Shown piece after piece: positions 1-64,000 of a stretch of DNA of 64,000 nt. The notes under the pieces were generated by a model. That model did not search any database. It was not told where the DNA came from and worked only from the letters and a program-made list of their open reading frames with translations. The stretch lies in NCBI GenBank assembly GCA_015493635.1, contig WGCU01000018.1:1-64000 (forward strand), given 5' to 3'. This DNA is from Spirochaetaceae bacterium (GTDB lineage: Bacteria > Spirochaetota > Spirochaetia > B11-G9). The number at the start of each line of letters is the position of its first letter. Position 1 is the first letter of the stretch. The position numbers were made by a program, and so were the translations under genes.

Positions 1-101
1 ATGCTTTGAATCCTGATAGATGGAGCTCAAACCCAGTATTCTGGAACGAGATAAAAGAAGTATATCTTAATCCATCCTGGAAGAAATTGAAGGCATCATA
101 A
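1..101 (+). CDS. 3' end of an unknown gene, cut by the window edge
   Basis: An open frame enters from the left edge (codons in frame with position 3) and stops with TAA at 99-101, one base before the next ATG. The visible tail is about 32 residues and is rich in Trp, Asn and Pro (NPDRWSSNPVF, then EVYLNPSW). The general pattern recalls the C-terminal tails of some integrase-core transposases, but this is a weak impression from too little sequence. The tight spacing to the next gene suggests the two are co-transcribed. No function is assigned. Confidence 0.35.
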   Translation, partial: ALNPDRWSSNPVFWNEIKEVYLNPSWKKLKAS

Positions 102-102
102 A

Positions 103-570
103 ATGCTAAATATATTTCAAAGAACTGTGACATCTATCTTGACATATTCCGGTGAGCTGAGGAGGAATTTTTACAAGTTATCAAAGATCTATGAAAAGTT
201 TCTTAGTAAAAGATTCGTTCTTCATAATGAAGTTTTAATAAGTAAAGATATTTTGCATAATAGGTCGATGCTTGATGCATTACGGGAAGACTATAGAAAA
301 AGTGGTGGGCTACGCTGGACAGATAAATACCTAAGAGATTGCGGTATATTTTTTGTTTGTGAAACGATAGGTTTTGACAATGCTATTTCCATGCTAAAAG
401 TTTCCGGTACTAAACTATCAAATACGGATCGTTCTCGAAATTCAAGGTTAGTTGCACGAATGAGGGATGCAATGTTTAAATTTGGAGTTGCTAAAAATTT
501 ATCTAATAGCGGCCATCCCTTGGAACTTCAGGCATGTTTCAATCACTTAAAAGCAATTATCAGAAAGTAA
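103..570 (+). CDS. hypothetical protein of the integrated element
   Basis: This is a 155-residue soluble protein with no signal peptide or membrane segment and no domain I recognise. It is basic and Leu/Arg/Lys-rich with a predicted helical character. It follows the preceding partial gene by one base and is followed by a good hairpin terminator, so it looks like the last gene of an operon entering from the left. It lies on the integrase side of the tRNA-Gly gene and so is probably cargo of the integrated element. Function is unknown. Confidence 0.5.
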   Translation: MLNIFQRTVTSILTYSGELRRNFYKLSKIYEKFLSKRFVLHNEVLISKDILHNRSMLDALREDYRKSGGLRWTDKYLRDCGIFFVCETIGFDNAISMLKVSGTKLSNTDRSRNSRLVARMRDAMFKFGVAKNLSNSGHPLELQACFNHLKAIIRK

Positions 571-576
571 TGAATA

Positions 577-607
577 TTTTCCCCTACCTATTATGGGTAG
601 GAGAAAA
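577..607. terminator. hairpin terminator after the 155-residue gene
   Basis: A near-perfect inverted repeat pairs TTTTCCCCTACC with GGGTAGGAGAAAA around a TATTAT loop, seven bases after the stop codon at 570. The T-rich and A-rich flanks would let it work in either direction. The following 208 bases (608-815) are very AT-rich and I see no gene in them. Confidence 0.6.
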
Positions 608-815
608 TTGTTGTGTTCAAAGCAACTTTTCTATATTGTTATTTATTGTGCATATATGAAGCATTAAAATTAAAGATTAATTTAGAAAACTTTAAAAACT
701 TTTTATTTTTACAAATTACATAAGCAGAAATATATGTAAGCATCAAATAAACCGTGTCTTTGCAATAGGCTAAAAATGAGGCATATTTTCTGAAAAGACA
801 ACCTTGGAGGGAAAT

Positions 816-967
816 ATGTCAAAGAGACGGACAGGCAGAGAGTGGAATAAATTAATAGAATCCTGGAAAGAAAGCGGAGAATCCCAAGCTCCTATTACAG
901 TAGAAATAAAATATCACTTTCAACATTTGGGTACAGAATGAACTACCTGTCGCAAGCAGCGGGGTGT
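816..967 (+). pseudogene. degenerate IS66-type TnpA-like accessory ORF remnant
   Basis: An ATG at 816, with GGAGG 10 bases upstream, opens a 41-codon frame beginning MSKRRTGREWNK and reading WKESGESQA before it ends at 941. A different frame over 890-967 continues with SLSTFGYRMNYLSQAAG. Joined, these resemble the small IS66-family accessory protein with its motifs WxxxIxxWxxSGxSQ and LSxSTFxYR. The two halves are in different frames, so the gene is broken. A GTAAGC at 736-741 could be a relic of an IS66-type terminal repeat, but that is weak. From 968 to 1144 I see nothing. Confidence 0.5.
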
Positions 968-1144
968 CAACCATTATGGCTCTTGTATATGTGTTCATCC
1001 ATTCACATATTATTATACCACATCCCATATTCGCCCCAAGGGGTGGGTAATTAAACCCTCCTTAGATTAAAAAGAGAAAAAGCAAAATCAAAAGATTTGG
1101 GATTTACAAGTCTACATTTTAATTCAGGATGTATGGCTTTTCTT

Positions 1145-1684
1145 TCAAAACAGGGCCTTCTTTTCGTAATTTGCTAACCATTCATCAATTTTTTCCCGGT
1201 TGAAGATCAGGATACCGCCGGGTTTTGTAAATGGAATCTTACGGCGGTGAGTCATTTTGTATATGGTTGATTTTGCAATTCCGGTATATCGGGAAAGTTC
1301 ATCAATATCAAGATATTTTTTAAAGTTGAGATCTTCTTTTTGAGGCACCGATGTATCCTGCGGTTCCAGTAAATCTTCTGGTTCAGGGGACGTTATTAAA
1401 GAATTCTGAAAACCTTTAATCGGGAACCCCGCTATTATTTTGTCACGATCAATCTCAAGTTGATAAATAAGCTCTCTCAATGAATCAATATACTCTACGG
1501 CATCTTTGGGAAAAGGTAATTCACCATCATTTAAAAGGCTTTTAAAAGTAGATTCTTCACTTTTGAGTTCAATCTTGATTTCACGGATGAAAATATCTAG
1601 TCGTAAAATCATTTCTTTTGTATTAGTTAAGCTGAGTATTTCCCTTGTAATCTGTTTATAGCGTTCTCCGCCATTATTCTTCAT
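1145..1684 (-). CDS. excisionase-like helix-turn-helix protein
   Basis: This 179-residue protein has a helical N-terminal part (about residues 1-95), a Pro/Glu-rich linker (about 98-120), and a C-terminal winged helix-turn-helix of the excisionase/HTH_17 type (about 124-172). The key segment reads YLDIDELSRYTGIAKSTIYK, then KPGGILIFNREKIDEWL. Such domains bind DNA as excisionases or small regulators of integrative elements. It starts three bases after the integrase stop codon on the same strand, so the two are a unit. The long N-terminal extension is unusual for a plain excisionase, so it may also regulate the element. Confidence 0.7.
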   Translation of the reverse strand: MKNNGGERYKQITREILSLTNTKEMILRLDIFIREIKIELKSEESTFKSLLNDGELPFPKDAVEYIDSLRELIYQLEIDRDKIIAGFPIKGFQNSLITSPEPEDLLEPQDTSVPQKEDLNFKKYLDIDELSRYTGIAKSTIYKMTHRRKIPFTKPGGILIFNREKIDEWLANYEKKALF

Positions 1685-1687
1685 GGT

Positions 1688-2953
1688 TTATCTTAATAGT
1701 CCTTGAACAAAAGAAACGAGATCCTTTCTATCACGATCCGTTTCGTGAGAGTATATCATTTCTGTTACATCTTGTGAATTATGCCCAACGATTGATTGCA
1801 CAATTTTACTCGGTAGATCATGCATCGCATGTGAAACAAAGGCATGACGAAGATCATGGAATCTCACTTTTTTATATATTTCTGCCCGTTGTAAAGCACG
1901 GTTTAAGCCATTTGAAAGAGAAGCAGCGGTAATTGGTTTATTTCTGCTTTTCCTATTTGGAAAAACAAAGTCTTTGGGGCCTGGAGTACCATAAGGATAG
2001 GTATCAACAATTTCCTGTAGCGCTTCAATGAGTAAATCAGATAATGGCACATTCTTTCGTACATGTTCCCATTTAGGAGGCTTGAGTCCTTCACTATCGC
2101 TATATGACCTGATTATTTGACAAAAGCCTGTATCTAAATTGAGTGAATCAAAAAGTAAGCCTCTAGCTTCTCCTATTCTGGCTCCTACAGTGAAACAGAA
2201 TAAAGCAGCAGCATAACTTACAAAGTCATCGGAATAGTTTGATTTCCATAGTTCGGGTTTGAAAAGTCTTTTTGCTTCAGATATTTCAAGAATGGCATTG
2301 GCTCTCTTTTCCCTTGAAGCTAATTTTTGTTTCCGTTCGGATACACGTTTTACCCGTAATCCAGGATGTGATTGAAGTATTCCCATTTCTACTGCCCAAC
2401 TAAGTCCAACCCATACTGCTTGTCGAACTTTATTAACAGAAGCAGGGGAAAGAATATAGTCTTGCTTTCTGGAGGAGTTCTTTCGTTTAGAAGGTGGTTG
2501 GATATCTCCTGCTGACAAAGCATTACGCCATTCAAGCAAGTTTTGATGATTTAATTTTTCGAGAGTTGTAATTTTTCGATTCAAAAAATAAGGCAGGAAG
2601 TAATCTTCAATCAAAAGTCTATTGTTATAAATATAGTGTTTTGAATACGTTCTTCCCGTTTCAGACTGCTTACTTTTAAGATACTCACTTTTATCAGGGT
2701 CCCAAAGGTTGAGAAAGTATTCTTTTAAACTAATCTTGCTTGTAGAAGTAATTCCCTCTTTTAACCATTTCTGGGCTAATCGATCTGCTTGTCGTTCTGC
2801 TTCTTTAGTCCCGACTCGAATCCCTGTACTTTTCATTTTTATATAACTTCCAGTACCTGATGGGTTAAGAAAACCAATATGGTAGATTCTTATTTCTTTA
2901 CCGGAATGCTTGTCTTTACCCTTGCGGGTTAATAAATGGTAAGCTTCAGCCAT
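1688..2953 (-). CDS. int: tyrosine recombinase (phage/ICE-type integrase)
   Basis: This 421-residue site-specific recombinase has the full catalytic set of the tyrosine recombinase family: R259 (GARIGEAR), H366 and R369 (FHDLRH), H391 (VGHNS) and the nucleophile Y401 (MIYSHETD). The N-terminal half holds an arm-type DNA-binding region and a SAM-like core-binding domain (about 73-200). It is encoded just downstream of, and on the same strand as, tRNA-Gly(TCC), with about 120 bases between, which is the standard arrangement for an integrase whose element inserted at a tRNA 3' end. The reading frame is intact. Confidence 0.92.
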   Translation of the reverse strand: MAEAYHLLTRKGKDKHSGKEIRIYHIGFLNPSGTGSYIKMKSTGIRVGTKEAERQADRLAQKWLKEGITSTSKISLKEYFLNLWDPDKSEYLKSKQSETGRTYSKHYIYNNRLLIEDYFLPYFLNRKITTLEKLNHQNLLEWRNALSAGDIQPPSKRKNSSRKQDYILSPASVNKVRQAVWVGLSWAVEMGILQSHPGLRVKRVSERKQKLASREKRANAILEISEAKRLFKPELWKSNYSDDFVSYAAALFCFTVGARIGEARGLLFDSLNLDTGFCQIIRSYSDSEGLKPPKWEHVRKNVPLSDLLIEALQEIVDTYPYGTPGPKDFVFPNRKSRNKPITAASLSNGLNRALQRAEIYKKVRFHDLRHAFVSHAMHDLPSKIVQSIVGHNSQDVTEMIYSHETDRDRKDLVSFVQGLLR

Positions 2954-3044
2954 ATTTTCTCTCCTTATTTATAAGATAAGAAATACCGACTGATTTAGCC
3001 ACTGTTTTTCCAATTTGATTGTTTTTTAAATCTAGTAAAAAAAT

Positions 3045-3066
3045 AATTCCTTACATTGTAAGGAAT
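3045..3066 (-). terminator. hairpin after tRNA-Gly
   Basis: A perfect 9-base inverted repeat (ATTCCTTAC with GTAAGGAAT, loop ATT) lies just after the tRNA 3' end. On the minus strand it is followed by a run of T, so it fits a rho-independent terminator for the tRNA. Because it lies on the element side of the tRNA, it may have been brought in or preserved by the integration event. Confidence 0.6.
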
Positions 3067-3073
3067 TAAAAAC

Positions 3074-3144
<71 letters not shown>

Positions 3145-3176
3145 ATTAGGAGTACGTATACCCTTAATTTTGATGA

Positions 3177-3205
3177 AATATACTAAAAAATATCTTTAAG
3201 GTCAA
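3177..3205 (-). promoter_or_regulatory. sigma-70 type promoter of tRNA-Gly
   Basis: On the minus strand TTGACC (3200-3205) and TATATT (3177-3182) are separated by 17 bases. The predicted start site is about 25 bases upstream of the tRNA 5' end. Confidence 0.6.
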
Positions 3206-3238
3206 GTAGTCTTGAAAAGAGAAATCCTTGAAACCTTC

Positions 3239-3267
3239 TTGCAACTTATGTTTCAATAGAGTAGTAT
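3239..3267 (+). promoter_or_regulatory. sigma-70 type promoter of the PUR-domain gene
   Basis: TTGCAA (3239-3244) and TAGTAT (3262-3267) are separated by 17 bases, about 30 bases upstream of the ATG at 3297, which also has an AGAGGA Shine-Dalgarno. Confidence 0.5.
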
Positions 3268-3296
3268 GCCATTACTTTTTATAGAGGACGGTTGAA

Positions 3297-3530
3297 ATGG
3301 GGATCAGAGGTGAAGTTTTCTCTTCCAAGGCAAACTCGGAAAACAGAACGTATTTTTTTAATGTTAAGGAAAACAGGCATGGTGATTTGTTTTTAAATAT
3401 TGTTGAGAGTAAAAAACATGGTGAAGAAGGATTTGAACGTCATTCTGTGATTGTTTTTGATGAAGATTTGGAAAATTTTCTCTCGGGTTTCCAGCAGGCA
3501 ATTGATTTTATGAAGAAAAATTCACGGTAA
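3297..3530 (+). CDS. PUR-domain nucleic-acid-binding protein (BpuR-like, DUF3276)
   Basis: This 77-residue protein matches the single PUR-alpha-like repeat found in spirochaetes and Bacteroidetes. The motif RTYFFNVKENRHGDLFLNIV is close to what I recall of Borrelia BpuR, which binds DNA and RNA and affects translation. The protein is nearly all PUR domain: four beta strands followed by a C-terminal helix (NFLSGFQQAIDFMKK). It stands alone, and its last codons overlap the 3' end of rnhB on the other strand by nine bases. A regulatory role here is inferred from the family. Confidence 0.82.
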   Translation: MGIRGEVFSSKANSENRTYFFNVKENRHGDLFLNIVESKKHGEEGFERHSVIVFDEDLENFLSGFQQAIDFMKKNSR

Positions 3531-4073
3531 AATTCGAAAACTTCTCCGGTGAATGGGGGAAAGCCCTATTGCAAGGCATCTCTGGCGGTGAAGTTTGGTA
3601 GGATATCCTTTGTGCTTTTCAAAACCGTATCTGTTGTCAATCCATGAATAGCGGATCATCCAACGGTCTCTTGCAGTTTTTGCCAGAATTGATGCCGCCT
3701 GAATTTCCCTTATTTTGATATCTCCCTTAATTACTGCCGTGACGGGAACAGAAAGTTCCGGAGTAAATTTCCCGTCGACAAATACCTGTTCCGGACGTAC
3801 ATGCATCAAGTAAAAAGCTCTCTTCATGGCAAGAAGAGATGCATAGTGAATATTAAGATTGTCAATTTCTCCCGGCCAGACCCACCCGACGGCGTAATCA
3901 ACTGCTGCATCCATGATTATTTCCGACGCTGTGATCCTTTTCTTTTCAGAGAGAGCCTTTGAATCAGCCAGGAGATAAAAAGGGAAATCAGCAGAGAGTA
4001 TTACTGCCGCCGCAGTAACAGGCCCGGCGAGAGGTCCTCTCCCCGCTTCATCAATACCGCAAACAAGATTCAT
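3522..4073 (-). CDS. rnhB: ribonuclease HII
   Basis: RNase HII cleaves the RNA strand of RNA-DNA hybrids and starts removal of misincorporated ribonucleotides. The 183-residue protein has the family signature GIDEAGRGPLAGPV with D8 and E9, D100 (VDGKF), and the segment ASILAKTARDR with D136, giving the metal-binding acidic set. Length is typical. The ATG at 4073 has no Shine-Dalgarno, and a strong promoter ends six bases before it, so the mRNA is probably leaderless. It is divergent from smc. Confidence 0.95.
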   Translation of the reverse strand: MNLVCGIDEAGRGPLAGPVTAAAVILSADFPFYLLADSKALSEKKRITASEIIMDAAVDYAVGWVWPGEIDNLNIHYASLLAMKRAFYLMHVRPEQVFVDGKFTPELSVPVTAVIKGDIKIREIQAASILAKTARDRWMIRYSWIDNRYGFEKHKGYPTKLHRQRCLAIGLSPIHRRSFRILP

Positions 4074-4079
4074 GACTTA

Positions 4080-4109
4080 ATTCTAGAGTGCTTTACTGCC
4101 GGCTGTCAA
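4080..4109 (-). promoter_or_regulatory. promoter of rnhB, probably giving a leaderless mRNA
   Basis: On the minus strand TTGACA (4104-4109) and TAGAAT (4080-4085) are separated by 18 bases. Only six bases separate the -10 box from the rnhB ATG, so a start site seven bases after the -10 box falls on the A of ATG. Confidence 0.65.
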
Positions 4110-4190
4110 TGAGAGCGGCCTTCTTCCTTTTCATTTCTCTTTATGCTATAGTAATCCATATACTTTATTCTTGATGGTAACGGAGTTGGT

Positions 4191-6989
4191 GTGTTTTTAA
4201 AAAGCGTTGAAATATTTGGTTTTAAATCTTTTGCGGACAGAAGTAAAATAGAATTTACCGATGGTATTAGTGCTCTTCTTGGACCTAACGGCTGTGGTAA
4301 GAGTAATGTTGTTGACAGTATAAAATGGGTTCTGGGAGAACAATCCACCCGTATGCTCCGGGCAGAAAAAATGGAGGATATTATTTTTAACGGTACAGAG
4401 GGGAGGAAGGCTTTAAACGTTGCGGAAGTAACACTGACTCTCTCTAATGACGGGGGTATCCTGCCCATGGAAGTACCCGAGATTTCCATTAAACGTAGGC
4501 TGTACCGTTCCGGTGAAAGTGAATATTTTATCAACAATACTCCTGTAAAATTAAAAGAGCTGAAGGAACTCTTTTTTGACACAGGGATAGGGAAATCATC
4601 CTATTCGGTAATGGAGCAGGGTAAAATAGATCAGATTTTATCTAGCAAACCGGAGGAACGCAGGTATCTTTTTGAAGAAGCTGCGGGGATTACACGGTAT
4701 AAACAAAAAGGGGCAGAAGCTGAGCGGAAACTGCAGCGGACAGAAGAAAATATGCGCCAGGTGGAAAGTATAATATCCGAGGTTAAACGCACCTATGAAA
4801 CATTAAAAAAACAATCAGAGAAAACGGCACTCTACCGGGATTACAGAGAAAAAATCTTTAATCTAGAACTAGATCAGCAGCTTCTTAAACTTAAATCCTT
4901 TCTTGAAGCTGTAGAAAAGAAAGAGGAAAAACTTAACCAGACTATTGCAAAAAGAGACTTGTTAAAAGAAAAGATAGATTCCATAAATGAAGCTCTCGAA
5001 GAAAATCTTGATGTTGTAAATTCTATGGAATCTAAACTTATTGAAAACCAGAAACGTATTTATGGTATAGAAATAGAAAAAAGTAATCATGATAACCGGA
5101 TTGAAATGATACATGAACGGTCTGGAGAGCTAAAAAAACAGATTGAGACTGATACGGTACGGGAAAACGCAACTCGGGAAAAAATTTCACAGCTGAAAGA
5201 ACTTGTCAGTGAAAAAGAAAAAATACTTAAGGATTATGAATCCCGTTTAAAAGAAATAGATAAAAATATACGTGAGTTTACCGCCAGCATAGAAACAGCT
5301 GAAAATAGAATTGTTGAAAATGGAAACACAATACAAAGCCATGAAATGAAAATTGATAACCTGCAGGCTACCCGGGAAGATATCAGGAATAAACTACAGA
5401 GTATAACAGACAACATTGTTAATGAACTGGATCAGCGTCTGAAGGATACGGGATATTCTTATTCGAACAGGAAAGAAACAGAAGAAAGTATAACACAGCT
5501 CCTTGATAAAATTTCCCGCAAAATCCAGGGGAAGGTACATCTTCTTGATGATATGATTGCTACGGGAGCTTCAGACACTGTAGATAGTTCTGCAACGTTA
5601 AAAAAGATGAAAGAGGGACTTCTGGAGGTTTTTTCTAATGTTGAGATGCTTACAGTAAAAATTGATGACTTTAAGCAGGTTATTCCCTCTTTTATTGATG
5701 AATTTTTAGCTCCAGAAGGAATTATCACAAAAAAAAGGGAATTTGATGAAGCTTTGGAAAAATTAAAGCAGGAAATTTTGGAGAGAAAAGAAAAAATAAC
5801 TATTCTTGAACAGGAAAATAGTGATCTTAATAAAAGAATAAACGGATACCGAAATACTCTCCAGGAGCTTCACATCAATCAGGCTACCATTACTACACGA
5901 CGTAATACAACCAGTGAAAGCATTAACGCTGCAGAAAAAAATATACAAGAACAGAAACGTGAGCTTGAAAATATTACTTCATCCATTGCTACTCATAAAA
6001 CCCGTATCAGGGAAATAGAAAAGACCATACTGACAATTCAGAATGAGCATGGAGAACTTGTGAAACAGGAAAAGCTCCTTAAAAAAGAATTACAAAAACT
6101 TGAATCAGGGATCTCTTCCAGAAATAAAGATCTAATGACAAAAGAAAAATCTTTAAAAAGCCAAATGGAGGATCTTGGACGGACACAGAACAGTGTAGAG
6201 CTCCTCAAAATGGAACTTTCTGCTTTAAACACAGAAGTTAAAAATTTGTATGATAATTTTTTCGAAATACATGCAAGAGACTTAAAGGAGTTTGAATCCC
6301 GTGTGTTTGACATAAAGGAGTCTCCCAAACAGATACGTGAAAAATTATCAGGAGTAAAGGATAAATTACGATCTCTCGGCCATGTTAATCTTATGGCTGC
6401 CGAAGAGTTTGCTGAGATAAAAGAACGTTATGAGTTTCTTACCGGTCAGCTCGAAGATCTCTATAAAGCGAGAGAAGATTTGACAAGAGTTACAAAGCAG
6501 ATCCGTGAAGAGTCTACGGAACGTTTCCTTGATACCTATAATAAAATAAAAAAGAACTTCCACAGTATGTATAGGCGGTTGTTTGGTGGGGGGAGAGCAG
6601 AAATAAGGTTGTCTGATCCAGATGCTGTTCTTACTTCCGGTATCGAATTTTATGCTCAGCCTCCCGGAAAAAAACTTGAGAATATAGCACTTTTGTCAGG
6701 TGGTGAACGGTCTTTGACAGCTGTTGCTCTCTTGTTCGCAACCTACATGGTCAAACCGTCTCCGTTTTGTATTCTAGATGAGATAGATGCAGCACTCGAT
6801 GAAGCAAATATTAACAGATTTGTTACTCTGTTGATGGAATTTGGAGAAAAAACACAGTTTATTGTCATAACCCACAATAAAAAAACAGTAACAGGTGCTA
6901 AAACGCTGCTTGGTGTCACCATGGAGGAATCGGGAATATCAAAGCTGATAACAATTCGACTGGATGAAGAAAGTCAAAAGGATGCATAA
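4191..6989 (+). CDS. smc: chromosome segregation protein SMC (short spirochaetal form)
   Basis: SMC is the ATPase of the condensin-like complex that organises and segregates the chromosome. The N-terminal head carries Walker A GPNGCGKSN (about 31-39) and VVDSIKWVLGEQS. Long coiled coils follow, then the C-terminal head with signature LLSGGERSLTAVALLF and Walker B FCILDEIDAALDEAN (about 835-873). At 932 residues it is clearly shorter than the usual 1150-1200. The central part (about 395-545) does not look like a standard hinge. The start is GTG at 4191 with GGAG upstream. No scpA or scpB is nearby. Confidence 0.93.
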   Translation: MFLKSVEIFGFKSFADRSKIEFTDGISALLGPNGCGKSNVVDSIKWVLGEQSTRMLRAEKMEDIIFNGTEGRKALNVAEVTLTLSNDGGILPMEVPEISIKRRLYRSGESEYFINNTPVKLKELKELFFDTGIGKSSYSVMEQGKIDQILSSKPEERRYLFEEAAGITRYKQKGAEAERKLQRTEENMRQVESIISEVKRTYETLKKQSEKTALYRDYREKIFNLELDQQLLKLKSFLEAVEKKEEKLNQTIAKRDLLKEKIDSINEALEENLDVVNSMESKLIENQKRIYGIEIEKSNHDNRIEMIHERSGELKKQIETDTVRENATREKISQLKELVSEKEKILKDYESRLKEIDKNIREFTASIETAENRIVENGNTIQSHEMKIDNLQATREDIRNKLQSITDNIVNELDQRLKDTGYSYSNRKETEESITQLLDKISRKIQGKVHLLDDMIATGASDTVDSSATLKKMKEGLLEVFSNVEMLTVKIDDFKQVIPSFIDEFLAPEGIITKKREFDEALEKLKQEILERKEKITILEQENSDLNKRINGYRNTLQELHINQATITTRRNTTSESINAAEKNIQEQKRELENITSSIATHKTRIREIEKTILTIQNEHGELVKQEKLLKKELQKLESGISSRNKDLMTKEKSLKSQMEDLGRTQNSVELLKMELSALNTEVKNLYDNFFEIHARDLKEFESRVFDIKESPKQIREKLSGVKDKLRSLGHVNLMAAEEFAEIKERYEFLTGQLEDLYKAREDLTRVTKQIREESTERFLDTYNKIKKNFHSMYRRLFGGGRAEIRLSDPDAVLTSGIEFYAQPPGKKLENIALLSGGERSLTAVALLFATYMVKPSPFCILDEIDAALDEANINRFVTLLMEFGEKTQFIVITHNKKTVTGAKTLLGVTMEESGISKLITIRLDEESQKDA

Positions 6990-6992
6990 AGA

Positions 6993-7328
6993 GTGAAAAT
7001 GTATTTTATTATTGTTGGACTTGTAGCTGCCATTGCTGTTTCCATCACTGTTATCATTATGTTACCAGGATACCTTACCCAAAAAAGAGCGGACAAAGTC
7101 TCCGTTCAGAAGAAAATAAAAAAAATTGATCTGCTTTCTGCATATAAAATCCCCGAAGAGTATTCAACGCTTATTCATGAACAGTGGAAACATTTTTATG
7201 TACCTGTTAAAAAGTGGAAGGATGAAGATATCGCAAAATACTGGATTGATCCCAACGTGATGGCTCTTCAGTTCCTTGAAAAAAAGAACAATACTCTGGT
7301 TGAAAATATACTGAATAAATATGATTAG
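6993..7328 (+). CDS. small membrane-anchored hypothetical protein
   Basis: This 111-residue protein has one N-terminal membrane segment (about 4-27, FIIVGLVAAIAVSITVIIML) followed by a short basic stretch and a charged domain rich in Trp, Tyr and Lys, for example EQWKHFYVPVKKWKDEDI. It starts with GTG three bases after the smc stop codon and overlaps the next gene by eight bases, so the three are transcribed together. I do not recognise a family. A cytoplasmic or periplasmic location of the C-terminal part cannot be settled from sequence. Confidence 0.65.
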   Translation: MKMYFIIVGLVAAIAVSITVIIMLPGYLTQKRADKVSVQKKIKKIDLLSAYKIPEEYSTLIHEQWKHFYVPVKKWKDEDIAKYWIDPNVMALQFLEKKNNTLVENILNKYD

Positions 7329-8484
7329 GTATACGGGCTTTTTTGTTATTCTTGTTATCATCATTTCATGTACTTCTATTGATAAACCAAAACTTGTAAC
7401 ATTTTTGGAACCGGAGACTCCTTCTTTTGAAAAATCAATTGATAAAGCTGCTTATTTGCCCGAAATACCTGTCATTAGTCAACCGGAAAATAAAATACCT
7501 GTTTCAGAAAAACCATCAGCGGTTATCTGGCGCGATGCAGCACCAAAAAAAAATAAATATTTTTATAAAAATGTCCCCCTGCCTGAAATACCTGCGGCAT
7601 TACATCTTCCTGTATCAGCTGCCCCCCGGGTTTCCCTGCCTGCTCCTAAACAGAGTGCAGCAGTGGTACAAGCGCATCCTGCTGCTGTTCTGTTACTTCC
7701 GGATAAAGACGTAACTGTTTACAACAGGGATAAAATCGTTCTTCCATTACCTGGTACTGGTTGGATTTTTATGGGTTCTGTTCCTTCGGAAGGAATTGTT
7801 TTTGAAGACAAGATTACACCTCGTACCAATGATGTTTTTTACTTTACCGCTCAATCATACGGCGAATTTGTACTTACCTTTGAAAAACAGCGCATATCTG
7901 TTTCCAAAAATGAAAAACAGAGAATTTTACTCCATCTGAAAGAAAAGAAGGATACAGGAGTGTTAGAACCTGCTGCAGCTTCAAAGCATGAAGTAATTCC
8001 TGTTGAAAAAACTCTTGAAGAACTTGTAAAATCGGGAGAATATCAGAAGGCACTGCTATCATACAAGCGGCATGATGTACTGATGGGGATCCTTAAAGAA
8101 GGTGTTAATTCTGGAAAACTATCCGCTCTTATATTTTTTTACAATAAAATATTTGAAGATACGGGTGAGAATATAGACTTTAATGATGAAAAGTTTCTGG
8201 AATTATCAATTGATGCGGCAAAAATTCTGATTAAACAAGGTCTTGTAAAGCAGGGAGCTCAACTTATTGAGCGATGTCTCTCTTTTAATAATGGGAAATC
8301 CGGAAATGATGCTCTTCTTTTTATTCTCGGTACTGTTTATCAAAATGAATCATCAGTAAGGGATGAGAAAAAAGCGGTTTATTACTATCGGAAACTCCTT
8401 GATGAGTATCCGGCCAGTATCTATTGGGATACCGCTCAAAAAGAGTATATGTTTCTCAAGCGTAGGTACATAGATGTCCGTTGA
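7321..8484 (+). CDS. exported lipoprotein with TPR-like C-terminus
   Basis: The N-terminus is a lipoprotein signal: MIRYTGFFVILVIIISC with the lipobox Cys at 17. A Pro-rich linker (about 20-120) leads to a small beta-rich domain (about 125-200). The last 160 residues (about 225-387) are helical and TPR-like (EYQKALLSYKRHD, KKAVYYYRKLLDEYPAS). This layout of lipid anchor, Pro-rich spacer and TPR is common in spirochaetal envelope scaffolds. It is the third gene of the smc transcription unit. The exact partner is unknown. Confidence 0.7.
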   Translation: MIRYTGFFVILVIIISCTSIDKPKLVTFLEPETPSFEKSIDKAAYLPEIPVISQPENKIPVSEKPSAVIWRDAAPKKNKYFYKNVPLPEIPAALHLPVSAAPRVSLPAPKQSAAVVQAHPAAVLLLPDKDVTVYNRDKIVLPLPGTGWIFMGSVPSEGIVFEDKITPRTNDVFYFTAQSYGEFVLTFEKQRISVSKNEKQRILLHLKEKKDTGVLEPAAASKHEVIPVEKTLEELVKSGEYQKALLSYKRHDVLMGILKEGVNSGKLSALIFFYNKIFEDTGENIDFNDEKFLELSIDAAKILIKQGLVKQGAQLIERCLSFNNGKSGNDALLFILGTVYQNESSVRDEKKAVYYYRKLLDEYPASIYWDTAQKEYMFLKRRYIDVR

Positions 8485-8487
8485 TAG

Positions 8488-8517
8488 TTGACAAATGAAG
8501 CTCTTTTACGGTATAAC
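8488..8517 (+). promoter_or_regulatory. sigma-70 type promoter of the ffh-rplS operon
   Basis: TTGACA (8488-8493) and TATAAC (8512-8517) are separated by 18 bases. The expected start site is about 20-25 bases upstream of the ffh start, right after the end of the preceding gene. Confidence 0.7.
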
Positions 8518-8546
8518 AGCCTAAAACTCTGAAGGTAATGAAAGGA

Positions 8547-9875
8547 ATGCTTGATAGAATTTCACAGAAATTCACAGATATAATTCGTACCGTCTCTGGT
8601 AAATCTGCCATATCTGAGAAAAATATAAAAGATGCAGTAGATGAAATCAAAATAGCATTGCTTGAAGCTGATGTAAACGTTCGTGTTGTCCGGAGATTTG
8701 TAAACAGAACCATTGAGGAAGCTTCAGGAGAAAAAGTACTGAGATCGGTTAATCCGGGTCAGCAGTTTGTTAAAATTGTGTACGATAAGCTGGTAGAACT
8801 TCTTGGTGATGAGCGGCAGGACCTTCAGTTAAAAGGAACCGATACCCAGTCAGTTATTCTGCTTATGGGGCTTCAGGGGTCCGGTAAAACAACAACAGCT
8901 GCAAAGCTTGCACTTCGTTTAAAGAAAGAAGGACGGCGGCCGCTTCTTGTTGCAGCAGATCTTGTAAGACCTGCTGCGGTAAAACAACTTCAGATTCTCG
9001 GTAAACAGATAGATGTAGAAGTGTATGCTGAAGATACAAAGAACGCGGTAGCAGTTGCAAAAAAATCAATTGCTTATGCAAAAAAGAATCTGTTCAATGC
9101 AGTTATTATTGATACAGCCGGAAGACTTCATCTTGATGAAGTAATGATGAAAGAAGTTAAGCAGATTGCCGAAGCGGTGAAACCTGATGAAACACTTTTT
9201 GTAGCAGACTCCATGACTGGACAGAATGCGGTTGTTATTGCAAAAGAATTTGATGAGAAAGTTGGTATCAGCGGTATCATTCTTAGTAAATTTGATTCTG
9301 ATGCCCGAGGCGGAGCAGCAATTTCCCTAAAGAGTGTTACCGGCAAGGCCCTTAAGTTTATCGGTGTCGGTGAAAAGCTGGATGATCTTGATCCTTTCTA
9401 CCCAGACCGCATTGCTTCACGTATTCTCGGAATGGGTGATGTTGTCAGTTTAGTGGAAAAGGCACAGGAAACAATAGAAGCTGATGAAGCAGAGAAGCTT
9501 CAGAAAAAAATGAAATCTGCGACCTTTACCCTGCAGGATTATCTTGAACAGTTTCAGCGTGTAAAAAAGATGGGAAGTATTGATTCCATTCTTGATATGA
9601 TTCCGGGAGCCAAAGGATCTGTAAATCCTGATGATCTTGATATGGACGGAATGAAAAAAGAAGAAGCAATTATACTCTCCATGACGTATTCCGAACGGTA
9701 TAACCACCGTATAATCGGCCCGTCACGGAGAAAAAGAATAGCAAAGGGGTCCGGTACTTCCGTATTTGAGGTAAACAGACTCCTGAAAAAGTTTGAAAAA
9801 ACACGGCTGATGATGAAAAAGGTCGTAAAAAATAAAAAATACCAGGCCCAGCTGATGCAGGGTATGGGGTTGTAA
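8547..9875 (+). CDS. ffh: signal recognition particle GTPase Ffh
   Basis: Ffh binds signal peptides and SRP RNA and brings ribosomes to FtsY at the membrane. The N domain (about 1-85) is followed by the G domain with G1 GLQGSGKTTTAAKLA, DTAGRLH and LSKFDSDARGG, then the M domain (about 300-442). The M domain carries the RNA-binding segment PSRRKRIAKGSGTSVFEVN. I chose the ATG at 8547 (MLDRIS, 442 residues) because GAAGG lies 11 bases upstream. The ATG at 8538 has only two bases after that site. The M domain lacks a long Met-rich tail. It opens the ribosomal operon. Confidence 0.95.
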   Translation: MLDRISQKFTDIIRTVSGKSAISEKNIKDAVDEIKIALLEADVNVRVVRRFVNRTIEEASGEKVLRSVNPGQQFVKIVYDKLVELLGDERQDLQLKGTDTQSVILLMGLQGSGKTTTAAKLALRLKKEGRRPLLVAADLVRPAAVKQLQILGKQIDVEVYAEDTKNAVAVAKKSIAYAKKNLFNAVIIDTAGRLHLDEVMMKEVKQIAEAVKPDETLFVADSMTGQNAVVIAKEFDEKVGISGIILSKFDSDARGGAAISLKSVTGKALKFIGVGEKLDDLDPFYPDRIASRILGMGDVVSLVEKAQETIEADEAEKLQKKMKSATFTLQDYLEQFQRVKKMGSIDSILDMIPGAKGSVNPDDLDMDGMKKEEAIILSMTYSERYNHRIIGPSRRKRIAKGSGTSVFEVNRLLKKFEKTRLMMKKVVKNKKYQAQLMQGMGL

Positions 9876-9902
9876 CAGAGAAGAAAACCGTAGGAGGTTC
9901 GT

Positions 9903-10166
9903 GTGAGTGTAAAAATCAGACTAAAACGATTCGGAACAAAAAAAAGACCGTACTATAGAATTGTTGTAATGGATTCAAGAGCACCGAGAGATGGAAGAAC
10001 GCTGGAAGAGGTAGGTTATTATCATCCTATTGAAAAAGAGGATAAACAGGTTAAACTTAATGCAGAACGCATCAAAGACTGGATACAGAAAGGTGCACAG
10101 CCAACAAAGACTGTTAAAAAGATACTGAATAATAACGAAATATATATAGAAAGATCAGCGGAATAA
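9903..10166 (+). CDS. rpsP: 30S ribosomal protein bS16
   Basis: This 87-residue protein has the S16 signature from the N-terminus: [19 protein letters not shown], then DSRAPRDGR and LEEVGYYHP. It is a primary 16S rRNA binder in the small subunit. The start is GTG at 9903 with a strong AGGAGG upstream. It has the usual position between ffh and khpA. Confidence 0.96.
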
Positions 10167-10179
10167 AGAGGGTACTGCT

Positions 10180-10413
10180 ATGGAGAAGGATCTTGTCGTC
10201 TATATTGCAAAATCTCTTGTTGATGATCCTGATGGCGTTGTTGTAAATATTATAGAAGGTGAAAAATCAACAATTCTTGAGTTGAAGGTTTCCCCTGATG
10301 ATATCGGTAAAGTTATCGGTAAACATGGTCGTATTGCGAAAGCTATAAGGACAATTCTCAGTGCTTCAGCAACAAAAACAGGGAAACGGATTGTTTTAGA
10401 AATTCTGGATTAA
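10180..10413 (+). CDS. khpA: KH-domain RNA-binding protein KhpA
   Basis: This 77-residue protein is a single KH domain with the GxxG loop in VIGKHGRIAKAIR (about 45-57). KhpA binds RNA and in other bacteria works with KhpB/EloR in cell division and small-RNA biology. It lies between rpsP and rimM, its standard location. Its TAA stop overlaps the rimM ATG by one base, so translation is coupled. Confidence 0.93.
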   Translation: MEKDLVVYIAKSLVDDPDGVVVNIIEGEKSTILELKVSPDDIGKVIGKHGRIAKAIRTILSASATKTGKRIVLEILD

Positions 10414-10910
10414 TGGAACAGATAACAATCGGAAGGATACGTACTTCACATGGTGTTAAGGGGTATCTTAAAGTACAGAGTTTTTCTGGCACAACGGAGC
10501 ATTTCTTTGCATTAAAGAATGTTGTTCTTAAAAATGGAATAAGGGAAAAAGCGTTTCATATTGAAGATGTGAAGAAGAATGGCTCTTCTGTTCTTTTTAA
10601 ACTTGGAGGCATAGATACTCCGGAAGCAGGAAGAGTATATTCCGGATGGGAAATCTGGGTTGATAAAAAGTATGCTGTACCTCTTGAACCTGGTGAGTTT
10701 TATATCAGGGACATGATAGGGTGCAGTTTGATCTTTAACAGTAAGGAAATTGGAAAAGTTCGCGGTGTACTGGATACCATGGCCAGTGATCTCCTGGAAG
10801 TGGAAACGGTTAACGGTTTGGTTATTATTCCGTTTGTAAATGAGTTTATCGGAATGGTTGATGTGTCAGCCCAAACGATTGAACTAAAGGATAACAGGCT
10901 GTTGACATGA
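10413..10910 (+). CDS. rimM: 16S rRNA processing protein RimM
   Basis: RimM assists maturation of the 30S head and binds protein S19. The 165-residue protein starts with the family motif IGRIRTSHGVKGYLKVQSFS and has the PRC-barrel C-terminal half with ELKDNRLL at its end. Segment GEFYIRDMIGCSL is the usual start of the PRC domain. It overlaps khpA by one base and trmD by four bases. Confidence 0.94.
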   Translation: MEQITIGRIRTSHGVKGYLKVQSFSGTTEHFFALKNVVLKNGIREKAFHIEDVKKNGSSVLFKLGGIDTPEAGRVYSGWEIWVDKKYAVPLEPGEFYIRDMIGCSLIFNSKEIGKVRGVLDTMASDLLEVETVNGLVIIPFVNEFIGMVDVSAQTIELKDNRLLT

Positions 10911-11587
10911 AAATGACAATACTCACACTGTTTCCTGAGATAATTGAAGGGTACTTTACCAGTTCAATTATGGCACGGGCAGTTGAAAAGAAGATAGTTG
11001 AGTATTCAGTCATAAACATAAGAGATTTTGCTTTGGACCGGCACCGTACTTGTGATGATTATCCCTATGGTGGTGGTGCAGGGATGGTTTTAAAACCGGA
11101 ACCGCTTGGTGCCGCACTGGACTCTGTACAGGGAAAAGAAAAGAGAGTGATTTATGCCAGCCCTTCAGGAGTGCCCTTTACACAGCACTATGCTGAAACA
11201 TTAACAAAACCAGAGGAACTGGTTTTTATATGCGGAAGATATGAAGGGATTGATCAGCGGATTATTGATATGTATGTGGATGATGAAATTACAATAGGTG
11301 ATTACGTTATTTCATCAGGTGAGATTTCAACACTTGTTATCGTTGATGCGGTTTACCGGCTTTTGGAAGGGGTGATTAATAACGCTTCTCTTATTGAGGA
11401 AAGTTTTTCTGATGGATTACTGGAGTATCCTCATTACACCCGTCCATCTAATTATAAAGGGGAAAAAGTCCCAGAAGTCCTTATTTCAGGACATCATGCG
11501 AAGATACAGGAATGGAGACATGCGATGCAGTTGGAAAAAACGAGGCGGAACAGGCCAGATTTGCTCTCTACATTGCAATTATTCTGA
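10907..11587 (+). CDS. trmD: tRNA (guanine-N1)-methyltransferase
   Basis: TrmD methylates G37 of tRNAs that read CNN codons and so prevents frameshifting. The 226-residue protein is a SPOUT methyltransferase with the trefoil-knot SAM site FICGRYEGIDQRI and IGDYVISSGE. MTILTLFPEIIEGYF marks the N-terminus, and DYPYGGGAGMVLKPEP is the tRNA/SAM loop. It starts four bases before the rimM stop. Length is at the short end of the family but all motifs are present. Confidence 0.96.
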   Translation: MKMTILTLFPEIIEGYFTSSIMARAVEKKIVEYSVINIRDFALDRHRTCDDYPYGGGAGMVLKPEPLGAALDSVQGKEKRVIYASPSGVPFTQHYAETLTKPEELVFICGRYEGIDQRIIDMYVDDEITIGDYVISSGEISTLVIVDAVYRLLEGVINNASLIEESFSDGLLEYPHYTRPSNYKGEKVPEVLISGHHAKIQEWRHAMQLEKTRRNRPDLLSTLQLF

Positions 11588-11629
11588 AAAAAAGGTAATA
11601 TTAAATTTATATTGAGTAAGGGGAAGTAT

Positions 11630-12004
11630 ATGGATCTTATAAAGAGTATAGAAGCGCAGCAGCTTAAAGAAAATCCTGAGAATTTTAGGATTGGAGATAC
11701 AGTAAAAGTATATTTTAAAATTATCGAAGGGCAGACAGAACGTATTCAGATATTTGAAGGTCTTGTTATTGCCATAAACAATAGTGATGTTCGAAAGACT
11801 TTTACGGTAAGGAAAATGTCCTACGGTGTTGGTGTAGAGAGAATATTTCCTCTTCACTCTCCGCGGATTGACAAGATTGATGTTGTCAGACGCGGTCGTA
11901 TCCGGCGGGCTAAACTGTACTATATACGTGAACGGGTTGGTAAAGCAGCTAAAGTTCCCGAGCTTATCAGAAGAAAGGATTCTAAAAAGAAAAAAGCCGT
12001 GTAA
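11630..12004 (+). CDS. rplS: 50S ribosomal protein bL19
   Basis: This protein has the L19 pattern: [31 protein letters not shown]-like [12 protein letters not shown], the core [17 protein letters not shown], and a basic Lys-rich tail. I start it at the ATG at 11630 because AAGGGGAAG lies just upstream and L19 proteins begin with this MDLI-type sequence. An in-frame TTG at 11612 would add six residues made from the Shine-Dalgarno region and is unlikely. The gene ends one base into the next ATG. Confidence 0.95.
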
Positions 12005-12987
12005 TGACTGTCGGTACTGTTCATGTTCAGGGTATTAGTGCCGGATCGTTATCTTCTATACGGTCTGGCAGTTTTGTTTCTTTCATGGTGAAGGGAAGCA
12101 AAGGAAAGGGAATATTTACAGTACTTCTTAATGGCAGAATTTTACAGGTGCAGTCTAAAAGTCTCCTCATCCCCGGCAGAAAGTATCGAGCGGAGTTTAT
12201 AAAATATTCCGGACAAATAGAGCTTCGCATACTTGAGAAGCAGCAGCTGACAGCTAAGGTGATTGATGCTTTTTCATTGCCCAGAACGGATGAGATGAAA
12301 CAGATCCTGTCCGCACTCATGAATACCGGTCTCGCCGTTAGCCCTCCTATGATTACTGCTTTGCAGCGGGGCAGTAAACATATTCGAAAAAAAGATTCAG
12401 CACTCTTCCGGCTGCTTGCCATTATGCTTGATAAAAATATTCCGCTTACAACAGATACAGTAGAGCCGTTGTGTGCTTATCTGCCGGAACGTCAGAGTAA
12501 GAGAGAGAACCGGGATCCTGAAAAAGATGAAGATTATAAAACAAATGGTGCTTCAGATGTTCTTCTAAAAAAATATATTTTACGGGATGACAGAAAAGAC
12601 ACCCTTCTAAAATTCTTTAACCATTCTAAAGGCAACCAGCAGCATTGGCTCATTATTCCTCTAAAATACCGGACGGACACCATCCATAGTGGTATATTAA
12701 AAATAAAACTTGATATTCGCAACAAGCTTCTGGGACTTCATTTAACCTTGGAAGATTCCGTGCCGTGGGAATTTATACTCAGAAAAGAACATCCTGGATA
12801 TAAACTACAGATTTTTTCACCAATAGATACCAGAAAAGGGGATATAGAATCAATGTTTTTTGATTTAAAGGAAAAACTGCATAAAAAAGGGATCAAAACT
12901 GACGATATTAGTAGTAACGGTAGTTTGTCGGATGGATTTATTGATACCTTGACATCTGCTGGAACGAGTATTGATCAAATAGTTTAA
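12004..12987 (+). CDS. FliK-like flagellar hook-length control candidate
   Basis: This 327-residue soluble protein has an N-terminal beta domain (about 15-80, GSFVSFMVKGSKGKGIFTV) and a polar middle. A C-terminal domain (about 215-320) includes WLIIPLKYRTDTIHSGILKIKLD, shortened here to its core IIPLKYRTDTIHSGILK. That layout resembles FliK C-terminal domains, where strands of the form L.IPL......G.L.I.L are typical. It sits directly before a FlhB-C-terminal-like gene, and FliK is FlhB's partner in export switching. The call rests on weak similarity and this context. Its ATG overlaps the rplS stop codon. Confidence 0.5.
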   Translation: MTVGTVHVQGISAGSLSSIRSGSFVSFMVKGSKGKGIFTVLLNGRILQVQSKSLLIPGRKYRAEFIKYSGQIELRILEKQQLTAKVIDAFSLPRTDEMKQILSALMNTGLAVSPPMITALQRGSKHIRKKDSALFRLLAIMLDKNIPLTTDTVEPLCAYLPERQSKRENRDPEKDEDYKTNGASDVLLKKYILRDDRKDTLLKFFNHSKGNQQHWLIIPLKYRTDTIHSGILKIKLDIRNKLLGLHLTLEDSVPWEFILRKEHPGYKLQIFSPIDTRKGDIESMFFDLKEKLHKKGIKTDDISSNGSLSDGFIDTLTSAGTSIDQIV

Positions 12988-12996
12988 CGGAGTATC

Positions 12997-13245
12997 ATGA
13001 AAAAAGCTGTTGCACTGCGATACAGTACACAAGTACCTGCCCCTTTTGTTGTCGGGAATGCTTCCGGTGCTGTTGTCAGCCGGCTGTTAAAAATAGCTTT
13101 GGACAATGATATTCCCGTTGTTGAGGATGATATTCTTACGGAAACGCTTTTTATATTGAATCCGGGTGAATATATCCCTGAAGAAGTTTATAGTATTGTT
13201 GCTGATATTTTTATCTTTATAAAGAAATTGCAGGAAGTTGAATGA
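12997..13245 (+). CDS. FlhB C-terminal domain homologue (FlhX-type)
   Basis: This 82-residue protein corresponds to the cytoplasmic C-terminal domain of the flagellar export switch FlhB, without the membrane part. KKAVALRYSTQVPAPFVVG and DNDIPVVEDDILTETLF match strands and helices that follow the NPTH cleavage site in full FlhB. In other bacteria FlhX can partly replace the cleaved FlhB fragment. Here it is paired with a FliK-like gene inside the ribosomal operon. It overlaps the next gene by four bases. Confidence 0.85.
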   Translation: MKKAVALRYSTQVPAPFVVGNASGAVVSRLLKIALDNDIPVVEDDILTETLFILNPGEYIPEEVYSIVADIFIFIKKLQEVE

Positions 13246-14375
13246 GAAGTATTAAAGTAAGTGATCTAAAGCCGGGAATGAAATTTACAGCTCCCGTATA
13301 TCTTGACGGAGAGAACCTCCTTGTTCCCGAGAAAATTGAAATTAAAGAAAAAGATATAAAGCGGCTTGAGAGGTGGAACATCGTAGAAGTTCAGACAGAT
13401 GGGACACTTATCGATCGATCTGATGTTTCAAGTGATCTTGATATTAAAATCAAGGTTAATAATCAACAGGTTATGGATATCTACAACAAGTTTGTTCTTG
13501 AACTTGATAATATTTTTACCCTTGTTAAAAATCATGAACCAGTAAATTCGGAGGATGTGGACGCTATTGTTACCGGTATACTTACGATTATCAATGATAA
13601 TCCTGAAGATCTGCGGCTCATTACTATAAGTAACTACAAAACAAAAAATTTGTTTGCTCAAAGTTCTTTGAATTGCATGATTCTGTCCATACTTATCGGT
13701 ACACAGATGAAGATTATAAGTCATAAACTCCTCCATCTTGCTGTTGCGGCACTGCTTCATGACATTGGTATGATGCGTCTGCCCGAAGAACTGTTGTTGA
13801 AAAAGGGAGACTTGTCACCTGCTGAAAGGGCGCAAGTACAATCTCATGCGGTACTTTCTTACAAACTTATAACTAAGTCATTCAAATATCCGGAAGAAGT
13901 AGGCAGAATAGCACTCTTTCACCATGAAAGATGGGATGGCAAAGGATATCCTAAATCTCTCAGCGGGAATGAAATACCTATCGCATCAAGAATTCTTTCA
14001 ATAGCTGACTCCTTTGAGGCCATGGTTCGCAAACGGCCTTATAGAGATTCAATGATAGGTTACAGAGCAATAAAAGAAATACTTAATGATAATTCTCGAC
14101 GTTTTGATGCTGCAATTATTAAGATTTTTATAAAAAGCATGGGATTATATCCCATAGGAAGCATTGTTATCCTTAATAACGGTACAATTGGAAGGGTTAA
14201 AAGGATACACCATGAATCACCTCTCCGGCCGTTTATAGAATTGATTATGACACCTGAGGGAAAGATAATAAAAGAAAAGCAGCGTAATGAAATAGATCTT
14301 CTCAATGACAGGAAACTTTTTATTGTACGGGCAATAAACCTTGACGAATTGAGAAAGAAGGCTGTAAAAAGGTGA
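13242..14375 (+). CDS. HD-GYP domain phosphodiesterase
   Basis: This 377-residue protein is probably a cyclic-di-GMP phosphodiesterase. The N-terminal 110 residues form a beta/alpha region starting IKVSDLKPGMKFTAPVYL, as seen before many HD-GYP domains. The HD-GYP domain (about 125-310) has LLHDIGMMRLP, then PAERAQVQSHA, HHERWDGKGYP and a final ADSFEAMV segment. The GYP motif and the HD pair are intact, so activity is likely. The position next to flagellar genes fits control of motility. No receiver or sensor domain is attached. Confidence 0.88.
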   Translation: MRSIKVSDLKPGMKFTAPVYLDGENLLVPEKIEIKEKDIKRLERWNIVEVQTDGTLIDRSDVSSDLDIKIKVNNQQVMDIYNKFVLELDNIFTLVKNHEPVNSEDVDAIVTGILTIINDNPEDLRLITISNYKTKNLFAQSSLNCMILSILIGTQMKIISHKLLHLAVAALLHDIGMMRLPEELLLKKGDLSPAERAQVQSHAVLSYKLITKSFKYPEEVGRIALFHHERWDGKGYPKSLSGNEIPIASRILSIADSFEAMVRKRPYRDSMIGYRAIKEILNDNSRRFDAAIIKIFIKSMGLYPIGSIVILNNGTIGRVKRIHHESPLRPFIELIMTPEGKIIKEKQRNEIDLLNDRKLFIVRAINLDELRKKAVKR

Positions 14376-14740
14376 ACAGCACGGAAAAAGGAAAAGCAGG
14401 AGAACGTGAAGCTGCCCAATTTTTACAACGTGAAGGATTTTCTATACGGGAGAAGAATTTCAGGACTAAAAAAGGTGAAATTGATTTAATTGTTGAAAAA
14501 GAAGGTGAGCTTTCGTTTGTTGAGGTTAAAGCATGGAGTTCACCGGGATATGAAAGTCTTGAAAAGTCGGTGGATACAAAGAAGCAGAATAGAATCATTT
14601 ACGCTTCAAAAGTATATCTGATGGGAGTAGCTACAGACAGATACTCACTTATGCATTACGATGTTATTTTTATTAATGTATCGACCGGAGATATTGAGTA
14701 TATTCAGAATGCGTTTACGGAGACTAACAGCAGATGGTAA
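14372..14740 (+). CDS. yraN: YraN family protein (UPF0102)
   Basis: This 122-residue protein has the nuclease-like YraN fold signature: GKAGEREAAQFLQREGF, then the core FRTKKGEIDLIVEKEGELSF (acidic residues of GEIDLI) and VEVKAW. The family is related to Holliday-junction resolvases and restriction-type nucleases; its cellular role is not settled. It starts with GTG overlapping the HD-GYP stop codon by four bases. Confidence 0.9.
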   Translation: MNSTEKGKAGEREAAQFLQREGFSIREKNFRTKKGEIDLIVEKEGELSFVEVKAWSSPGYESLEKSVDTKKQNRIIYASKVYLMGVATDRYSLMHYDVIFINVSTGDIEYIQNAFTETNSRW

Positions 14741-14877
14741 GAATAGCAAAAAATACTGATCCCAAAAAACTCGCTGAATTGAAAAAGAAAATAGATGATA
14801 AAAAGTATCTTAACCGTGCAATTTTGACAATTGCAAATACATTAACAAAAGAAATCTATCAATTGAATGAGGAATAA
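14734..14877 (+). CDS. small conserved-looking protein, 47 residues
   Basis: The short frame MVRIAKNTDPKKLAELKKK to KEIYQLNEE encodes 47 residues, is basic and probably one or two helices. Its ATG lies inside the last codons of yraN (7-base overlap), and its stop is followed after three bases by the next gene, which is the spacing of translationally coupled genes. The sequence looks protein-like rather than random, with regular Lys/Leu periodicity. Function is unknown. Confidence 0.55.
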   Translation: MVRIAKNTDPKKLAELKKKIDDKKYLNRAILTIANTLTKEIYQLNEE

Positions 14878-14880
14878 GCG

Positions 14881-15267
14881 TTGAATAATCAGGTAGCAGA
14901 AAATACACATCACAATTATCGCAGAAAAAATTTCCGAAGAAGAGGCAAGAACTTCCATAGACCTCCAGTTGAATATAAGACATGTCCAATTTGCGGCAAA
15001 GCAGTAAAATCTTTATTAACGGCTATTTCAGTAAATCCAGATATGGATCCAGCACATTTTGATTGTGTTTTAAAACAGCTGCAGGAACAGGAAACATTAA
15101 AAAAAGGTGAAAAAATATCTTATCTGGGAAATGGAACGTTTGCTGTCATAAAAATGAAACAAGGGGGTAAAGGGCCTGCCTTCACTATACTGAAAAAAAT
15201 TCAGTATGAAGAAAAAGATAAAAAAGCTGATTGGAGAAAAAAGATAGGTAAACGTTTAAAACGTTGA
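14881..15267 (+). CDS. small zinc-finger protein, spirochaetal hypothetical
   Basis: This 128-residue basic protein has a disordered Arg/Lys/His-rich N-terminus (1-30) followed by a likely zinc site: CPIC (C35, C38), then HFDC (H59, C62). The C-terminus is again strongly basic, ending KKIGKRLKR. It looks like a nucleic-acid or ribosome-associated factor, but no family function is known to me. It starts with TTG at 14881 preceded by GAGGA and ends the long operon at a hairpin terminator. Confidence 0.7.
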   Translation: MNNQVAENTHHNYRRKNFRRRGKNFHRPPVEYKTCPICGKAVKSLLTAISVNPDMDPAHFDCVLKQLQEQETLKKGEKISYLGNGTFAVIKMKQGGKGPAFTILKKIQYEEKDKKADWRKKIGKRLKR

Positions 15268-15280
15268 TGAAAAATGAAAG

Positions 15281-15307
15281 AAAGCTCTCCTTAACGGAGA
15301 GCTTTTC
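15281..15307. terminator. bidirectional terminator between convergent genes
   Basis: AGCTCTCC (15283-15290) pairs perfectly with GGAGAGCT (15296-15303) around TTAAC. T-runs follow on both strands. It would end the ffh operon on the plus strand and the HEAT-protein transcript on the minus strand. Confidence 0.85.
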
Positions 15308-15314
15308 CTCTATG

Positions 15315-16025
15315 TCAATAACTCTGTAACATATCGACAACTTCCTGTGCTTTTGCCTTTACTTTCTTAATATAGTTTCCGTTTTGTATTCTAATGATAG
15401 CGCGTAAAACAGTTGGGTCACGTAAACCATCGTTATTTTTTGCAATTTTTTCATATGCAAGAAGAACTGCAAAGGCAAAGTTATTGTCAGGAACCATAAT
15501 ATCCTGATTTAATATAGCGTAGGATAAAGCCTGGGTAACCTGATTATTTTTATTTATCCCGATTGTCCCCAGCGCATATGCTGCTTCTGAAAGAACCATC
15601 GGCTCTTTTTCGGTTAAAAGAATATTAATCAAACTGTCTTTAGCGCTTTCACCGCCGAGTTTTCCAAGTTCTTCACATGCACGTCTGCGAACTTCGGGGA
15701 AGTCATTGATTACGTGTCCATTCTCACGAAACGTAACACCGGTTCCTGTAAGAGAAAGATAATCAAGAATTGAATGTATATCCGCGCTGTTTGATGTTGC
15801 TTTACCGTTTGCTATCATATCATCAATATAATCAAGGGCTTTTAATTTTGATGCTCTTTCATGTGAAACAGCCTGTTCTCCAATAACAGTCATCTGTATA
15901 CTCTGGAGGAACAAATCTTCAACAGTTTTTTCCTTTTTCCCTTTTGTGCTGTTATCTTGCGCTGATACGAAAGCAGGAAGGGTTAAAATAATTGCAAGAA
16001 TAGTCAATAAATACTTCTTTTTCAT
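15315..16025 (-). CDS. exported HEAT-repeat protein
   Basis: A signal peptide (KKKYLLTILAIILTLPAFVSA, trimmed in processing) is followed by a helical solenoid of HEAT repeats. Clear units are EVRRRACEELGKLGG and MVLSEAAYALGTIG. These repeats form protein-binding surfaces in the periplasm or at the outer membrane. I chose the ATG at 16025 (236 residues) because TGGAG lies seven bases upstream. The ATG at 16037 is itself part of that Shine-Dalgarno. It is co-transcribed with the lipoprotein gene 16 bases upstream. The binding partner is unknown. Confidence 0.75.
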   Translation of the reverse strand: MKKKYLLTILAIILTLPAFVSAQDNSTKGKKEKTVEDLFLQSIQMTVIGEQAVSHERASKLKALDYIDDMIANGKATSNSADIHSILDYLSLTGTGVTFRENGHVINDFPEVRRRACEELGKLGGESAKDSLINILLTEKEPMVLSEAAYALGTIGINKNNQVTQALSYAILNQDIMVPDNNFAFAVLLAYEKIAKNNDGLRDPTVLRAIIRIQNGNYIKKVKAKAQEVVDMLQSY

Positions 16026-16040
16026 TTTTTTCTCCATCTT

Positions 16041-16610
16041 TTAGTCTTGGAAATGGGCGATTTTCCATTGATTGTTAATTTTTACAAGTTCATAAATTAT
16101 GACAGGCGTGTTGTCAATATACATATATGCTTTTATATGATCAGCATCGATAGCTTTAATTTCATCAAGCCGGACATTTTTTCTGCTGCCTACAACGACA
16201 TAGTTAAAATAGTCTTTGAGGGATCGAAGAGTAATTTTATACTTTTTAAGAAGAGGGCTCTCTGATTGTTCTTTTAAAACTTCAGGATTGCTGTAGTAAT
16301 CGTAGTAATCTTTTGAAAGGTAGGTAAGCCAGGTATCATAATCCTTGTTTTCTATGAGGGTATTTAGCTTTGTGATAAGTTGTGAAATATCCTCCTTTGT
16401 CTTCGTATAGGTTTCCTTATCAAGGGTAAAAACGGCACCTGCTACCTTTTGCGGTACTGGTACCTGTTTTGGCGGTACTTCCTGTAGAGGGGCTACAGCT
16501 TTCTGTGAAGAAGGCTGAATTACCGGTTTCTGTGAGGGTGGAGAAGAGGTGCATGATAGAACAAAAGAAAATAAACCTGCAACAAAAAGAAAAACTATTG
16601 TACGAATCAA
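16041..16610 (-). CDS. lipoprotein with NTF2/SnoaL-like C-terminal domain
   Basis: The 189-residue protein has a lipoprotein signal (TIVFLFVAGLFSFVLSC) with the lipidated Cys at 20. A Pro/Gln/Val-rich spacer (about 22-58) leads to a globular domain (about 65-189). That domain has a pattern seen in NTF2-like proteins: helix TKTKEDISQLITKLNTL, then DYDTWLTYLSKDYYDYY, and beta strands ending YELVKINNQWKIAHFQD. The start is TTG at 16610 with AAGGAG seven bases upstream. It is the first gene of the pair with the HEAT protein and lies behind a possible sigma-28 promoter. Confidence 0.7.
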   Translation of the reverse strand: MIRTIVFLFVAGLFSFVLSCTSSPPSQKPVIQPSSQKAVAPLQEVPPKQVPVPQKVAGAVFTLDKETYTKTKEDISQLITKLNTLIENKDYDTWLTYLSKDYYDYYSNPEVLKEQSESPLLKKYKITLRSLKDYFNYVVVGSRKNVRLDEIKAIDADHIKAYMYIDNTPVIIYELVKINNQWKIAHFQD

Positions 16611-16722
16611 TCAAATACTCCTTAGTTACAGTGTATCCAGTCAAATGGAATTTGTCAAAACCAATTTTAATAATATTGCTGTCTCAATAGATAAAATAAT
16701 GGAAAAACGAAAAAAAAGCTAT

Positions 16723-16748
16723 ATTTCGGTTACCGGCCGATAAATTTA
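16723..16748 (-). promoter_or_regulatory. possible sigma-28 promoter of the lipoprotein/HEAT pair
   Basis: On the minus strand TAAA (16745-16748), 14 bases, and ACCGAAAT (16723-16730) resemble the flaB promoter of this window, which has TTAA, 15 bases and ACCGAAAA. The spacer contains the imperfect palindrome TTATCGGCCGGTAA. The plus strand of the same stretch contains a perfect GCCGATAA at 16736-16743, but no matching TAAA at the right distance. Confidence 0.4.
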
Positions 16749-16749
16749 C

Positions 16750-16779
16750 TTGACTATCTTGCGGTATGATGGTTACACT
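16750..16779 (+). promoter_or_regulatory. promoter of coaD, probably giving a leaderless mRNA
   Basis: TTGACT (16750-16755) and TACACT (16774-16779) are separated by 18 bases. Six bases follow before the coaD ATG, so the predicted start site is the A of ATG. No Shine-Dalgarno is present. Confidence 0.55.
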
Positions 16780-16785
16780 ACGGAC

Positions 16786-17268
16786 ATGATAAAAGCTATG
16801 CTGCCAGGTTCATTTGATCCTCCGACAAACGGACATCTGAATCTGATTGAACGGGCATCACGTATATTTGAGAAACTGTATATTGTTATCGCGGTTAATG
16901 AATCAAAAAAATATCTGTTTTCCGCGAAGGAACGGTACAGTATGATCAGGAAGCTTACTACTCCATACAAGAATGTAGAAGTTACATTATTTGATGATCT
17001 TGTTGTAAATTTTGCCCAGCAGAATAACGTTAAGGTTATCATTAGGGGAGTAAGGGCGTTAGTTGATTTCGGATATGAGTTTGAGCTTGCTATGACGAAT
17101 AAAGAACTTAATCCGAATATTGAGATAATGTTTATGCCGACTGATCCGAAGTTTTTTGTATTGCGCTCTTCGGCCATAAAGGAAATCGCAGCTTTTCACG
17201 GGGATATATCGTCAATGGTACCCCCTGATGTTGTTGTGGCACTAGAACAGAAGCTGCATACTAGTTGA
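16786..17268 (+). CDS. coaD: phosphopantetheine adenylyltransferase
   Basis: CoaD makes dephospho-CoA from 4'-phosphopantetheine and ATP, the penultimate step of coenzyme A synthesis. The 160-residue protein has the nucleotidyltransferase motif PGSFDPPTNGHLNLI (the TxGH variant TNGH) and the C-terminal motif RSSAIKEIA (ISSTxxR-type loop in modified form). I start it at ATG 16786, giving the normal family length. A longer frame from 16750 would begin inside the promoter. Confidence 0.95.
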   Translation: MIKAMLPGSFDPPTNGHLNLIERASRIFEKLYIVIAVNESKKYLFSAKERYSMIRKLTTPYKNVEVTLFDDLVVNFAQQNNVKVIIRGVRALVDFGYEFELAMTNKELNPNIEIMFMPTDPKFFVLRSSAIKEIAAFHGDISSMVPPDVVVALEQKLHTS

Positions 17269-17294
17269 CATGAGAACCCTTTTCAGGGTATGTT
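17265..17294 (+). promoter_or_regulatory. promoter of rpmF-acpP-rnc
   Basis: TTGACA (17265-17270) and TATGTT (17289-17294) are separated by 18 bases. The -35 box overlaps the coaD stop codon. The spacer holds a small dyad, ACCCT with AGGGT (17276-17289). Confidence 0.6.
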
Positions 17295-17329
17295 CATGGC
17301 ACTTTAAAGTAGTTTGAAAGGATGTAGAA

Positions 17330-17518
17330 ATGGCAGTACCAAAATACAAGACTTCTAAGGCACGGACAAGAACGAGGAGAGCTGCAAATATGAAAATGAG
17401 CGCCCCCGGTCTTGTTGAATGCGGCACTTGTGGTAATAAGGTCCTTCCTCACAGAGTTTGCCCGAAGTGCGGTTTTTACCGCGGAAAACAGGTAATTGAA
17501 CTTGAGGATATGGCCTAA
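17330..17518 (+). CDS. rpmF: 50S ribosomal protein bL32
   Basis: This 62-residue protein begins MAVPKYKTSKARTRTRRA, typical of L32, and has the four-cysteine zinc ribbon C31, C34, C44 and C47 (CGTC and CPKC), so it is the zinc-binding form. It leads the rpmF-acpP-rnc operon, with GAAAGG upstream of the ATG. In many bacteria rpmF precedes fatty-acid genes, and acpP follows here. Confidence 0.97.
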   Translation: MAVPKYKTSKARTRTRRAANMKMSAPGLVECGTCGNKVLPHRVCPKCGFYRGKQVIELEDMA

Positions 17519-17542
17519 TAAAAATTATAGGAGCTAAAACCT

Positions 17543-17779
17543 ATGGAAGATCTTTTTGAAAAGTTGAAAAAACTTATCGCAGAAAAACTAGAAGTTGAAG
17601 AGGATAAAATCACAATGGAATCCTCTTTCCGTCAGGATCTTGGCGCAGACAGCCTGGATACCTATGAACTCGTTTATGCTATCGAGGAGGAAATGGGTGT
17701 AACTATTCCTGATGAGAAAGCAAATGAATTCGAAACAGTAGGTGATGCAGTTGAATTTCTGAAATCACAGGGTAAGTAA
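17543..17779 (+). CDS. acpP: acyl carrier protein
   Basis: ACP carries growing fatty acids on a phosphopantetheine arm attached to Ser37 in the motif LGADSLDTYELVY. The 78-residue acidic four-helix protein has normal length and a GGAGC Shine-Dalgarno. It sits next to rpmF and rnc, and coaD just upstream supplies a precursor of its prosthetic group, though from a separate promoter. Confidence 0.97.
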   Translation: MEDLFEKLKKLIAEKLEVEEDKITMESSFRQDLGADSLDTYELVYAIEEEMGVTIPDEKANEFETVGDAVEFLKSQGK

Positions 17780-17786
17780 GCGTTAC

Positions 17787-18533
17787 ATGAATCTCAAGAA
17801 AGGGCTGTATACCTTTCGACCACCAACGATAAACGGTGAAAGGAAGAAAGAGTTGCAGCTTTTTGAGAAAAATGCAGGTATTAGGTTCAGGAAATTGGAT
17901 TTCCTGAACCTTGCTTTTTCCCACCGGTCATTTGCTAACGAAAGCAGAGAAAACTTTGACAACAATGAAAAGCTTGAATTTTTAGGTGATAGTGTGCTGG
18001 GCCTTGTCGTTAGTGAATACCTCTATAAAAGCCTTCCTGATAAGCATGAAGGTGATCTTGCTCGTATAAAATCATTTGTTGTCAGCGAAGATACCCTTGC
18101 AGATATTGCCCGCCGTTTAAAAATAGATAATTTTATTTTAATTGGTAAAGGTGAGGAATATTCCGGAGGAAGGAAAAAAAAAGCAATTCTTGCCGATTGC
18201 ATGGAAGCGGTAATAGGTGCTTATTTTATTGATTCTGGGTTTCAGAATGCGCGGAAGTTTATCCTTAAAGAAATAGTGCCTGAAATAAATCTTGTCATAG
18301 AAAATAAACACAAAAAAGATTATAAAACACTACTTCAGGAATTTTCTCAAAAAAAGTTTAAATTATATCCGAAATATATTCTTACAAAAAAATCAGGTCC
18401 GGATCATGATAGAACCTTCTGGATAGAGGTTGTTATACATGATAAACATTACGGACCTGGAAGCGGTAAGAATAAAAAAGAAGCTGAACAGAAAGCTGCA
18501 AGTATTGCGTACAATGATTTAATAAAAGAGTAA
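17787..18533 (+). CDS. rnc: ribonuclease III
   Basis: RNase III cuts double-stranded RNA and processes rRNA precursors. The 248-residue protein has the catalytic signature NNEKLEFLGDSVLGLVVSEY and the second acidic site DCMEAVIGAYFID. A C-terminal double-stranded-RNA-binding domain (about 175-245) follows, with the motif KNKKEAEQKAASIAYNDL. A 30-residue N-terminal extension precedes the catalytic domain. It starts seven bases after acpP, and the operon ends here convergent with the cca-like gene. Confidence 0.96.
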   Translation: MNLKKGLYTFRPPTINGERKKELQLFEKNAGIRFRKLDFLNLAFSHRSFANESRENFDNNEKLEFLGDSVLGLVVSEYLYKSLPDKHEGDLARIKSFVVSEDTLADIARRLKIDNFILIGKGEEYSGGRKKKAILADCMEAVIGAYFIDSGFQNARKFILKEIVPEINLVIENKHKKDYKTLLQEFSQKKFKLYPKYILTKKSGPDHDRTFWIEVVIHDKHYGPGSGKNKKEAEQKAASIAYNDLIKE

Positions 18534-18548
18534 CGTAGTATTGAGAAT

Positions 18549-19907
18549 CTATATGAGAGTTTGTTTGAGAAGGTTATCTGCTATTTCAAGTAGTTTTTCT
18601 CTTCTGTTTAGAGAAGGATCATCAAGCACAGCTTCCAGTAATTCATGAAGTATAATACCGATAACGGGACCGCGTTCAATATGTAACTGTTCCTGTATTA
18701 TTTTTCCGTTGACGGCAAGATCCTTCAATGTAAAGGCCTTATCCTCTTCAAGTATAGCATTAACACGGTCAATAAAACGGTAAAGCTGCTCCGGGTCAAA
18801 ACTTTTATTTTTCATACCATACTGGTCAGCAAGACGTAGTTTAAAAAGATCATCAAGAGCATCAACTCCGACACGGGCAATAAATTTTCTCACAGCACCA
18901 TCACTCCATTCATCGGTATAATGAAACATGTGATGTTCAATAAGATGACAGGTTTTTTTTATTGTTTCGTTGGGAAACTTAAGACGTTTTAATACATTTT
19001 TAGAAAGTTCTGAAGATATTTTATCATGATTATAAAATGTTGGAATACCAAGTTCATCAGTTTTTCGAGCTGCTGGTTTGCCAAGATCATGGAGAAGCGC
19101 CGCAAGACGTACGATAAGACTGTGTTTATCTGCTCCATCGCATGAGTAATAAAGATGATCAAGCACATCAAAATCATGAAAGCCTTTCTGATCAACCCCC
19201 CTGCATTCATTAAGTTCAGGAATAATCAGAGACATAATACCTGTCTTCTCTAATATCATTAACGCGGTTGAAGGTTTGTCTGTGGAGAGAATCCTGATAA
19301 TTTCATCCCGAATACGTTCCATGGAAACCTTCAAAATATTTTGACTGCATAGTGCCATTGCTTTTAAAGTTTCTTGTTCTATAGTAAAATCAAGTTGAGA
19401 AGTAAACCTGCACCCGCGCATAAGCCGAAGTCCATCTTCATTAAAGCGGTCTACCGGATTTCCTATAGCACGGATTATTTTTGATTTTATGTCATCAATA
19501 CCATGGTGAGGATCAATAATATCTCCCGTGTTCATATTGAGAGCAATAGCGTTTATTGTAAAATCCCTTCTTTTAAGATCTTCAAAGATAGAAGCACTGT
19601 ACTGTACGTAATCAGGATGGCGGGCGTTGGTATAGGTACTTTCAATCCTGAAGGTGGTTACTTCATACTGTTCTCCTTTAAAAAGTACCGTCACTGTTCC
19701 ATGTTTGATACCTGTCGGTATGACTCGTCTGAAAATGCGGAGAACATCTTCCGGCAGTGCATCTGTGGCAAAATCATAATCCGTGGGTTCTAGATGCGCG
19801 TAAAAGTTACGGAGAGCACCACCGACAAGGTAGCATGAGTATTGATTTTCCTTGAATACAGACGCAAAAGATTTTAATTTTTTATTAAGAAGTGCTTTCC
19901 GTTTCAC
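18549..19907 (-). CDS. cca: CCA tRNA nucleotidyltransferase (HD-domain type)
   Basis: This 452-residue class II nucleotidyltransferase adds or repairs the tRNA CCA end, or in part adds A residues. The N-terminal domain has YLVGGALRNF and the catalytic DxD in TDYDFATDALPEDV, then RRDFTINAIALN. An HD domain follows (LLHDLGKPAARKTD, about 270-285) and a helical C-terminus. A separate poly(A)-polymerase-like gene lies at 34522, so this copy is more likely the CCA-adding enzyme. None of the tRNAs in this window encodes CCA, so the activity is needed. Confidence 0.88.
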   Translation of the reverse strand: MKRKALLNKKLKSFASVFKENQYSCYLVGGALRNFYAHLEPTDYDFATDALPEDVLRIFRRVIPTGIKHGTVTVLFKGEQYEVTTFRIESTYTNARHPDYVQYSASIFEDLKRRDFTINAIALNMNTGDIIDPHHGIDDIKSKIIRAIGNPVDRFNEDGLRLMRGCRFTSQLDFTIEQETLKAMALCSQNILKVSMERIRDEIIRILSTDKPSTALMILEKTGIMSLIIPELNECRGVDQKGFHDFDVLDHLYYSCDGADKHSLIVRLAALLHDLGKPAARKTDELGIPTFYNHDKISSELSKNVLKRLKFPNETIKKTCHLIEHHMFHYTDEWSDGAVRKFIARVGVDALDDLFKLRLADQYGMKNKSFDPEQLYRFIDRVNAILEEDKAFTLKDLAVNGKIIQEQLHIERGPVIGIILHELLEAVLDDPSLNRREKLLEIADNLLKQTLI

Positions 19908-19963
19908 CGTTTGGACAGTAAACTATCTTGTTGTAAAAGTGTCAAGTAAGAGACCGTAATAAT

Positions 19964-19989
19964 AGGCGGCTATCAAAAGATAGCCGCCT
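19964..19989 (-). terminator. terminator of flaB
   Basis: A perfect 11-base inverted repeat, AGGCGGCTATC with GATAGCCGCCT and an AAAA loop, lies 28 bases after the flaB stop codon. The stem is strong and GC-rich; the downstream T-run is weak. Confidence 0.8.
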
Positions 19990-20016
19990 GTAAGTAATTG
20001 TTGGAAAGATGAGCGC

Positions 20017-20889
20017 TTATTTAAAGAGCTGTAAAACTGACTGACCGCGCTGATTTGCCTGAGCGAGCATTGCTGTTGAAGTTTGAACAAGAATTTGGTT
20101 CTTGGTATATGAAACCATTTCTGTAGCCATATCCGTATCACGAATCCGTGATTCGGCAGCCTGAAGGTTTTCTGCTCCCACACTTAAGCCTTGAATTGCG
20201 TATTCGAGCCTGTTCTGGTATGCACCAAGATCTGCTCTCTGCTTACTGACTTTCGTCAAAGCCGCATCAATAACAGAAAGGTCCATGTTGGCATTGTCAG
20301 GGGTTGCGATTGAAATGAATGTTGCCGAGCTGGCTTTTGCGCCAAGACCCTGAATTCCAAGACCCTGTGCTGTCATTGTTCCTATAAAGACCCTTTCCCG
20401 CTGATCCATATTCGCACCAATATGGAGCCACATGCTTCCTGTTATGGAATTTTGTCCTGTCGGTCTGCCGAACCGTCCGGTCAGCATGTTAAGACCGTTG
20501 AATTGTGCATGTGATGCAATCCGGTTAATCTCGTCCACAAGTTGACTGACTTCTACCTGGATCTGCATTCTGTCTTCACTGCTGTAGATACCATTGGAAC
20601 TTTGAACTGCAAGTTCTCTCATCCGCTGAAGAATATCCTGGCTTTCCTGCAGATAGCCTTCAGTCGTCTGGATAAAAGAAATTCCATCCTGAGCATTTTT
20701 TTGGGCTCTCTTTAAACCGCGGATTTGAGCTCTCATTTTTTCAGAAACAGCCAGACCGGACGCATCATCTCCCGCTCTGTTGATCCGCATTCCTGAAGAG
20801 AGTTTTTCCATGTTTTTGCTCACGTTTAAATTATTTAACCCGTTTGTTCTTTGAGCAAAAATGGCACTCATGTTGTGATTGATTATCAT
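20017..20889 (-). CDS. flaB: flagellin FlaB (periplasmic flagellar core)
   Basis: FlaB forms the core of the spirochaetal periplasmic flagellum. The 290-residue protein starts [20 protein letters not shown] and has [20 protein letters not shown], the classic N-terminal D0/D1 motif. The spirochaete-type middle reads [19 protein letters not shown], then [14 protein letters not shown]. The C-terminal D0 ends [15 protein letters not shown]. Length is as expected; there is no large D2/D3 insert. It stands alone with AGGAGG, a sigma-28-like promoter and a strong terminator. Confidence 0.97.
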
Positions 20890-20945
20890 ACAATCCTCCT
20901 TGATTGTGTAAAAGGTATACAGACATCCTTGTCCATATTTTCTTA

Positions 20946-20975
20946 TATTTTCGGTAAATCAGATCCGGACTTAAC
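20946..20975 (-). promoter_or_regulatory. sigma-28-like promoter of flaB
   Basis: On the minus strand TTAA (20971-20974), 15 bases and ACCGAAAA resemble the flagellar sigma consensus TAAA-N15-GCCGATAA. The leader to the ATG is about 50 bases and carries AGGAGG at 20895-20900. Confidence 0.6.
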
Positions 20976-21011
20976 AAAAAAATGGAAAATTAAGGCAGGA
21001 GGGTAGGCACT

Positions 21012-21038
21012 ATGGCCAGAATAAGATATAAAAAGTAA
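21012..21038 (+). CDS. possible 8-codon upstream ORF before ileS
   Basis: The frame ATG GCC AGA ATA AGA TAT AAA AAG TAA encodes MARIRYKK. AGGAGGG lies eight bases before its ATG, a better Shine-Dalgarno than most genes here have. It ends 29 bases before ileS. It may be a leader peptide or a chance frame. Confidence 0.3.
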   Translation: MARIRYKK

Positions 21039-21067
21039 TTCAATTATCTCAATATGAGGAGGATCTC

Positions 21068-24000
21068 TTGTACAAACCAGTCGATTCAAAAGTAAGTTTT
21101 CCACACATGGAAGAGAAAATACTCAAATTCTGGGATGAAAATGATATATTCAAAAAATCCATTTCCCAGAGGGAGGGTAATGATGAATTTGTTTTTTATG
21201 ATGGACCTCCCTTTGCTACAGGGCTGCCGCATTTTGGTCATTTTGTACCTGGTACCATAAAAGATATTATTCCCCGTTATCAGACAATGAAGGGGAAGAA
21301 GGTTGATCGAAGATTCGGTTGGGACTGTCATGGTCTTCCCGTTGAATATGAAATGGAAAAAGAGCTTGGAATTTCAGGAAAATATCAGATAGAAAAATTC
21401 GGAGTTGCAAAATTTAACGAATCCTGCAGATCCATTGTCCTTCGGTACACATCAGAATGGAAGAATATAGTAACGAGAATGGGGCGGTGGGTCGATTTTG
21501 AACATGACTATAAAACGATGGATCCGCAGTACATGGAATCCATCTGGTGGATTATAAAACAGTTGATGGAAAAAGGACTTATGTACGAAGGATTTAACAT
21601 TATGCCGTACAGTCCCGCTCTTTCAACACCGCTTTCCAACTTTGAAGTGAATTTGGGAGGATACCAGGATGTTATTGATCCTGCTGTAACGGTACGGTTT
21701 AAAGTAAAAGATCAGAATTCAGTATATTTCCTTGCATGGACAACAACCCCATGGACACTTCCTTCAAATCTTGGTCTTGCTCTTGGTCCTGATATTATCT
21801 ATGTAAAAGTTAAAGATGGTGATGAATACTATATTCTCGCTAAAGAAAGGCTTTCTGCGTATTACAAAAATGAGGAAGATTACGAAATAATAGAAGAAAT
21901 GACCGGTAGAGATATTGCGGGAATACAGTATGAACCGCTTTTCCCCTATTTTGAAAATCTTGCAGATCAAAACGCCTTCAGAACTATTCTTGCTGAATAT
22001 GTAACCACAGAAGATGGTACTGGTATAGTTCATACAGCTCCTGGTTTTGGAGAGGAAGACTATGCAGCAATGAAGAATACAGGGGTTCCTATTGTCTGCC
22101 CCATAGACGCAGAGTGTAAGTTTACCGATGAAATTCCTGAATACGAAGGACTTTTTGTCAAAGATGCTGATAAGGCAATAATAAAACGCTTAAAGGAAGA
22201 AGGAAAACTTGTAAAACGTGAAAATTACAAACATAGTTATCCGTTTTGTTATAGAACAAAAAAACCGCTTATATACAGGGCAATTTCATGTTGGTTTGTT
22301 GATGTAGGAAAAATTAAGGAGAAGATGCTCCGGGCAAATGATCAAGTAAACTGGGTTCCTGCTCACCTGAAAAAAGGTCGGTTTGGAAAATGGCTTGAAG
22401 GAGCCCGTGACTGGGCAATAAGCAGAAACCGGTACTGGGGTAATCCTATTCCCATATGGAAATGTGACGGTTCCGATTATCTGGAAGTTATTGGGTCACG
22501 TGAGGAGCTTGAAGAGAAATCAGGTACTGCAGTACCTGATCTCCATAAACATTTTGTAGATGACTTAACCTGGCCGAGCCCTGATGGTAAAGGGACAATG
22601 CGGCGGATCCCTGATGTTCTTGACTGCTGGTTTGAATCAGGATCAATGCCCTATGCTCAGGTCCATTATCCCTTTGAAAATAAGGAATGGTTTGAGAAAA
22701 ACTTTCCTGCTGATTTTATATCAGAAGGGCTTGATCAAACTCGTGGGTGGTTTTATACCCTAACGATACTTGCCGCAGCCCTTTTTGATAAACCTGCTTT
22801 TAAGAATGTAGTTGTCAACGGTCTCGTTCTTGCGGAAGATGGAAAAAAAATGTCCAAATCAGAACGTAATTTTTCTGATCCTGTTGAAGTGATAGATAAA
22901 TTCGGAGCTGATGCCCTTCGTATGTTTCTTATGAACTCCGCTGTGGTTAAGGCGGAAGATCTTAAATTTTCTGATGAAGGTGTTAAGGATGTTCTTAAAA
23001 GCTTTATAATTCCTTTCTGGAATGCATACAGTTTTTTTGTAACCTATGCGAATATTGATAATTTTGTTCCTGAAGGGATACAGGGCAGTCTTGAGAATCC
23101 TCTGGACCGCTGGATACTCTCTGAAGCGGAAAATCTTGTTTTAAAAGTTTCAGAGAATCTTGATAAGTACGATCTGAACAGAGCCATTATTCCTATTGTA
23201 CGGTTTGTTGATCTCTTGAATAACTGGTACATACGCCGGTCACGCCGGCGTTTCTGGCGGTCGGAAAATGATATTGATAAAATACAGGCATATGAAACAA
23301 TCTATGCTGTGCTTCTGAAAATCATACATGTTTCAGCGCCGTTCATCCCTTTTATAACAGAAGAAATATATCAGAACTTGAGAACACCAGATATGCCAGA
23401 ATCTATTCATCTTGCGGATTATCCTGTTCCTGATCAGTCAAGGAGAGATCTTGAACTTGAAAAGAAAATGGAGATTACCCGTCATGCGGTTTCTATGGGA
23501 AGGGCTCTGCGCAGCATGCACTCTCTAAAAACACGGCAGCCATTAAAAGCAATTTATCTTGTTACGAGAGATGGTGATGAGCGGAGGATCCTCCGGGAGA
23601 TGGATGATATTATCCAGGAAGAGTTAAATGTAAAGGATGTCCAGTTTAAAGATAACGAAGAAGATCTTGTGGAATATAAGGCAAAGGCGAACTTTAAAAC
23701 TCTCGGCAGAAAACTCGGTAAAAACATGAAAAAGGCTGCTGGGAAAATCGAAACCCTTTCAATGGATGAAATTCAGTCGATCCTGGAAGGATCAGTGCTT
23801 ACGATTGATTTTGACGGAGGAAGTATTGATCTTGATAAAGAAAGTATAATCGTACAGCGTTTTGAAAAAGAGAACATGAAGGTTCTTAATGAGGGATCGC
23901 TTACCGTTGCTCTGGACAGCGAGATGACTGATGAACTTCGTAAAGAAGGAACGGTTAGAGATATGATACGGAGTATCCAGAACCTTAGAAAAGAACGGGG

Positions 24001-24190
24001 GCTAAAAGTAACTGACAGGATTTTTCTTTATCTTGATGGTACAGAATGGCTTCAGAGCGCTGTAAAGGATTTTGAAGATCATCTTGTTCGGGAAACCCTC
24101 TCTGAGAAAATATACTGGCAGAAAAAAGATAACGCTATCAAGGTGGATTGCGGAGATGAAGTCTGCTTACTAGACCTTGAGAAAAAATAG
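21068..24190 (+). CDS. ileS: isoleucyl-tRNA synthetase
   Basis: IleRS charges tRNA-Ile and edits valine. The 1040-residue class I enzyme has the HIGH-type motif PHFGHF, the CP1 editing region (with LAWTTTPWTLPSNLGLALG), the KMSKS loop (GKKMSKSERNF) and an anticodon-binding domain. A long C-terminal part ends near DEVCLLDLEKK. The absence of a clear C-terminal Cys4 zinc site suggests the eukaryote-like type found in spirochaetes. The start is TTG at 21068 with GAGGAGG. Confidence 0.96.
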   Translation: MYKPVDSKVSFPHMEEKILKFWDENDIFKKSISQREGNDEFVFYDGPPFATGLPHFGHFVPGTIKDIIPRYQTMKGKKVDRRFGWDCHGLPVEYEMEKELGISGKYQIEKFGVAKFNESCRSIVLRYTSEWKNIVTRMGRWVDFEHDYKTMDPQYMESIWWIIKQLMEKGLMYEGFNIMPYSPALSTPLSNFEVNLGGYQDVIDPAVTVRFKVKDQNSVYFLAWTTTPWTLPSNLGLALGPDIIYVKVKDGDEYYILAKERLSAYYKNEEDYEIIEEMTGRDIAGIQYEPLFPYFENLADQNAFRTILAEYVTTEDGTGIVHTAPGFGEEDYAAMKNTGVPIVCPIDAECKFTDEIPEYEGLFVKDADKAIIKRLKEEGKLVKRENYKHSYPFCYRTKKPLIYRAISCWFVDVGKIKEKMLRANDQVNWVPAHLKKGRFGKWLEGARDWAISRNRYWGNPIPIWKCDGSDYLEVIGSREELEEKSGTAVPDLHKHFVDDLTWPSPDGKGTMRRIPDVLDCWFESGSMPYAQVHYPFENKEWFEKNFPADFISEGLDQTRGWFYTLTILAAALFDKPAFKNVVVNGLVLAEDGKKMSKSERNFSDPVEVIDKFGADALRMFLMNSAVVKAEDLKFSDEGVKDVLKSFIIPFWNAYSFFVTYANIDNFVPEGIQGSLENPLDRWILSEAENLVLKVSENLDKYDLNRAIIPIVRFVDLLNNWYIRRSRRRFWRSENDIDKIQAYETIYAVLLKIIHVSAPFIPFITEEIYQNLRTPDMPESIHLADYPVPDQSRRDLELEKKMEITRHAVSMGRALRSMHSLKTRQPLKAIYLVTRDGDERRILREMDDIIQEELNVKDVQFKDNEEDLVEYKAKANFKTLGRKLGKNMKKAAGKIETLSMDEIQSILEGSVLTIDFDGGSIDLDKESIIVQRFEKENMKVLNEGSLTVALDSEMTDELRKEGTVRDMIRSIQNLRKERGLKVTDRIFLYLDGTEWLQSAVKDFEDHLVRETLSEKIYWQKKDNAIKVDCGDEVCLLDLEKK

Positions 24191-24200
24191 AGGGAGCGGT

Positions 24201-25112
24201 ATGATTTTCCGCTATTCAGTGAACAGGCAGATGAGGATGTCCATTCCTCTGCTTCTTTTGTCTCTTCTTCTTGTTGGTTTCTCGGGATGTAAAACTGTAC
24301 CTGAGCTTTCAGTAAAAGATTACCCGGCTCTTGTTTCAGAGAATGGCTCTTTGTTTGTTTCTTTTAATATACGAAAAGACAGAGATCTTGTTGTCTCATA
24401 TTTGGAAAAGAATGAGAAGGGAAATGATCTCAGCAGGATTATTGATAGAACAGACCGGATCTCATTTTCTTTTGCGGATCAGGTAGGACATGGATATTCT
24501 GCTGTAGCAGAGGGAAATTATCCGTCGTTGATAACAACATTCGCTTTGACCAACAGCAAAGAATGGGTTAAACATAAAGGTATTTATACATGGTGGGAGA
24601 ACAAGGATGCCCATCTACAGCTTGCTCTCCCAATAAATTCAATTGCTCTTTTTTCCACTGATAATATTATTGATCTAATGGAAAAATTTAAAAACGGTGA
24701 ACGTGGGTATATCCCTGATTCTGTAAGACGGGAAATGGAAAAGAGTGCGGTCTTAGTGTACACATCATCTCCTTCTCCATCATTATTCAGTGCCTTTGGT
24801 CTGAAAATTGATCCTGATGATGTTGTAAAACTTGATATTTCTTTGATCCGCAACAACAGCGAGAGTAGTTCACCACTTCCAGTTTCTTATAAAATATGGG
24901 GATATATTCAGTTGAGAGATACCGTAAAAGCACGGGCTTTTAACACAGGTTTAAAACTGGGGCTGTTAACCATGGCCATTCGGGAAGGTAATACGGCTAT
25001 CAGAAAGCTTATAAAAGAGAATCCGTTTGTGCTCCGGGATACAAGAATTATATTTAACGGTGTCAATATTACTCTTTCTGATATTTTGGATGTAATGAAA
25101 GATAAAAAGTGA
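24201..25112 (+). CDS. lipoprotein of unknown function
   Basis: The 303-residue protein has a long N-terminal region and lipoprotein signal, SIPLLLLSLLLVGFSGC, with the lipobox Cys near residue 31. The rest is a mixed alpha/beta domain (for example NGSLFVSFNIRKDRDLVVSY and LKIDPDDVVKLDISLI) without a family I recognise. I start it at ATG 24201 because AGGGAGCGG lies just upstream; an in-frame ATG at 24177 is inside ileS. It follows ileS by 10 bases and precedes hisH by 10 bases, so it is probably in the same transcript. Confidence 0.65.
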   Translation: MIFRYSVNRQMRMSIPLLLLSLLLVGFSGCKTVPELSVKDYPALVSENGSLFVSFNIRKDRDLVVSYLEKNEKGNDLSRIIDRTDRISFSFADQVGHGYSAVAEGNYPSLITTFALTNSKEWVKHKGIYTWWENKDAHLQLALPINSIALFSTDNIIDLMEKFKNGERGYIPDSVRREMEKSAVLVYTSSPSPSLFSAFGLKIDPDDVVKLDISLIRNNSESSSPLPVSYKIWGYIQLRDTVKARAFNTGLKLGLLTMAIREGNTAIRKLIKENPFVLRDTRIIFNGVNITLSDILDVMKDKK

Positions 25113-25122
25113 GGTAGCTTTT

Positions 25123-25728
25123 ATGAAAATCGGTGTTGTTGATTATAAAGCTGGAAATCTTAAAAGTGTTGAGACAGCATTAAAATATTTAAAGGCGAAT
25201 TTTATAATATCCGGAAACAGCAGAGATCTCGCAGGATGCGGTAAAATAATCTTTCCCGGAGTGGGAGAGGCTCTATCCGCCATGAACGTTTTAAACAAAT
25301 CAGGTCTTGCAGCGTTTATGAAAAACAGCTTTGCGTCTGATATTCCTATCTTGGGAATATGTCTAGGCAGTCAGATTGTTCTGGATACTTCTGATGAAAA
25401 TAATGCTGTCTGTCTTGGCCTGGTTCCCGGCAGAGCGGTACGTTTTACAAAAACTTCAGGTTTAAAAATACCCCACATGGGGTGGAATCAAGTTGAAATT
25501 ATCCGGGATCATTATATTTTTAACGGCGTACCTGACAATAGTTCATTCTATTTTGTTCACTCATACTATCCCGCACCTCAGAGTAGTAACGATGTGGTTG
25601 CTGTTACTGAATATGGAAAGACGTTCAGCTCTGTTTTTACCAGCCGGAACCTGGTGGCTGTGCAGTTCCATCCTGAGAAATCAGGAGAAACCGGACTCCA
25701 GATGCTCTTGAATTTTATTAAACATTAG
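25123..25728 (+). CDS. hisH: imidazole glycerol phosphate synthase, glutaminase subunit
   Basis: HisH releases ammonia from glutamine and passes it to HisF in histidine synthesis. The 201-residue class I amidotransferase has the triad Cys in [10 protein letters not shown], and His and Glu in [12 protein letters not shown]. The oxyanion-side motif FPGVGEA is present. It is paired with hisF (10-base gap). No other his biosynthetic genes are nearby. Confidence 0.95.
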
Positions 25729-25738
25729 GAAGGATACC

Positions 25739-26503
25739 ATGCTACAAAAACGGATTATTGTTTGTCTTGATGTTAAAAACGGCAGGACAACAAAAGGTAT
25801 AAAGTTCCAGAATAACATTGATATCGGGGACCCTGTAGCCATGGCGGAGTTATACTATCATCAGGGTGTTGATGAACTGGTTTTTTATGATATAACTGCC
25901 TCCACTGAGAAACGGAGTATCATGATTGATGTGGTGAGAAGGGTAGCTGAAAAGATATTTATTCCTTTTTCTGTGGGTGGTGGTATTGGATCTCTTCAGG
26001 ATATGAAGCAGGTTATCATGGCGGGAGCTGAAAAAGTCAGTGTTAACAGTCTGGCGGTAAAAAAACCAGAAATAATTACTGAAGGTGCACTGCATTTCGG
26101 CAGCCAGTGTATTGTCGTCGGGATGGATGTAAAGAAAGATGCGGATATGGAATCCGGTTACAGGATAGTTATACATGGAGGAAGGACTCCTGTTGATCTT
26201 GATGCCCTCTCCTGGGCAAAGGAAGTTGAAAGGAGGGGTGCCGGTGAAATAGTCCTTAATTCTATAGATGCCGATGGTACAAAAGACGGTTACGAACTGA
26301 ATCTGACACGAATGATATCGGAATCTGTCGGTATTCCCGTTGTTGCATCCGGCGGAGCCGGAATCCCTCAGCACCTCATTGATGTATTTAAAGAAGGTAA
26401 AGCTGATGCGGCTCTTATTGCATCAATGGTGCACCTGGATGGATTTACTGTTGGAGAAATTAAAAAAGAGATTGAAAAAGCCGGAATACCGGTTAGAATG
26501 TAA
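25739..26503 (+). CDS. hisF: imidazole glycerol phosphate synthase, cyclase subunit
   Basis: HisF is a TIM barrel that forms the imidazole ring. The 254-residue protein keeps both catalytic Asp residues, in [15 protein letters not shown] and [14 protein letters not shown]. The first phosphate loop is FSVGGGIGS and the second is VASGGAG. It forms the enzyme with HisH just upstream. The loop GRTTKG replaces the more usual GRVVKG. Confidence 0.95.
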
Positions 26504-26584
26504 TTTTATTCTTGCCTCTTGCGTGTATATTTTACTATATTATCGGTGTGTTATGTATAACTTTTTGTAAACTGGAGATGACAT

Positions 26585-26863
26585 ATGCCTACGTATGATT
26601 ATGAATGTACTGATTGTGGTTATTCTTTTGAATATTTTCAGTCCATGTCTGATGAACCATTAAAAACTTGTCCCAAATGCGGAGGCAAAGTACGGCGTCT
26701 TATCGGCGGTGGGCTTGGAGTTATTTTTAAAGGAAGCGGTTTTTACGTAACAGATAATAGAAAGACCAACAGTGCCTCCAGCAACCCCAAAAAAAAGGAA
26801 GGCTCTCAGAAAACTGAACAAACAAACAACTCAAAAAAGAAGACTGAACCGGTAAAAGCCTGA
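26585..26863 (+). CDS. FmdB-type zinc ribbon protein
   Basis: This 92-residue protein has the FmdB/CxxC regulatory motif: MPTYDYECTDCGYSFEYFQ, then CPKCGGKVRRLIGGG, giving a four-cysteine zinc ribbon at C8, C11, C29 and C32. The segment VIFKGSGFYVTDNR is typical of the family. The C-terminal third is low-complexity Ser/Lys/Asn. Function in the family is unclear; it is widespread in bacteria. It has GGAG and its own 80-base upstream gap. Confidence 0.88.
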   Translation: MPTYDYECTDCGYSFEYFQSMSDEPLKTCPKCGGKVRRLIGGGLGVIFKGSGFYVTDNRKTNSASSNPKKKEGSQKTEQTNNSKKKTEPVKA

Positions 26864-26885
26864 ACATAAAAAATCATAACATCAA

Positions 26886-28055
26886 TTATGACTGTCTAAA
26901 AAAAAATCGTTCACTCTTTAGTGCTGCTTCTTCAAGAACGGATTGAGCATCGAGCCGTATAAATGACTCGTTTAGTTTATTACGGTCAGGTTTTACGAGA
27001 GGATGCTTCGGTGAAAAAATGGTACAGCAGTCCTCAAAGGGTAAAATGGATGTTTCGTAGGTGTCTATTGATTTGCCTGTACGGATAATCCACTCCTTAT
27101 CCATACCTATAAGAGGTCTAAAAACAGGCAGTGAGGTGTTACTTCCTGTATAGGAAATACTCTCCATGGTTTGGCTTGCGACCTGACTGAGAGATTCTCC
27201 GGTAATTAAACATCCTGCATTTCGCTTTTTTGCCAGAATATCTGCTATAATAACCATTCCTGCCCGCATAAGAAGTGTTATCTCTTCTTCTCTGGCTTTT
27301 TTGTTTAAAAGAAGTTGAAAGTCGGTGAATGGTACAACAAAAAGGTTGAGACCGCCGGTAAAAAGTGAAAGTTTTTCTGCAAGGGTTTTAACCTTCTCAA
27401 GGGCTTCATCGGAAGTATACGGATACGCATGAAAATAAACAGTATCAAGACGAAGCCCCCGTTTTGCCATAAGATATCCGGCAACCGGAGAATCAATTCC
27501 GCCAGATAGAAGCAGCATGCCTTTTCCGGCACTGCCGACAGGGAGACCTCCGACACCTTTATTTTCAGCTCCGTAAATATAGGCATAGTCACGTATTTCA
27601 ATAGAAACTATCCACCGGGGATTATGAACATCGACAGTAATATCGGGAATGGAATCAAGGAGGAACTCACCAACTGCAGCAGATATCTCATAGGAAGTGA
27701 GAGGAAAACTTTTATCTGCCCGCCGTGATTCAATCTTGAAGGTGTTTCCCTTTCCGGTTTCGGTCAACTCTTTCCCAATGGAGAGAGCTGTCCGGCGGAT
27801 TGCGTTCATATCTTTGCTAACTCTGTAGGCAACAGTAAATCCGATAATACCAGGTGTCGTCGCAAGGGTATGTTCTATACGTTTTTTGTCATCTGTATTG
27901 CCTTCAAGAAAGAACCGTCCCTTTCGGATGGTAATACGGGTATCCGTACCACTCAATTTCCGTTTGATATTAAATTTAAGCTGTTTTTCAAAAGCAGCTC
28001 TATTACCTTTCTTCAGTGTCAATTCACCTATCTTGATAAGATACAGTACTTCCAT
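26886..28055 (-). CDS. thiI: tRNA 4-thiouridine synthase ThiI
   Basis: ThiI transfers sulfur to uridine 8 of tRNA and can supply thiamine synthesis. The 389-residue protein has an N-terminal ferredoxin-like and THUMP region (about 1-165) and the PP-loop ATP site MLLLSGGIDSPVAGYL. The C-terminal segment LPFEDCCTIFSPKHPLVKP is typical. There is no C-terminal rhodanese domain, so it resembles the short Bacillus-type ThiI. It follows its partner cysteine desulfurase directly, with no gap. Confidence 0.93.
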   Translation of the reverse strand: MEVLYLIKIGELTLKKGNRAAFEKQLKFNIKRKLSGTDTRITIRKGRFFLEGNTDDKKRIEHTLATTPGIIGFTVAYRVSKDMNAIRRTALSIGKELTETGKGNTFKIESRRADKSFPLTSYEISAAVGEFLLDSIPDITVDVHNPRWIVSIEIRDYAYIYGAENKGVGGLPVGSAGKGMLLLSGGIDSPVAGYLMAKRGLRLDTVYFHAYPYTSDEALEKVKTLAEKLSLFTGGLNLFVVPFTDFQLLLNKKAREEEITLLMRAGMVIIADILAKKRNAGCLITGESLSQVASQTMESISYTGSNTSLPVFRPLIGMDKEWIIRTGKSIDTYETSILPFEDCCTIFSPKHPLVKPDRNKLNESFIRLDAQSVLEEAALKSERFFFRQS

Positions 28056-29204
28056 TTATTTACTCCTGAAAATAGTAAGCTCCTCGTTGACTGCTCTGGA
28101 GAAACGAAGAATGTCTTCTTCTGTTGTCAAAGCTCCCGTTGAAACACGGAAAGAATGAAATGATTGTTCTTTCGTTAATCCCATTGCAGAGAGTACTCTT
28201 GCTTTTTTCTCTTTATTTTTTGAAGAACAGGCAGACCCTGCAGATATGGCAAATCCCCTGTCATCCATTATCCGGGTAAATACTTCTCCGGGGAAATGTT
28301 TTATTGAGGCATTTATAATAAACGGAGAATGTTCGGGAGTTCTTTCAAGAACTTTTATTTCTGGAATTAATCTGTATTCCGAAAGTAACAATTCCATGAG
28401 TTTTTTTGCATGATCTATTCTTTCACTAAAATTGGTGAAATACTGTTCCATTGCTGTGGTAAACCCATGAATCCCCGCAAGGTTCTCTGTCCCTGGTCTC
28501 ACCCCGTTTTCCTGCCCGCCTCCGGCAGAAAGAACTCCCGGAACATTTTTTATGTACAGAATTCCGACACCTCTCGGTCCCTGGATTTTATGAGCACTGA
28601 AAGATGCTGAATCAATCCCCTGTTCCTCCGTATGAAGATAAATTTTTCCAAGAGCCTGGACAGCATCCGTATGAATATGAATATGATGGTTATTCGTCTT
28701 TTCGAAGTTTCTGACAACTCTGACAATATCACCGATAGGCTGGACAGCACCTGTTTCATTATTAACGGTCATAATGATAACCATCATGGTATCGTGCTGT
28801 AATTTTCTCTCGACCGTTCGGGGTTGAATAATTCCGTACATATCAGGATAAAGGATCGTAACCGAATAACCAAAATTTTTCAGAAAATGTACATATTCAA
28901 AAAGCGAAGGATGCTCTATTCCTGAAATAAGTATGTTCCCAGGGGTTTTACGAAGAAGGAGCGACCGAAGAATGATTTCATTGGATTCAGTACCCCCCGA
29001 AGTGAAAACAATTCTCTTTTTTTCTGTCCCAAGCAGCTCTGCACAACGGCCTCTGTCTTTTTCGAGGAAACGTTCTGCTGCCTTTCCCTCCAAATGTATG
29101 GAAGAAGGATTACCGGGAAAGCGTACTGCCGCATCGTTCATTTGTTCCAGTACCGTTCTGTCTAGAGGAGATGTTGCCGCCCAGTCTAAATATACCCGTT
29201 TCAT
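28056..29204 (-). CDS. cysteine desulfurase (IscS/NifS family)
   Basis: This PLP enzyme takes sulfur from cysteine as a persulfide, most likely for ThiI encoded next to it. The 382-residue protein begins VYLDWAATSPLD, has the PLP lysine in FSAHKIQGPRGVG and the catalytic Cys loop in AISAGSACSSKNKEK. No iscU lies nearby, which fits a dedicated NifZ-like tRNA-thiolation role. The upstream sequence has TACTAT then six bases before ATG 29204 without a Shine-Dalgarno, so a leaderless start is possible but its -35 box is weak. Confidence 0.9.
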   Translation of the reverse strand: MKRVYLDWAATSPLDRTVLEQMNDAAVRFPGNPSSIHLEGKAAERFLEKDRGRCAELLGTEKKRIVFTSGGTESNEIILRSLLLRKTPGNILISGIEHPSLFEYVHFLKNFGYSVTILYPDMYGIIQPRTVERKLQHDTMMVIIMTVNNETGAVQPIGDIVRVVRNFEKTNNHHIHIHTDAVQALGKIYLHTEEQGIDSASFSAHKIQGPRGVGILYIKNVPGVLSAGGGQENGVRPGTENLAGIHGFTTAMEQYFTNFSERIDHAKKLMELLLSEYRLIPEIKVLERTPEHSPFIINASIKHFPGEVFTRIMDDRGFAISAGSACSSKNKEKKARVLSAMGLTKEQSFHSFRVSTGALTTEEDILRFSRAVNEELTIFRSK

Positions 29205-29285
29205 GGCTGTATAGTATGATATCTTACTCTTTTATTCCATAACATCCTTGAAAAAAAGGGTTAAAGAGTGTATCATAATCAGTAT

Positions 29286-29573
29286 ATGAATGATTATGTT
29301 TGTTGCAGCGGAATACTGATCGATTCCTTTGCAGAGAAGTTGAAAGTTTGCGGACATCCACTGCGTTTGAAGATTCTGTGCCTTATAGAAAAAGAAGATG
29401 CATGTGTTACTGAGTTATGGACATGTCTGAATCAGTCTCAGCCTGTTATCTCTCAACATCTTGCTGTTCTCAAAGATAAAGGTATTGTCTCATCAGAAAT
29501 ACAGGGAAATAAACGGTACTACTCAATTAGTGACCCTTTTGTAAGAGATCTTATCGCCCGTATGGATAAATAA
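29286..29573 (+). CDS. ArsR-family transcriptional regulator
   Basis: This small winged-helix repressor has the ArsR pattern FAEKLKVCGHPLRLKILCLI, then QPVISQHLAVLKDKGIVSSE and NKRYYSIS. It holds many cysteines (VCC near the start, KVC, ILC, DAC and WTC), and ACVTELWTC is where metal-sensing members carry ELCVCDL, so metal or redox sensing is possible. I start at ATG 29286 because TTGAAA-N17-TATCAT (29244-29272) would start transcription a few bases before it. GTG at 29268 is an alternative. It is divergent from the cysteine desulfurase gene. Confidence 0.8.
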   Translation: MNDYVCCSGILIDSFAEKLKVCGHPLRLKILCLIEKEDACVTELWTCLNQSQPVISQHLAVLKDKGIVSSEIQGNKRYYSISDPFVRDLIARMDK

Positions 29574-29587
29574 CCCGGTTCAGAAAT

Positions 29588-30622
29588 TTGAAAAAAAAGG
29601 TTTTTTCTATTGGAAACTTAAAAACGGAAGTCGTTTTTACTGATTCAGATTCCTGTCTGGATTTTAGAGGTGACAGTAGTATCTATATTTTTGATACAAA
29701 TACCCGGCCGCTCTTTACGCTTCCGCCGGAAGCAAATATCATCGTTCTTCCTGCAGGAGAAATACATAAAAATTGGCAGAGTATAGACACTGTATGTTCT
29801 TCAGCGCTTGATGCTGGATTGTCCCGTGATAGTATCATGATAGGTATAGGCGGCGGTGTCGTCTGTGATGTAACCGGCCTTTCTGCGTCTCTTTTTATGA
29901 GAGGTACAGGTCTTGTTTTTGTTCCAACAACACTTCTTGCTATGACTGATGCAGCTTTGGGGGGGAAAACAGGATTTGATTATCGAGGATACAAAAATAT
30001 TCTCGGTACTTTTTATCCTGCAAAGGAAATACGGATATGCCCTTCTGTTCTTGCAACGCTCCCGGATAAAGAGTTTAAGAGCGGGCTTGCGGAAGTTATA
30101 AAACATGCGCTTTTGCGAGACCGTGAGCTTTTATCTCTTCTTATCAATGAGAAGGAAAAAATTATCCGGAGAGATCCAATAATACTTGCTGACGTTATTG
30201 AGAAATCTCTTGGAGTAAAAGGCTGGTATGTTGAACATGATTTTCTTGAAAAGGGAATCAGAACTCATCTTAATTTTGGACATACCTTCGGACATGCATT
30301 GGAATCGGTCATGGGCTTTGAAAGGATAACACATGGAGAAGCCGTTATGTGGGGGATAAAAACTGCTTTGAAAACAGGGATTGTCCTCGGTGAAACTGAC
30401 AAAAGCTGGGAAGAAGAGGTTAATGAAATTATAAGGTTATACGGATATAAAACAGATTATCAAAATACTGTCAATCCAGAAGAAATTATTTCAGCAATTG
30501 CTTTTGACAAAAAAAAGAAAAAAGATCATGTAAGGTTTGTTCTACAGCATACGTATGCAGATACGTTTACAATGCCCCTCTCCCATGATGTATTAAAACA
30601 CGTACTTGCTCCTGTCACCTAA
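29588..30622 (+). CDS. aroB: 3-dehydroquinate synthase
   Basis: AroB converts DAHP to 3-dehydroquinate, the second step of the shikimate pathway. The 344-residue protein has the NAD site IGIGGGVVCDVTGLSA, the segment PTTLLAMTDAALGGKTG and the metal ligands in NFGHTFGHALE and HGEAVMWG. The start is TTG at 29588. It lies 14 bases after the ArsR gene, so they are probably co-transcribed. No other aro genes are in the window. Confidence 0.95.
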   Translation: MKKKVFSIGNLKTEVVFTDSDSCLDFRGDSSIYIFDTNTRPLFTLPPEANIIVLPAGEIHKNWQSIDTVCSSALDAGLSRDSIMIGIGGGVVCDVTGLSASLFMRGTGLVFVPTTLLAMTDAALGGKTGFDYRGYKNILGTFYPAKEIRICPSVLATLPDKEFKSGLAEVIKHALLRDRELLSLLINEKEKIIRRDPIILADVIEKSLGVKGWYVEHDFLEKGIRTHLNFGHTFGHALESVMGFERITHGEAVMWGIKTALKTGIVLGETDKSWEEEVNEIIRLYGYKTDYQNTVNPEEIISAIAFDKKKKKDHVRFVLQHTYADTFTMPLSHDVLKHVLAPVT

Positions 30623-30624
30623 GA

Positions 30625-33111
30625 TTACTCCTCAAAAATATTTGTCAATGTTCTGTAAAGTTTATTTACCCGCGGAAGAAAGTGCGTGTTGTCCGAATCT
30701 GAAAGATTTTCAGCCAGAATATCAAGTGATGCAAGAGAATGTTCCACAGCACTGAAAAAATTCTTTCTGCCTTTAAACCAGAAAGTTCCCTTGAAATCTG
30801 TTTCCAGTGATATAAAAAACAGGATCTTTCCTGTTTTTTTCCCTGTTGTTAATCTTAAGACATTTTCTATTTCATTAATAAACTTTTCCATATCTCCGTT
30901 AACGGAAAAACTTCTGCCAGTTTTAATTTTATCAGCAAGATCCTTTTCTGGATGAATATGGGGAACAATCTTTAAGATAGCTGAAAGCTTATCTCCCGGA
31001 TGTATCTCATAATTTTTATAGACAAGTTTTGCCCGGATATTTCTGTGTGCTTGTAAAGCAGCTTCCGGGTTTGCCTTTACTGTTTTAGAAATTTTATCCC
31101 ATGGAAGTACTACTATTTTCTTCTTACCTTTATATACCTGAATAGTAAAAAAATCATTTCCAATTTTTATTTTATCAGCAGTTTCTTCTTTTTTCCGCCG
31201 TTTTAATTCTTTGTTTTTTCTACCATCTGAAATAAAGTAATTATAGAGTTCGAGAGATATTTCTCTGAGCCATTTCTCATCAACAACAGCTACAGAACGA
31301 GCAAAAATACGGGAAGTCCGTACTATTTCTCCAGCAACGATATAACGGGGAGATTCTCTGAACATGACTGAGCCTGGATGAATATGGATTTTATCCGTTG
31401 TAAAACTCTTATAGATGCCTCTCCCTGTATTTTTGCACACAAACTGTATCAGTCCAGCTGCAATTGAACAGATATAGTGCTCCTGGCTTCCTCCCCCTGT
31501 TAGCGGTATTCCCATATCTGAAACAATTTCATCAAGCTGGTGTTTAATATTGATAATCTCATCCATTGTTTTTAAATCCAGAAAATAGGTATCACAGAAT
31601 TTCTGCTTCTCCTCTGAGGTATCACCTTTAATATACGCTGCATAGAGTGTAAGATAAGAATTGAAATCACCATAAGGGCTGCTAAACGTATGATGGCCTC
31701 TTCTTGCTTCAATTTCCTTCCCAAGAGGTAAAAAATAAGGACTGCGTGTTGATAGAAAAGAAACGGCAGTGAGCGTTTCCTTAAGTACATCAGGAAAACG
31801 GTTAATTGATTCGATGATAATTCTTGAATGTCTTGGGAGAAGAGGGAAAATCGCCATCATTTTTCCCGTTTCTGTAAGGAGATTCTTGGTATCAAGGGCT
31901 TTGAGAAGATGAAGGGTTTCCACAGCACTTTTTAATCCCTGTTTCCCCGGAGGTGAAATAAAATCAAAGGATTCAAAATCAGAAATATGAAGATCAGCCA
32001 TCTGGAGAACTACTTCAGACAGATCTGTCCGGTATATCTCTTCTTTTGTATAGAGTGGACGGTTATCATAATCCTTCTTACCATACAGGCGATAACAGGT
32101 TCCAGGAGCGGTTCTTCCCGCTCTTCCTTTACGCTGATTACATGAAGCCTTTGAAATGGGCCCTTCGACAAGAGAGGACATAAAAGTTTTCGGATTGTAA
32201 TAGTTTGTTTTTGCAAGCCCGGAATCGACAACTGTCGTTATTCCGTCAATGGTAACACTTGTTTCTGCAATATTGGTTGCAACGACAACCTTTATTTTCT
32301 TCCGTGGGGTAGGAATAAAGATCCGTTCCTGTTCTTCTTTTGACAGTCTACCGTATAAAGGCAGAATGAAAAGTTTTTTGTGGACCCTGCATTTTTCCAG
32401 ATAATGGATACAATCTTTTATAAGTTTTTCCCCGGGAAGAAAAACCAGTACATCTCCACTATTCTTTTTCCCTGCCTCATTGATAACAATATCTCCTATT
32501 TTCTCAATAATCAGATCATAGTCATGCTCATTGGTGAGTTTTACAAATATAGTCTGAACGGGAAACATTTTGGTTTCAATATGAATAATTTCGCAATGAT
32601 CAAAATATTCTGAAAAAATTTCAGAATTAATAGTTGCAGAAGATACAATTACTTTAAAATCCTTCCGCTGCCTGAGAATGTTTTTTAAAAGGCCGAGAAT
32701 AAAATCTATATTAAGACTTCGTTCGTGAGCTTCGTCTACAATAATTACAGAATATTTTAAAAGGAGACGGTCTGTCTTTAGTTCCTGAAGAAGAATACCG
32801 TCGGTCATAATTTTTATTTTTGTTGAAGCATCGGTTGTATCCTGGAAACGCATTTTATATGCGGCAAAGTTGGGTTCGCTGTCTTTCAGTTGTTTTTTTA
32901 TATAGTCACAAACCGAAAGTGTCGCTATGCGTCTTGGTTGTGTAACTCCTATAACACCTTTTTTCGAATAACCTGCTTCATGTAAAATAAGAGGCAGTTG
33001 TGTTGTTTTCCCTGAACCTGTGGGACTTTCGACAACAAGAACCTGATTATTTTTAAGTTTACTGATGATTTTATCTTTCTGTTTATAAACGGGTAGTTCG
33101 GTTGGAATCAT
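30625..33111 (-). CDS. DEAH-box ATP-dependent RNA helicase (HrpA/HrpB-like)
   Basis: The 828-residue protein is a DEAH/RHA-type RNA helicase with all core motifs: VVESPTGSGKTTQLP (I), VTQPRRIA (Ia), IIVDEAHERSLN (II), VSSATIN (III), FLPGEKL (IV), NIAETSVTIDG (V) and QRKGRAGRTAPGTCYRLY (VI). A helicase-associated HA2 and OB-like region follows to about residue 600, and the tail is Lys-rich. The length is close to HrpB but the motifs fit both. It is first read after hisS on the same strand. Confidence 0.88.
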   Translation of the reverse strand: MIPTELPVYKQKDKIISKLKNNQVLVVESPTGSGKTTQLPLILHEAGYSKKGVIGVTQPRRIATLSVCDYIKKQLKDSEPNFAAYKMRFQDTTDASTKIKIMTDGILLQELKTDRLLLKYSVIIVDEAHERSLNIDFILGLLKNILRQRKDFKVIVSSATINSEIFSEYFDHCEIIHIETKMFPVQTIFVKLTNEHDYDLIIEKIGDIVINEAGKKNSGDVLVFLPGEKLIKDCIHYLEKCRVHKKLFILPLYGRLSKEEQERIFIPTPRKKIKVVVATNIAETSVTIDGITTVVDSGLAKTNYYNPKTFMSSLVEGPISKASCNQRKGRAGRTAPGTCYRLYGKKDYDNRPLYTKEEIYRTDLSEVVLQMADLHISDFESFDFISPPGKQGLKSAVETLHLLKALDTKNLLTETGKMMAIFPLLPRHSRIIIESINRFPDVLKETLTAVSFLSTRSPYFLPLGKEIEARRGHHTFSSPYGDFNSYLTLYAAYIKGDTSEEKQKFCDTYFLDLKTMDEIINIKHQLDEIVSDMGIPLTGGGSQEHYICSIAAGLIQFVCKNTGRGIYKSFTTDKIHIHPGSVMFRESPRYIVAGEIVRTSRIFARSVAVVDEKWLREISLELYNYFISDGRKNKELKRRKKEETADKIKIGNDFFTIQVYKGKKKIVVLPWDKISKTVKANPEAALQAHRNIRAKLVYKNYEIHPGDKLSAILKIVPHIHPEKDLADKIKTGRSFSVNGDMEKFINEIENVLRLTTGKKTGKILFFISLETDFKGTFWFKGRKNFFSAVEHSLASLDILAENLSDSDNTHFLPRVNKLYRTLTNIFEE

Positions 33112-33115
33112 TATT

Positions 33116-34420
33116 TTATCCTTCTATAATGTTTCTGCATGTTTTAACAGCTTCTTCAAAAGATATCATACTTATATTTTCCCTGTTTTTCAGGTTTTTT
33201 ATGGTTAGTTTACCTGCGCGTATTTCATCAGTACCGTAAAACACAGCAATGGGAATTCTTTTTCTTTCCGCATATGCAAATTGTGCTGAGAGTTTTTTCT
33301 TTGAAAAGTAAAGTTCGCATGAAAACCGCTCTTTTCTAAAACGTTCTGCAAGCAGATGATATTCATTCTCATCTTTTTCATCCATGCAAAGAATAACAAT
33401 ATCAGTACCTGAGTTGTCTTCAGCAAAGAGGCCGATTTCCTCCAGTCCGGCCATGAGTCTGTCCAGCCCTATGGATGATCCGACACCGGGAAGTTGCTGT
33501 TTTGTATAAAGTGATGCCAGGTTATTGTATCTTCCTCCTGAGCATACAGATCCAATGGATGGAAGATCATCCAAAAAGGTTTCAAACACTATCCCTGTAT
33601 AGTAATCTAATCCTCTTGTTATGGACGGATCAAGAAGAAACGTATCTTGCAGATCAAGATAGGTGATAAAAGAGTAAATCTCTTTAAGCCTTTCTGATTC
33701 AGGAGATGTTCCCCCGGAAAGCATGGTAATTTTTTTTAATGTTTCCAGGAAAGTCATTTCCGGTTTAATATAATCCAAAACTTGTTCTGTCTGGTCATGA
33801 GTAATAATCTCATTAAGAAAACTCTTTACTTTTACTTCTCCAATTTTACCAAGTTTATCAACGTTTCTCATTATTTCTACAGATTCTTTTGCGGCACCGA
33901 TTTTTTCAAGGAAACGGTTAAAAATGCCTCTGTGTGCGAGATGTATCGTAATACCCTGAACCCCAAGATTAGATAAGGAGCGGTACATAAGAAGAAGAAT
34001 TTCAAAATCAGCAGAACTGTTATCCGTTCCTACAATGTCAAAGTCACATTGTACAAACTCTCTGTAACGCCCTTTCTGAGTATTTTCACCTCGCCAGACT
34101 TTATCAATATGATATCTTTTAAAGGGAAGGTATAGTTCATTCAAATGTGCCGCCATAAATCGGGCAAAGGGAACAGTAAGATCAAATCTCATGGCTACAT
34201 CCCGTTTCCCCTTATCTTTAAACTCATATATCTGTTTGTCTGTCTCTCCGCCTCCTTTACCGAGAAGGACTTTTTTGTATTCAAGGACCGGTGTATCAAT
34301 GGGCATAAACCCAAAACTTTCGAAAGTATCTTCGAGAATACGTTTTAAACGGAGTCTACGGGAAGCTTTCAAAGGGAGGAAATCCCTGAATCCTTTCAGC
34401 ACCTGTGGTTCAATCAACAT
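33116..34420 (-). CDS. hisS: histidyl-tRNA synthetase
   Basis: HisRS charges tRNA-His. The 434-residue class II synthetase has the motif 1 region with PVLEYKKVLLGKGGGETDK, motif 2 VWRGENTQKGRYREFVQCD, and the histidine loop GLDYYTGIVFE. Motif 3 lies in SVCSGGRYNNL and GLDRLMAGL. The anticodon-binding domain is the last ~95 residues. I start at ATG 34420 because GCAGGAGA lies just upstream; the in-frame TTG at 34435 is part of that site. It is divergent from the pcnB-like gene. Confidence 0.95.
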   Translation of the reverse strand: MLIEPQVLKGFRDFLPLKASRRLRLKRILEDTFESFGFMPIDTPVLEYKKVLLGKGGGETDKQIYEFKDKGKRDVAMRFDLTVPFARFMAAHLNELYLPFKRYHIDKVWRGENTQKGRYREFVQCDFDIVGTDNSSADFEILLLMYRSLSNLGVQGITIHLAHRGIFNRFLEKIGAAKESVEIMRNVDKLGKIGEVKVKSFLNEIITHDQTEQVLDYIKPEMTFLETLKKITMLSGGTSPESERLKEIYSFITYLDLQDTFLLDPSITRGLDYYTGIVFETFLDDLPSIGSVCSGGRYNNLASLYTKQQLPGVGSSIGLDRLMAGLEEIGLFAEDNSGTDIVILCMDEKDENEYHLLAERFRKERFSCELYFSKKKLSAQFAYAERKRIPIAVFYGTDEIRAGKLTIKNLKNRENISMISFEEAVKTCRNIIEG

Positions 34421-34521
34421 TAAAATCTCCTGCAAGTTTTAAAATAACTACTTGATTTTTTATTATACTTAACTTTTAATATAGTAGTTTAAACAAATCG
34501 TTACATCAAGAGAGAAAATAA

Positions 34522-35649
34522 TTGCTGATAAGATATGGTACATTAAAAAGCGGGAAACGGGTTCCAATTGCTGAAATTTATACAAAAATCGAACATGGGA
34601 TTGATAAAAGTAATGTTGATTCTGATGCTGTCAAGATAACGGAACGTTTGAGTTCAAGAGGTTTTGATGTATATATAGTCGGAGGAGCCGTCAGGGATCT
34701 TCTCATTGGACGAAAACCAAAGGATTTTGATATTGCGACAAATGCATCTCCGAAAGAGATAAAAAAGATTTTCTGGAATGCACGGATCATAGGAAGACGG
34801 TTCCGTCTTGTCCACCTTTATTTTTCCAGAAAGATAATAGAAGTATCGACATTCCGTTCGGGACAGGATGGTGAAAATAATGTTTATGGAACGATTGAAG
34901 AGGATGTAAAAAGAAGAGATTTCTCAATAAATGCGCTTTATTATGATCCTCAGAATGAATATATCCTTGATTTCGTCCATGGATACAAGGATATTCGTAA
35001 AGGCAGATTGCGATCGCTTATTCCTCTTGATACAACCTTTGCAGAAGACCCTGTAAGGATGATAAGAGGGATAAAATATGCTGCTACCACAGGTTTTAAA
35101 ATACCTTTTAAACTAAAAAGAAGTATTATCAAGTACCGGAGTGAACTGCAACGCTGCTCTTCATCCCGTTTAACTGAAGAAGTTTTAAAAATTCTGCTTA
35201 CCGGCTCTTCGCTGAAAATTTTTGAAATGCTTATCGATTACAAACTGCTTGAATATATTCTTCCTGTCATCTATTCCCTTGTAGCCGGTCACAAGGTGAC
35301 TTATGTTCAATTTTTAACGAGCTTATCAGAGAATGATAAAAATGTTCTGCAGCGTCACGAGGCGAGGAAAGGAAGGCTTATTGCAGGGCTTGTCCAATCT
35401 CTTATAATGTTTCCCAACGATTATGAAAATACAACAACACTATTTCATGATATTTTTAAAGAGATAAAGCATCTGATTTCTCCTTTAACCCCGCCGAATC
35501 AGGAAGTTGAGATGGCAGTTGTCAAGCTTTTCAGAAATGAGGGGCTTATTCCGCCGAAAAACGCAGTAAGGAAAAAGAGACCGCCTCTGGACAAAAAATC
35601 TCCTTCGAGGCGGAAACATCATGATATGAACAGATACTATAAAAAATAG
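34522..35649 (+). CDS. pcnB: poly(A) polymerase-like nucleotidyltransferase (PcnB type)
   Basis: This 375-residue class II nucleotidyltransferase is likely a poly(A) polymerase or A-adding enzyme. It has VYIVGGAVRDLLIGRKPKDF with the catalytic DFD, IATNASPKEIKKIF, and the PcnB-type segment ARIIGRRFRLVHLYF. RRDFSINALYY follows. It lacks an HD domain. The basic C-terminus (KKRPPLDKKSPSRRKHH) could bind RNA. The start is TTG at 34522. The HD-containing enzyme at 18549 is the likelier CCA-adding enzyme. Confidence 0.85.
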   Translation: MLIRYGTLKSGKRVPIAEIYTKIEHGIDKSNVDSDAVKITERLSSRGFDVYIVGGAVRDLLIGRKPKDFDIATNASPKEIKKIFWNARIIGRRFRLVHLYFSRKIIEVSTFRSGQDGENNVYGTIEEDVKRRDFSINALYYDPQNEYILDFVHGYKDIRKGRLRSLIPLDTTFAEDPVRMIRGIKYAATTGFKIPFKLKRSIIKYRSELQRCSSSRLTEEVLKILLTGSSLKIFEMLIDYKLLEYILPVIYSLVAGHKVTYVQFLTSLSENDKNVLQRHEARKGRLIAGLVQSLIMFPNDYENTTTLFHDIFKEIKHLISPLTPPNQEVEMAVVKLFRNEGLIPPKNAVRKKRPPLDKKSPSRRKHHDMNRYYKK

Positions 35650-35651
35650 TA

Positions 35652-36836
35652 TTATTTAGCTTTTTCCATCCTCAGCGATAGCGTTTTTAGTGAGTTTTTA
35701 TACGTTTCTTTTCCTTTAGCACTTATTGACTGAATATAGAAACGAGCATCTTCAAATCTATTATCTGCAAAAGCATTTACAGCAAGGGCATAGTTGATTC
35801 TGTCTTTATCATCTGTAATCTGAAGTGCAGTGTGATAATAGTATTCCGCTGCAGAATAATCTCCCCGTGCGTAGTTGATGAGGCCAAGATAGTAATAGGG
35901 GGTTTCATTGGTATCATCGATACTCATAGCTGAAATGAATTTTTTCTCTGCTGCATCGTACCCCCCCTTTGCATACTCTTCAGTACCCTCTTTAACGAGG
36001 TCGGAGAAGGTTTTCAAGGTATGAACATATGAGATAAAATCAGCTACAAATGTTTTTTTATCTATCCATTTAAAAGCCTTGGCTATAACGAGGGCATCAT
36101 TTTCTTGACGTGTTGCAGAGCTACGCAATGCAGACAGAGAATCCCACAGAAGCCTGTTATAGTCAAGATATTTTGAATTGATCAGAAAATCTATAAGACC
36201 CCACGTTTGAGCGTAAAAGGTATTGATGTTTTTGTCCGCTTCAGGAAGATCAAGAATAAGTAATGTATCAATCGGTATTGTTTTCCCTTCGGCGACAACA
36301 TTTTTTAACGTAAGTATCCAGTCATAATTTTCTTTAAAAACGATCTCTTTTTTGTCTGTACTGTAGATTGTATTTTCAAAGTATACAGCGAACCCATTCA
36401 TGAGCCAAAGGGGAGGATACGGAATAAAAGCTTTCATAAACTGCACGAATCCATAATGTATAAGATCTTTTTCCATTTTTTTCTGATCAGAAAGTGTGTA
36501 GGCAACCAGTTCATTTTTTGAAACATCTTTATATTGCAGAAACACATAGTTATCACTTGTTTTTGAAATAATGGAAGAAAGGTATGCGTCATAGGAAGAT
36601 TTTGTACGGTAAAGTCTTATTTTGAGTTTTGTTGAAAGATTATCGACATCAAAATGGAGGTATTTATTGAAGAAAGAAACGTATGAATCCATAATGGATG
36701 TCATTTTTTCCGCTGATGCTTTGTCAATATCAGTGTACATGCGATAGTATTTTGAATTGTACATTTGCAGGGACTGTGCCCACAAAGACAGCGAGGAAAA
36801 AACAACTAAAAAAAGTATTATACTTATTCTCTTCAT
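35652..36836 (-). CDS. exported gluzincin-like pseudo-peptidase with TPR repeats
   Basis: The 394-residue protein has a signal peptide (RISIILFLVVFSSLSLWA) and a peptidase-MA-like domain (about 20-250). At the catalytic site it reads DLIHYGFVQFMKAF, then PPLWLMNGFAVYFEN, where active relatives have HExxH followed by WLxEGLAxYFE. His is kept but the catalytic Glu and second His are not, so it is probably inactive. TPR-like repeats (about 285-390, YYYLGLINYARGDYSAAEYY) follow. I start at ATG 36836, which has AAGGAG seven bases upstream. Confidence 0.75.
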   Translation of the reverse strand: MKRISIILFLVVFSSLSLWAQSLQMYNSKYYRMYTDIDKASAEKMTSIMDSYVSFFNKYLHFDVDNLSTKLKIRLYRTKSSYDAYLSSIISKTSDNYVFLQYKDVSKNELVAYTLSDQKKMEKDLIHYGFVQFMKAFIPYPPLWLMNGFAVYFENTIYSTDKKEIVFKENYDWILTLKNVVAEGKTIPIDTLLILDLPEADKNINTFYAQTWGLIDFLINSKYLDYNRLLWDSLSALRSSATRQENDALVIAKAFKWIDKKTFVADFISYVHTLKTFSDLVKEGTEEYAKGGYDAAEKKFISAMSIDDTNETPYYYLGLINYARGDYSAAEYYYHTALQITDDKDRINYALAVNAFADNRFEDARFYIQSISAKGKETYKNSLKTLSLRMEKAK

Positions 36837-36855
36837 ACAGTAACTCCTTGAATAC

Positions 36856-36884
36856 AGATTACGACAATAGTCGGAATGTGTCAA
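36856..36884 (-). promoter_or_regulatory. sigma-70 promoter of the exported TPR protein
   Basis: On the minus strand TTGACA (36879-36884) and TAATCT (36856-36861) are separated by 17 bases. The spacer holds the small dyad CGACTATTGTCG, which could be an operator. The leader is short, about 13 bases, and includes AAGGAG. Confidence 0.65.
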
Positions 36885-36941
36885 ATTTTACCTGTTTATC
36901 ATTATATTCTCGGTAAATGCTTACATAAAAAGCATAAAAAA

Positions 36942-37799
36942 TTATGAAAGCTGGTCAACTTTTACATTGACACTTGAAAGGATAACCCCCGAATAACGTT
37001 CTATATTTTCTATAATATAGTCCTGAAGACTGTGTATAGTCCCTGAAAGCTGAAGGCCCAGAGGGACATGGATGTCTATTCTTAGTTTGTATCCCTTTGG
37101 GGAGTTACTTATATTTATCTTTTTAACGGAAATGGTATCATCAAATTCATCAATGCAGTGAATAATCATTTGGGTTAATGCAGGTTCAGAAATTGAAATT
37201 CTGCCCTTGCTGCCGAATTCAGGCCTGACTATCGCTTTTTCAAAAAATTTATTATTCTTTTTAAACGAAAATCGTGTTTTTAAAAATACTTTTACCGAAT
37301 CATAGACAAACTGGGGATAGGTCCTATGAATCTCAACAACGGGGACCGGAATAACATGCTTTCCTTCTACGTACCGTGAATGTATGGCAGTGTCTATCTC
37401 CTCTTTGCTTGCAAGATTCTCAATATGAAGTATTTTTGCAGGAGAAGGTAATTCCAGCCTTTCTGTAATCCTCTTTACCATACGTTCTGATGTACCAATG
37501 ATAAGTATCCTCTTAAACCGTTCTTTTCTAAGATGTGTCAGTACACTTTTCTGATGTACCGGGTCATCAAAGAGAGCTGTTTTGACAGCGGCAAGAAAGT
37601 TCTTTTCTTTTTTGGCTGATTTCCCGGCAATTATCTTCTGTCCCCGTATCAGAAGTCCGTCATCAATGATAAGCTCAATGCCGTATTTTTGTGCAACCAG
37701 TTTTGCGCGGAAACTTTTTCCTGTTCCTGCTTTTCCTACAAGAGCATAAACTTTTATTCCACGCAGCATCCAGTTTACATGACGCACTATATTAAACAT
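36942..37799 (-). CDS. P-loop ATPase fused to an Asp23/Gls24 domain
   Basis: The 285-residue protein has an N-terminal nucleotide-binding domain with Walker A ALVGKAGTGKSFRAKL (about 19-34), and LIIDDGLLIRGQ as the following strand. It continues to about residue 165 with FKRILIIGTSERMVKRI. The C-terminal 100 residues match the Asp23/alkaline-shock fold: GRISISEPALTQMIIHCIDE, then LRIDIHVPLGLQLS, then IERYSGVILSSVNVKV. I do not know a function for this fusion. The start is uncertain: ATG 37799 is chosen, TTG 37805 and ATG 37769 are possible, and none has a Shine-Dalgarno. Confidence 0.72.
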   Translation of the reverse strand: MFNIVRHVNWMLRGIKVYALVGKAGTGKSFRAKLVAQKYGIELIIDDGLLIRGQKIIAGKSAKKEKNFLAAVKTALFDDPVHQKSVLTHLRKERFKRILIIGTSERMVKRITERLELPSPAKILHIENLASKEEIDTAIHSRYVEGKHVIPVPVVEIHRTYPQFVYDSVKVFLKTRFSFKKNNKFFEKAIVRPEFGSKGRISISEPALTQMIIHCIDEFDDTISVKKINISNSPKGYKLRIDIHVPLGLQLSGTIHSLQDYIIENIERYSGVILSSVNVKVDQLS

Positions 37800-37900
37800 G
37801 CACAAATAATATACTTTGCATTTTCCTTATTCAATAGCACTTGACAAAATAAGAGCTAATAGAGGAAACTAAAAAAAATAATTTCTACAAAGAGTAAACA

Positions 37901-39442
37901 ATGCTATTGCGGGTTAAACCGGTTCTGACATTCCTTATTGCAGCTTTAGTATTTTTTTTTATAGCAGAGTTTATCTCTTATAAGCTTTTGTATAACGGGG
38001 TGCATACTGGTGCATGGCGGGGATACTATCAGATTGTATGTAATTCAGAAGATACATACAACACGGTTGATAAGCTCCTACGGAAATATGGTTTTAAAGA
38101 AATTATTTCGGAAAACAGTGAAAAAGTTTCTGTTTTTTCTTATGGTAAATCTGTCAGTATCCGCCTTTCTGAAGTCCCCCGTTACTTTGTACCATCAGAT
38201 CCCCTTTACGATCCCTATTTAAAAAAAATTAACGGTTATTTTAACGGGACCTACGGCAAAAAACATGTCAAGATCCTGTATATTCCGGCGCATGATTCTC
38301 CTTTTCGTACCTATCTTACTCTGAAGCGCGTGCTTAAATCTGTAGAGGGAGGGTGGACATTTATCAATTTCCTGCCAAGAGAGAAAAGTATGCTTCTTTT
38401 CCTTATTGTTATAGGGGAATTTGTATTATATAAATTAGCAGGAAATAAAAAAATATTTTTTATTGTACTTGTTTCCTGGTGTTTTCCTTTACTATCCGGA
38501 GATTTTTTTACGAGTGTAACTTCCTTGAGTTTTCAATTCCTCTGGATATTACTGCTTAACCGATTTGTACCCTTTTTTACTGCATACATTAATTATGCTT
38601 CAGTAGACAGAGATGAGGTTGCAAATATGATAATTGAAGCCGCTCTTTATGTAGGTGTTTGTGTGAGTATGATATTCGTTATGCACGGAGTTGTTAAGCT
38701 AACAACAATTATTCTGTCTCAGAGTATTCAGTTTTTTGGAACAGCTGTTGTCCTTGGCTATTTGTTTATTAAGGATAGATACAGAGCGCATAAACTTTTT
38801 TCTCCTGTTCTTATAAAAGTGCGATGGAAATGCCTGAAATTCAATGAAATTTATGCAGTAAGCGTCTTTCTCATCTTTTTTCTTACTGCTCCGTTCTTCT
38901 ACTGGGTATCTTTTGCCGGAAGGAATATAATACTGCCTGAACCCTATCCCGTGGTCAAGAATGCTCCGTTATCTTACAACGGACTGCAGAAGCTGTATGT
39001 TCTCAAAGCAGAGGATGCGCTGCCTGATCTAAGTGATTATCTGGCACATAAAGCTTTTCTGGAAAGTTATATGTTTGGAGGATTTTTTTCATTCCCAAGT
39101 AAAGGATCAGCTGTTTCTCTTCCTCTCTTTCGAAAAAAGGGAAACACTGTACAAAGAAAAAATAGTATTATAAAGTTGTTTACAGATTCATGGTATAAAC
39201 GTATAATAGGGTCTGTTAATAACGCCACGGTACCTGGAATGCTGGTGGAACAGGGGATACCGTTCGGAGTTAAATTTACTAATTTTAATAGATTTTCTCA
39301 TGGTAAAGGGGATTTAAGAAAATATTACCTGTTTTTTGTTTTTCTAATACTTCCTTTCCTGTTCTGGGTGGGATTACGTTTTACCTCCCCAGGAGGTAGG
39401 ATTAAACGTTTATTTTTAAGGAGAAGGCGTCAAGTGGTATGA
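37901..39442 (+). CDS. membrane protein of unknown function coupled to the rnf operon
   Basis: The 513-residue protein has an N-terminal membrane segment (about 7-27) and a soluble, probably periplasmic domain (about 30-160). A central cluster of about seven to eight membrane segments (about 162-335) follows, then another soluble domain (about 345-475) and a last membrane segment before a very basic tail (KRLFLRRRRQVV). I recognise no family. Its stop overlaps the rnfC ATG by four bases, so it is made with the Rnf complex and may be an assembly or regulatory factor. Confidence 0.7.
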   Translation: MLLRVKPVLTFLIAALVFFFIAEFISYKLLYNGVHTGAWRGYYQIVCNSEDTYNTVDKLLRKYGFKEIISENSEKVSVFSYGKSVSIRLSEVPRYFVPSDPLYDPYLKKINGYFNGTYGKKHVKILYIPAHDSPFRTYLTLKRVLKSVEGGWTFINFLPREKSMLLFLIVIGEFVLYKLAGNKKIFFIVLVSWCFPLLSGDFFTSVTSLSFQFLWILLLNRFVPFFTAYINYASVDRDEVANMIIEAALYVGVCVSMIFVMHGVVKLTTIILSQSIQFFGTAVVLGYLFIKDRYRAHKLFSPVLIKVRWKCLKFNEIYAVSVFLIFFLTAPFFYWVSFAGRNIILPEPYPVVKNAPLSYNGLQKLYVLKAEDALPDLSDYLAHKAFLESYMFGGFFSFPSKGSAVSLPLFRKKGNTVQRKNSIIKLFTDSWYKRIIGSVNNATVPGMLVEQGIPFGVKFTNFNRFSHGKGDLRKYYLFFVFLILPFLFWVGLRFTSPGGRIKRLFLRRRRQVV

Positions 39443-40770
39443 AAGGATTAAAAACTTTTAGTAGAGGTGGTGTTCACCCGCCTGGTAGAAAAAATCTTAC
39501 CAGCAGCAAAGCGATAAAAAATGCTGTTATTCCAACCATTTCCATTGTTCCGTTATCTCAGCATCTTGGTTCTCCGTCGGAGTGTCTTGTAAAAGCCGGA
39601 GATAACGTAACGGAAGGGATGCTCATTGGAAAGTCGACAGGTTTTATTTCAGCTAATATTCATTCTCCTGTTCCAGGGACGGTAAAGGAGATAAAGGATG
39701 TCTATCTTCCCAATGGTATGCTTTCTAAAGCAGTAAGTATTGAACTGGAAGGGGAATTTGACCGCCTTGGGAAAGAGCAGAATAAAAGGGACTGGGAGGG
39801 TTTTTCCAAGGAAGAACTCCTTTCCATGATAGCAGATAACGGTGTTGTAGGGCTGGGTGGAGCTACGTTTCCGGTCAATGTCAAACTTTCCATTCCAAAA
39901 GGTAAAAAAGCGGAATATTTTGTCGTAAACGGTGTTGAATGCGAGCCGTATCTTACTGCAGATCATCGCCTGATGCTGGAGAAGGCTGAGCGGATTATCA
40001 AAGGGATCCAGATTATTTCAAAAATTGTTGAACCTGAAAAAATCGCCATGGGTATTGAGATTAATAAACCGGATGCAATAGAAACAATGAAAAAAGCTGC
40101 TGCTGAAGCAGGTATTCCTCTTGATGTCGTTCCTCTGCAGGTTAAATATCCTCAAGGAGACGAGAAACAGCTCCTTCAAGCTATTACAGGAAGGGAGGTT
40201 CCTTCTGGAGCTCTACCTATTGATATAGGGTGTGTTGTATCCAACGTAGGAACAGTGCACGCTATCTATGAAGCTGTTGTATTTAACAAACCTCTCATAG
40301 AGAGGGTTCTGACGGTAACGGGGGGAGCTATAGCGAATCCTCAAAACTTGAAGGTAAGAATAGGAACACCTATAAGCAGTATTATCGAGGAGTGCGGAGG
40401 ATTTAAAGAAGTCCCTGAAAAAGTTGTTGTCGGTGGTCCGATGATGGGATTTACCATATATGATCTTGATACTCCAGTTATAAAGGGAACATCAGGAATT
40501 CTTGCACTTACCTCGTCAGAAATCCATGGTGCAGTGAGAACTTCCTGCATATCCTGCGGCCGGTGTATTCAGGCATGCCCCATGGGACTTAATCCAACGA
40601 CACTTTTTAAATATATTGACCACGGTGATTATACTGAAGCATCAGAATTGGGGCTCATGGATTGCAAAGAGTGCGGAAGCTGCGGTTTTGTATGTCCAGC
40701 ACGGATCCCTCTTATTCAGGGAATGCGCCTTGGTAAACGAATGTTAAGAAAGAAGAAGGTTAAGGCATGA
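39439..40770 (+). CDS. rnfC: Rnf complex subunit C (NADH-binding, Fe-S)
   Basis: RnfC takes electrons from or gives them to NADH at the cytoplasmic side of the Rnf complex. The 443-residue protein starts FSRGGVHPPGRK, has the FMN/NADH-type loop GLGGATFPVNVKL and VVNGVECEPYLTADHRL, and two 4Fe-4S sites: CISCGRCIQACP and CKECGSCGFVCP. The SLBB-like segment lies between. It heads the run rnfC-D-G-E-A-B, all overlapping or adjacent. Confidence 0.95.
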   Translation: MKGLKTFSRGGVHPPGRKNLTSSKAIKNAVIPTISIVPLSQHLGSPSECLVKAGDNVTEGMLIGKSTGFISANIHSPVPGTVKEIKDVYLPNGMLSKAVSIELEGEFDRLGKEQNKRDWEGFSKEELLSMIADNGVVGLGGATFPVNVKLSIPKGKKAEYFVVNGVECEPYLTADHRLMLEKAERIIKGIQIISKIVEPEKIAMGIEINKPDAIETMKKAAAEAGIPLDVVPLQVKYPQGDEKQLLQAITGREVPSGALPIDIGCVVSNVGTVHAIYEAVVFNKPLIERVLTVTGGAIANPQNLKVRIGTPISSIIEECGGFKEVPEKVVVGGPMMGFTIYDLDTPVIKGTSGILALTSSEIHGAVRTSCISCGRCIQACPMGLNPTTLFKYIDHGDYTEASELGLMDCKECGSCGFVCPARIPLIQGMRLGKRMLRKKKVKA

Positions 40771-41861
40771 GTGAAAAATTAAATCTTCTCGTAGAAAGTT
40801 CACCCCAGATTCACCATTATGAAAGTACGGCTTCAATTATGTGGTCTGTTGTTCTCTGTCTGCTTCCTGCAGGAATCTGGGGGATATGGCTTTTTGGTAC
40901 AAAAGCTCTTGTTGTTCTGGTAGCATCAATTGTTGCATCGGTACTTTCAGAAGCGCTGATGAATTATGTATTTAAAAAAAATACGATTCTTGACGGAAGT
41001 GCTTTTTTAACAGGTCTTCTTATAGGATACAACATGCCTCCGGCTGTGCCCCTGTATGTTCCTGTTATGGCTTCTGTTTTCGCTATACTTGTTGTAAAGT
41101 GGGCATTCGGTGGTTTGGGAGGAAATTTTATGAATCCGGCCCTTGCGGGAAGGGTATTTGTTTTCTTCTCCTGGACACATCAGATGACAACATGGACGAT
41201 GCCGAAGTTTTTCCAGGCGGTGGATACCGTTTCCAGTGCGACTCCGCTGGGATTCCTGAAAACTGGTCTCATTGATTACAAGGGAGCTGCTCATGGCCCC
41301 GCACAGTTTTTAATGCAGAATGGATATCCTCATACAGCCATGGACGGCAGGTTTACACAGTGGATAAATAATCTTTTTGGTACCCATCTTTCAGGAGGGT
41401 ATTATGACCTTTTTATGGGTAATATCCCCGGGAGTATCGGTGAGGTATCAGCCTTACTGCTTCTTCTTGGTACGGTGTATCTCTTTGTACGAAAGATTAT
41501 TACCTGGGAAATACCCGTTTCGTATCTTTTGACTTTCGGATTGTTTGTATGGATTTTCGGGGGGAAACGGTATGGCCTCTCTTTTTTTCAGGGAGATGTT
41601 CTTTTTCACCTCCTTTCAGGCGGTCTTATCCTGGGAGCTTTCTTTATGGCTACTGATATGGTAACGTCGCCGTTGACTCGTAAAGGAATGATTATATTTG
41701 GTGCAGGAACAGGATTACTTACATTTATTATCAGGTTTTATGGTTCCTTTCCTGAAGGAGTATCACTTTCAATAATACTTATGAATATTACTGTCCCTCT
41801 CATAGACAAATATACAAAAACGAAACGATTCGGCGTTATCGAAAATAAGGGGCATGTGTGA
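40767..41861 (+). CDS. rnfD: Rnf complex subunit D (membrane, FMN-binding)
   Basis: RnfD is an NqrB-like membrane subunit, with about nine to ten membrane segments in 364 residues. The segment VDTVSSATPLGFLKTG corresponds to the site where FMN is bound covalently to Thr (SGAT-type; here SSAT). GGNFMNPALAGRVF is a conserved loop. It overlaps rnfC by four bases and rnfG by four bases. Confidence 0.95.
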   Translation: MSEKLNLLVESSPQIHHYESTASIMWSVVLCLLPAGIWGIWLFGTKALVVLVASIVASVLSEALMNYVFKKNTILDGSAFLTGLLIGYNMPPAVPLYVPVMASVFAILVVKWAFGGLGGNFMNPALAGRVFVFFSWTHQMTTWTMPKFFQAVDTVSSATPLGFLKTGLIDYKGAAHGPAQFLMQNGYPHTAMDGRFTQWINNLFGTHLSGGYYDLFMGNIPGSIGEVSALLLLLGTVYLFVRKIITWEIPVSYLLTFGLFVWIFGGKRYGLSFFQGDVLFHLLSGGLILGAFFMATDMVTSPLTRKGMIIFGAGTGLLTFIIRFYGSFPEGVSLSIILMNITVPLIDKYTKTKRFGVIENKGHV

Positions 41862-42418
41862 TGAATGATATTGTAAAAATCGGCAGCAGGCTTGCCATAA
41901 TTTGTGCGGTTGCTGCGGTGGTATTAGGACTTGCTAATGCGGTAACTGAGCCGAAAATTACTATAATGAAAAAAATGAAGCTTGAAAAATCTCTTGAACA
42001 GGTATCCAAAGGGATGAAAATTGGTAAATTTACCCCAGTAAAAGATTCTCCTGTTGTAAAGGGGTACTATCCGCTAACAGACAAGGCTGACAAGCGTTCC
42101 GGTTATATCTGTAAGCTGACCGGAAACGGATATGGCGGTGACCTGGATATTATTGCGGGTATATCTGTAAAAGGAAAAATACTTGCAGTGATTTTGTTGG
42201 AAGATGATGAAACTCCCGGTCTCGGCAAGCAGGCTGAACATGCTTCATACATGACGAAATATATTGGAACAGGGGAAGATAAACCAGTTCCTGTTCGTAA
42301 AACACAGCTTAGTCAGAAAGATGCTGACGCGGTAACCGGTGCAAGTATCACGTTTATGGGAATCGGCAAGGCGCTTGCTGCCGGATCATCTTATGTTAAA
42401 AAGCTTGGGGGAGAGTAA
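41858..42418 (+). CDS. rnfG: Rnf complex subunit G (FMN-binding)
   Basis: RnfG has one N-terminal membrane anchor (about 10-28) and a periplasmic-side FMN-binding domain. The covalent FMN site is Thr in DADAVTGASITFMG, near the C-terminus, and LLEDDETPGLGKQA is the typical upstream motif. Length is 186 residues. It overlaps rnfD by four bases and touches the rnfE ATG by one base. Confidence 0.95.
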   Translation: MMNDIVKIGSRLAIICAVAAVVLGLANAVTEPKITIMKKMKLEKSLEQVSKGMKIGKFTPVKDSPVVKGYYPLTDKADKRSGYICKLTGNGYGGDLDIIAGISVKGKILAVILLEDDETPGLGKQAEHASYMTKYIGTGEDKPVPVRKTQLSQKDADAVTGASITFMGIGKALAAGSSYVKKLGGE

Positions 42419-43041
42419 TGTTAAAAGAATTTACAAAGGGTATTTTTAAGGAAAACCCTATTTTTGTTATTGTTCTCGGCCTTTGTCCTGTTCTCGCTGT
42501 ATCTACCAAGGTTATAAATGCAATCGGTATGAGTGCGGGGGTTATTTTTGTACTGCTCGGATCAAACATCTTTGTTTCGATGCTTAAAAATTACATTCCT
42601 GATAAAGTCCGAATACCGGCATACATAGTCATAATTGCTTCTTTTGTCACCATTGTTCAGATGGTAATGGAAGCGTACGCTCCAAGTCTATACAAGAGTC
42701 TCGGAGTTTACGTTCCATTAATTGTTGTAAACTGTATTATTCTTGGACGGGCCGAAGCTTTTGCCAAAAAAAATACGATAAAAGCTTCCATCCTTGATGC
42801 GCTGGGGATGGGAATCGGTTTTACTCTGGCACTGCTCCTCATTTCTCTTATTCGGGAAGTTCTCGGAGCGGGAACAATAACCATCTTTCCTATTGGAAGT
42901 TTTTCAGGCGTGATAAAGATTCCTGTCCTTGTCGATGAACCGATACGTGTTTTTGGCCTCTCCGCCGGAGCTTTACTCGTTATTGGTTTTTTAAAGGCAT
43001 TTTTCAACTGGTATTCTGAGTTCAAGGGGGCTCGTTCATGA
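42418..43041 (+). CDS. rnfE: Rnf complex subunit E (membrane)
   Basis: RnfE is a six-helix membrane subunit, paired with RnfA, that carries ions or electrons across the membrane. The 207-residue protein starts FTKGIFKENPIFVIVLGLCP, with the conserved LGLCP motif, and has PLIVVNCIILGRAEAFAKK. It overlaps rnfA by four bases. Confidence 0.95.
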   Translation: MLKEFTKGIFKENPIFVIVLGLCPVLAVSTKVINAIGMSAGVIFVLLGSNIFVSMLKNYIPDKVRIPAYIVIIASFVTIVQMVMEAYAPSLYKSLGVYVPLIVVNCIILGRAEAFAKKNTIKASILDALGMGIGFTLALLLISLIREVLGAGTITIFPIGSFSGVIKIPVLVDEPIRVFGLSAGALLVIGFLKAFFNWYSEFKGARS

Positions 43042-43628
43042 CATATATAGGAATAATTATAACCTTTGTTTTTATTAATAACTTTATTCTCAATCAGTTT
43101 CTTGGACTTTGTCCCTTCATAGGTGTATCAAAGAATATAGAATCTGCAGTGGGAATGGGGTTTGCAGTAACCTTTGTTATGGCAATTGCCTCTTTGACCA
43201 CGTGGGTTGTTTATACGTGGATTCTCGTTCCGCTAAACATAACGTTCCTGCAGACAATAACTTTTATACTTGTTATTGCAGCACTCGTTCAGTTTGTTGA
43301 GATGGTAATTCAGAATATTTCACCGGCATTGTACAAGGCTCTAGGGATTTATCTCCCTCTTATAACAACAAACTGTGCTGTACTCGGTATTGCGTTTATA
43401 AGTGTACAGAAGAGATACAATGCTCTAGAAAGTTTTGTAGCCGGTTTCGCAGCCGGACTTGGGTTTCTTCTTGCCATTCTGCTCATGTCTGCAATTCGGA
43501 CAAAACTTGATTTCGAGTGGATTCCTAAACCTTTCAGGGGAATCCCCATAGCTTTTGTTACCGGCGGCTTGATGGCTCTTGCTTTCATGGCTTTCGATAA
43601 AGCTTTGTTAACCAACCTTATTGGTTAG
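43038..43628 (+). CDS. rnfA: Rnf complex subunit A (membrane)
   Basis: RnfA is the second six-helix subunit of the NqrE/RnfA family. The 196-residue protein has NNFILNQFLGLCPFIGVSK near the start, with the conserved LGLCP Cys that lies by an intramembrane Fe-S cluster, and PLITTNCAVLGIAF in the inverted second half. It has normal length. Confidence 0.95.
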   Translation: MTYIGIIITFVFINNFILNQFLGLCPFIGVSKNIESAVGMGFAVTFVMAIASLTTWVVYTWILVPLNITFLQTITFILVIAALVQFVEMVIQNISPALYKALGIYLPLITTNCAVLGIAFISVQKRYNALESFVAGFAAGLGFLLAILLMSAIRTKLDFEWIPKPFRGIPIAFVTGGLMALAFMAFDKALLTNLIG

Positions 43629-43648
43629 AAATACGAGGAGTCATATAG

Positions 43649-44506
43649 ATGTTTATTAAAATAATATTCTCTTTTTTATCAGTTACTGTTCTCGGGGGGC
43701 TCCTTGGCTTAGGTCTGGCAATTGCTGCCAAATTGTTAGCAGTTAAAAAAGATGAAAGAATTGAACTTATTGAATCAATCCTTCCGGGAGCTAACTGTGG
43801 TGCGTGCGGTTACCCCGGATGCTCAGGATATGCTGAAGGTGTTGTAAATGACGGTGCTTCCCTTACGCTCTGTACCACCGGAGGCGGGGTTGTTGCAGAA
43901 AAGATTGCGGAAATTATGGGGGAGACTGTTGAAGTTTCTTCGCAGAAAATGGTTGCACAGGTTCATTGCAGGGGAACAAGGGATACAACAAAATACGCGT
44001 TTGATTACCGCGGAATTGCTGACTGTAATGCCATGATGATCCTGTATGGAGGTGATAAAGAGTGTAAGTATGGCTGTCTGCAGGGTGGCAGTTGTATCGC
44101 AGTATGCCCGGTTGATGCAATCGGCAGGGACGAACAAAACCGGATTTGGGTTGACAAAGATATATGCATAAGCTGCGGTAAGTGTATTGATGTCTGTCCA
44201 ACCCATGTAATGAAATGGGTTCCCTATGATGCTGATTACATCGTTGCGTGTAATTCTGTTGACAAAGGTGCACTGGTAAGGAAATACTGTTCAGTAGGCT
44301 GTATCGGGTGTAAAATATGTGAAAAGAAATCGGGCGAGGGCGGGTTTATCGTTGAGAATAATCTTGCGCATATTGATTTTTCAAAAACCGGTGACAGAAC
44401 GGCTGCCGTTACAAGTTGTCCCTCTAAATGTATTATTTCTACTGAAACGGCACTTCCCGAAATAATTGCAAAAAAGGAAACTTTAGAAGTTAATGACAAA
44501 ACGTAA
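43649..44506 (+). CDS. rnfB: Rnf complex subunit B (ferredoxin-type)
   Basis: RnfB accepts electrons from ferredoxin. The 285-residue protein has an N-terminal membrane helix, then the 4Fe-4S domain GANCGACGYPGCSGYAEG. Ferredoxin-like sites follow, including CKYGCLQGGSCIAVCP, CISCGKCIDVCP and a further Cys-rich stretch (CSVGCIGCKICEKK). As last gene of the operon it completes a full Rnf set, which drives ion export during ferredoxin:NAD oxidation. Confidence 0.95.
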   Translation: MFIKIIFSFLSVTVLGGLLGLGLAIAAKLLAVKKDERIELIESILPGANCGACGYPGCSGYAEGVVNDGASLTLCTTGGGVVAEKIAEIMGETVEVSSQKMVAQVHCRGTRDTTKYAFDYRGIADCNAMMILYGGDKECKYGCLQGGSCIAVCPVDAIGRDEQNRIWVDKDICISCGKCIDVCPTHVMKWVPYDADYIVACNSVDKGALVRKYCSVGCIGCKICEKKSGEGGFIVENNLAHIDFSKTGDRTAAVTSCPSKCIISTETALPEIIAKKETLEVNDKT

Positions 44507-46439
44507 ACTGCTCTTTGGCACTTACAATACTGTTTATCCTGGAAGTGCCTATGAACAGTTGGAAAAAATGTACCAAAACTCATATAAACCTTTTTTAAAG
44601 GTTTTATATGAGTATCCTAAAGTTAAGTCAATATTTCATTATTCAGGAATTCTTCTTGAATGGCTGGAAGAAAATCATCCTGAGCTCTTTATTATTATTA
44701 ATGAAATGGTAAAACGCCGCCAGATAGAACTAATTGGCGGCGGTTTTTATGATCCTGTTCTTCCTGTTATTCCGGGAAAAGACCGGCTTAATCAAATTGA
44801 AATGCTTACTACCTACATACGAAAGAAGTTTGGCAGAAGGCCAAGGGGGTTTTGGCTTACTGAGCAGGTATGGGAACCTCATATATGCTCAAGTATTAAA
44901 AGCAGCGGAATGAACTACATATTTTTGGATGAACAGCAGTTTAAACATGCAGGATTGTATGGAAATGATGTTTACAAACCCTGTTATACTGAAGATCAGG
45001 GTAAAGTTCTTTCAGTGCTGCCTGTACATTCAAGTCTTATCTCTTCCAGCAGAAAACTGAGGGTAGAAAGTTTTATCGATTCTCTTCATGGACTAGAAGT
45101 ACCTGACAATGGTATCATATCTTTACTTTGCGACGGCAGATCAATAAATTCTGAACAGGATATCAGGTGGTTTACACAGCTTTTTAAAAAGTTAACGCAG
45201 GAATACAATAAGGATTTTAGTTTTGAACGTTCCGGAGATTACGTTCGTTCTCTTGGTGAACTTAAAAAAGTCTATTTTCCTGTTTCTTCAGGAAGTAATA
45301 TTGAGTTCTGGGCTATGAGTACAGAAAAACAAAAAGACTGGATGAAACATACAAAAAAGCTCAGCATAAAAAACGGTTCCTTCTGTGCCCCCACAGGATA
45401 TTTCAGACAGTTTTTCTCCAAATATAATGAAAGTAACCTCCTCTATGCAAGGATGCTTTATACACATGATCTTGTATCGCAGATAAGAAATGACAAATCC
45501 CGCAAGAAAAGTGCTTCAGAAGAAATTTTAAAGAGCCAGAATAACTTTCCCTATTGGCATGGAAGATATCCGGGTATTTATGACAGAAGAGCACGTCAGA
45601 ATGCTTATAAAAATCTTATAGATGCGGAAAAAAATATCCGCGAAAAGGGAGTTTTTGCAACACATCTTCAGGCTCTTGATTTTGATATGGACGGTGCCGA
45701 TGAATATATCTATCATGGACAGTATATAAACGCGTATGTTCACCGGAACGGAGCGAGGGTATTTGAACTGGATTACATGATAGCTTCATGGAATTATACT
45801 AATACAATAAAACCGTATCCTGAAAGTTATCATTCTGATGAAGAATTAAGGAAATTTATTGATAGTGATGTAAAAGGAGCATTTATCGACCATTTTATTT
45901 CAGAATCTGTATCCATGAACAGCTTTACGAGAAATGAATACAGGGATTCAGGTGATTTTTCTTCTGGAAAATATGTTCTGCAGTCAATAGATAAAGAGCA
46001 TAAAGAACTTATTCTCGTAAGGAATGGAACGATAAATAAAGAAAATATTTCTTTGGAAAAAAAATTCAAGTTTCGTAAAAATCTTATTGATGTAACATAT
46101 AAAATTACCTACAGGGGAAAAGGTACTTTTAATTCCATAATGGTTACTGAGGTAGATCTTTCTTTTACGTCTCCAGAAAAAAAGGATCTGCTTGTTCAAA
46201 CGGGGCAGGGAGAACTGTCTGATCTCTTTATAACAGATTTGAAAAATAAAGTACTCATAAGCTTTCAAAGCAGTAAACCTTATAAATTATGGTCCTACCC
46301 TGCATATACCCATACAAAATATAATGATCGTATTGAGCAGATGTATCAATTTTCCTCTTTTAATTTCAGGTGGAATATCATTCTTGAAAAAGATCAGACA
46401 TGGGAAAATACATGCACCTTAAAATTTGAAAAAAAATAG
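44493..46439 (+). CDS. divergent GH57-family glucanotransferase-like protein
   Basis: The 648-residue protein follows the GH57 4-alpha-glucanotransferase plan: catalytic barrel (about 1-300), then all-beta C-terminal domains of the DUF1925/DUF1926 kind. The segments GGGFYDPVLPVIPGKDRLNQI (read from 85 on, shortened) and RGFWLTEQVWEPHI are clear family motifs, and the second keeps the nucleophile Glu. The N-terminal HxHQP motif is replaced by GTYNTVYPGS, and the DDGEKFG motif by LCDGRS. It may have altered activity or none. It overlaps rnfB by 14 bases. Confidence 0.8.
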   Translation: MTKRKLLFGTYNTVYPGSAYEQLEKMYQNSYKPFLKVLYEYPKVKSIFHYSGILLEWLEENHPELFIIINEMVKRRQIELIGGGFYDPVLPVIPGKDRLNQIEMLTTYIRKKFGRRPRGFWLTEQVWEPHICSSIKSSGMNYIFLDEQQFKHAGLYGNDVYKPCYTEDQGKVLSVLPVHSSLISSSRKLRVESFIDSLHGLEVPDNGIISLLCDGRSINSEQDIRWFTQLFKKLTQEYNKDFSFERSGDYVRSLGELKKVYFPVSSGSNIEFWAMSTEKQKDWMKHTKKLSIKNGSFCAPTGYFRQFFSKYNESNLLYARMLYTHDLVSQIRNDKSRKKSASEEILKSQNNFPYWHGRYPGIYDRRARQNAYKNLIDAEKNIREKGVFATHLQALDFDMDGADEYIYHGQYINAYVHRNGARVFELDYMIASWNYTNTIKPYPESYHSDEELRKFIDSDVKGAFIDHFISESVSMNSFTRNEYRDSGDFSSGKYVLQSIDKEHKELILVRNGTINKENISLEKKFKFRKNLIDVTYKITYRGKGTFNSIMVTEVDLSFTSPEKKDLLVQTGQGELSDLFITDLKNKVLISFQSSKPYKLWSYPAYTHTKYNDRIEQMYQFSSFNFRWNIILEKDQTWENTCTLKFEKK

Positions 46440-46450
46440 AATGTTACTGT

Positions 46451-46592
46451 AATGAAAGGTGTCAATACCCCAGGGTAAACCCTGGCCCAAGACCGCTATT
46501 GCGGCCTATTCCGCAGCATATTGATACCTTTCGTTCTCTGTATTTGTTCGGGAATGGAACCAACTAGTTGCCACGTTCAACTTCCCCGTTTG
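46451..46592 (-). repeat. dispersed palindromic repeat, copy A (long form)
   Basis: Read on the minus strand, this block matches 58506-58597 on the plus strand over its whole length. A 5' part runs from CAAACG through AACTAGTTG and TTCCATTCCCG to CAGAGAACG. It is followed by the arm GAAAGGTATCAATA and the opposite arm TATTGACACCTTTC. Between the arms copy A has 49 extra bases that hold two further hairpins (CCAGGG with CCCTGG, and CCGC with GCGG). It fills the gap between two convergent genes and runs into the 3' end of the minus-strand gene. Confidence 0.8.
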
Positions 46593-47811
46593 AAAATAAA
46601 AAAAATAGGGAATTCAGCCATGGCCTCGTTTCACGGTAAAAATGGTCTTCTGCAAGGGTAAACTCCATAAATGATGCATGGAAGTCTCTCATAAAATACA
46701 GAACCTGACCCATATAAAAATGTGTACGTAAAACAATATTTTCAGAGTGGCGCAGGCTGAGAAAATTACCAAGAAGTTTTTTTGCTTCATACCAGTTTTT
46801 ATGCATGAAATCAGTATTCAGTATTCTTACAAGCTGATAATTCTCACTATTTTCTTTTGCAGCTCGGTCTACTGGAAAGATATACAAGGAGGGGATCGGC
46901 GGTTCATATGCTGGAAGTGATTTACTTAAGCTAGAAACCGATGTGCGTGTTTTTTTGTTTAAATGACGTAATCGGGGAAATGAAATTAATGAAGAAGCAA
47001 GAGGTTTTCCCGATTCAATCCCTATTCGAACATTAAGGAAGGGCAAAGGTTGTTCTCTTAATACAGCTAAGGAAGTTTTATGTGGCAATGTTACTGCTGC
47101 CAGAGGGAGTTCTGTGCTGTTTTTTGTAACATTTTCCCCAATTTCAAAATTAAAAACTCCTTTTTGTGAAAGCAATGCATCAAAAAGTGCATAGTAGTAA
47201 GAAACGCCGGGTACAGGTGTATCAAAGAAAACTCCGGATGCTGATCCTGTTGTTGCAATTACAGAAGAATTTGATAGATCCTCGTTTTCCTGTATAGGTG
47301 AAGTACTTCGGTAAATAACAATCTTCCGTTCAGGTTTTGAGCTCTTAAACGAAATTCTTATTCTTTTATCAAGAACACTCGTCTTGATCCCTGATATATG
47401 GGTTGCCAGTTTTTCAGGTGTTACAGTGTTTATAACATGGACAGGTTTATCAGTTATATTACGGAAAGGAATAAACAGCTTATAAGGAGTATTTCCTGAA
47501 TGTACGGCAAGAACAGCATAATAATAGGGTTGCATTTTAGCTGGTGTGTCAATAAAGACCCCACGACCGGCTGGAACAACTCCTATTTTTTCTGCGGAAG
47601 AAAAAGTATCATCATTAATCTTTTTTGAACTCCGGTACACAGTGTATGTTTTAATATTATCAGTTGAGTCCATCCACGTAAGCTTTATGGTGTTTCCATC
47701 TGGGACTGCTTGTAATTTAGAGACGAAAGGTGCAAATATTTCATCTGTAAAAGCAGTCGATACTGTTAAAAGTAACAGGAGAATAGAGTAAAAAAAGAAT
47801 AATCGTTTCAT
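46564..47811 (-). CDS. exported protein with FN3-like domains
   Basis: The 415-residue protein has a signal peptide (LFFFYSILLLLLTVSTAF) and two fibronectin-III-like domains. These are about 30-120 (NTIKLTWMDSTDNIKTYTVY, then YYYAVLAVHSG) and about 135-225 (RIRISFKSSKPERKIVIYRS, then YYYALFDAL). A C-terminal helical, TPR-like part (about 325-405) follows. It is probably a periplasmic or surface protein. Its final nine codons and stop (SNGEVERGN) come from the dispersed repeat. A GCCGATAA upstream (47823-47830 on minus) hints at flagellar sigma control but has no proper -35 box. Confidence 0.65.
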   Translation of the reverse strand: MKRLFFFYSILLLLLTVSTAFTDEIFAPFVSKLQAVPDGNTIKLTWMDSTDNIKTYTVYRSSKKINDDTFSSAEKIGVVPAGRGVFIDTPAKMQPYYYAVLAVHSGNTPYKLFIPFRNITDKPVHVINTVTPEKLATHISGIKTSVLDKRIRISFKSSKPERKIVIYRSTSPIQENEDLSNSSVIATTGSASGVFFDTPVPGVSYYYALFDALLSQKGVFNFEIGENVTKNSTELPLAAVTLPHKTSLAVLREQPLPFLNVRIGIESGKPLASSLISFPRLRHLNKKTRTSVSSLSKSLPAYEPPIPSLYIFPVDRAAKENSENYQLVRILNTDFMHKNWYEAKKLLGNFLSLRHSENIVLRTHFYMGQVLYFMRDFHASFMEFTLAEDHFYRETRPWLNSLFFLFSNGEVERGN

Positions 47812-47862
47812 ACTATAAGTTTTATCGGCAAATATAACTTACTGCAATAGAGAAAAGAGGGT

Positions 47863-47891
47863 TTGACACGGTAATTACTTCCAAATAAAAT
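47863..47891 (+). promoter_or_regulatory. promoter of the Cas2-like gene, probably giving a leaderless mRNA
   Basis: TTGACA (47863-47868) and TAAAAT (47886-47891) are separated by 17 bases, and only AGAGT lies between the -10 box and the ATG at 47897. There is no Shine-Dalgarno. Confidence 0.65.
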
Positions 47892-47896
47892 AGAGT

Positions 47897-48172
47897 ATGT
47901 TTGTTGCAGTATCATGTGAACTGGCCAATGATGACCACATACTTGCTATTCAGCTTCTCATGAAGGAATACGGGTTCACCGAGGTTGTAAAAAATCTCTT
48001 TGAATCTGCAAAACTTAAAGAAGAGGTACTTTCCCGGTTAAAACGGGATATTGATAGAAGAACCGACTCTTTTGATATTATTCGAATATATCAGTATCCC
48101 CTGGAAGATACTCTGGTTATTACGACGTTGCGTGATAAACATTGGAAACGAACCGTTGTAAAAAAAAGATAA
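47897..48172 (+). CDS. Cas2/VapD-like small protein
   Basis: This 91-residue protein has the ferredoxin-like layout of the Cas2/VapD superfamily: a first strand MFVAVSCEL, a helix HILAIQLLMKEYGFTEV, a strand with NLFESAKLKEE (compare SVFE..L in Cas2), a helix SRLKRDIDRR and a strand DIIRIYQYP. The N-terminal Asp that Cas2 uses for metal is not present (SCEL). There is no cas1 or CRISPR array in the window. It lies 11 bases before prfB and may be a housekeeping or antitoxin-type member. The family call is tentative. Confidence 0.5.
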   Translation: MFVAVSCELANDDHILAIQLLMKEYGFTEVVKNLFESAKLKEEVLSRLKRDIDRRTDSFDIIRIYQYPLEDTLVITTLRDKHWKRTVVKKR

Positions 48173-48183
48173 GGAGAAAATAA

Positions 48184-49288
48184 ATGCTCATTGATTTTAA
48201 GAATAGGTTTGAATTAGTAAAAAAAGAACTTGATGATACATGGAGGCGTCTTTGACCCGGTAAAAACAAAAGATAAAATTGAAAAACTTGAACAGATAAC
48301 ATCACTTCCAGACTTTTGGGAAAACAGAAATCATGCAGAGAAAGTTATGGGAGATCTTAAATTGCTCCGTAGTACCTATGATCCTTGGGAAAAAATAATG
48401 CAGGATTTTACGGATATATATGACCTCTTTGAGATGGCCAGGGAAGAAAATGATGAAGAAATGGGAGATGAAATAGAAAATTCTCTTAATAATCTGGAAA
48501 AGAGGTTTGAAAATCTGAAACTTCTTGAAATGCTGAAAGGCCCTTATGACAAGAACAGTTTATTTTTGACCATTCATTCCGGTGCAGGAGGGACAGAAGC
48601 CTGCGATTGGGTTCAAATGCTTTTACGGATGTTTACTCGGTGGAGTGAACGCCATGAATATACCGTTAAAATTGTTGATTTGCAGGAGGCCGAAGGGGGC
48701 ATAAAGTCTGTTACTGTGCAAATTGACGGTGATTATGCTTATGGATATCTTCAGGGGGAAACAGGGATTCATCGGTTAGTACGTATTTCCCCTTTTGACT
48801 CTAGTAAACGCCGCCATACCTCTTTTGCTTCGGTATATGCATCTCCTGTTATTGATGATACAATAGAATTCGAAATCAAACCGGATGACATCCGTATTGA
48901 TACGTACCGTGCATCAGGGGCAGGAGGACAGCACGTTAATAAAACAGATTCTGCTGTTCGGATAACCCATCTGGAAACAGGAGTGGTTGTGCAATGTCAG
49001 AATGAACGGAGTCAATTCAAGAATAAATCAATGGCCATGAAAGTTCTTAAAAGCCGTCTTTTTGAATATTATCAAGAAAAAAAAGATGAAGAAATGGAGA
49101 AGCGAGCTCAGGAAAAGAAAGATATTTCATGGGGTAATCAGATACGTTCTTATGTTTTTCATCCATACAGCATGGTTAAAGATCATAGAACCAGGTTTGA
49201 AACAGGAAATGTTCAGGGGGTTATGGATGGGGACCTTGACGGATTTATTGAAGCTTTTCTTAAATGGAAATGGTTTGACAAAGTATGA
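48184..49288 (+). CDS. prfB: peptide chain release factor 2, with programmed +1 frameshift
   Basis: RF2 ends translation at UGA and UAA. The gene starts at ATG 48184 (AAGGAG upstream), and 23 codons later meets an in-frame TGA at 48253-48255 in the sequence CTT TGA C. GGAGG lies just upstream of it (48242-48246). A +1 slip on CTT continues at 48254 and yields about 367 residues. The rest has the GGQ motif (ASGAGGQHVNKTDSAV) and ends WKWFDKV. The frameshift is the known autoregulatory device of RF2. The 3' end overlaps the cheY-like gene by four bases. Confidence 0.96.
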
Positions 49289-49668
49289 AGAAAATAACGA
49301 TCCTTCTTGTTGATGACTTGAACTTTATGCGTACAGCTTTAAGGGATATAGTTGAAACAGCAGGGATGACGGTAGCCGGAGAAGCATCCAACGGGCTCCA
49401 AGCTGTTAATTTATATACTGAAACAAAACCTGATGTTGTTTTAATGGATATAACGATGCCAATTATGAATGGTATTGAGTCTCTTGCTAAAATTATGAGG
49501 TTTGATCCTTTTGCGAGGGTAATAATGTGTTCGGCTATCGGACAAAATAAATATATCATACAGTCCATTCAGCTTGGTGCCCGTGATTTCATAATCAAAC
49601 CCTTTAAACCGGAGAGAATACTTTCTTCAGTTTTGAAGGTTATGGGACTCAATGAAGAAATTCGCTAG
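49285..49668 (+). CDS. CheY-like response regulator receiver
   Basis: This 127-residue protein is a single receiver domain with the acidic pair D10/D11 (LLVDDLNFM), the phosphorylated D55 (VVLMDITMP), the switch region CSAIGQN and the Lys of FIIKPFKPE. It has no output domain. It is a CheY-like protein, either for chemotaxis or another stand-alone phosphorelay. Its ATG overlaps the prfB stop by four bases, and its own stop overlaps the next gene by 17 bases. Confidence 0.9.
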   Translation: MKKITILLVDDLNFMRTALRDIVETAGMTVAGEASNGLQAVNLYTETKPDVVLMDITMPIMNGIESLAKIMRFDPFARVIMCSAIGQNKYIIQSIQLGARDFIIKPFKPERILSSVLKVMGLNEEIR

Positions 49669-51082
49669 CGGGTTATTTTTTTTCCTGTTTTTTGTGTTTC
49701 CCCTATTGGGTATCAACGTACAAAATACTTCTACAGAATGCCAGTGGCGGATCGGAGTATTTGAATTTATGGCTGCTGGTGATAATGGTGTTCTGCTAAA
49801 TCTTAAAAATACAATACCCCGGGAAATTCTTGCGGGGCTTTCAGGTACATTACGTCATCGTCTTACTTCGGAAGATAAAAATTTTCTAGCTAAAAAAGCA
49901 TACAAAAAAATACGGGAACAATTAGGACAAGAGCTTTCTCTCCTTTACAATAAAAGAGATTTACTTTTTTTATCTGGTAAACTAAAAAAGGAAGGACGTG
50001 ATAAAATTATTGAAGAAATCGTAGAGAAAAAAGCTGAAATAGCCAGTTTGAAAGGGAGCCTGGATGACTCCTGCCATTCGGCATCACTCGAAATTAAAAT
50101 AAATCCGGGAAATGAAAATAGTCCATATCCCCTTATAGCCGATTCACTAAAAAGCATACCTCTTTCAAAAAATCTTGAAATGGCGGTTTATGGTAAACTT
50201 GCAATGGTAGATCAATGGCTGTCAGTATCAGTGTATCTTTATAATTATCTTACAGGTAATGAAGGGTTGATATACCAAAATCTCCTTGATCCTGCTGCTG
50301 TTCATGACACTCTTTCTGAAATTATCCTAAAACTAAAGGAAAAAATAACGGGAGAGGATCCACCTGTACTTTTTGTAAAAGGAAACCCTTCAGACGCCTT
50401 TTTCAACCTTGATGAAGGAGAAAATAATCTCACAAATACACCACTGTCTCTTTTTCCACCTGGTACATATAATCTCCATATACATCAAAAAGGATATTTA
50501 CCATTAGTTCAGAATATTATTTTACAATCTGGACAAGAAGATATAGTACCCTACTCATTACAAAGGGAAAAAACGGGTTTTATTTCTCTCTCCACTTTTC
50601 CTGCAGGTGCTGATATTTATTCAGGATCTTTATGGATTGGAAAGAGCCCCTTTATTCTTACGGATCCAGTATTTCCTCTGTACATTACCTTTAATGCAGA
50701 GGGTTATCATCCTTTACGTTCTATTATTGACGGTAATTCCTCAATCAGAAATACGCGGTATTTTCTTGTTCCTGAGAAAATAAATATAGACAGGATGATT
50801 GATATACATCGAAAGTCGTTTTACAATTCCTTTGCTTTTTTTGTTATTTCTCTCTCGATACCTGTCGTCAGCTATGGTATCAGTTCAGATTATGGATATG
50901 CGTTTAATACTTTTATTAAAACTAATATCATTAGTACTGATTCGCTACTGAAGGAGGAACATAGATTGATGGATGCTTCTACTTTGTGGTATAATTTATA
51001 TCTTGGGGGGATATTTATCAGTGCCTCTCTTTTTATAAATACAGCGGTAGAATTATGGAACTACATTAAACTTTACAATTAA
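49652..51082 (+). CDS. exported PEGA-domain protein
   Basis: The 476-residue protein has a signal peptide (KKFASGLFFFLFFVFPLLG) and a long helical N-terminal part (about 25-220). Two PEGA-type beta modules follow (about 240-390: PPGTYNLHIHQKGYLPL and SLSTFPAGADIYSGSLWIG). Two C-terminal membrane segments lie at about 395-415 and 450-470. PEGA domains in spirochaetes are surface or periplasmic beta modules. The membrane anchors at the C-terminus suggest inner-membrane attachment. The function is unknown. It follows the receiver and precedes ftsY by 16 bases. Confidence 0.7.
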   Translation: MKKFASGLFFFLFFVFPLLGINVQNTSTECQWRIGVFEFMAAGDNGVLLNLKNTIPREILAGLSGTLRHRLTSEDKNFLAKKAYKKIREQLGQELSLLYNKRDLLFLSGKLKKEGRDKIIEEIVEKKAEIASLKGSLDDSCHSASLEIKINPGNENSPYPLIADSLKSIPLSKNLEMAVYGKLAMVDQWLSVSVYLYNYLTGNEGLIYQNLLDPAAVHDTLSEIILKLKEKITGEDPPVLFVKGNPSDAFFNLDEGENNLTNTPLSLFPPGTYNLHIHQKGYLPLVQNIILQSGQEDIVPYSLQREKTGFISLSTFPAGADIYSGSLWIGKSPFILTDPVFPLYITFNAEGYHPLRSIIDGNSSIRNTRYFLVPEKINIDRMIDIHRKSFYNSFAFFVISLSIPVVSYGISSDYGYAFNTFIKTNIISTDSLLKEEHRLMDASTLWYNLYLGGIFISASLFINTAVELWNYIKLYN

Positions 51083-51098
51083 CATGCAGGAGCTTTTC

Positions 51099-51968
51099 AT
51101 GCCTATATTCAGTTTAGGGTCAAGATTACGGAATATATTTGCCAGAAACAATCTTTCAGATACCTTTTTTGAGGATATGGAAGATTTACTTATAGAAAGT
51201 GACATCGGTGTTAGAACTGCGATGGAGATTATCGAAATATTAAAGAAGAAAAAAAGCGATATACAGACAGAATCTGATCTCATGCTTGCACTAAAAGATG
51301 TTTTAGCGGAAGATATCCTGTCGATAGATTTAGAACCGGAAAAAGGTGTATTAAATCTTTTCCTCGTTTTAGGTGTAAACGGTGTCGGTAAAACAACTTC
51401 AATAGCAAAGCTTGCCCACTACTACAAGCAAAAATATGGTCTGGAAAGTATACTTGCTGCTGGCGATACATTCAGAGCAGCGGCAATAGAACAGCTTGTT
51501 TACCATGGTGAAAAGCTGAAAATGCGGGTAGTAAGACAGAATACAGGATCTGATCCCGGAGCTGTAATTTATGATACCATTGAAAGTGCAAAATCTACAA
51601 GAAATGAACTTATTATTGCTGATACTGCTGGCAGAATGCACAATAAAGAAAATCTTGTCAGAGAGCTGCAGAAAATTAACAAAATTATCTCAAATAAAAT
51701 TGATGATAGGTATTACAAAAAAATTATTGTTATTGATGCAACTACCGGTCAGAACGGTCTAAGGCAGGTAGAGATGTTTCATGAAGCGATTCATCTTGAT
51801 GCGGTCATTCTCGCAAAGTACGATTCCATGGCGAAAGGAGGAATTGTTATTCCTATCTGTAAAAATCTGCATATACCCATAGCATTCATAGGAACAGGAG
51901 AAACGTACAATGATTTTGAATTATTTGATACTGATCAGTATCTACGCAATGTACTAGGTATGAATTAG
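51099..51968 (+). CDS. ftsY: SRP receptor GTPase FtsY
   Basis: FtsY is the membrane-side receptor of the SRP pathway and partner of Ffh, also encoded here. The 289-residue protein has an N domain and G domain with G1 GVNGVGKTTSIAKLA, AAGDTFRAAAIEQL, DTAGR and LAKYDSMAKGG. It lacks the acidic A domain, like short FtsY forms. I start at ATG 51099 because CAGGAG lies seven bases upstream; an ATG at 51084 precedes that site. It ends one base before the next gene. Confidence 0.95.
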   Translation: MPIFSLGSRLRNIFARNNLSDTFFEDMEDLLIESDIGVRTAMEIIEILKKKKSDIQTESDLMLALKDVLAEDILSIDLEPEKGVLNLFLVLGVNGVGKTTSIAKLAHYYKQKYGLESILAAGDTFRAAAIEQLVYHGEKLKMRVVRQNTGSDPGAVIYDTIESAKSTRNELIIADTAGRMHNKENLVRELQKINKIISNKIDDRYYKKIIVIDATTGQNGLRQVEMFHEAIHLDAVILAKYDSMAKGGIVIPICKNLHIPIAFIGTGETYNDFELFDTDQYLRNVLGMN

Positions 51969-51969
51969 T

Positions 51970-52998
51970 GTGAAAAAAACTTTTTTTTTACTTTTTATTT
52001 TTTACTTCGTCATGGGAGTTTACAGTGAAACCTACTACCGTTCCAATGCCCTTGGTATGATTTTAAAAAAGATTGATCCATATACAAAAAATACGTACGA
52101 ATGGATACTTAAAAGAAAAGTGGAAAACGGTATTGAAACACGTACGCTCTATCATAACAATAACGAAATGAGTGTTACGACACGGGTAGAAAATGGTAGT
52201 GAAATCATTGTACGTGAGTTTAAAAAAGGTATTTTACGTAAAAAAGAGATTTTCAGAGATATCTATCTGCTTAAAGAGATACACTATGATGTATCAGGAA
52301 AAACAGAAACAATTATTAACCATTGGAAAAATAATCAGCTTTTTATGTCAGACCATCTAAAAGACGGTAATCTTATCTACACAAACACTTATCTTATTGA
52401 TATAAAGGGAACCTTAAAGAGAGTCGTAAAAATATCAGTAGACGGCAGCTCTCAGAGTACAGGATTTCAGTTTTCAAATGACCGTTTATTAAATGAATGG
52501 AACAACGGGGGGAATATTTATTCAATTTATCGGTATGGAAAAGGACATATAAAAAAGGTCGAAACGTATGATTCTCAGGGGATTGTATCATCACAGGATA
52601 TTAATACGGATAAGGAAAATGGAAAAGAAGTGCTGATCACAAACAGGAATGGAGAAAAGATCATGAGACAGTATGATAGTAAAAAAAGAATTATATATGA
52701 ATCTTATACTGGTACTGGGCCTGATCGTATTATTATATATTCATACAGCGGAGGGAAACTTTCTGAGAAACTGATAAAAGAACCTGGCATGAGGGAAAAA
52801 CATCTGTACATATATTCTCAGGATGATACGGTAAAAAAAGAAAAAGTATATCGTGATAACGACTTATTGAAAGAAATACTTCCGGAGAATAATGGTAAAA
52901 GTGAAGAAATTATCTATCAAGACGGAAAACCTGTTTTAAAAGTTTTCTATAAAAACAATGTATTTATATCCAGGGAGCCGTACAGCAATAGTGAATAA
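51970..52998 (+). CDS. exported protein with YD/MORN-like repeats
   Basis: The 342-residue protein has a signal peptide (FFLLFIFYFVMGVYSE) and a body of repeated short beta strands, such as GKTETIINHWKNNQL, GNIYSIYRYGKGHIKKVETYDS and KIMRQYDSKKRIIYESY. The repeat spacing of about 20-25 residues recalls MORN-like or RHS/YD antiparallel sheets. It is probably periplasmic. It starts with GTG and is the link between ftsY and the lol genes; its last codons overlap the next gene. Function is unknown. Confidence 0.65.
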   Translation: MKKTFFLLFIFYFVMGVYSETYYRSNALGMILKKIDPYTKNTYEWILKRKVENGIETRTLYHNNNEMSVTTRVENGSEIIVREFKKGILRKKEIFRDIYLLKEIHYDVSGKTETIINHWKNNQLFMSDHLKDGNLIYTNTYLIDIKGTLKRVVKISVDGSSQSTGFQFSNDRLLNEWNNGGNIYSIYRYGKGHIKKVETYDSQGIVSSQDINTDKENGKEVLITNRNGEKIMRQYDSKKRIIYESYTGTGPDRIIIYSYSGGKLSEKLIKEPGMREKHLYIYSQDDTVKKEKVYRDNDLLKEILPENNGKSEEIIYQDGKPVLKVFYKNNVFISREPYSNSE

Positions 52999-54295
52999 AC
53001 TAAAATGGATGTTCTTTATTTCCTCACGGTATTTTAGAACACAGAATAAAAACAAAAAAGTATCTTCTGCCCTGTTTTCAGTAACAGGGATCGCTGTCGG
53101 AGTTTTTGCAATGATAGTTATTCTCGGCGTTATGAATGGTTTTCAGCTTGGATTTATCAATGATATTCTTGAAATAAAATCTTATCATATCAGAGCATAC
53201 AGTACTAATCATCTGATAGATAAAAAATTATTAAAAAAGATAATAAGCACGCCTGGGGTCAGAAGCGTTCTACCGTTTACTGATCTTCAAACACTTGGGA
53301 AGAGTGAAAATTCAGATTTCAGGGCTTGTTCCATAAGGGCTGTTCCTGATAATGCGTCTTCTCTGGACCCTTCATTAATTCGTTATCTTGGACTTATACA
53401 TGGAAGTTTTAATGTTTCCGGCAGAAATACTATAATACTCGGCTCAGAATACGCATCCATGCTTGGTGTTCATGTAGGGGACAGTATTTCCCTCATTTCA
53501 ATGTCGGGAGTTTCTTTCAATACGTTAACTCCAGTTCATGAACGTTTTACCATTACAGGAATTTTTAAAAGCGGCTATTATGAGTATGACAGTTCCATGG
53601 GGTTTATTTCATTCCGCTCTGCTGCTGAAATATCGTCACGAACAGGTCCGGTTATATACGGTATAAAACTGGACAACAGATATGGGGACAGACCTGTAAT
53701 AGCTGACCTTCAATGGAAATACAATAGGGTTTTTAAAAAAATAGTATCCTGGAGAAATTATAACAGAGCCTTTTTTGGAGCTCTTCGCATGGAGAAAATC
53801 TCTATGATACTCCTTGTCGGGCTTATATTTTTTGTTGTTGGAGTAAATATAAAGCACTCTCTTGAAAGATCGGTATACAAGAGAAAGGAAGATATAGGTG
53901 TCCTCCGGTCATTGGGAGCAACCCCTGGAAGTATAAAGATTATATTTGTTTTAGAAGGGATACTTATTGGTTTTACCGGAGGAATAATCGGTATATTACT
54001 GGGTTTGGTTGTTACCCTTAATATAAATTCTTTTTTTTCCCTGTTGTCACACCTCATTGCCTTTTCTCTCTCTTTTATAAGCAGAATATTTTCACCTTTC
54101 ACTCCATATACCGGGGGATCCTATCAAATATTTTCTCCCGCTTATTTCTATATTCAGAATGTACCGGTAAAAATACTCCTTCATGAGGTTTATTTTATTT
54201 TTCTTTTTGCTCTTCTTTCATCTACCATCGCTGCCTGGACCGCAGCTGCTAAAATTTCTGATTTTAATCCGGCGGAGATACTGCGTTATGAGTAA
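52991..54295 (+). CDS. LolC/LolE-type lipoprotein export permease (first)
   Basis: This 434-residue membrane protein has four membrane segments in the MacB/FtsX-like pattern. The N-terminal segment is SVTGIAVGVFAMIVILGVMNG, split from the C-terminal group (ISMILLVGLIFFVVGVNI, then the KEDIGVLRSLGATPGSIK loop). A large periplasmic domain lies between. With the ATPase and second permease it forms LolCDE, which releases lipoproteins from the inner membrane. I start it at GTG 52991, which overlaps the previous stop; longer frames from 52958 look unlikely. Confidence 0.85.
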   Translation: MNKLKWMFFISSRYFRTQNKNKKVSSALFSVTGIAVGVFAMIVILGVMNGFQLGFINDILEIKSYHIRAYSTNHLIDKKLLKKIISTPGVRSVLPFTDLQTLGKSENSDFRACSIRAVPDNASSLDPSLIRYLGLIHGSFNVSGRNTIILGSEYASMLGVHVGDSISLISMSGVSFNTLTPVHERFTITGIFKSGYYEYDSSMGFISFRSAAEISSRTGPVIYGIKLDNRYGDRPVIADLQWKYNRVFKKIVSWRNYNRAFFGALRMEKISMILLVGLIFFVVGVNIKHSLERSVYKRKEDIGVLRSLGATPGSIKIIFVLEGILIGFTGGIIGILLGLVVTLNINSFFSLLSHLIAFSLSFISRIFSPFTPYTGGSYQIFSPAYFYIQNVPVKILLHEVYFIFLFALLSSTIAAWTAAAKISDFNPAEILRYE

Positions 54296-54965
54296 TATTA
54301 TTGAAATACAGAGTTTGAATAAAACGTATAAAACAGGGCGCGAACAACTTCCTGTTATTATAGACCTAACACTCAACGTGAAAAAAAACAGTGTTCTCGT
54401 TATTACCGGTAACAGCGGAAGTGGGAAAAGTACGTTTCTTAATCTTGTTTCAGGCCTTGAAGTCCCTACATCAGGGAATATTTATGTCAATAATAAACGG
54501 ATCGATAAAATGTCTGAAGGGGAACTTTCACTGTACAGAAGATATTCCATAGGTCTTGTTTTCCAGTTTCATTATCTTCTCAATGATTTTACAGCATTGG
54601 AAAATGTTATGCTTCCCCTTTACATGGCGGGAACAGATAAAAAAGTTGCCAGGGAACATGCATATCTTCTCCTTCAGGAGGTTGGCCTTGAAGACAGGAT
54701 CAGCCATTTTCCTCAAGAACTCTCCGGAGGTGAGCGTCAGAGGGTGGCTGTTGCACGAGCGCTCATAAATAATCCGGAAATTATTCTTGCTGATGAACCT
54801 ACGGGAAATCTCGACGAAAAAAATTCCCGTACTGTTGAAAACATGCTTTTTTCACTTGTGGAGAAACACGCCAAAACGCTTATCCTTGTTACTCATGATA
54901 CAACCCTTGCTTCACACGCAGAGCACCATATGGAACTTGTAAATGGAGAACTTCACGACGTATGA
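54288..54965 (+). CDS. lolD: LolD-type ABC ATPase
   Basis: This 225-residue ATPase has Walker A GNSGSGKST, the Q-loop FQFHYLLNDFTALEN, signature LSGGERQRVAVARALINNP and Walker B IILADEPTGNLDEKN, then the H-loop LVTHD. The MacB/LolD subfamily marker VMLPLYM is present. I start at ATG 54288, overlapping the first permease stop; the frame upstream to 54183 is inside that permease. It overlaps the second permease by four bases. Confidence 0.92.
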   Translation: MSNIIEIQSLNKTYKTGREQLPVIIDLTLNVKKNSVLVITGNSGSGKSTFLNLVSGLEVPTSGNIYVNNKRIDKMSEGELSLYRRYSIGLVFQFHYLLNDFTALENVMLPLYMAGTDKKVAREHAYLLLQEVGLEDRISHFPQELSGGERQRVAVARALINNPEIILADEPTGNLDEKNSRTVENMLFSLVEKHAKTLILVTHDTTLASHAEHHMELVNGELHDV

Positions 54966-56266
54966 TGCTGACACGTTCTTTACAACTTGGAATCCGTTTC
55001 ATGACCGGGAGAGGGAACAGCGGATTGACTCGCCATATTATGGGAGCTGTATTTGGAATAGCAGTTTCTCTTATTCCCCTCGTTGTAGTCCTGGAAGTTA
55101 CAACGGGAATGATTGGTGGTATTACAGACCGTTATCTCGAAATAGGCACGTACCATATCCAGGTAAGAAATTATACCCAAAATGGGTTTACTGAAGCATC
55201 AGGCATTATAAAAAAATTGAATAGTATGCCCGGGATAAGGACCGCTTTCCCTGTTATCCATGGTGTTGGGCTTGCCTATTCTCCTACTGGGCGGACTGGA
55301 ATTACGCTTAAAGCACTTTCAAAGGACTACTGGGACCAGGACAGGGGAATCCATCAATATTTAAAAATTATTTCAGGGAGTTTTGACTTATCAACAGAAG
55401 ATTCTGCATTGGTTAGCAGTGAGACAGCAAAAAAACTGCATGTCTCTGTTGGGGACAAGATAACTATTCTAACAGCCCGAACGATACCAGGAGGAAGAAC
55501 AATCTTAAAACCTTCTCACTTTACTGTTAAAGGACTGTTCTCTACCGGATACTATGAACTTGATTCGTTAAGTGTGTATATAAATCTTCTCAAAGGAAAG
55601 AAACTTTTTAACGATCCAGAGAGTTTTTTTATAGGAGTTAAAATTGTTAACCCCGAGAAAGACGTTAATAAGATGGTACACCGGATACAGCGTATGCTTC
55701 AGCACAATTGGTTCGTGTTTACCTGGTTCGACCTTCAAAAACCAATGTATGAGAGTTTTAAAACGACTAAGATACTTCTTCTCTTCATTATGATGATTAT
55801 AGTCCTTGTAGCAGCAGTAAATATATCATCCGCACTTGTTATGATGGTAATGGAAAAAGAAGCCGATGTAGCCATTTTAAAAAGTACAGGAGTAAGCGGC
55901 AGCAGCATTATCAGCGCATACATTTTTTCAGGTTTTATTATAGGAATTATTGGAACGGTTATAGGAATTATTACCGGATTGGTTGCAGCTGTCAATATCA
56001 ATGGCGTTATCCATGGTATTCAGTATTTTCTCAATTTTTCAGAAAGTATTATACAGATAATTTTTTCTCCTTTTACGGAAATTGCTTTTCACAAAATTGT
56101 TCTTGTAAATTCTACATACTATCTGGACCGTATCCCTATTATAATCGATTTTAAAAATATTTTTATTATCAGTACTGGATCGGTACTGCTTTCTACTCTT
56201 GCATCGATCATACCCGCATTTCAGGCTGGAAAAATTAAACCGATGGAAGTGATACGGAGACAGTAA
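54962..56266 (+). CDS. LolC/LolE-type lipoprotein export permease (second)
   Basis: The 434-residue protein is the second MacB/FtsX-like permease, paralogous to the first. It has segments near 20-42 (GAVFGIAVSLIPLVVVLEVT) and a C-terminal group (LLFIMMIIVLVAAVNISSAL, then KEADVAILKSTGVSGSS and IIGIIGTVIGIITGLVAAVN). The central periplasmic domain is about 65-270. It completes the LolCDE set that serves the many lipoproteins in this genome. Confidence 0.85.
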   Translation: MMLTRSLQLGIRFMTGRGNSGLTRHIMGAVFGIAVSLIPLVVVLEVTTGMIGGITDRYLEIGTYHIQVRNYTQNGFTEASGIIKKLNSMPGIRTAFPVIHGVGLAYSPTGRTGITLKALSKDYWDQDRGIHQYLKIISGSFDLSTEDSALVSSETAKKLHVSVGDKITILTARTIPGGRTILKPSHFTVKGLFSTGYYELDSLSVYINLLKGKKLFNDPESFFIGVKIVNPEKDVNKMVHRIQRMLQHNWFVFTWFDLQKPMYESFKTTKILLLFIMMIIVLVAAVNISSALVMMVMEKEADVAILKSTGVSGSSIISAYIFSGFIIGIIGTVIGIITGLVAAVNINGVIHGIQYFLNFSESIIQIIFSPFTEIAFHKIVLVNSTYYLDRIPIIIDFKNIFIISTGSVLLSTLASIIPAFQAGKIKPMEVIRRQ

Positions 56267-56281
56267 TAGGCTTACATCAGG

Positions 56282-56310
56282 TTGACAGAAAAGGATGGTT
56301 TCTGTATAGT
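56282..56310 (+). promoter_or_regulatory. promoter of the tRNA-Asp/tRNA-Pro pair
   Basis: A consensus TTGACA (56282-56287) and TATAGT (56305-56310) are separated by exactly 17 bases. The start site is predicted about five bases before the first tRNA. Confidence 0.8.
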
Positions 56311-56321
56311 TTCACACTGTT

Positions 56322-56395
56322 GGGGGTGTGGCGAAGTTGGTTATCGCGCCGGCCTGTCAAGCCGGAGATCGCGGGTTCGATCCCCGTCACTCCCG
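56322..56395 (+). tRNA. tRNA-Asp (anticodon GTC)
   Basis: The sequence forms a cloverleaf with the acceptor GGGGGTG pairing with CACTCCC, the anticodon loop CTGTCAA (anticodon GTC) and the T arm GGGTTCGATCCCC. The discriminator base is G. CCA is not encoded. Confidence 0.95.
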
Positions 56396-56403
56396 TGTTT
56401 TTT

Positions 56404-56476
56404 CGGGCTGTAGCGCAGTGGCTAGCGCGCTTGGTTCGGGATCAAGAGATCGGAGGTTCGAATCCTCTCAGCCCGA
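56404..56476 (+). tRNA. tRNA-Pro (anticodon CGG)
   Basis: The acceptor CGGGCTG pairs with CAGCCCG, the anticodon loop is TTCGGGA (anticodon CGG), and the T arm contains GGTTCGAATCC. It follows tRNA-Asp by eight bases, so both are processed from one transcript. CCA is not encoded. A weak dyad (CTTTTGCT with AGCAAAAG) follows at about 56483-56512. Confidence 0.94.
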
Positions 56477-56566
56477 AAAAAACTTTTGCTGTTGATGCGA
56501 TAGCAAAAGCTTGAGTTTAGATCTATTTAGTTTATGGTTTCTCTATCCGATTATGAAAAGAGTGGT

Positions 56567-57343
56567 ATGAGATTAAACAAAGCTTTCTTTTTAGTATTTA
56601 TATTCATTTCTCCCTTCTTTTTATATGCTGGTGCTGTAACAGTAACGATAACCGCAGGGGATACCCTTTATAAAATTTCACGAAAGTACAAAATTCCTGT
56701 GAATGATCTTGTTTTGTATAATGATATTAAAAATCCTACTCATTTGCGGATAGGAACACTACTGAAGATTCCCTCAGTATACACAGTAAAGAAAGGGGAT
56801 ACTTTGTACGGTATTTCTAAAAATTTTAAAATAAGTGTTTCAACTCTGTGTAAACTAAATAAAATTGACCTTAATCACATTCTTAAAATAGGAGAAACAC
56901 TCAGGGTTCCGTATATTGAACCTGTTTCATCACCTCCCTTAGTCAAACAGGAGGTGAATACATCTATTAAGAAATCATCTCATACTGATGATAATCTCCT
57001 GTGGCCGCATAAAGGAAAACGTATCGCTATAAAAGGAAAACTTACCGGTGAAGAAATCCTTGGGAAAAAAGGAGATGTTATTATTTCTGTTTCTTCCGGA
57101 AAGGTTGTGTGGGTAGCTCCTTACCGTGGGTACGGGAAACTGATAATGATTGAAACAAAAGACAAACATATATTTGCTTACGGTGGTAATGATAAAACAC
57201 TCGTTAAAGTAGGAGATATAGTTAAACCAGGAACTAAAATAGGAACAATGGGTATTGACCCTATTGAAAAAAACGCGAAAGCCTTTTTCTTTGTCTATAA
57301 GGGAGGAAAACCAGTTGATCCGCGTAAAGCGCCCCGGGGATAA
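56567..57343 (+). CDS. LysM protein with a degenerate M23 (LytM-like) domain
   Basis: The 258-residue protein has a signal peptide, two LysM repeats (ITAGDTLYKISRKYKIPVND and VKKGDTLYGISKNFKISVST) and a LytM/M23-like C-terminal domain (about 145-255). Active M23 enzymes carry H...D and HxH zinc ligands. Here the last motif is AFFFVYKGGKPVDP, with no HxH, so it is likely catalytically inactive and binds or regulates peptidoglycan enzymes, as NlpD/EnvC do. I start at ATG 56567, which begins the signal peptide; 56534 adds a non-signal extension. Confidence 0.8.
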   Translation: MRLNKAFFLVFIFISPFFLYAGAVTVTITAGDTLYKISRKYKIPVNDLVLYNDIKNPTHLRIGTLLKIPSVYTVKKGDTLYGISKNFKISVSTLCKLNKIDLNHILKIGETLRVPYIEPVSSPPLVKQEVNTSIKKSSHTDDNLLWPHKGKRIAIKGKLTGEEILGKKGDVIISVSSGKVVWVAPYRGYGKLIMIETKDKHIFAYGGNDKTLVKVGDIVKPGTKIGTMGIDPIEKNAKAFFFVYKGGKPVDPRKAPRG

Positions 57344-57346
57344 TGT

Positions 57347-57964
57347 GTGAAAGGTGTTAAAATTATAGGAATATCTGGAGGCTCAGGTTCAGGTAAGACA
57401 ACGATTGTTAATAAAATAGCCGACATTATTCCAGATTTTCTCTTTCTTCCTCAGGATAATTACTATAAATCTGCTGAATATATGAATAACAAGAATATTA
57501 CTGCTTTTAATTTTGATCATCCTGATGCCTTTGACAATGAACTCATCATTAAGCATCTGCGCTCTTTAAAGTCATTTAAGCCCATAGATATGCCCCAGTA
57601 TGATTTTATCCATCATAGAAGGAAAGAAACGTGTATCCATCTGGAGCCTAAAAAACTTGTAATCTTTGAAGGAATTATGGTTTTTTTTGATAAAACGATA
57701 CGTGATCTTATTGATTTAAAACTTTATGTAGATACACCTGACGATATACGTTTTATTCGGAGACTTAAAAGAGATACTGCTGAGCGGGGAAGAACGATGG
57801 ACTCTGTTATAAAACAATATTCAGAAATTGTCAGGCCTGGGCATTATGAATTTATTGAACCTACTAAACGGTATGCGGACCTGGTAATCCCAGAGGGAGG
57901 ATTCAATAAAGGTGCTCTTTTGGCTTTAACTCCCTTCTTAAAAATGATAAGTAGTCAGGAATAA
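57347..57964 (+). CDS. udk: uridine kinase-like P-loop kinase
   Basis: The 205-residue protein has Walker [40 protein letters not shown] and the lid region [18 protein letters not shown], all typical of uridine/cytidine kinase, which phosphorylates uridine or cytidine for pyrimidine salvage. The family segment FEGIMVFFD is also present. It starts with GTG four bases after the LysM gene. Confidence 0.9.
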
Positions 57965-57991
57965 ATTATAATTATAGAGGAGAAATGTACA

Positions 57992-58495
57992 ATGAAAAAG
58001 AGAGCAGTGTTCATCGGTTTGATATTCTTTTTGACAGTACTTGCATCCTACAGTGAAGAGTCAATTAAAGCAACTTTTACAAATAATACGGGATATACCG
58101 TTAAAGAACTGTATATATCTCCAACAAGTCATGATAACTGGTATGACAATCTATTGAAGGGAAGTACTGTTCCTAATGGAGATAGTATTGAAATCACTAT
58201 ACCAAAATACAATTCGGATTCTTTTGTTTATGATCTTATGGCCGTTGATTCTGAAGGGGATAGTTATTCAAAATACGAAGTAGATTTTACTAATCCAGAC
58301 TCTCGCAAAGTTGAACTGACTTTTGACGATTACGAAGGTAATGCATCGGACAATAGAGATAGTAATGCAGCGGGAGGTGACTATAACAGCGGGTATAAAG
58401 ACGGTTACAAGGATGCGTATCGTGATGCATACAGTGAAGCGTACAAGGAAGGTTATAAAGCTGGCCTCAGTGATGCGATGAAGAAATCTCAATAA
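57992..58495 (+). CDS. exported protein with Tyr-repeat C-terminus
   Basis: The 167-residue protein has a signal peptide (RAVFIGLIFFLTVLASYS) and a beta domain (about 25-110, ATFTNNTGYTVKELYISP and SIEITIPKYNSDSFVYDLMA). The C-terminus from about 130 carries a regular four-residue Tyr repeat: YNSGYKDGYKDAYRDAYSEA and YKEGYKAGLS. The repeat would form an amphipathic helix or tyrosine zipper-like stack. I recognise no family. It ends 10 bases before copy B of the dispersed repeat. Confidence 0.65.
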   Translation: MKKRAVFIGLIFFLTVLASYSEESIKATFTNNTGYTVKELYISPTSHDNWYDNLLKGSTVPNGDSIEITIPKYNSDSFVYDLMAVDSEGDSYSKYEVDFTNPDSRKVELTFDDYEGNASDNRDSNAAGGDYNSGYKDGYKDAYRDAYSEAYKEGYKAGLSDAMKKSQ

Positions 58496-58505
58496 TTGTT
58501 CTTCG

Positions 58506-58597
58506 CAAACGAGTGAGTTGAGCGGGATAACTTGTTGATTCCATTCCCGGGGGAGTGCAGAGAGCGAAAGGTATCAATAGGTATTGACACCTTTCAT
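58506..58597 (+). repeat. dispersed palindromic repeat, copy B (short form)
   Basis: On the plus strand this is CAAACGAG, then GTTGAGCGGGATAACTTGTT, GATTCCATTCCCG, CAGAGAGCG, and the hairpin arms GAAAGGTATCAATA and TATTGACACCTTTC with only a G between. It matches the reverse complement of 46451-46592 except for the 49 bases missing here. The 14-base stem has the same single mismatch in both copies. It lies between two convergent genes and overlaps the yidD stop. Confidence 0.8.
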
Positions 58598-58875
58598 TTT
58601 TTTGAACGATAAAACTTGTGATAACGGGAAGTAATGTAATTCATAGAGAATTTTTCAGGAACAGGATCATCACCACCTGTAAAAAAAAGACTGGTACACC
58701 GGAAAATTCTTGTAATACCAAGGAAAATTCCCTTAAAAACGCCGTGTTTTTTGATTGATTCTCTGGCATACATGGAACATGTTGGATGGTAAATACATGA
58801 ACTGGGAAATAATGGAGAAATGAGCCGTTGATAGAGTATTATAGGTAAAATAAAAAGAAAGCGTATTATTTTCAT
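58594..58875 (-). CDS. yidD: membrane protein insertion efficiency factor YidD
   Basis: YidD helps YidC-type membrane protein insertion. The 93-residue protein has the core [24 protein letters not shown], a good match to the family motif (RLISP..P..CRY.PTCS.YA). It is alone, away from rnpA and yidC. I start at ATG 58875, since a promoter ends seven bases before it and there is no Shine-Dalgarno. A GTG at 58881 would overlap the predicted start site. The stop lies in the dispersed repeat. Confidence 0.9.
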
Positions 58876-58882
58876 CTTCACA

Positions 58883-58911
58883 ATTCTATATTAAGAGATA
58901 AAATTACTCAA
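58883..58911 (-). promoter_or_regulatory. promoter of yidD, probably giving a leaderless mRNA
   Basis: On the minus strand TTGAGT (58906-58911) and TAGAAT (58883-58888) are separated by 17 bases, with seven bases to the ATG and no Shine-Dalgarno. Confidence 0.55.
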
Positions 58912-58995
58912 GTGACTGCTTTTCTGCTTGAAATAATCTTATTTTACCTTTAAAATGCCTACGATTACTGAATGAGAATATTCCAGGAGGACATA

Positions 58996-59166
58996 ATGGC
59001 TGGACCTGTTTCAAAAAATGCACGACGTGAAGGCGCTCACCAGCTTATAAGCCGGTGGGGCGGTGAGATTAAAATGAAATCTGTATTTGAAAATGGTAAA
59101 CTAAGACATATGGCAGTTTGTCAGAAGACAGGAAATACAGGACGGAAACCACGTGATTTGATGTAG
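58996..59166 (+). CDS. small basic protein, 56 residues, unknown
   Basis: The frame from ATG 58996 has a strong AGGAGG upstream and encodes 56 residues, starting AGPVSKNARREGAHQLISRW. The protein is basic and has the look of a ribosome- or RNA-associated factor, but I recognise no family. An ATG at 58972 would add eight residues without a Shine-Dalgarno. A terminator follows that runs into the end of argD. Confidence 0.65.
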   Translation: MAGPVSKNARREGAHQLISRWGGEIKMKSVFENGKLRHMAVCQKTGNTGRKPRDLM

Positions 59167-59190
59167 CAATCTTTTTTACGGGTATTTCAG

Positions 59191-59217
59191 GGTCTGCTTA
59201 CAAGCAGGCCTTTTTTT
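59191..59217 (+). terminator. terminator of the 56-residue gene, inside the argD 3' end
   Basis: GGTCTGC and GCAGGCC form a hairpin around TTACAA, followed by TTTTTTT. The hairpin and T-run lie over the last codons of argD on the other strand (KKACL and stop), so the argD C-terminus is partly set by the terminator. Confidence 0.75.
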
Positions 59218-60394
59218 GTAATTTTTCAAGAACACTGTTAAGTATATGGATTGCCTTATCTATTTCATTCTTACCGGTAATGAGAGGGGGTACAAAACGG
59301 ACAACCGATGGTCCTGCTGTTACAAGGAGAAGCCCTTCCTCCCTGCATGAAGACACTATATCAGCTGCGGGAATATTTACCTCCATACCGAGCATAAAAC
59401 CAAGGCCTCTAATTTCCTTAACAAAAGAATAATTTTGTGATATCTGTTCTAATCGTTCTTTCATGTAACTGCCGGACTCCCGTATCGTTTCCAGAAGGTT
59501 ATTATCGATAAGTTCATGTAGTACCGCACGTGCTCCTGAACAAACAAGAGGATTTCCTCCAAATGTAGCAGCATGGTCTCCGGGTTCAAATAAGTCAAAT
59601 TCTTTTGTTGAGAGAATAGCTCCTATAGGGAGGCCTCCTCCAAGCCCCTTAGCGAGAGCGATAATATCAGGATATACTCCAAAGTGTTCATGCGCAAAGA
59701 GCGTCCCTGTACGGCCCATACCGCATTGAACCTCATCAAATATTAATGCTGCCTTTTCCACTGTACAAAGATCCCGTACCTTTTCAAGGTACTTTTTGTC
59801 TGCAGGATGAATACCGCCTTCTCCTTGTATTGGTTCCAGGATAACAGCACAGGTGTCCGGATCCATTTTCTGTTTTAAGTCATCAAAATCATTAAAACGT
59901 GCAAATACCACACCCGGGAGAAGCGGAAGGAAAGAGTGTTGATATTTTATCTGCCCGGTAAGAGAAAGTGATCCGGAGGTTCTTCCATGAAAAGATTGAT
60001 TCATTGCAATAATTTTCCATGCTCCGTTCTTCTTTGCCTTTCCGAACTTTTTTGCAAGTTTCAGTGCTGATTCTACCGCTTCAGTACCGCTGTTACAAAA
60101 AAATGCTTTATCAAAGCTGCTGTTATTAATAAGTTTTTTTGCTAAATCAATTTGCTGCTCATTAAGAAAAAGATTTGAATAGTGAATAATACGGTGCAGC
60201 TGGTTATCAACTGCTTCATTAAATCCGGGATGGTTGTATCCAAGAGAATTCACTGCTATACCAGACAGAAAGTCAAGGTACTCTCTACCATTACTGTCTT
60301 TTACATAGCAACCATCACCGGAAACAAGATTTATGGGAAAGGGATTGTACGTATGCATCAGCACTTGCTGAGCTTCCTGAATTAATGATGTCAT
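59198..60394 (-). CDS. argD: acetylornithine aminotransferase
   Basis: ArgD makes N-acetylornithine with PLP and glutamate. The 398-residue enzyme has the family motifs GDGCYVKDSNGREYLDFLSG, FCNSGTEAVESALKLAKK, LIFDEVQCGMGRTG and the PLP Lys in DIIALAKGLGGGLPIG. It is the last gene of the argC-J-B-D operon. It starts with ATG at 60394 overlapping argB by four bases. Confidence 0.95.
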   Translation of the reverse strand: MTSLIQEAQQVLMHTYNPFPINLVSGDGCYVKDSNGREYLDFLSGIAVNSLGYNHPGFNEAVDNQLHRIIHYSNLFLNEQQIDLAKKLINNSSFDKAFFCNSGTEAVESALKLAKKFGKAKKNGAWKIIAMNQSFHGRTSGSLSLTGQIKYQHSFLPLLPGVVFARFNDFDDLKQKMDPDTCAVILEPIQGEGGIHPADKKYLEKVRDLCTVEKAALIFDEVQCGMGRTGTLFAHEHFGVYPDIIALAKGLGGGLPIGAILSTKEFDLFEPGDHAATFGGNPLVCSGARAVLHELIDNNLLETIRESGSYMKERLEQISQNYSFVKEIRGLGFMLGMEVNIPAADIVSSCREEGLLLVTAGPSVVRFVPPLITGKNEIDKAIHILNSVLEKLQKKACL

Positions 60395-61260
60395 AATTCT
60401 TCCTTTTTAATAAGAGTTCCTATGCCTTTTCTGGTAAAAATTTCCAGGATGAGTGAGTGCTCAACCCTTCCGTCAAGAATATGAGCTGAATGAACACCCC
60501 CCTGTACTGCATCTTCTGCACATTCAACTTTGGGGATCATACCCCCTGAAATTGTTTTTTGTTTTATGAGCTCAGGAATACTCCCGGGGTTGAGAACTGA
60601 GATAAGAGAATGGGGATCATCTGGATCTTTAAGAACCCCAGGCGTATCAGTTAAAAAAATAAGTTTTTCCGCCCCCAATTCAATAGATATGGCGGAAGCT
60701 GCGTAATCAGCATTTATATTGTAGGTTACTCCTGTTGAATCACAGGAAACAGGTGCTATAACAGGAATATAACCGTTATCAAGTAAAACTGTTATAAGAT
60801 GCGTATTAACAGAGGATATTTCTCCGACAAAACCAAGATTGTCTTCACCTGAGGATCGTTTTCGTGCAGTAAGCGTCATCCCGTCTTTTCCAGAAATTCC
60901 CACCGCATCAATATTATGAAATTGAAAAAGAGAAACTATTTCCTTATTAATCTGACCGGAGAGAACCATTTCCGCAACTTCCATGGTTTCCTCATCAGTA
61001 ACTCTCAGCCCATTGATAAATGCAGTTTCTTTACCTATTTTCCCAAGCATTCTGCTTATGGCTGGTCCACCGCCGTGAATAACGACAGGTTTCATACCGG
61101 CAAGTTTCATAAGAATAATATCTTCAATTGCCTTTTCTTTTAACGAAGGAAGAGACATAGCACTTCCGCCGTATTTTATAACGATAACTTTACCGTAAAA
61201 ATTCTTGATATACGGTAAGGATTCTATGAGAATATTCGCCTGTTCAATTAATTTCTGCAT
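60391..61260 (-). CDS. argB: acetylglutamate kinase
   Basis: ArgB phosphorylates N-acetylglutamate. The 289-residue kinase has the N-terminal IVIKYGGSAM, VVIHGGGPAISRML, INADYAASAISIELGAEKLI and GGMIPKVECAEDAV, which are typical of the amino-acid kinase fold with its glycine-rich ATP site. The N-terminal segment ANILIESLPYI could form the hexamer-forming helix of arginine-inhibited ArgB. Confidence 0.95.
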   Translation of the reverse strand: MQKLIEQANILIESLPYIKNFYGKVIVIKYGGSAMSLPSLKEKAIEDIILMKLAGMKPVVIHGGGPAISRMLGKIGKETAFINGLRVTDEETMEVAEMVLSGQINKEIVSLFQFHNIDAVGISGKDGMTLTARKRSSGEDNLGFVGEISSVNTHLITVLLDNGYIPVIAPVSCDSTGVTYNINADYAASAISIELGAEKLIFLTDTPGVLKDPDDPHSLISVLNPGSIPELIKQKTISGGMIPKVECAEDAVQGGVHSAHILDGRVEHSLILEIFTRKGIGTLIKKEEL

Positions 61261-61283
61261 TCTTTATTTCCTTTCACATATGC

Positions 61284-62507
61284 TTAGGTCGTATATTCTG
61301 CATTAATTTTGACATAATCATAACTGAGATCACATCCCCATGCTGTAGCGGAGGCATCACCATCGGAAAGAGCTATCGTAATGATGATATTCTTTTCTTT
61401 AAGTATTCCCCGGACAGAATCAATGTCATAGTCATGCGGTTTCCCTTTATTCATAAGGCAGGAATATCCCGGGGCACCCTGGAAATAGATGGAGACTCCT
61501 TCTGGATCAAAATCTGCTCCGGAATATCCGATAGCAGCAAGTATTCTTCCCCAGTTGGGATCCATACCAAAAAAAGCAGTTTTTACCAGATTGGACGATA
61601 TTACAGACTTCGCAATTTTTTGAGCATCAATTTTACTTTTAGCTCCAGTTACTTCCGCCTCTAACAGCTTTGTAGCTCCCTCACCATCTGCTGCAATTGA
61701 TTTTGCAAGGTAGACGGCAACCATACGCAGTGCTTTTATGAAAAGGTTATACTCAGGAGTAGTCGTTTTTATTTCACTATTTTCGGCTAAACCGTTTGCA
61801 AAGATCAGGACCATATCATTGGTGCTTGTATCACCATCGACACTTATCATGTTAAATGTATCTTCAACTGTTTCACGAAGTGCTTTTGAAAGCATTTCTG
61901 ACGATATTGCGATATCAGTAGTGATAAACGAAAGCATTGTTGCCATATTAGGATGGATCATTCCCGACCCTTTTGCCATTCCGGTTATGGTACACTTCTT
62001 GCCGTCGATTGACAATGAAACACTTGCTTTCTTTTCATAGGTATCGGTCGTTAGAATAGCTTTACATGAATGTAAAAATCCATCCTGAGTATTTTTAATA
62101 GGAAAATTTAGGTCATTAAGGGAGTCTTTTATTTTATTAATGGGAAGGCCGACCCCTATAACTCCTGTTGAAGCGGTAAGTATCTCTTCCGTTTGAGAAC
62201 CAATGAGTTCGGCAGCGTATTCAGCCAGAAGAATATTATTTTCTGCTCCCTCATGGCCGGTGCACGCATTTGCATTTCCACTGTTTACAATGACACCCCT
62301 GACTTTCTGATCTTTATCAAGGATCTTTTTATTACGGGATACACAAGCGGCATGGACTCTGTTTGTTGTGAACATTCCTGCTGCGGCAGCCGGAATACTA
62401 CTTACAATGAGTGCCGTATCCATGCCGTCTTTTTTTATACCGGAATAAAATCCTTCGAAAATAAATCCTTCAGGAATTTTGACAGAATCTTTATCAAGTT
62501 TTAACAC
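61284..62507 (-). CDS. argJ: bifunctional ornithine acetyltransferase / N-acetylglutamate synthase
   Basis: ArgJ recycles the acetyl group from acetylornithine to glutamate, so the pathway is of the cyclic type. The 407-residue protein has GMAKGSGMIHPNMATML with the Ala-Thr self-cleavage site (Thr becomes the nucleophile), SVDGDTSTNDMV, and a conserved GTNP-like end region (DGDASATAWGCDLSYDYV). It replaces a separate argE or argA. Confidence 0.94.
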   Translation of the reverse strand: MLKLDKDSVKIPEGFIFEGFYSGIKKDGMDTALIVSSIPAAAAGMFTTNRVHAACVSRNKKILDKDQKVRGVIVNSGNANACTGHEGAENNILLAEYAAELIGSQTEEILTASTGVIGVGLPINKIKDSLNDLNFPIKNTQDGFLHSCKAILTTDTYEKKASVSLSIDGKKCTITGMAKGSGMIHPNMATMLSFITTDIAISSEMLSKALRETVEDTFNMISVDGDTSTNDMVLIFANGLAENSEIKTTTPEYNLFIKALRMVAVYLAKSIAADGEGATKLLEAEVTGAKSKIDAQKIAKSVISSNLVKTAFFGMDPNWGRILAAIGYSGADFDPEGVSIYFQGAPGYSCLMNKGKPHDYDIDSVRGILKEKNIIITIALSDGDASATAWGCDLSYDYVKINAEYTT

Positions 62508-62527
62508 CTCGGTTCGTCTCCTTTTGT

Positions 62528-63568
62528 TTACAGTACGGCTGGAATAGCTGTAAGACCTTCCTCTTCAGGGTACCCGAAAAGGATATTCATATTCTGAACA
62601 GCCTGGCCGGCTGCTCCCTTTATAAGATTATCAATAGCTCCGACAATAATAACCCTGTTTAGACGTTCATCAAGAGCAAATCCAATATCAATAAAATTTG
62701 ATGAGCGTACAAAGCGGGTTTCAGGTAATTTCCCGGGATCAAGGATACGAACAAAATGTTCATTACGGTAAAAATTTTTATAAAGATAAAAGAGATCATC
62801 CAGAGAAGTGGACTTTTTTAATGATGCATAACTGGTTGTAAGAATTCCTCTGTTCATGGGTATGAGATGAGGAGTAAAAGTAAGCATAACATCTTCACCT
62901 GCTAAAATTGACAATTCCTGCTCAATTTCAGGCGCATGGCGGTGCGACGCAGCTTTGTATGCTTTAACTGACTCATTACACTCCGCGTAATGAACACCCC
63001 GGGACAGTGATCTTCCTGCACCGGAAATACCGGATTTAGCATCAATAATTATTGATGACGGGTTTATTCTTTTTTCTGCAAGAAGAGGTGCAAGCGAGAG
63101 TATGCTGCATGTTGTGTAGCAGCCGGGATTTGCTATAAGGCGGCTTGCCGCTATCTCTATTCTGTTAAGTTCACAGAGGCCATACACTGCTTGTTTCAGT
63201 ATTTTGGTATTTGTGTGTTTTACTCCGTACCATTTCTCATAAACATCTTCATTCTTCAATCTGAAATCAGCACCTAAATCTATAATAACAGTTTTTAAAA
63301 GGATGTCTTCTGTTACTTGACTAAAAGTTAAACCATGAGGCAGTGCAAGAAATATTACATCGCAGGAATCAGCCATTTCTGCGATGTCCATTGAAACACA
63401 TCTGTCAGAAAGAAGCGTATTAAACTGAGAGAAGATATCAGTAAAAGGTTCTCCCTGATAAGTCCTGGATGAAAGATACTTTATTTCTACTTCAGGATGG
63501 CCGGTAAGAAGTCGGACAATTTCTTCCCCAGCATAACCTGTAGCTCCAATAATTCCTGCTTTTATCAT
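62528..63568 (-). CDS. argC: N-acetyl-gamma-glutamyl-phosphate reductase
   Basis: ArgC reduces N-acetylglutamyl phosphate with NADPH. The 346-residue protein has the Rossmann motif GIIGATGYAGEEIVRLL, the catalytic Cys in ANPGCYTTCSILSL, and HRHAPEIEQEL, typical of the family. I start at ATG 63568: an ATG further upstream is in a non-family region that contains the promoter. There is no Shine-Dalgarno, so a leaderless mRNA is likely. It leads argJ, argB and argD. Confidence 0.95.
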   Translation of the reverse strand: MIKAGIIGATGYAGEEIVRLLTGHPEVEIKYLSSRTYQGEPFTDIFSQFNTLLSDRCVSMDIAEMADSCDVIFLALPHGLTFSQVTEDILLKTVIIDLGADFRLKNEDVYEKWYGVKHTNTKILKQAVYGLCELNRIEIAASRLIANPGCYTTCSILSLAPLLAEKRINPSSIIIDAKSGISGAGRSLSRGVHYAECNESVKAYKAASHRHAPEIEQELSILAGEDVMLTFTPHLIPMNRGILTTSYASLKKSTSLDDLFYLYKNFYRNEHFVRILDPGKLPETRFVRSSNFIDIGFALDERLNRVIIVGAIDNLIKGAAGQAVQNMNILFGYPEEEGLTAIPAVL

Positions 63569-63574
63569 GCAGGT

Positions 63575-63603
63575 ATGATACGTACTCCCCCTGAAACTGT
63601 CAA
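63575..63603 (-). promoter_or_regulatory. promoter of the arg operon, probably giving a leaderless mRNA
   Basis: On the minus strand TTGACA (63598-63603) and TATCAT (63575-63580) are separated by 17 bases, and six bases lie between the -10 box and the argC ATG. This is the clearest of the leaderless-type promoters. I see no ARG-box-like dyad. Confidence 0.7.
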
Positions 63604-63697
63604 TCATTTGCACCATAATGAGTAATAACATAATTTAATAGGGGCTTTAAAATAATTAATTTTTACTTTATATTCTCTTTAATGGAGATATTTACCA

Positions 63698-64000
63698 ATG
63701 CGTATAGGAAAGAATGAATTTAATACAGAAAATCAAGTCTATATTATGGGTATTTTGAATGTAACTCCTGATTCTTTTTCTGACGGCGGGAAGTTCAATA
63801 CGATCAATAATGCGGTAAAACAGGCCCTGCGTATGGAAAGAGAAGGGGCCTCTCTTATCGATGTCGGGGGTGAATCAACACGGCCGGGACATGAAAGCGT
63901 ATCTGCTGATGAGGAAATTTCAAGAGTTGTTCCCGTTATAACTGAGCTTAAGAAGAATTTATCAATACCAATTTCAATTGATACTTCCAAGGCTGCTGTA
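63698..64000 (+). CDS. folP: dihydropteroate synthase, 5' part (window edge)
   Basis: The frame from ATG 63698 (GGAGA upstream) runs off the right edge with 101 codons. It reads YIMGILNVTPDSFSDGGKF, the pterin-binding N-terminal signature of dihydropteroate synthase, then GASLIDVGGESTRPGHESV and ISIDTSKAAV. The enzyme joins pterin and p-aminobenzoate in folate synthesis and is the sulfonamide target. The 3' half is outside the window. Confidence 0.95.
   Translation, partial: MRIGKNEFNTENQVYIMGILNVTPDSFSDGGKFNTINNAVKQALRMEREGASLIDVGGESTRPGHESVSADEEISRVVPVITELKKNLSIPISIDTSKAAV

Follow-up and report, generated by a model that had tools for sequence, protein, structure and literature searches.

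Sigma-70-type promoters placed one discriminator length from the start codon predict leaderless mRNAs in a spirochaete genome and its class

Promoter boxes close to start codons in the window

The window analyzed here is a 64,000-nucleotide stretch (contig C18; 38% G+C) of a 3.27 Mb spirochaete genome that is 98% complete. It contains five genes, rnhB, coaD, a Cas2-like gene, yidD, and argC, that were proposed in an initial annotation to share a -35 box, a spacer of 17-18 bases, a -10 box 5-7 bases before the ATG, and no Shine-Dalgarno (SD) sequence. Direct reading of the DNA confirmed both the boxes and the lack of an SD 4-mer at all five. The hexamers and spacers are those of sigma-70 promoters (16-18 bases allowed, 17-18 found in five of five), and the first T of the TANNNT box lies 11-13 bases before the start codon in each gene.

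Specifically, rnhB (RNase HII; 3522-4073, minus strand) is preceded by TTGACA-18-TAGAAT-6-ATG, with the -35 box at 4104-4109, also recovered by a whole-genome pattern scan, the -10 box at 4080-4085, and an ATG at 4073 that is the 5'-most start of its frame; among 15 named genomes, its matches are 49-56% identical in spirochaete records and 37-47% identical in other phyla, which points to a probable spirochaete origin of the genome. The coaD gene (16786-17268, plus strand; TIGR01510, E 6e-55) carries TTGACT-18-TACACT-6-ATG, with boxes at 16750-16755 and 16774-16779 and the ATG at 16786. Just 5' of its -35 box lies TTTCGGTTGCCGACCGAAATATA (16710-16750), which is partly palindromic and conserved family-wide (loci L201-L206). 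The Cas2-like gene (47897-48172, plus strand) encodes a Cas2-fold protein of 91 aa; Pfam CRISPR_Cas2 was recognized in 12 of its 20 orthologues, with a best E of 3e-10, and a profile search matched the protein weakly to Cas2 chains of solved structure. Its layout is TTGACA-17-TAAAAT-5-ATG (-35 box at 47863-47868, likewise found by the whole-genome scan; -10 box at 47886-47891), and its ATG, at 47897, is again the 5'-most start of the frame. The yidD gene (58594-58875, minus strand; Pfam YidD, E 3e-24) has TTGAGT-17-TAGAAT-7-ATG (58906-58911 and 58883-58888; ATG at 58875), and argC (62528-63568, minus strand; TIGR01850, E 7e-131) has TTGACA-17-TATCAT-6-ATG (63598-63603 and 63575-63580; ATG at 63568), with orthologues that align from residue 1.

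Further sites in the window resemble these to varying degrees. One that had been missed previously, TTGAAT-17-TATTAT-6-ATG, lies on the minus strand before an ATG at 37799 (boxes at 37829-37834 and 37806-37811). Two genes had been put forward as weaker candidates, and each bears this out in part. The ArsR gene (ATG at 29286, plus strand) has a good TTGAAA-17-TATCAT promoter (29248-29253 and 29271-29276), but its -10 box ends 9 bases before the ATG, making it near-leaderless at best. A perfect palindrome, ATAATCA-N9-TGATTAT (29275-29297), overlaps this -10 box and the start codon, and is likely an autoregulatory operator that extends into the coding sequence. The cysteine desulfurase gene (ATG at 29204, minus strand) has the right distance, 6 bases after a -10-like TACTAT (29211-29216), but a poor -35 box, TGGAAT. 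A GTG start may also be leaderless at the CCA-adding enzyme gene, which is preceded by TTGACA-19-TACTGT-7-GTG (19905-19945, minus strand). An Rfam scan returned three tRNAs only, and the leaderless-type sites are therefore not explained by any known riboswitch or leader RNA.

Genome-wide excess and the predicted transcription start

Taking the gap as the number of bases between the -10 box and the start codon, and a unit-first gene as the first gene of a transcription unit, we found the layout (promoter score of at least 8 at a gap of 5-7, a threshold that the cysteine desulfurase gene, scoring 7, falls below) at 7 of the 28 unit-first starts of the window, versus 0.52 expected from dinucleotide shuffles (Poisson p ~1e-6). 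The annotation had suggested a genome scan, and in the whole genome TTGACA-N16-18-TANNNT-N5-8-ATG indeed matched 55 times, six of these being one repeated sequence, versus 6 matches with the pattern reversed. Elsewhere in the genome, TTGACATATGTGCAAGGTATGGTATAATTATAACCATG is present six times, frequently at contig ends (contigs C4, C7, C23, C37, C64, and C65), and probably represents a mobile element that carries a promoter of the leaderless type.

Gap statistics were drawn from 1.19 Mb, or 36% of the genome, with 1055 gene calls, of which 417 were unit-first; gene calls and start choices came from a simple gene model of our own. Loose start choice blurred the peak of the gap histogram, and scoring every plausible ATG start sharpened it. 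The histogram then peaked sharply at gap 6, with 26 unit-first genes versus 3.6 expected, and gaps 5-9 together held 59 versus 15.2 expected, including 9, 9, and 8 genes at gaps 7, 8, and 9 (about 3 expected each). Inner operon genes showed little of the layout (gap 6 in 6 of 508). The surplus comes to about 44 genes, so that, as judged from sequence, some 10% of those heading a transcription unit and 4% of the whole gene set appear to be of the leaderless type.

At sigma-70 promoters, transcription usually starts seven bases after the -10 box, so that a gap of 6 places the predicted start on the A of the ATG. Two features of the sequence around the start codon bear on this. A pyrimidine occupies position -1 in 18 of 21 gap-6 genes without an SD (C in 52% of them), versus 247 of 486 SD-led genes (Fisher p 0.0015), which fits a pyrimidine-purine transcription start at the ATG. 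Further, an SD 4-mer occurs at the ATG in none of the five window genes and in only 4 of the 26 strong-layout genes, whereas roughly one in two of the remaining unit-first genes (199 of 391) has one at some candidate ATG. The accompanying remark that operon-internal genes mostly do have an SD proved fair but loose, since 284 of 508 inner genes have a candidate ATG with an SD 4-mer.

Conservation across the class and the argC switch

Across 40 genomes of the class, the present one included, the strict pattern matched 1124 times at gaps 5-7, 443 times at gaps 13-15, and 144 times at gaps 5-7 when reversed, and gap 5-7 matches outnumbered gap 13-15 matches in every one of the 40. The ratio was lower in four named spirochaete genomes (44 versus 30) and in eight non-spirochaete genomes (158 versus 105), and this weaker excess beyond the spirochaetes indicates that the layout is not specific to the group.

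Gene by gene, orthologues belonging to many families retain the fixed gap even though the sequence around it has diverged. At the Cas2-like gene the layout was present in 18 of 20 orthologues with identities down to 38% and in 12 of 14 families, at rnhB in 16 of 28 orthologues (excluding the named genomes of argC relatives, in which longer N-termini make the rnhB start uncertain), and at coaD in 16 of 30; about 0.5-0.6 would be expected for each of these counts, within which the orthologues are phylogenetically non-independent. In genus g2, coaD retains the promoter and the gap, with GTG replacing ATG. The Cas2-like gene had no match in the named genomes of the argC relatives, a set without a positive control. 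Judged from these comparisons, three of the five arrangements, those of the Cas2-like gene, coaD, and rnhB, are maintained over many families of one class, while the layout is poorly conserved among orthologues of yidD (6 of 28) and argC (3 of 27).

The surroundings of the Cas2-like gene are themselves conserved. The order of a divergent 415-aa gene, the Cas2-fold gene, and prfB (46564-49288) is kept class-wide (loci L261-L280), and prfB, encoding release factor 2, adjoins the Cas2-like gene in 20 of 20 loci examined. No cas1 was recognized among the window proteins scanned, which leaves the Cas2-fold protein in no obvious CRISPR setting. The divergent 415-aa gene has a feature of its own: in most relatives a conserved (G/A)CCGATA(A/T) stands about 10 bases before its ATG (47811-47845, minus strand), resembling a sigma-28 (FliA) -10 box, with no SD there; the sampled genome gave no clear sign of a sigma-28 regulon built on CCGATA. 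We offer as a tentative and rather doubtful idea that class-wide selection maintains the Cas2-like gene, coaD, and rnhB as leaderless genes, for example because this would keep them translatable under impaired initiation, and that the Cas2-like gene may belong to a translation-linked module.

The lineage-specific behavior of argC is of a different kind. The leaderless-type layout occurs in the present genome and, with the same promoter, in its sister genus g3 (locus L172). Genus g2 has almost the same promoter (TTGACAG...TTATCATA), but there a leader of 30-40 bases, with GGGAG or GGAG as its SD, separates it from the start codon. By sequence comparison, argC has changed between leadered and leaderless-type forms inside one family, through a switch that could have run in either direction.

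Probable leaderless transcription, its alternatives, and known leaderless genes

The most economical reading of these observations is that sigma-70-type promoters here leave a single discriminator length, about 6 bases, between the -10 box and the start codon, such that RNA polymerase would start on, or within one base of, the A of the ATG. The resulting mRNAs would be leaderless and would be translated from a 5'-terminal AUG without an SD, a mode of initiation often carried out by 70S ribosomes. We put the probability of this reading at roughly 85%, and infer both where the transcripts begin and how ribosomes enter them. That transcription of these genes begins at the A of the ATG or next to it, as first proposed from the five window sites, gains support from the gap-6 peak, the pyrimidine at -1, the scarcity of SDs, and the conservation of the gap. 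The mapping of leaderless mRNAs in a spirochaete, Leptospira, counts in the same direction (PMC5243855), while gaps of 5 and 7 count against it, as they require the transcription start to shift by one base.

The boxes themselves are hard to dismiss. Although TANNNT is loosely defined and the window A+T-rich, the motif occurs at this position more often than expected: matches were far fewer with dinucleotide shuffles, with the pattern reversed, and with the gap shifted. The layout is also kept in orthologues, and chance matches in intergenic DNA are scarcely credible as an explanation. If the promoters are real, the working start codons could still lie elsewhere and the mRNAs have leaders. Upstream in-frame starts do exist for argC, coaD, and yidD, but those of argC and coaD fall in or before the -35 box, the ATGs of rnhB and the Cas2-like gene are already the 5'-most of their frames, and the alignments to orthologues begin at about residue 1-3 when counted from the proposed starts, which are thus supported by homology. 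Misplaced starts of this sort are highly improbable.

Two further alternatives concern where transcription begins. The genes might be transcribed mostly from more distant promoters, with the near boxes minor or silent, and our promoter scoring reached only about 70 bases from the start codon. The five genes have no SD to serve a leader, however, and the near boxes are positionally conserved across families, which makes this improbable too. The other alternative, that transcription starts a base or more before the ATG and produces very short leaders of 1-5 bases, draws on the surplus of genes at gaps 7-9, on the gap of 9 at the ArsR gene, and on Leptospira, where many starts fall no more than 10 bases from the ATG (PMC5243855). 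Against these, the sharp gap-6 peak of the histogram and the pyrimidine that precedes the ATG of gap-6 genes both point to the A of the ATG as the start. As a general account very short leaders seem unlikely, although leaders of a few bases are possible, above all at gaps 7-9.

Leaderless transcription thus remains our preferred reading, and it has parallels in other bacteria. Mycobacteria, in which the leaderless fraction is far higher than here, also use GTG in leaderless genes, as the GTG of coaD in genus g2 recalls. The leaderless genes of mycobacteria, a subject associated with Shell et al. in 2015, reportedly start transcription at the first codon. Among spirochaetes, Zheng et al. (2011) predicted leaderless, "TA-led" genes in 6 of 18 genomes, at 1.8-6.9% of genes and 3.9% on average, compared with about 4% estimated in the present genome, and reported that changes of leader state track phylogenetic distance (PMC3160421). 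Like their genes, those described here have a TANNNT whose first T lies about 12 bases (here 11-13) before the start, lack an SD, and form a minority; unlike in that study (PMC3160421), a strong -35 box is present as well, and the orthologues of each gene were traced across as many as 28 families of one class. In Leptospira interrogans, probably of the same phylum, mapping placed the 5' ends of about 440 genes no more than 10 bases from the start codon, around half of them within 2, with no clear general promoter motif beyond sigma-54 (2017; PMC5243855). The 5' ends were measured there, whereas here a clear sigma-70 layout emerges from the DNA alone.

Leaderless genes in Spirochaetes are therefore already known, and the points of interest are the class-wide conservation and the argC switch. 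Our results add a lineage that has strong sigma-70 boxes and whose leaderless genes are recognizable from sequence, and where the layout helps the annotation of start codons in leaderless-type genes. They further name genes whose leaderless state seems long-lasting through a class. Finally, argC provides a natural comparison, in which nearly the same promoter is leaderless in two genera and followed by an SD leader in a third, that would allow a direct test of the effect of a leader on expression.
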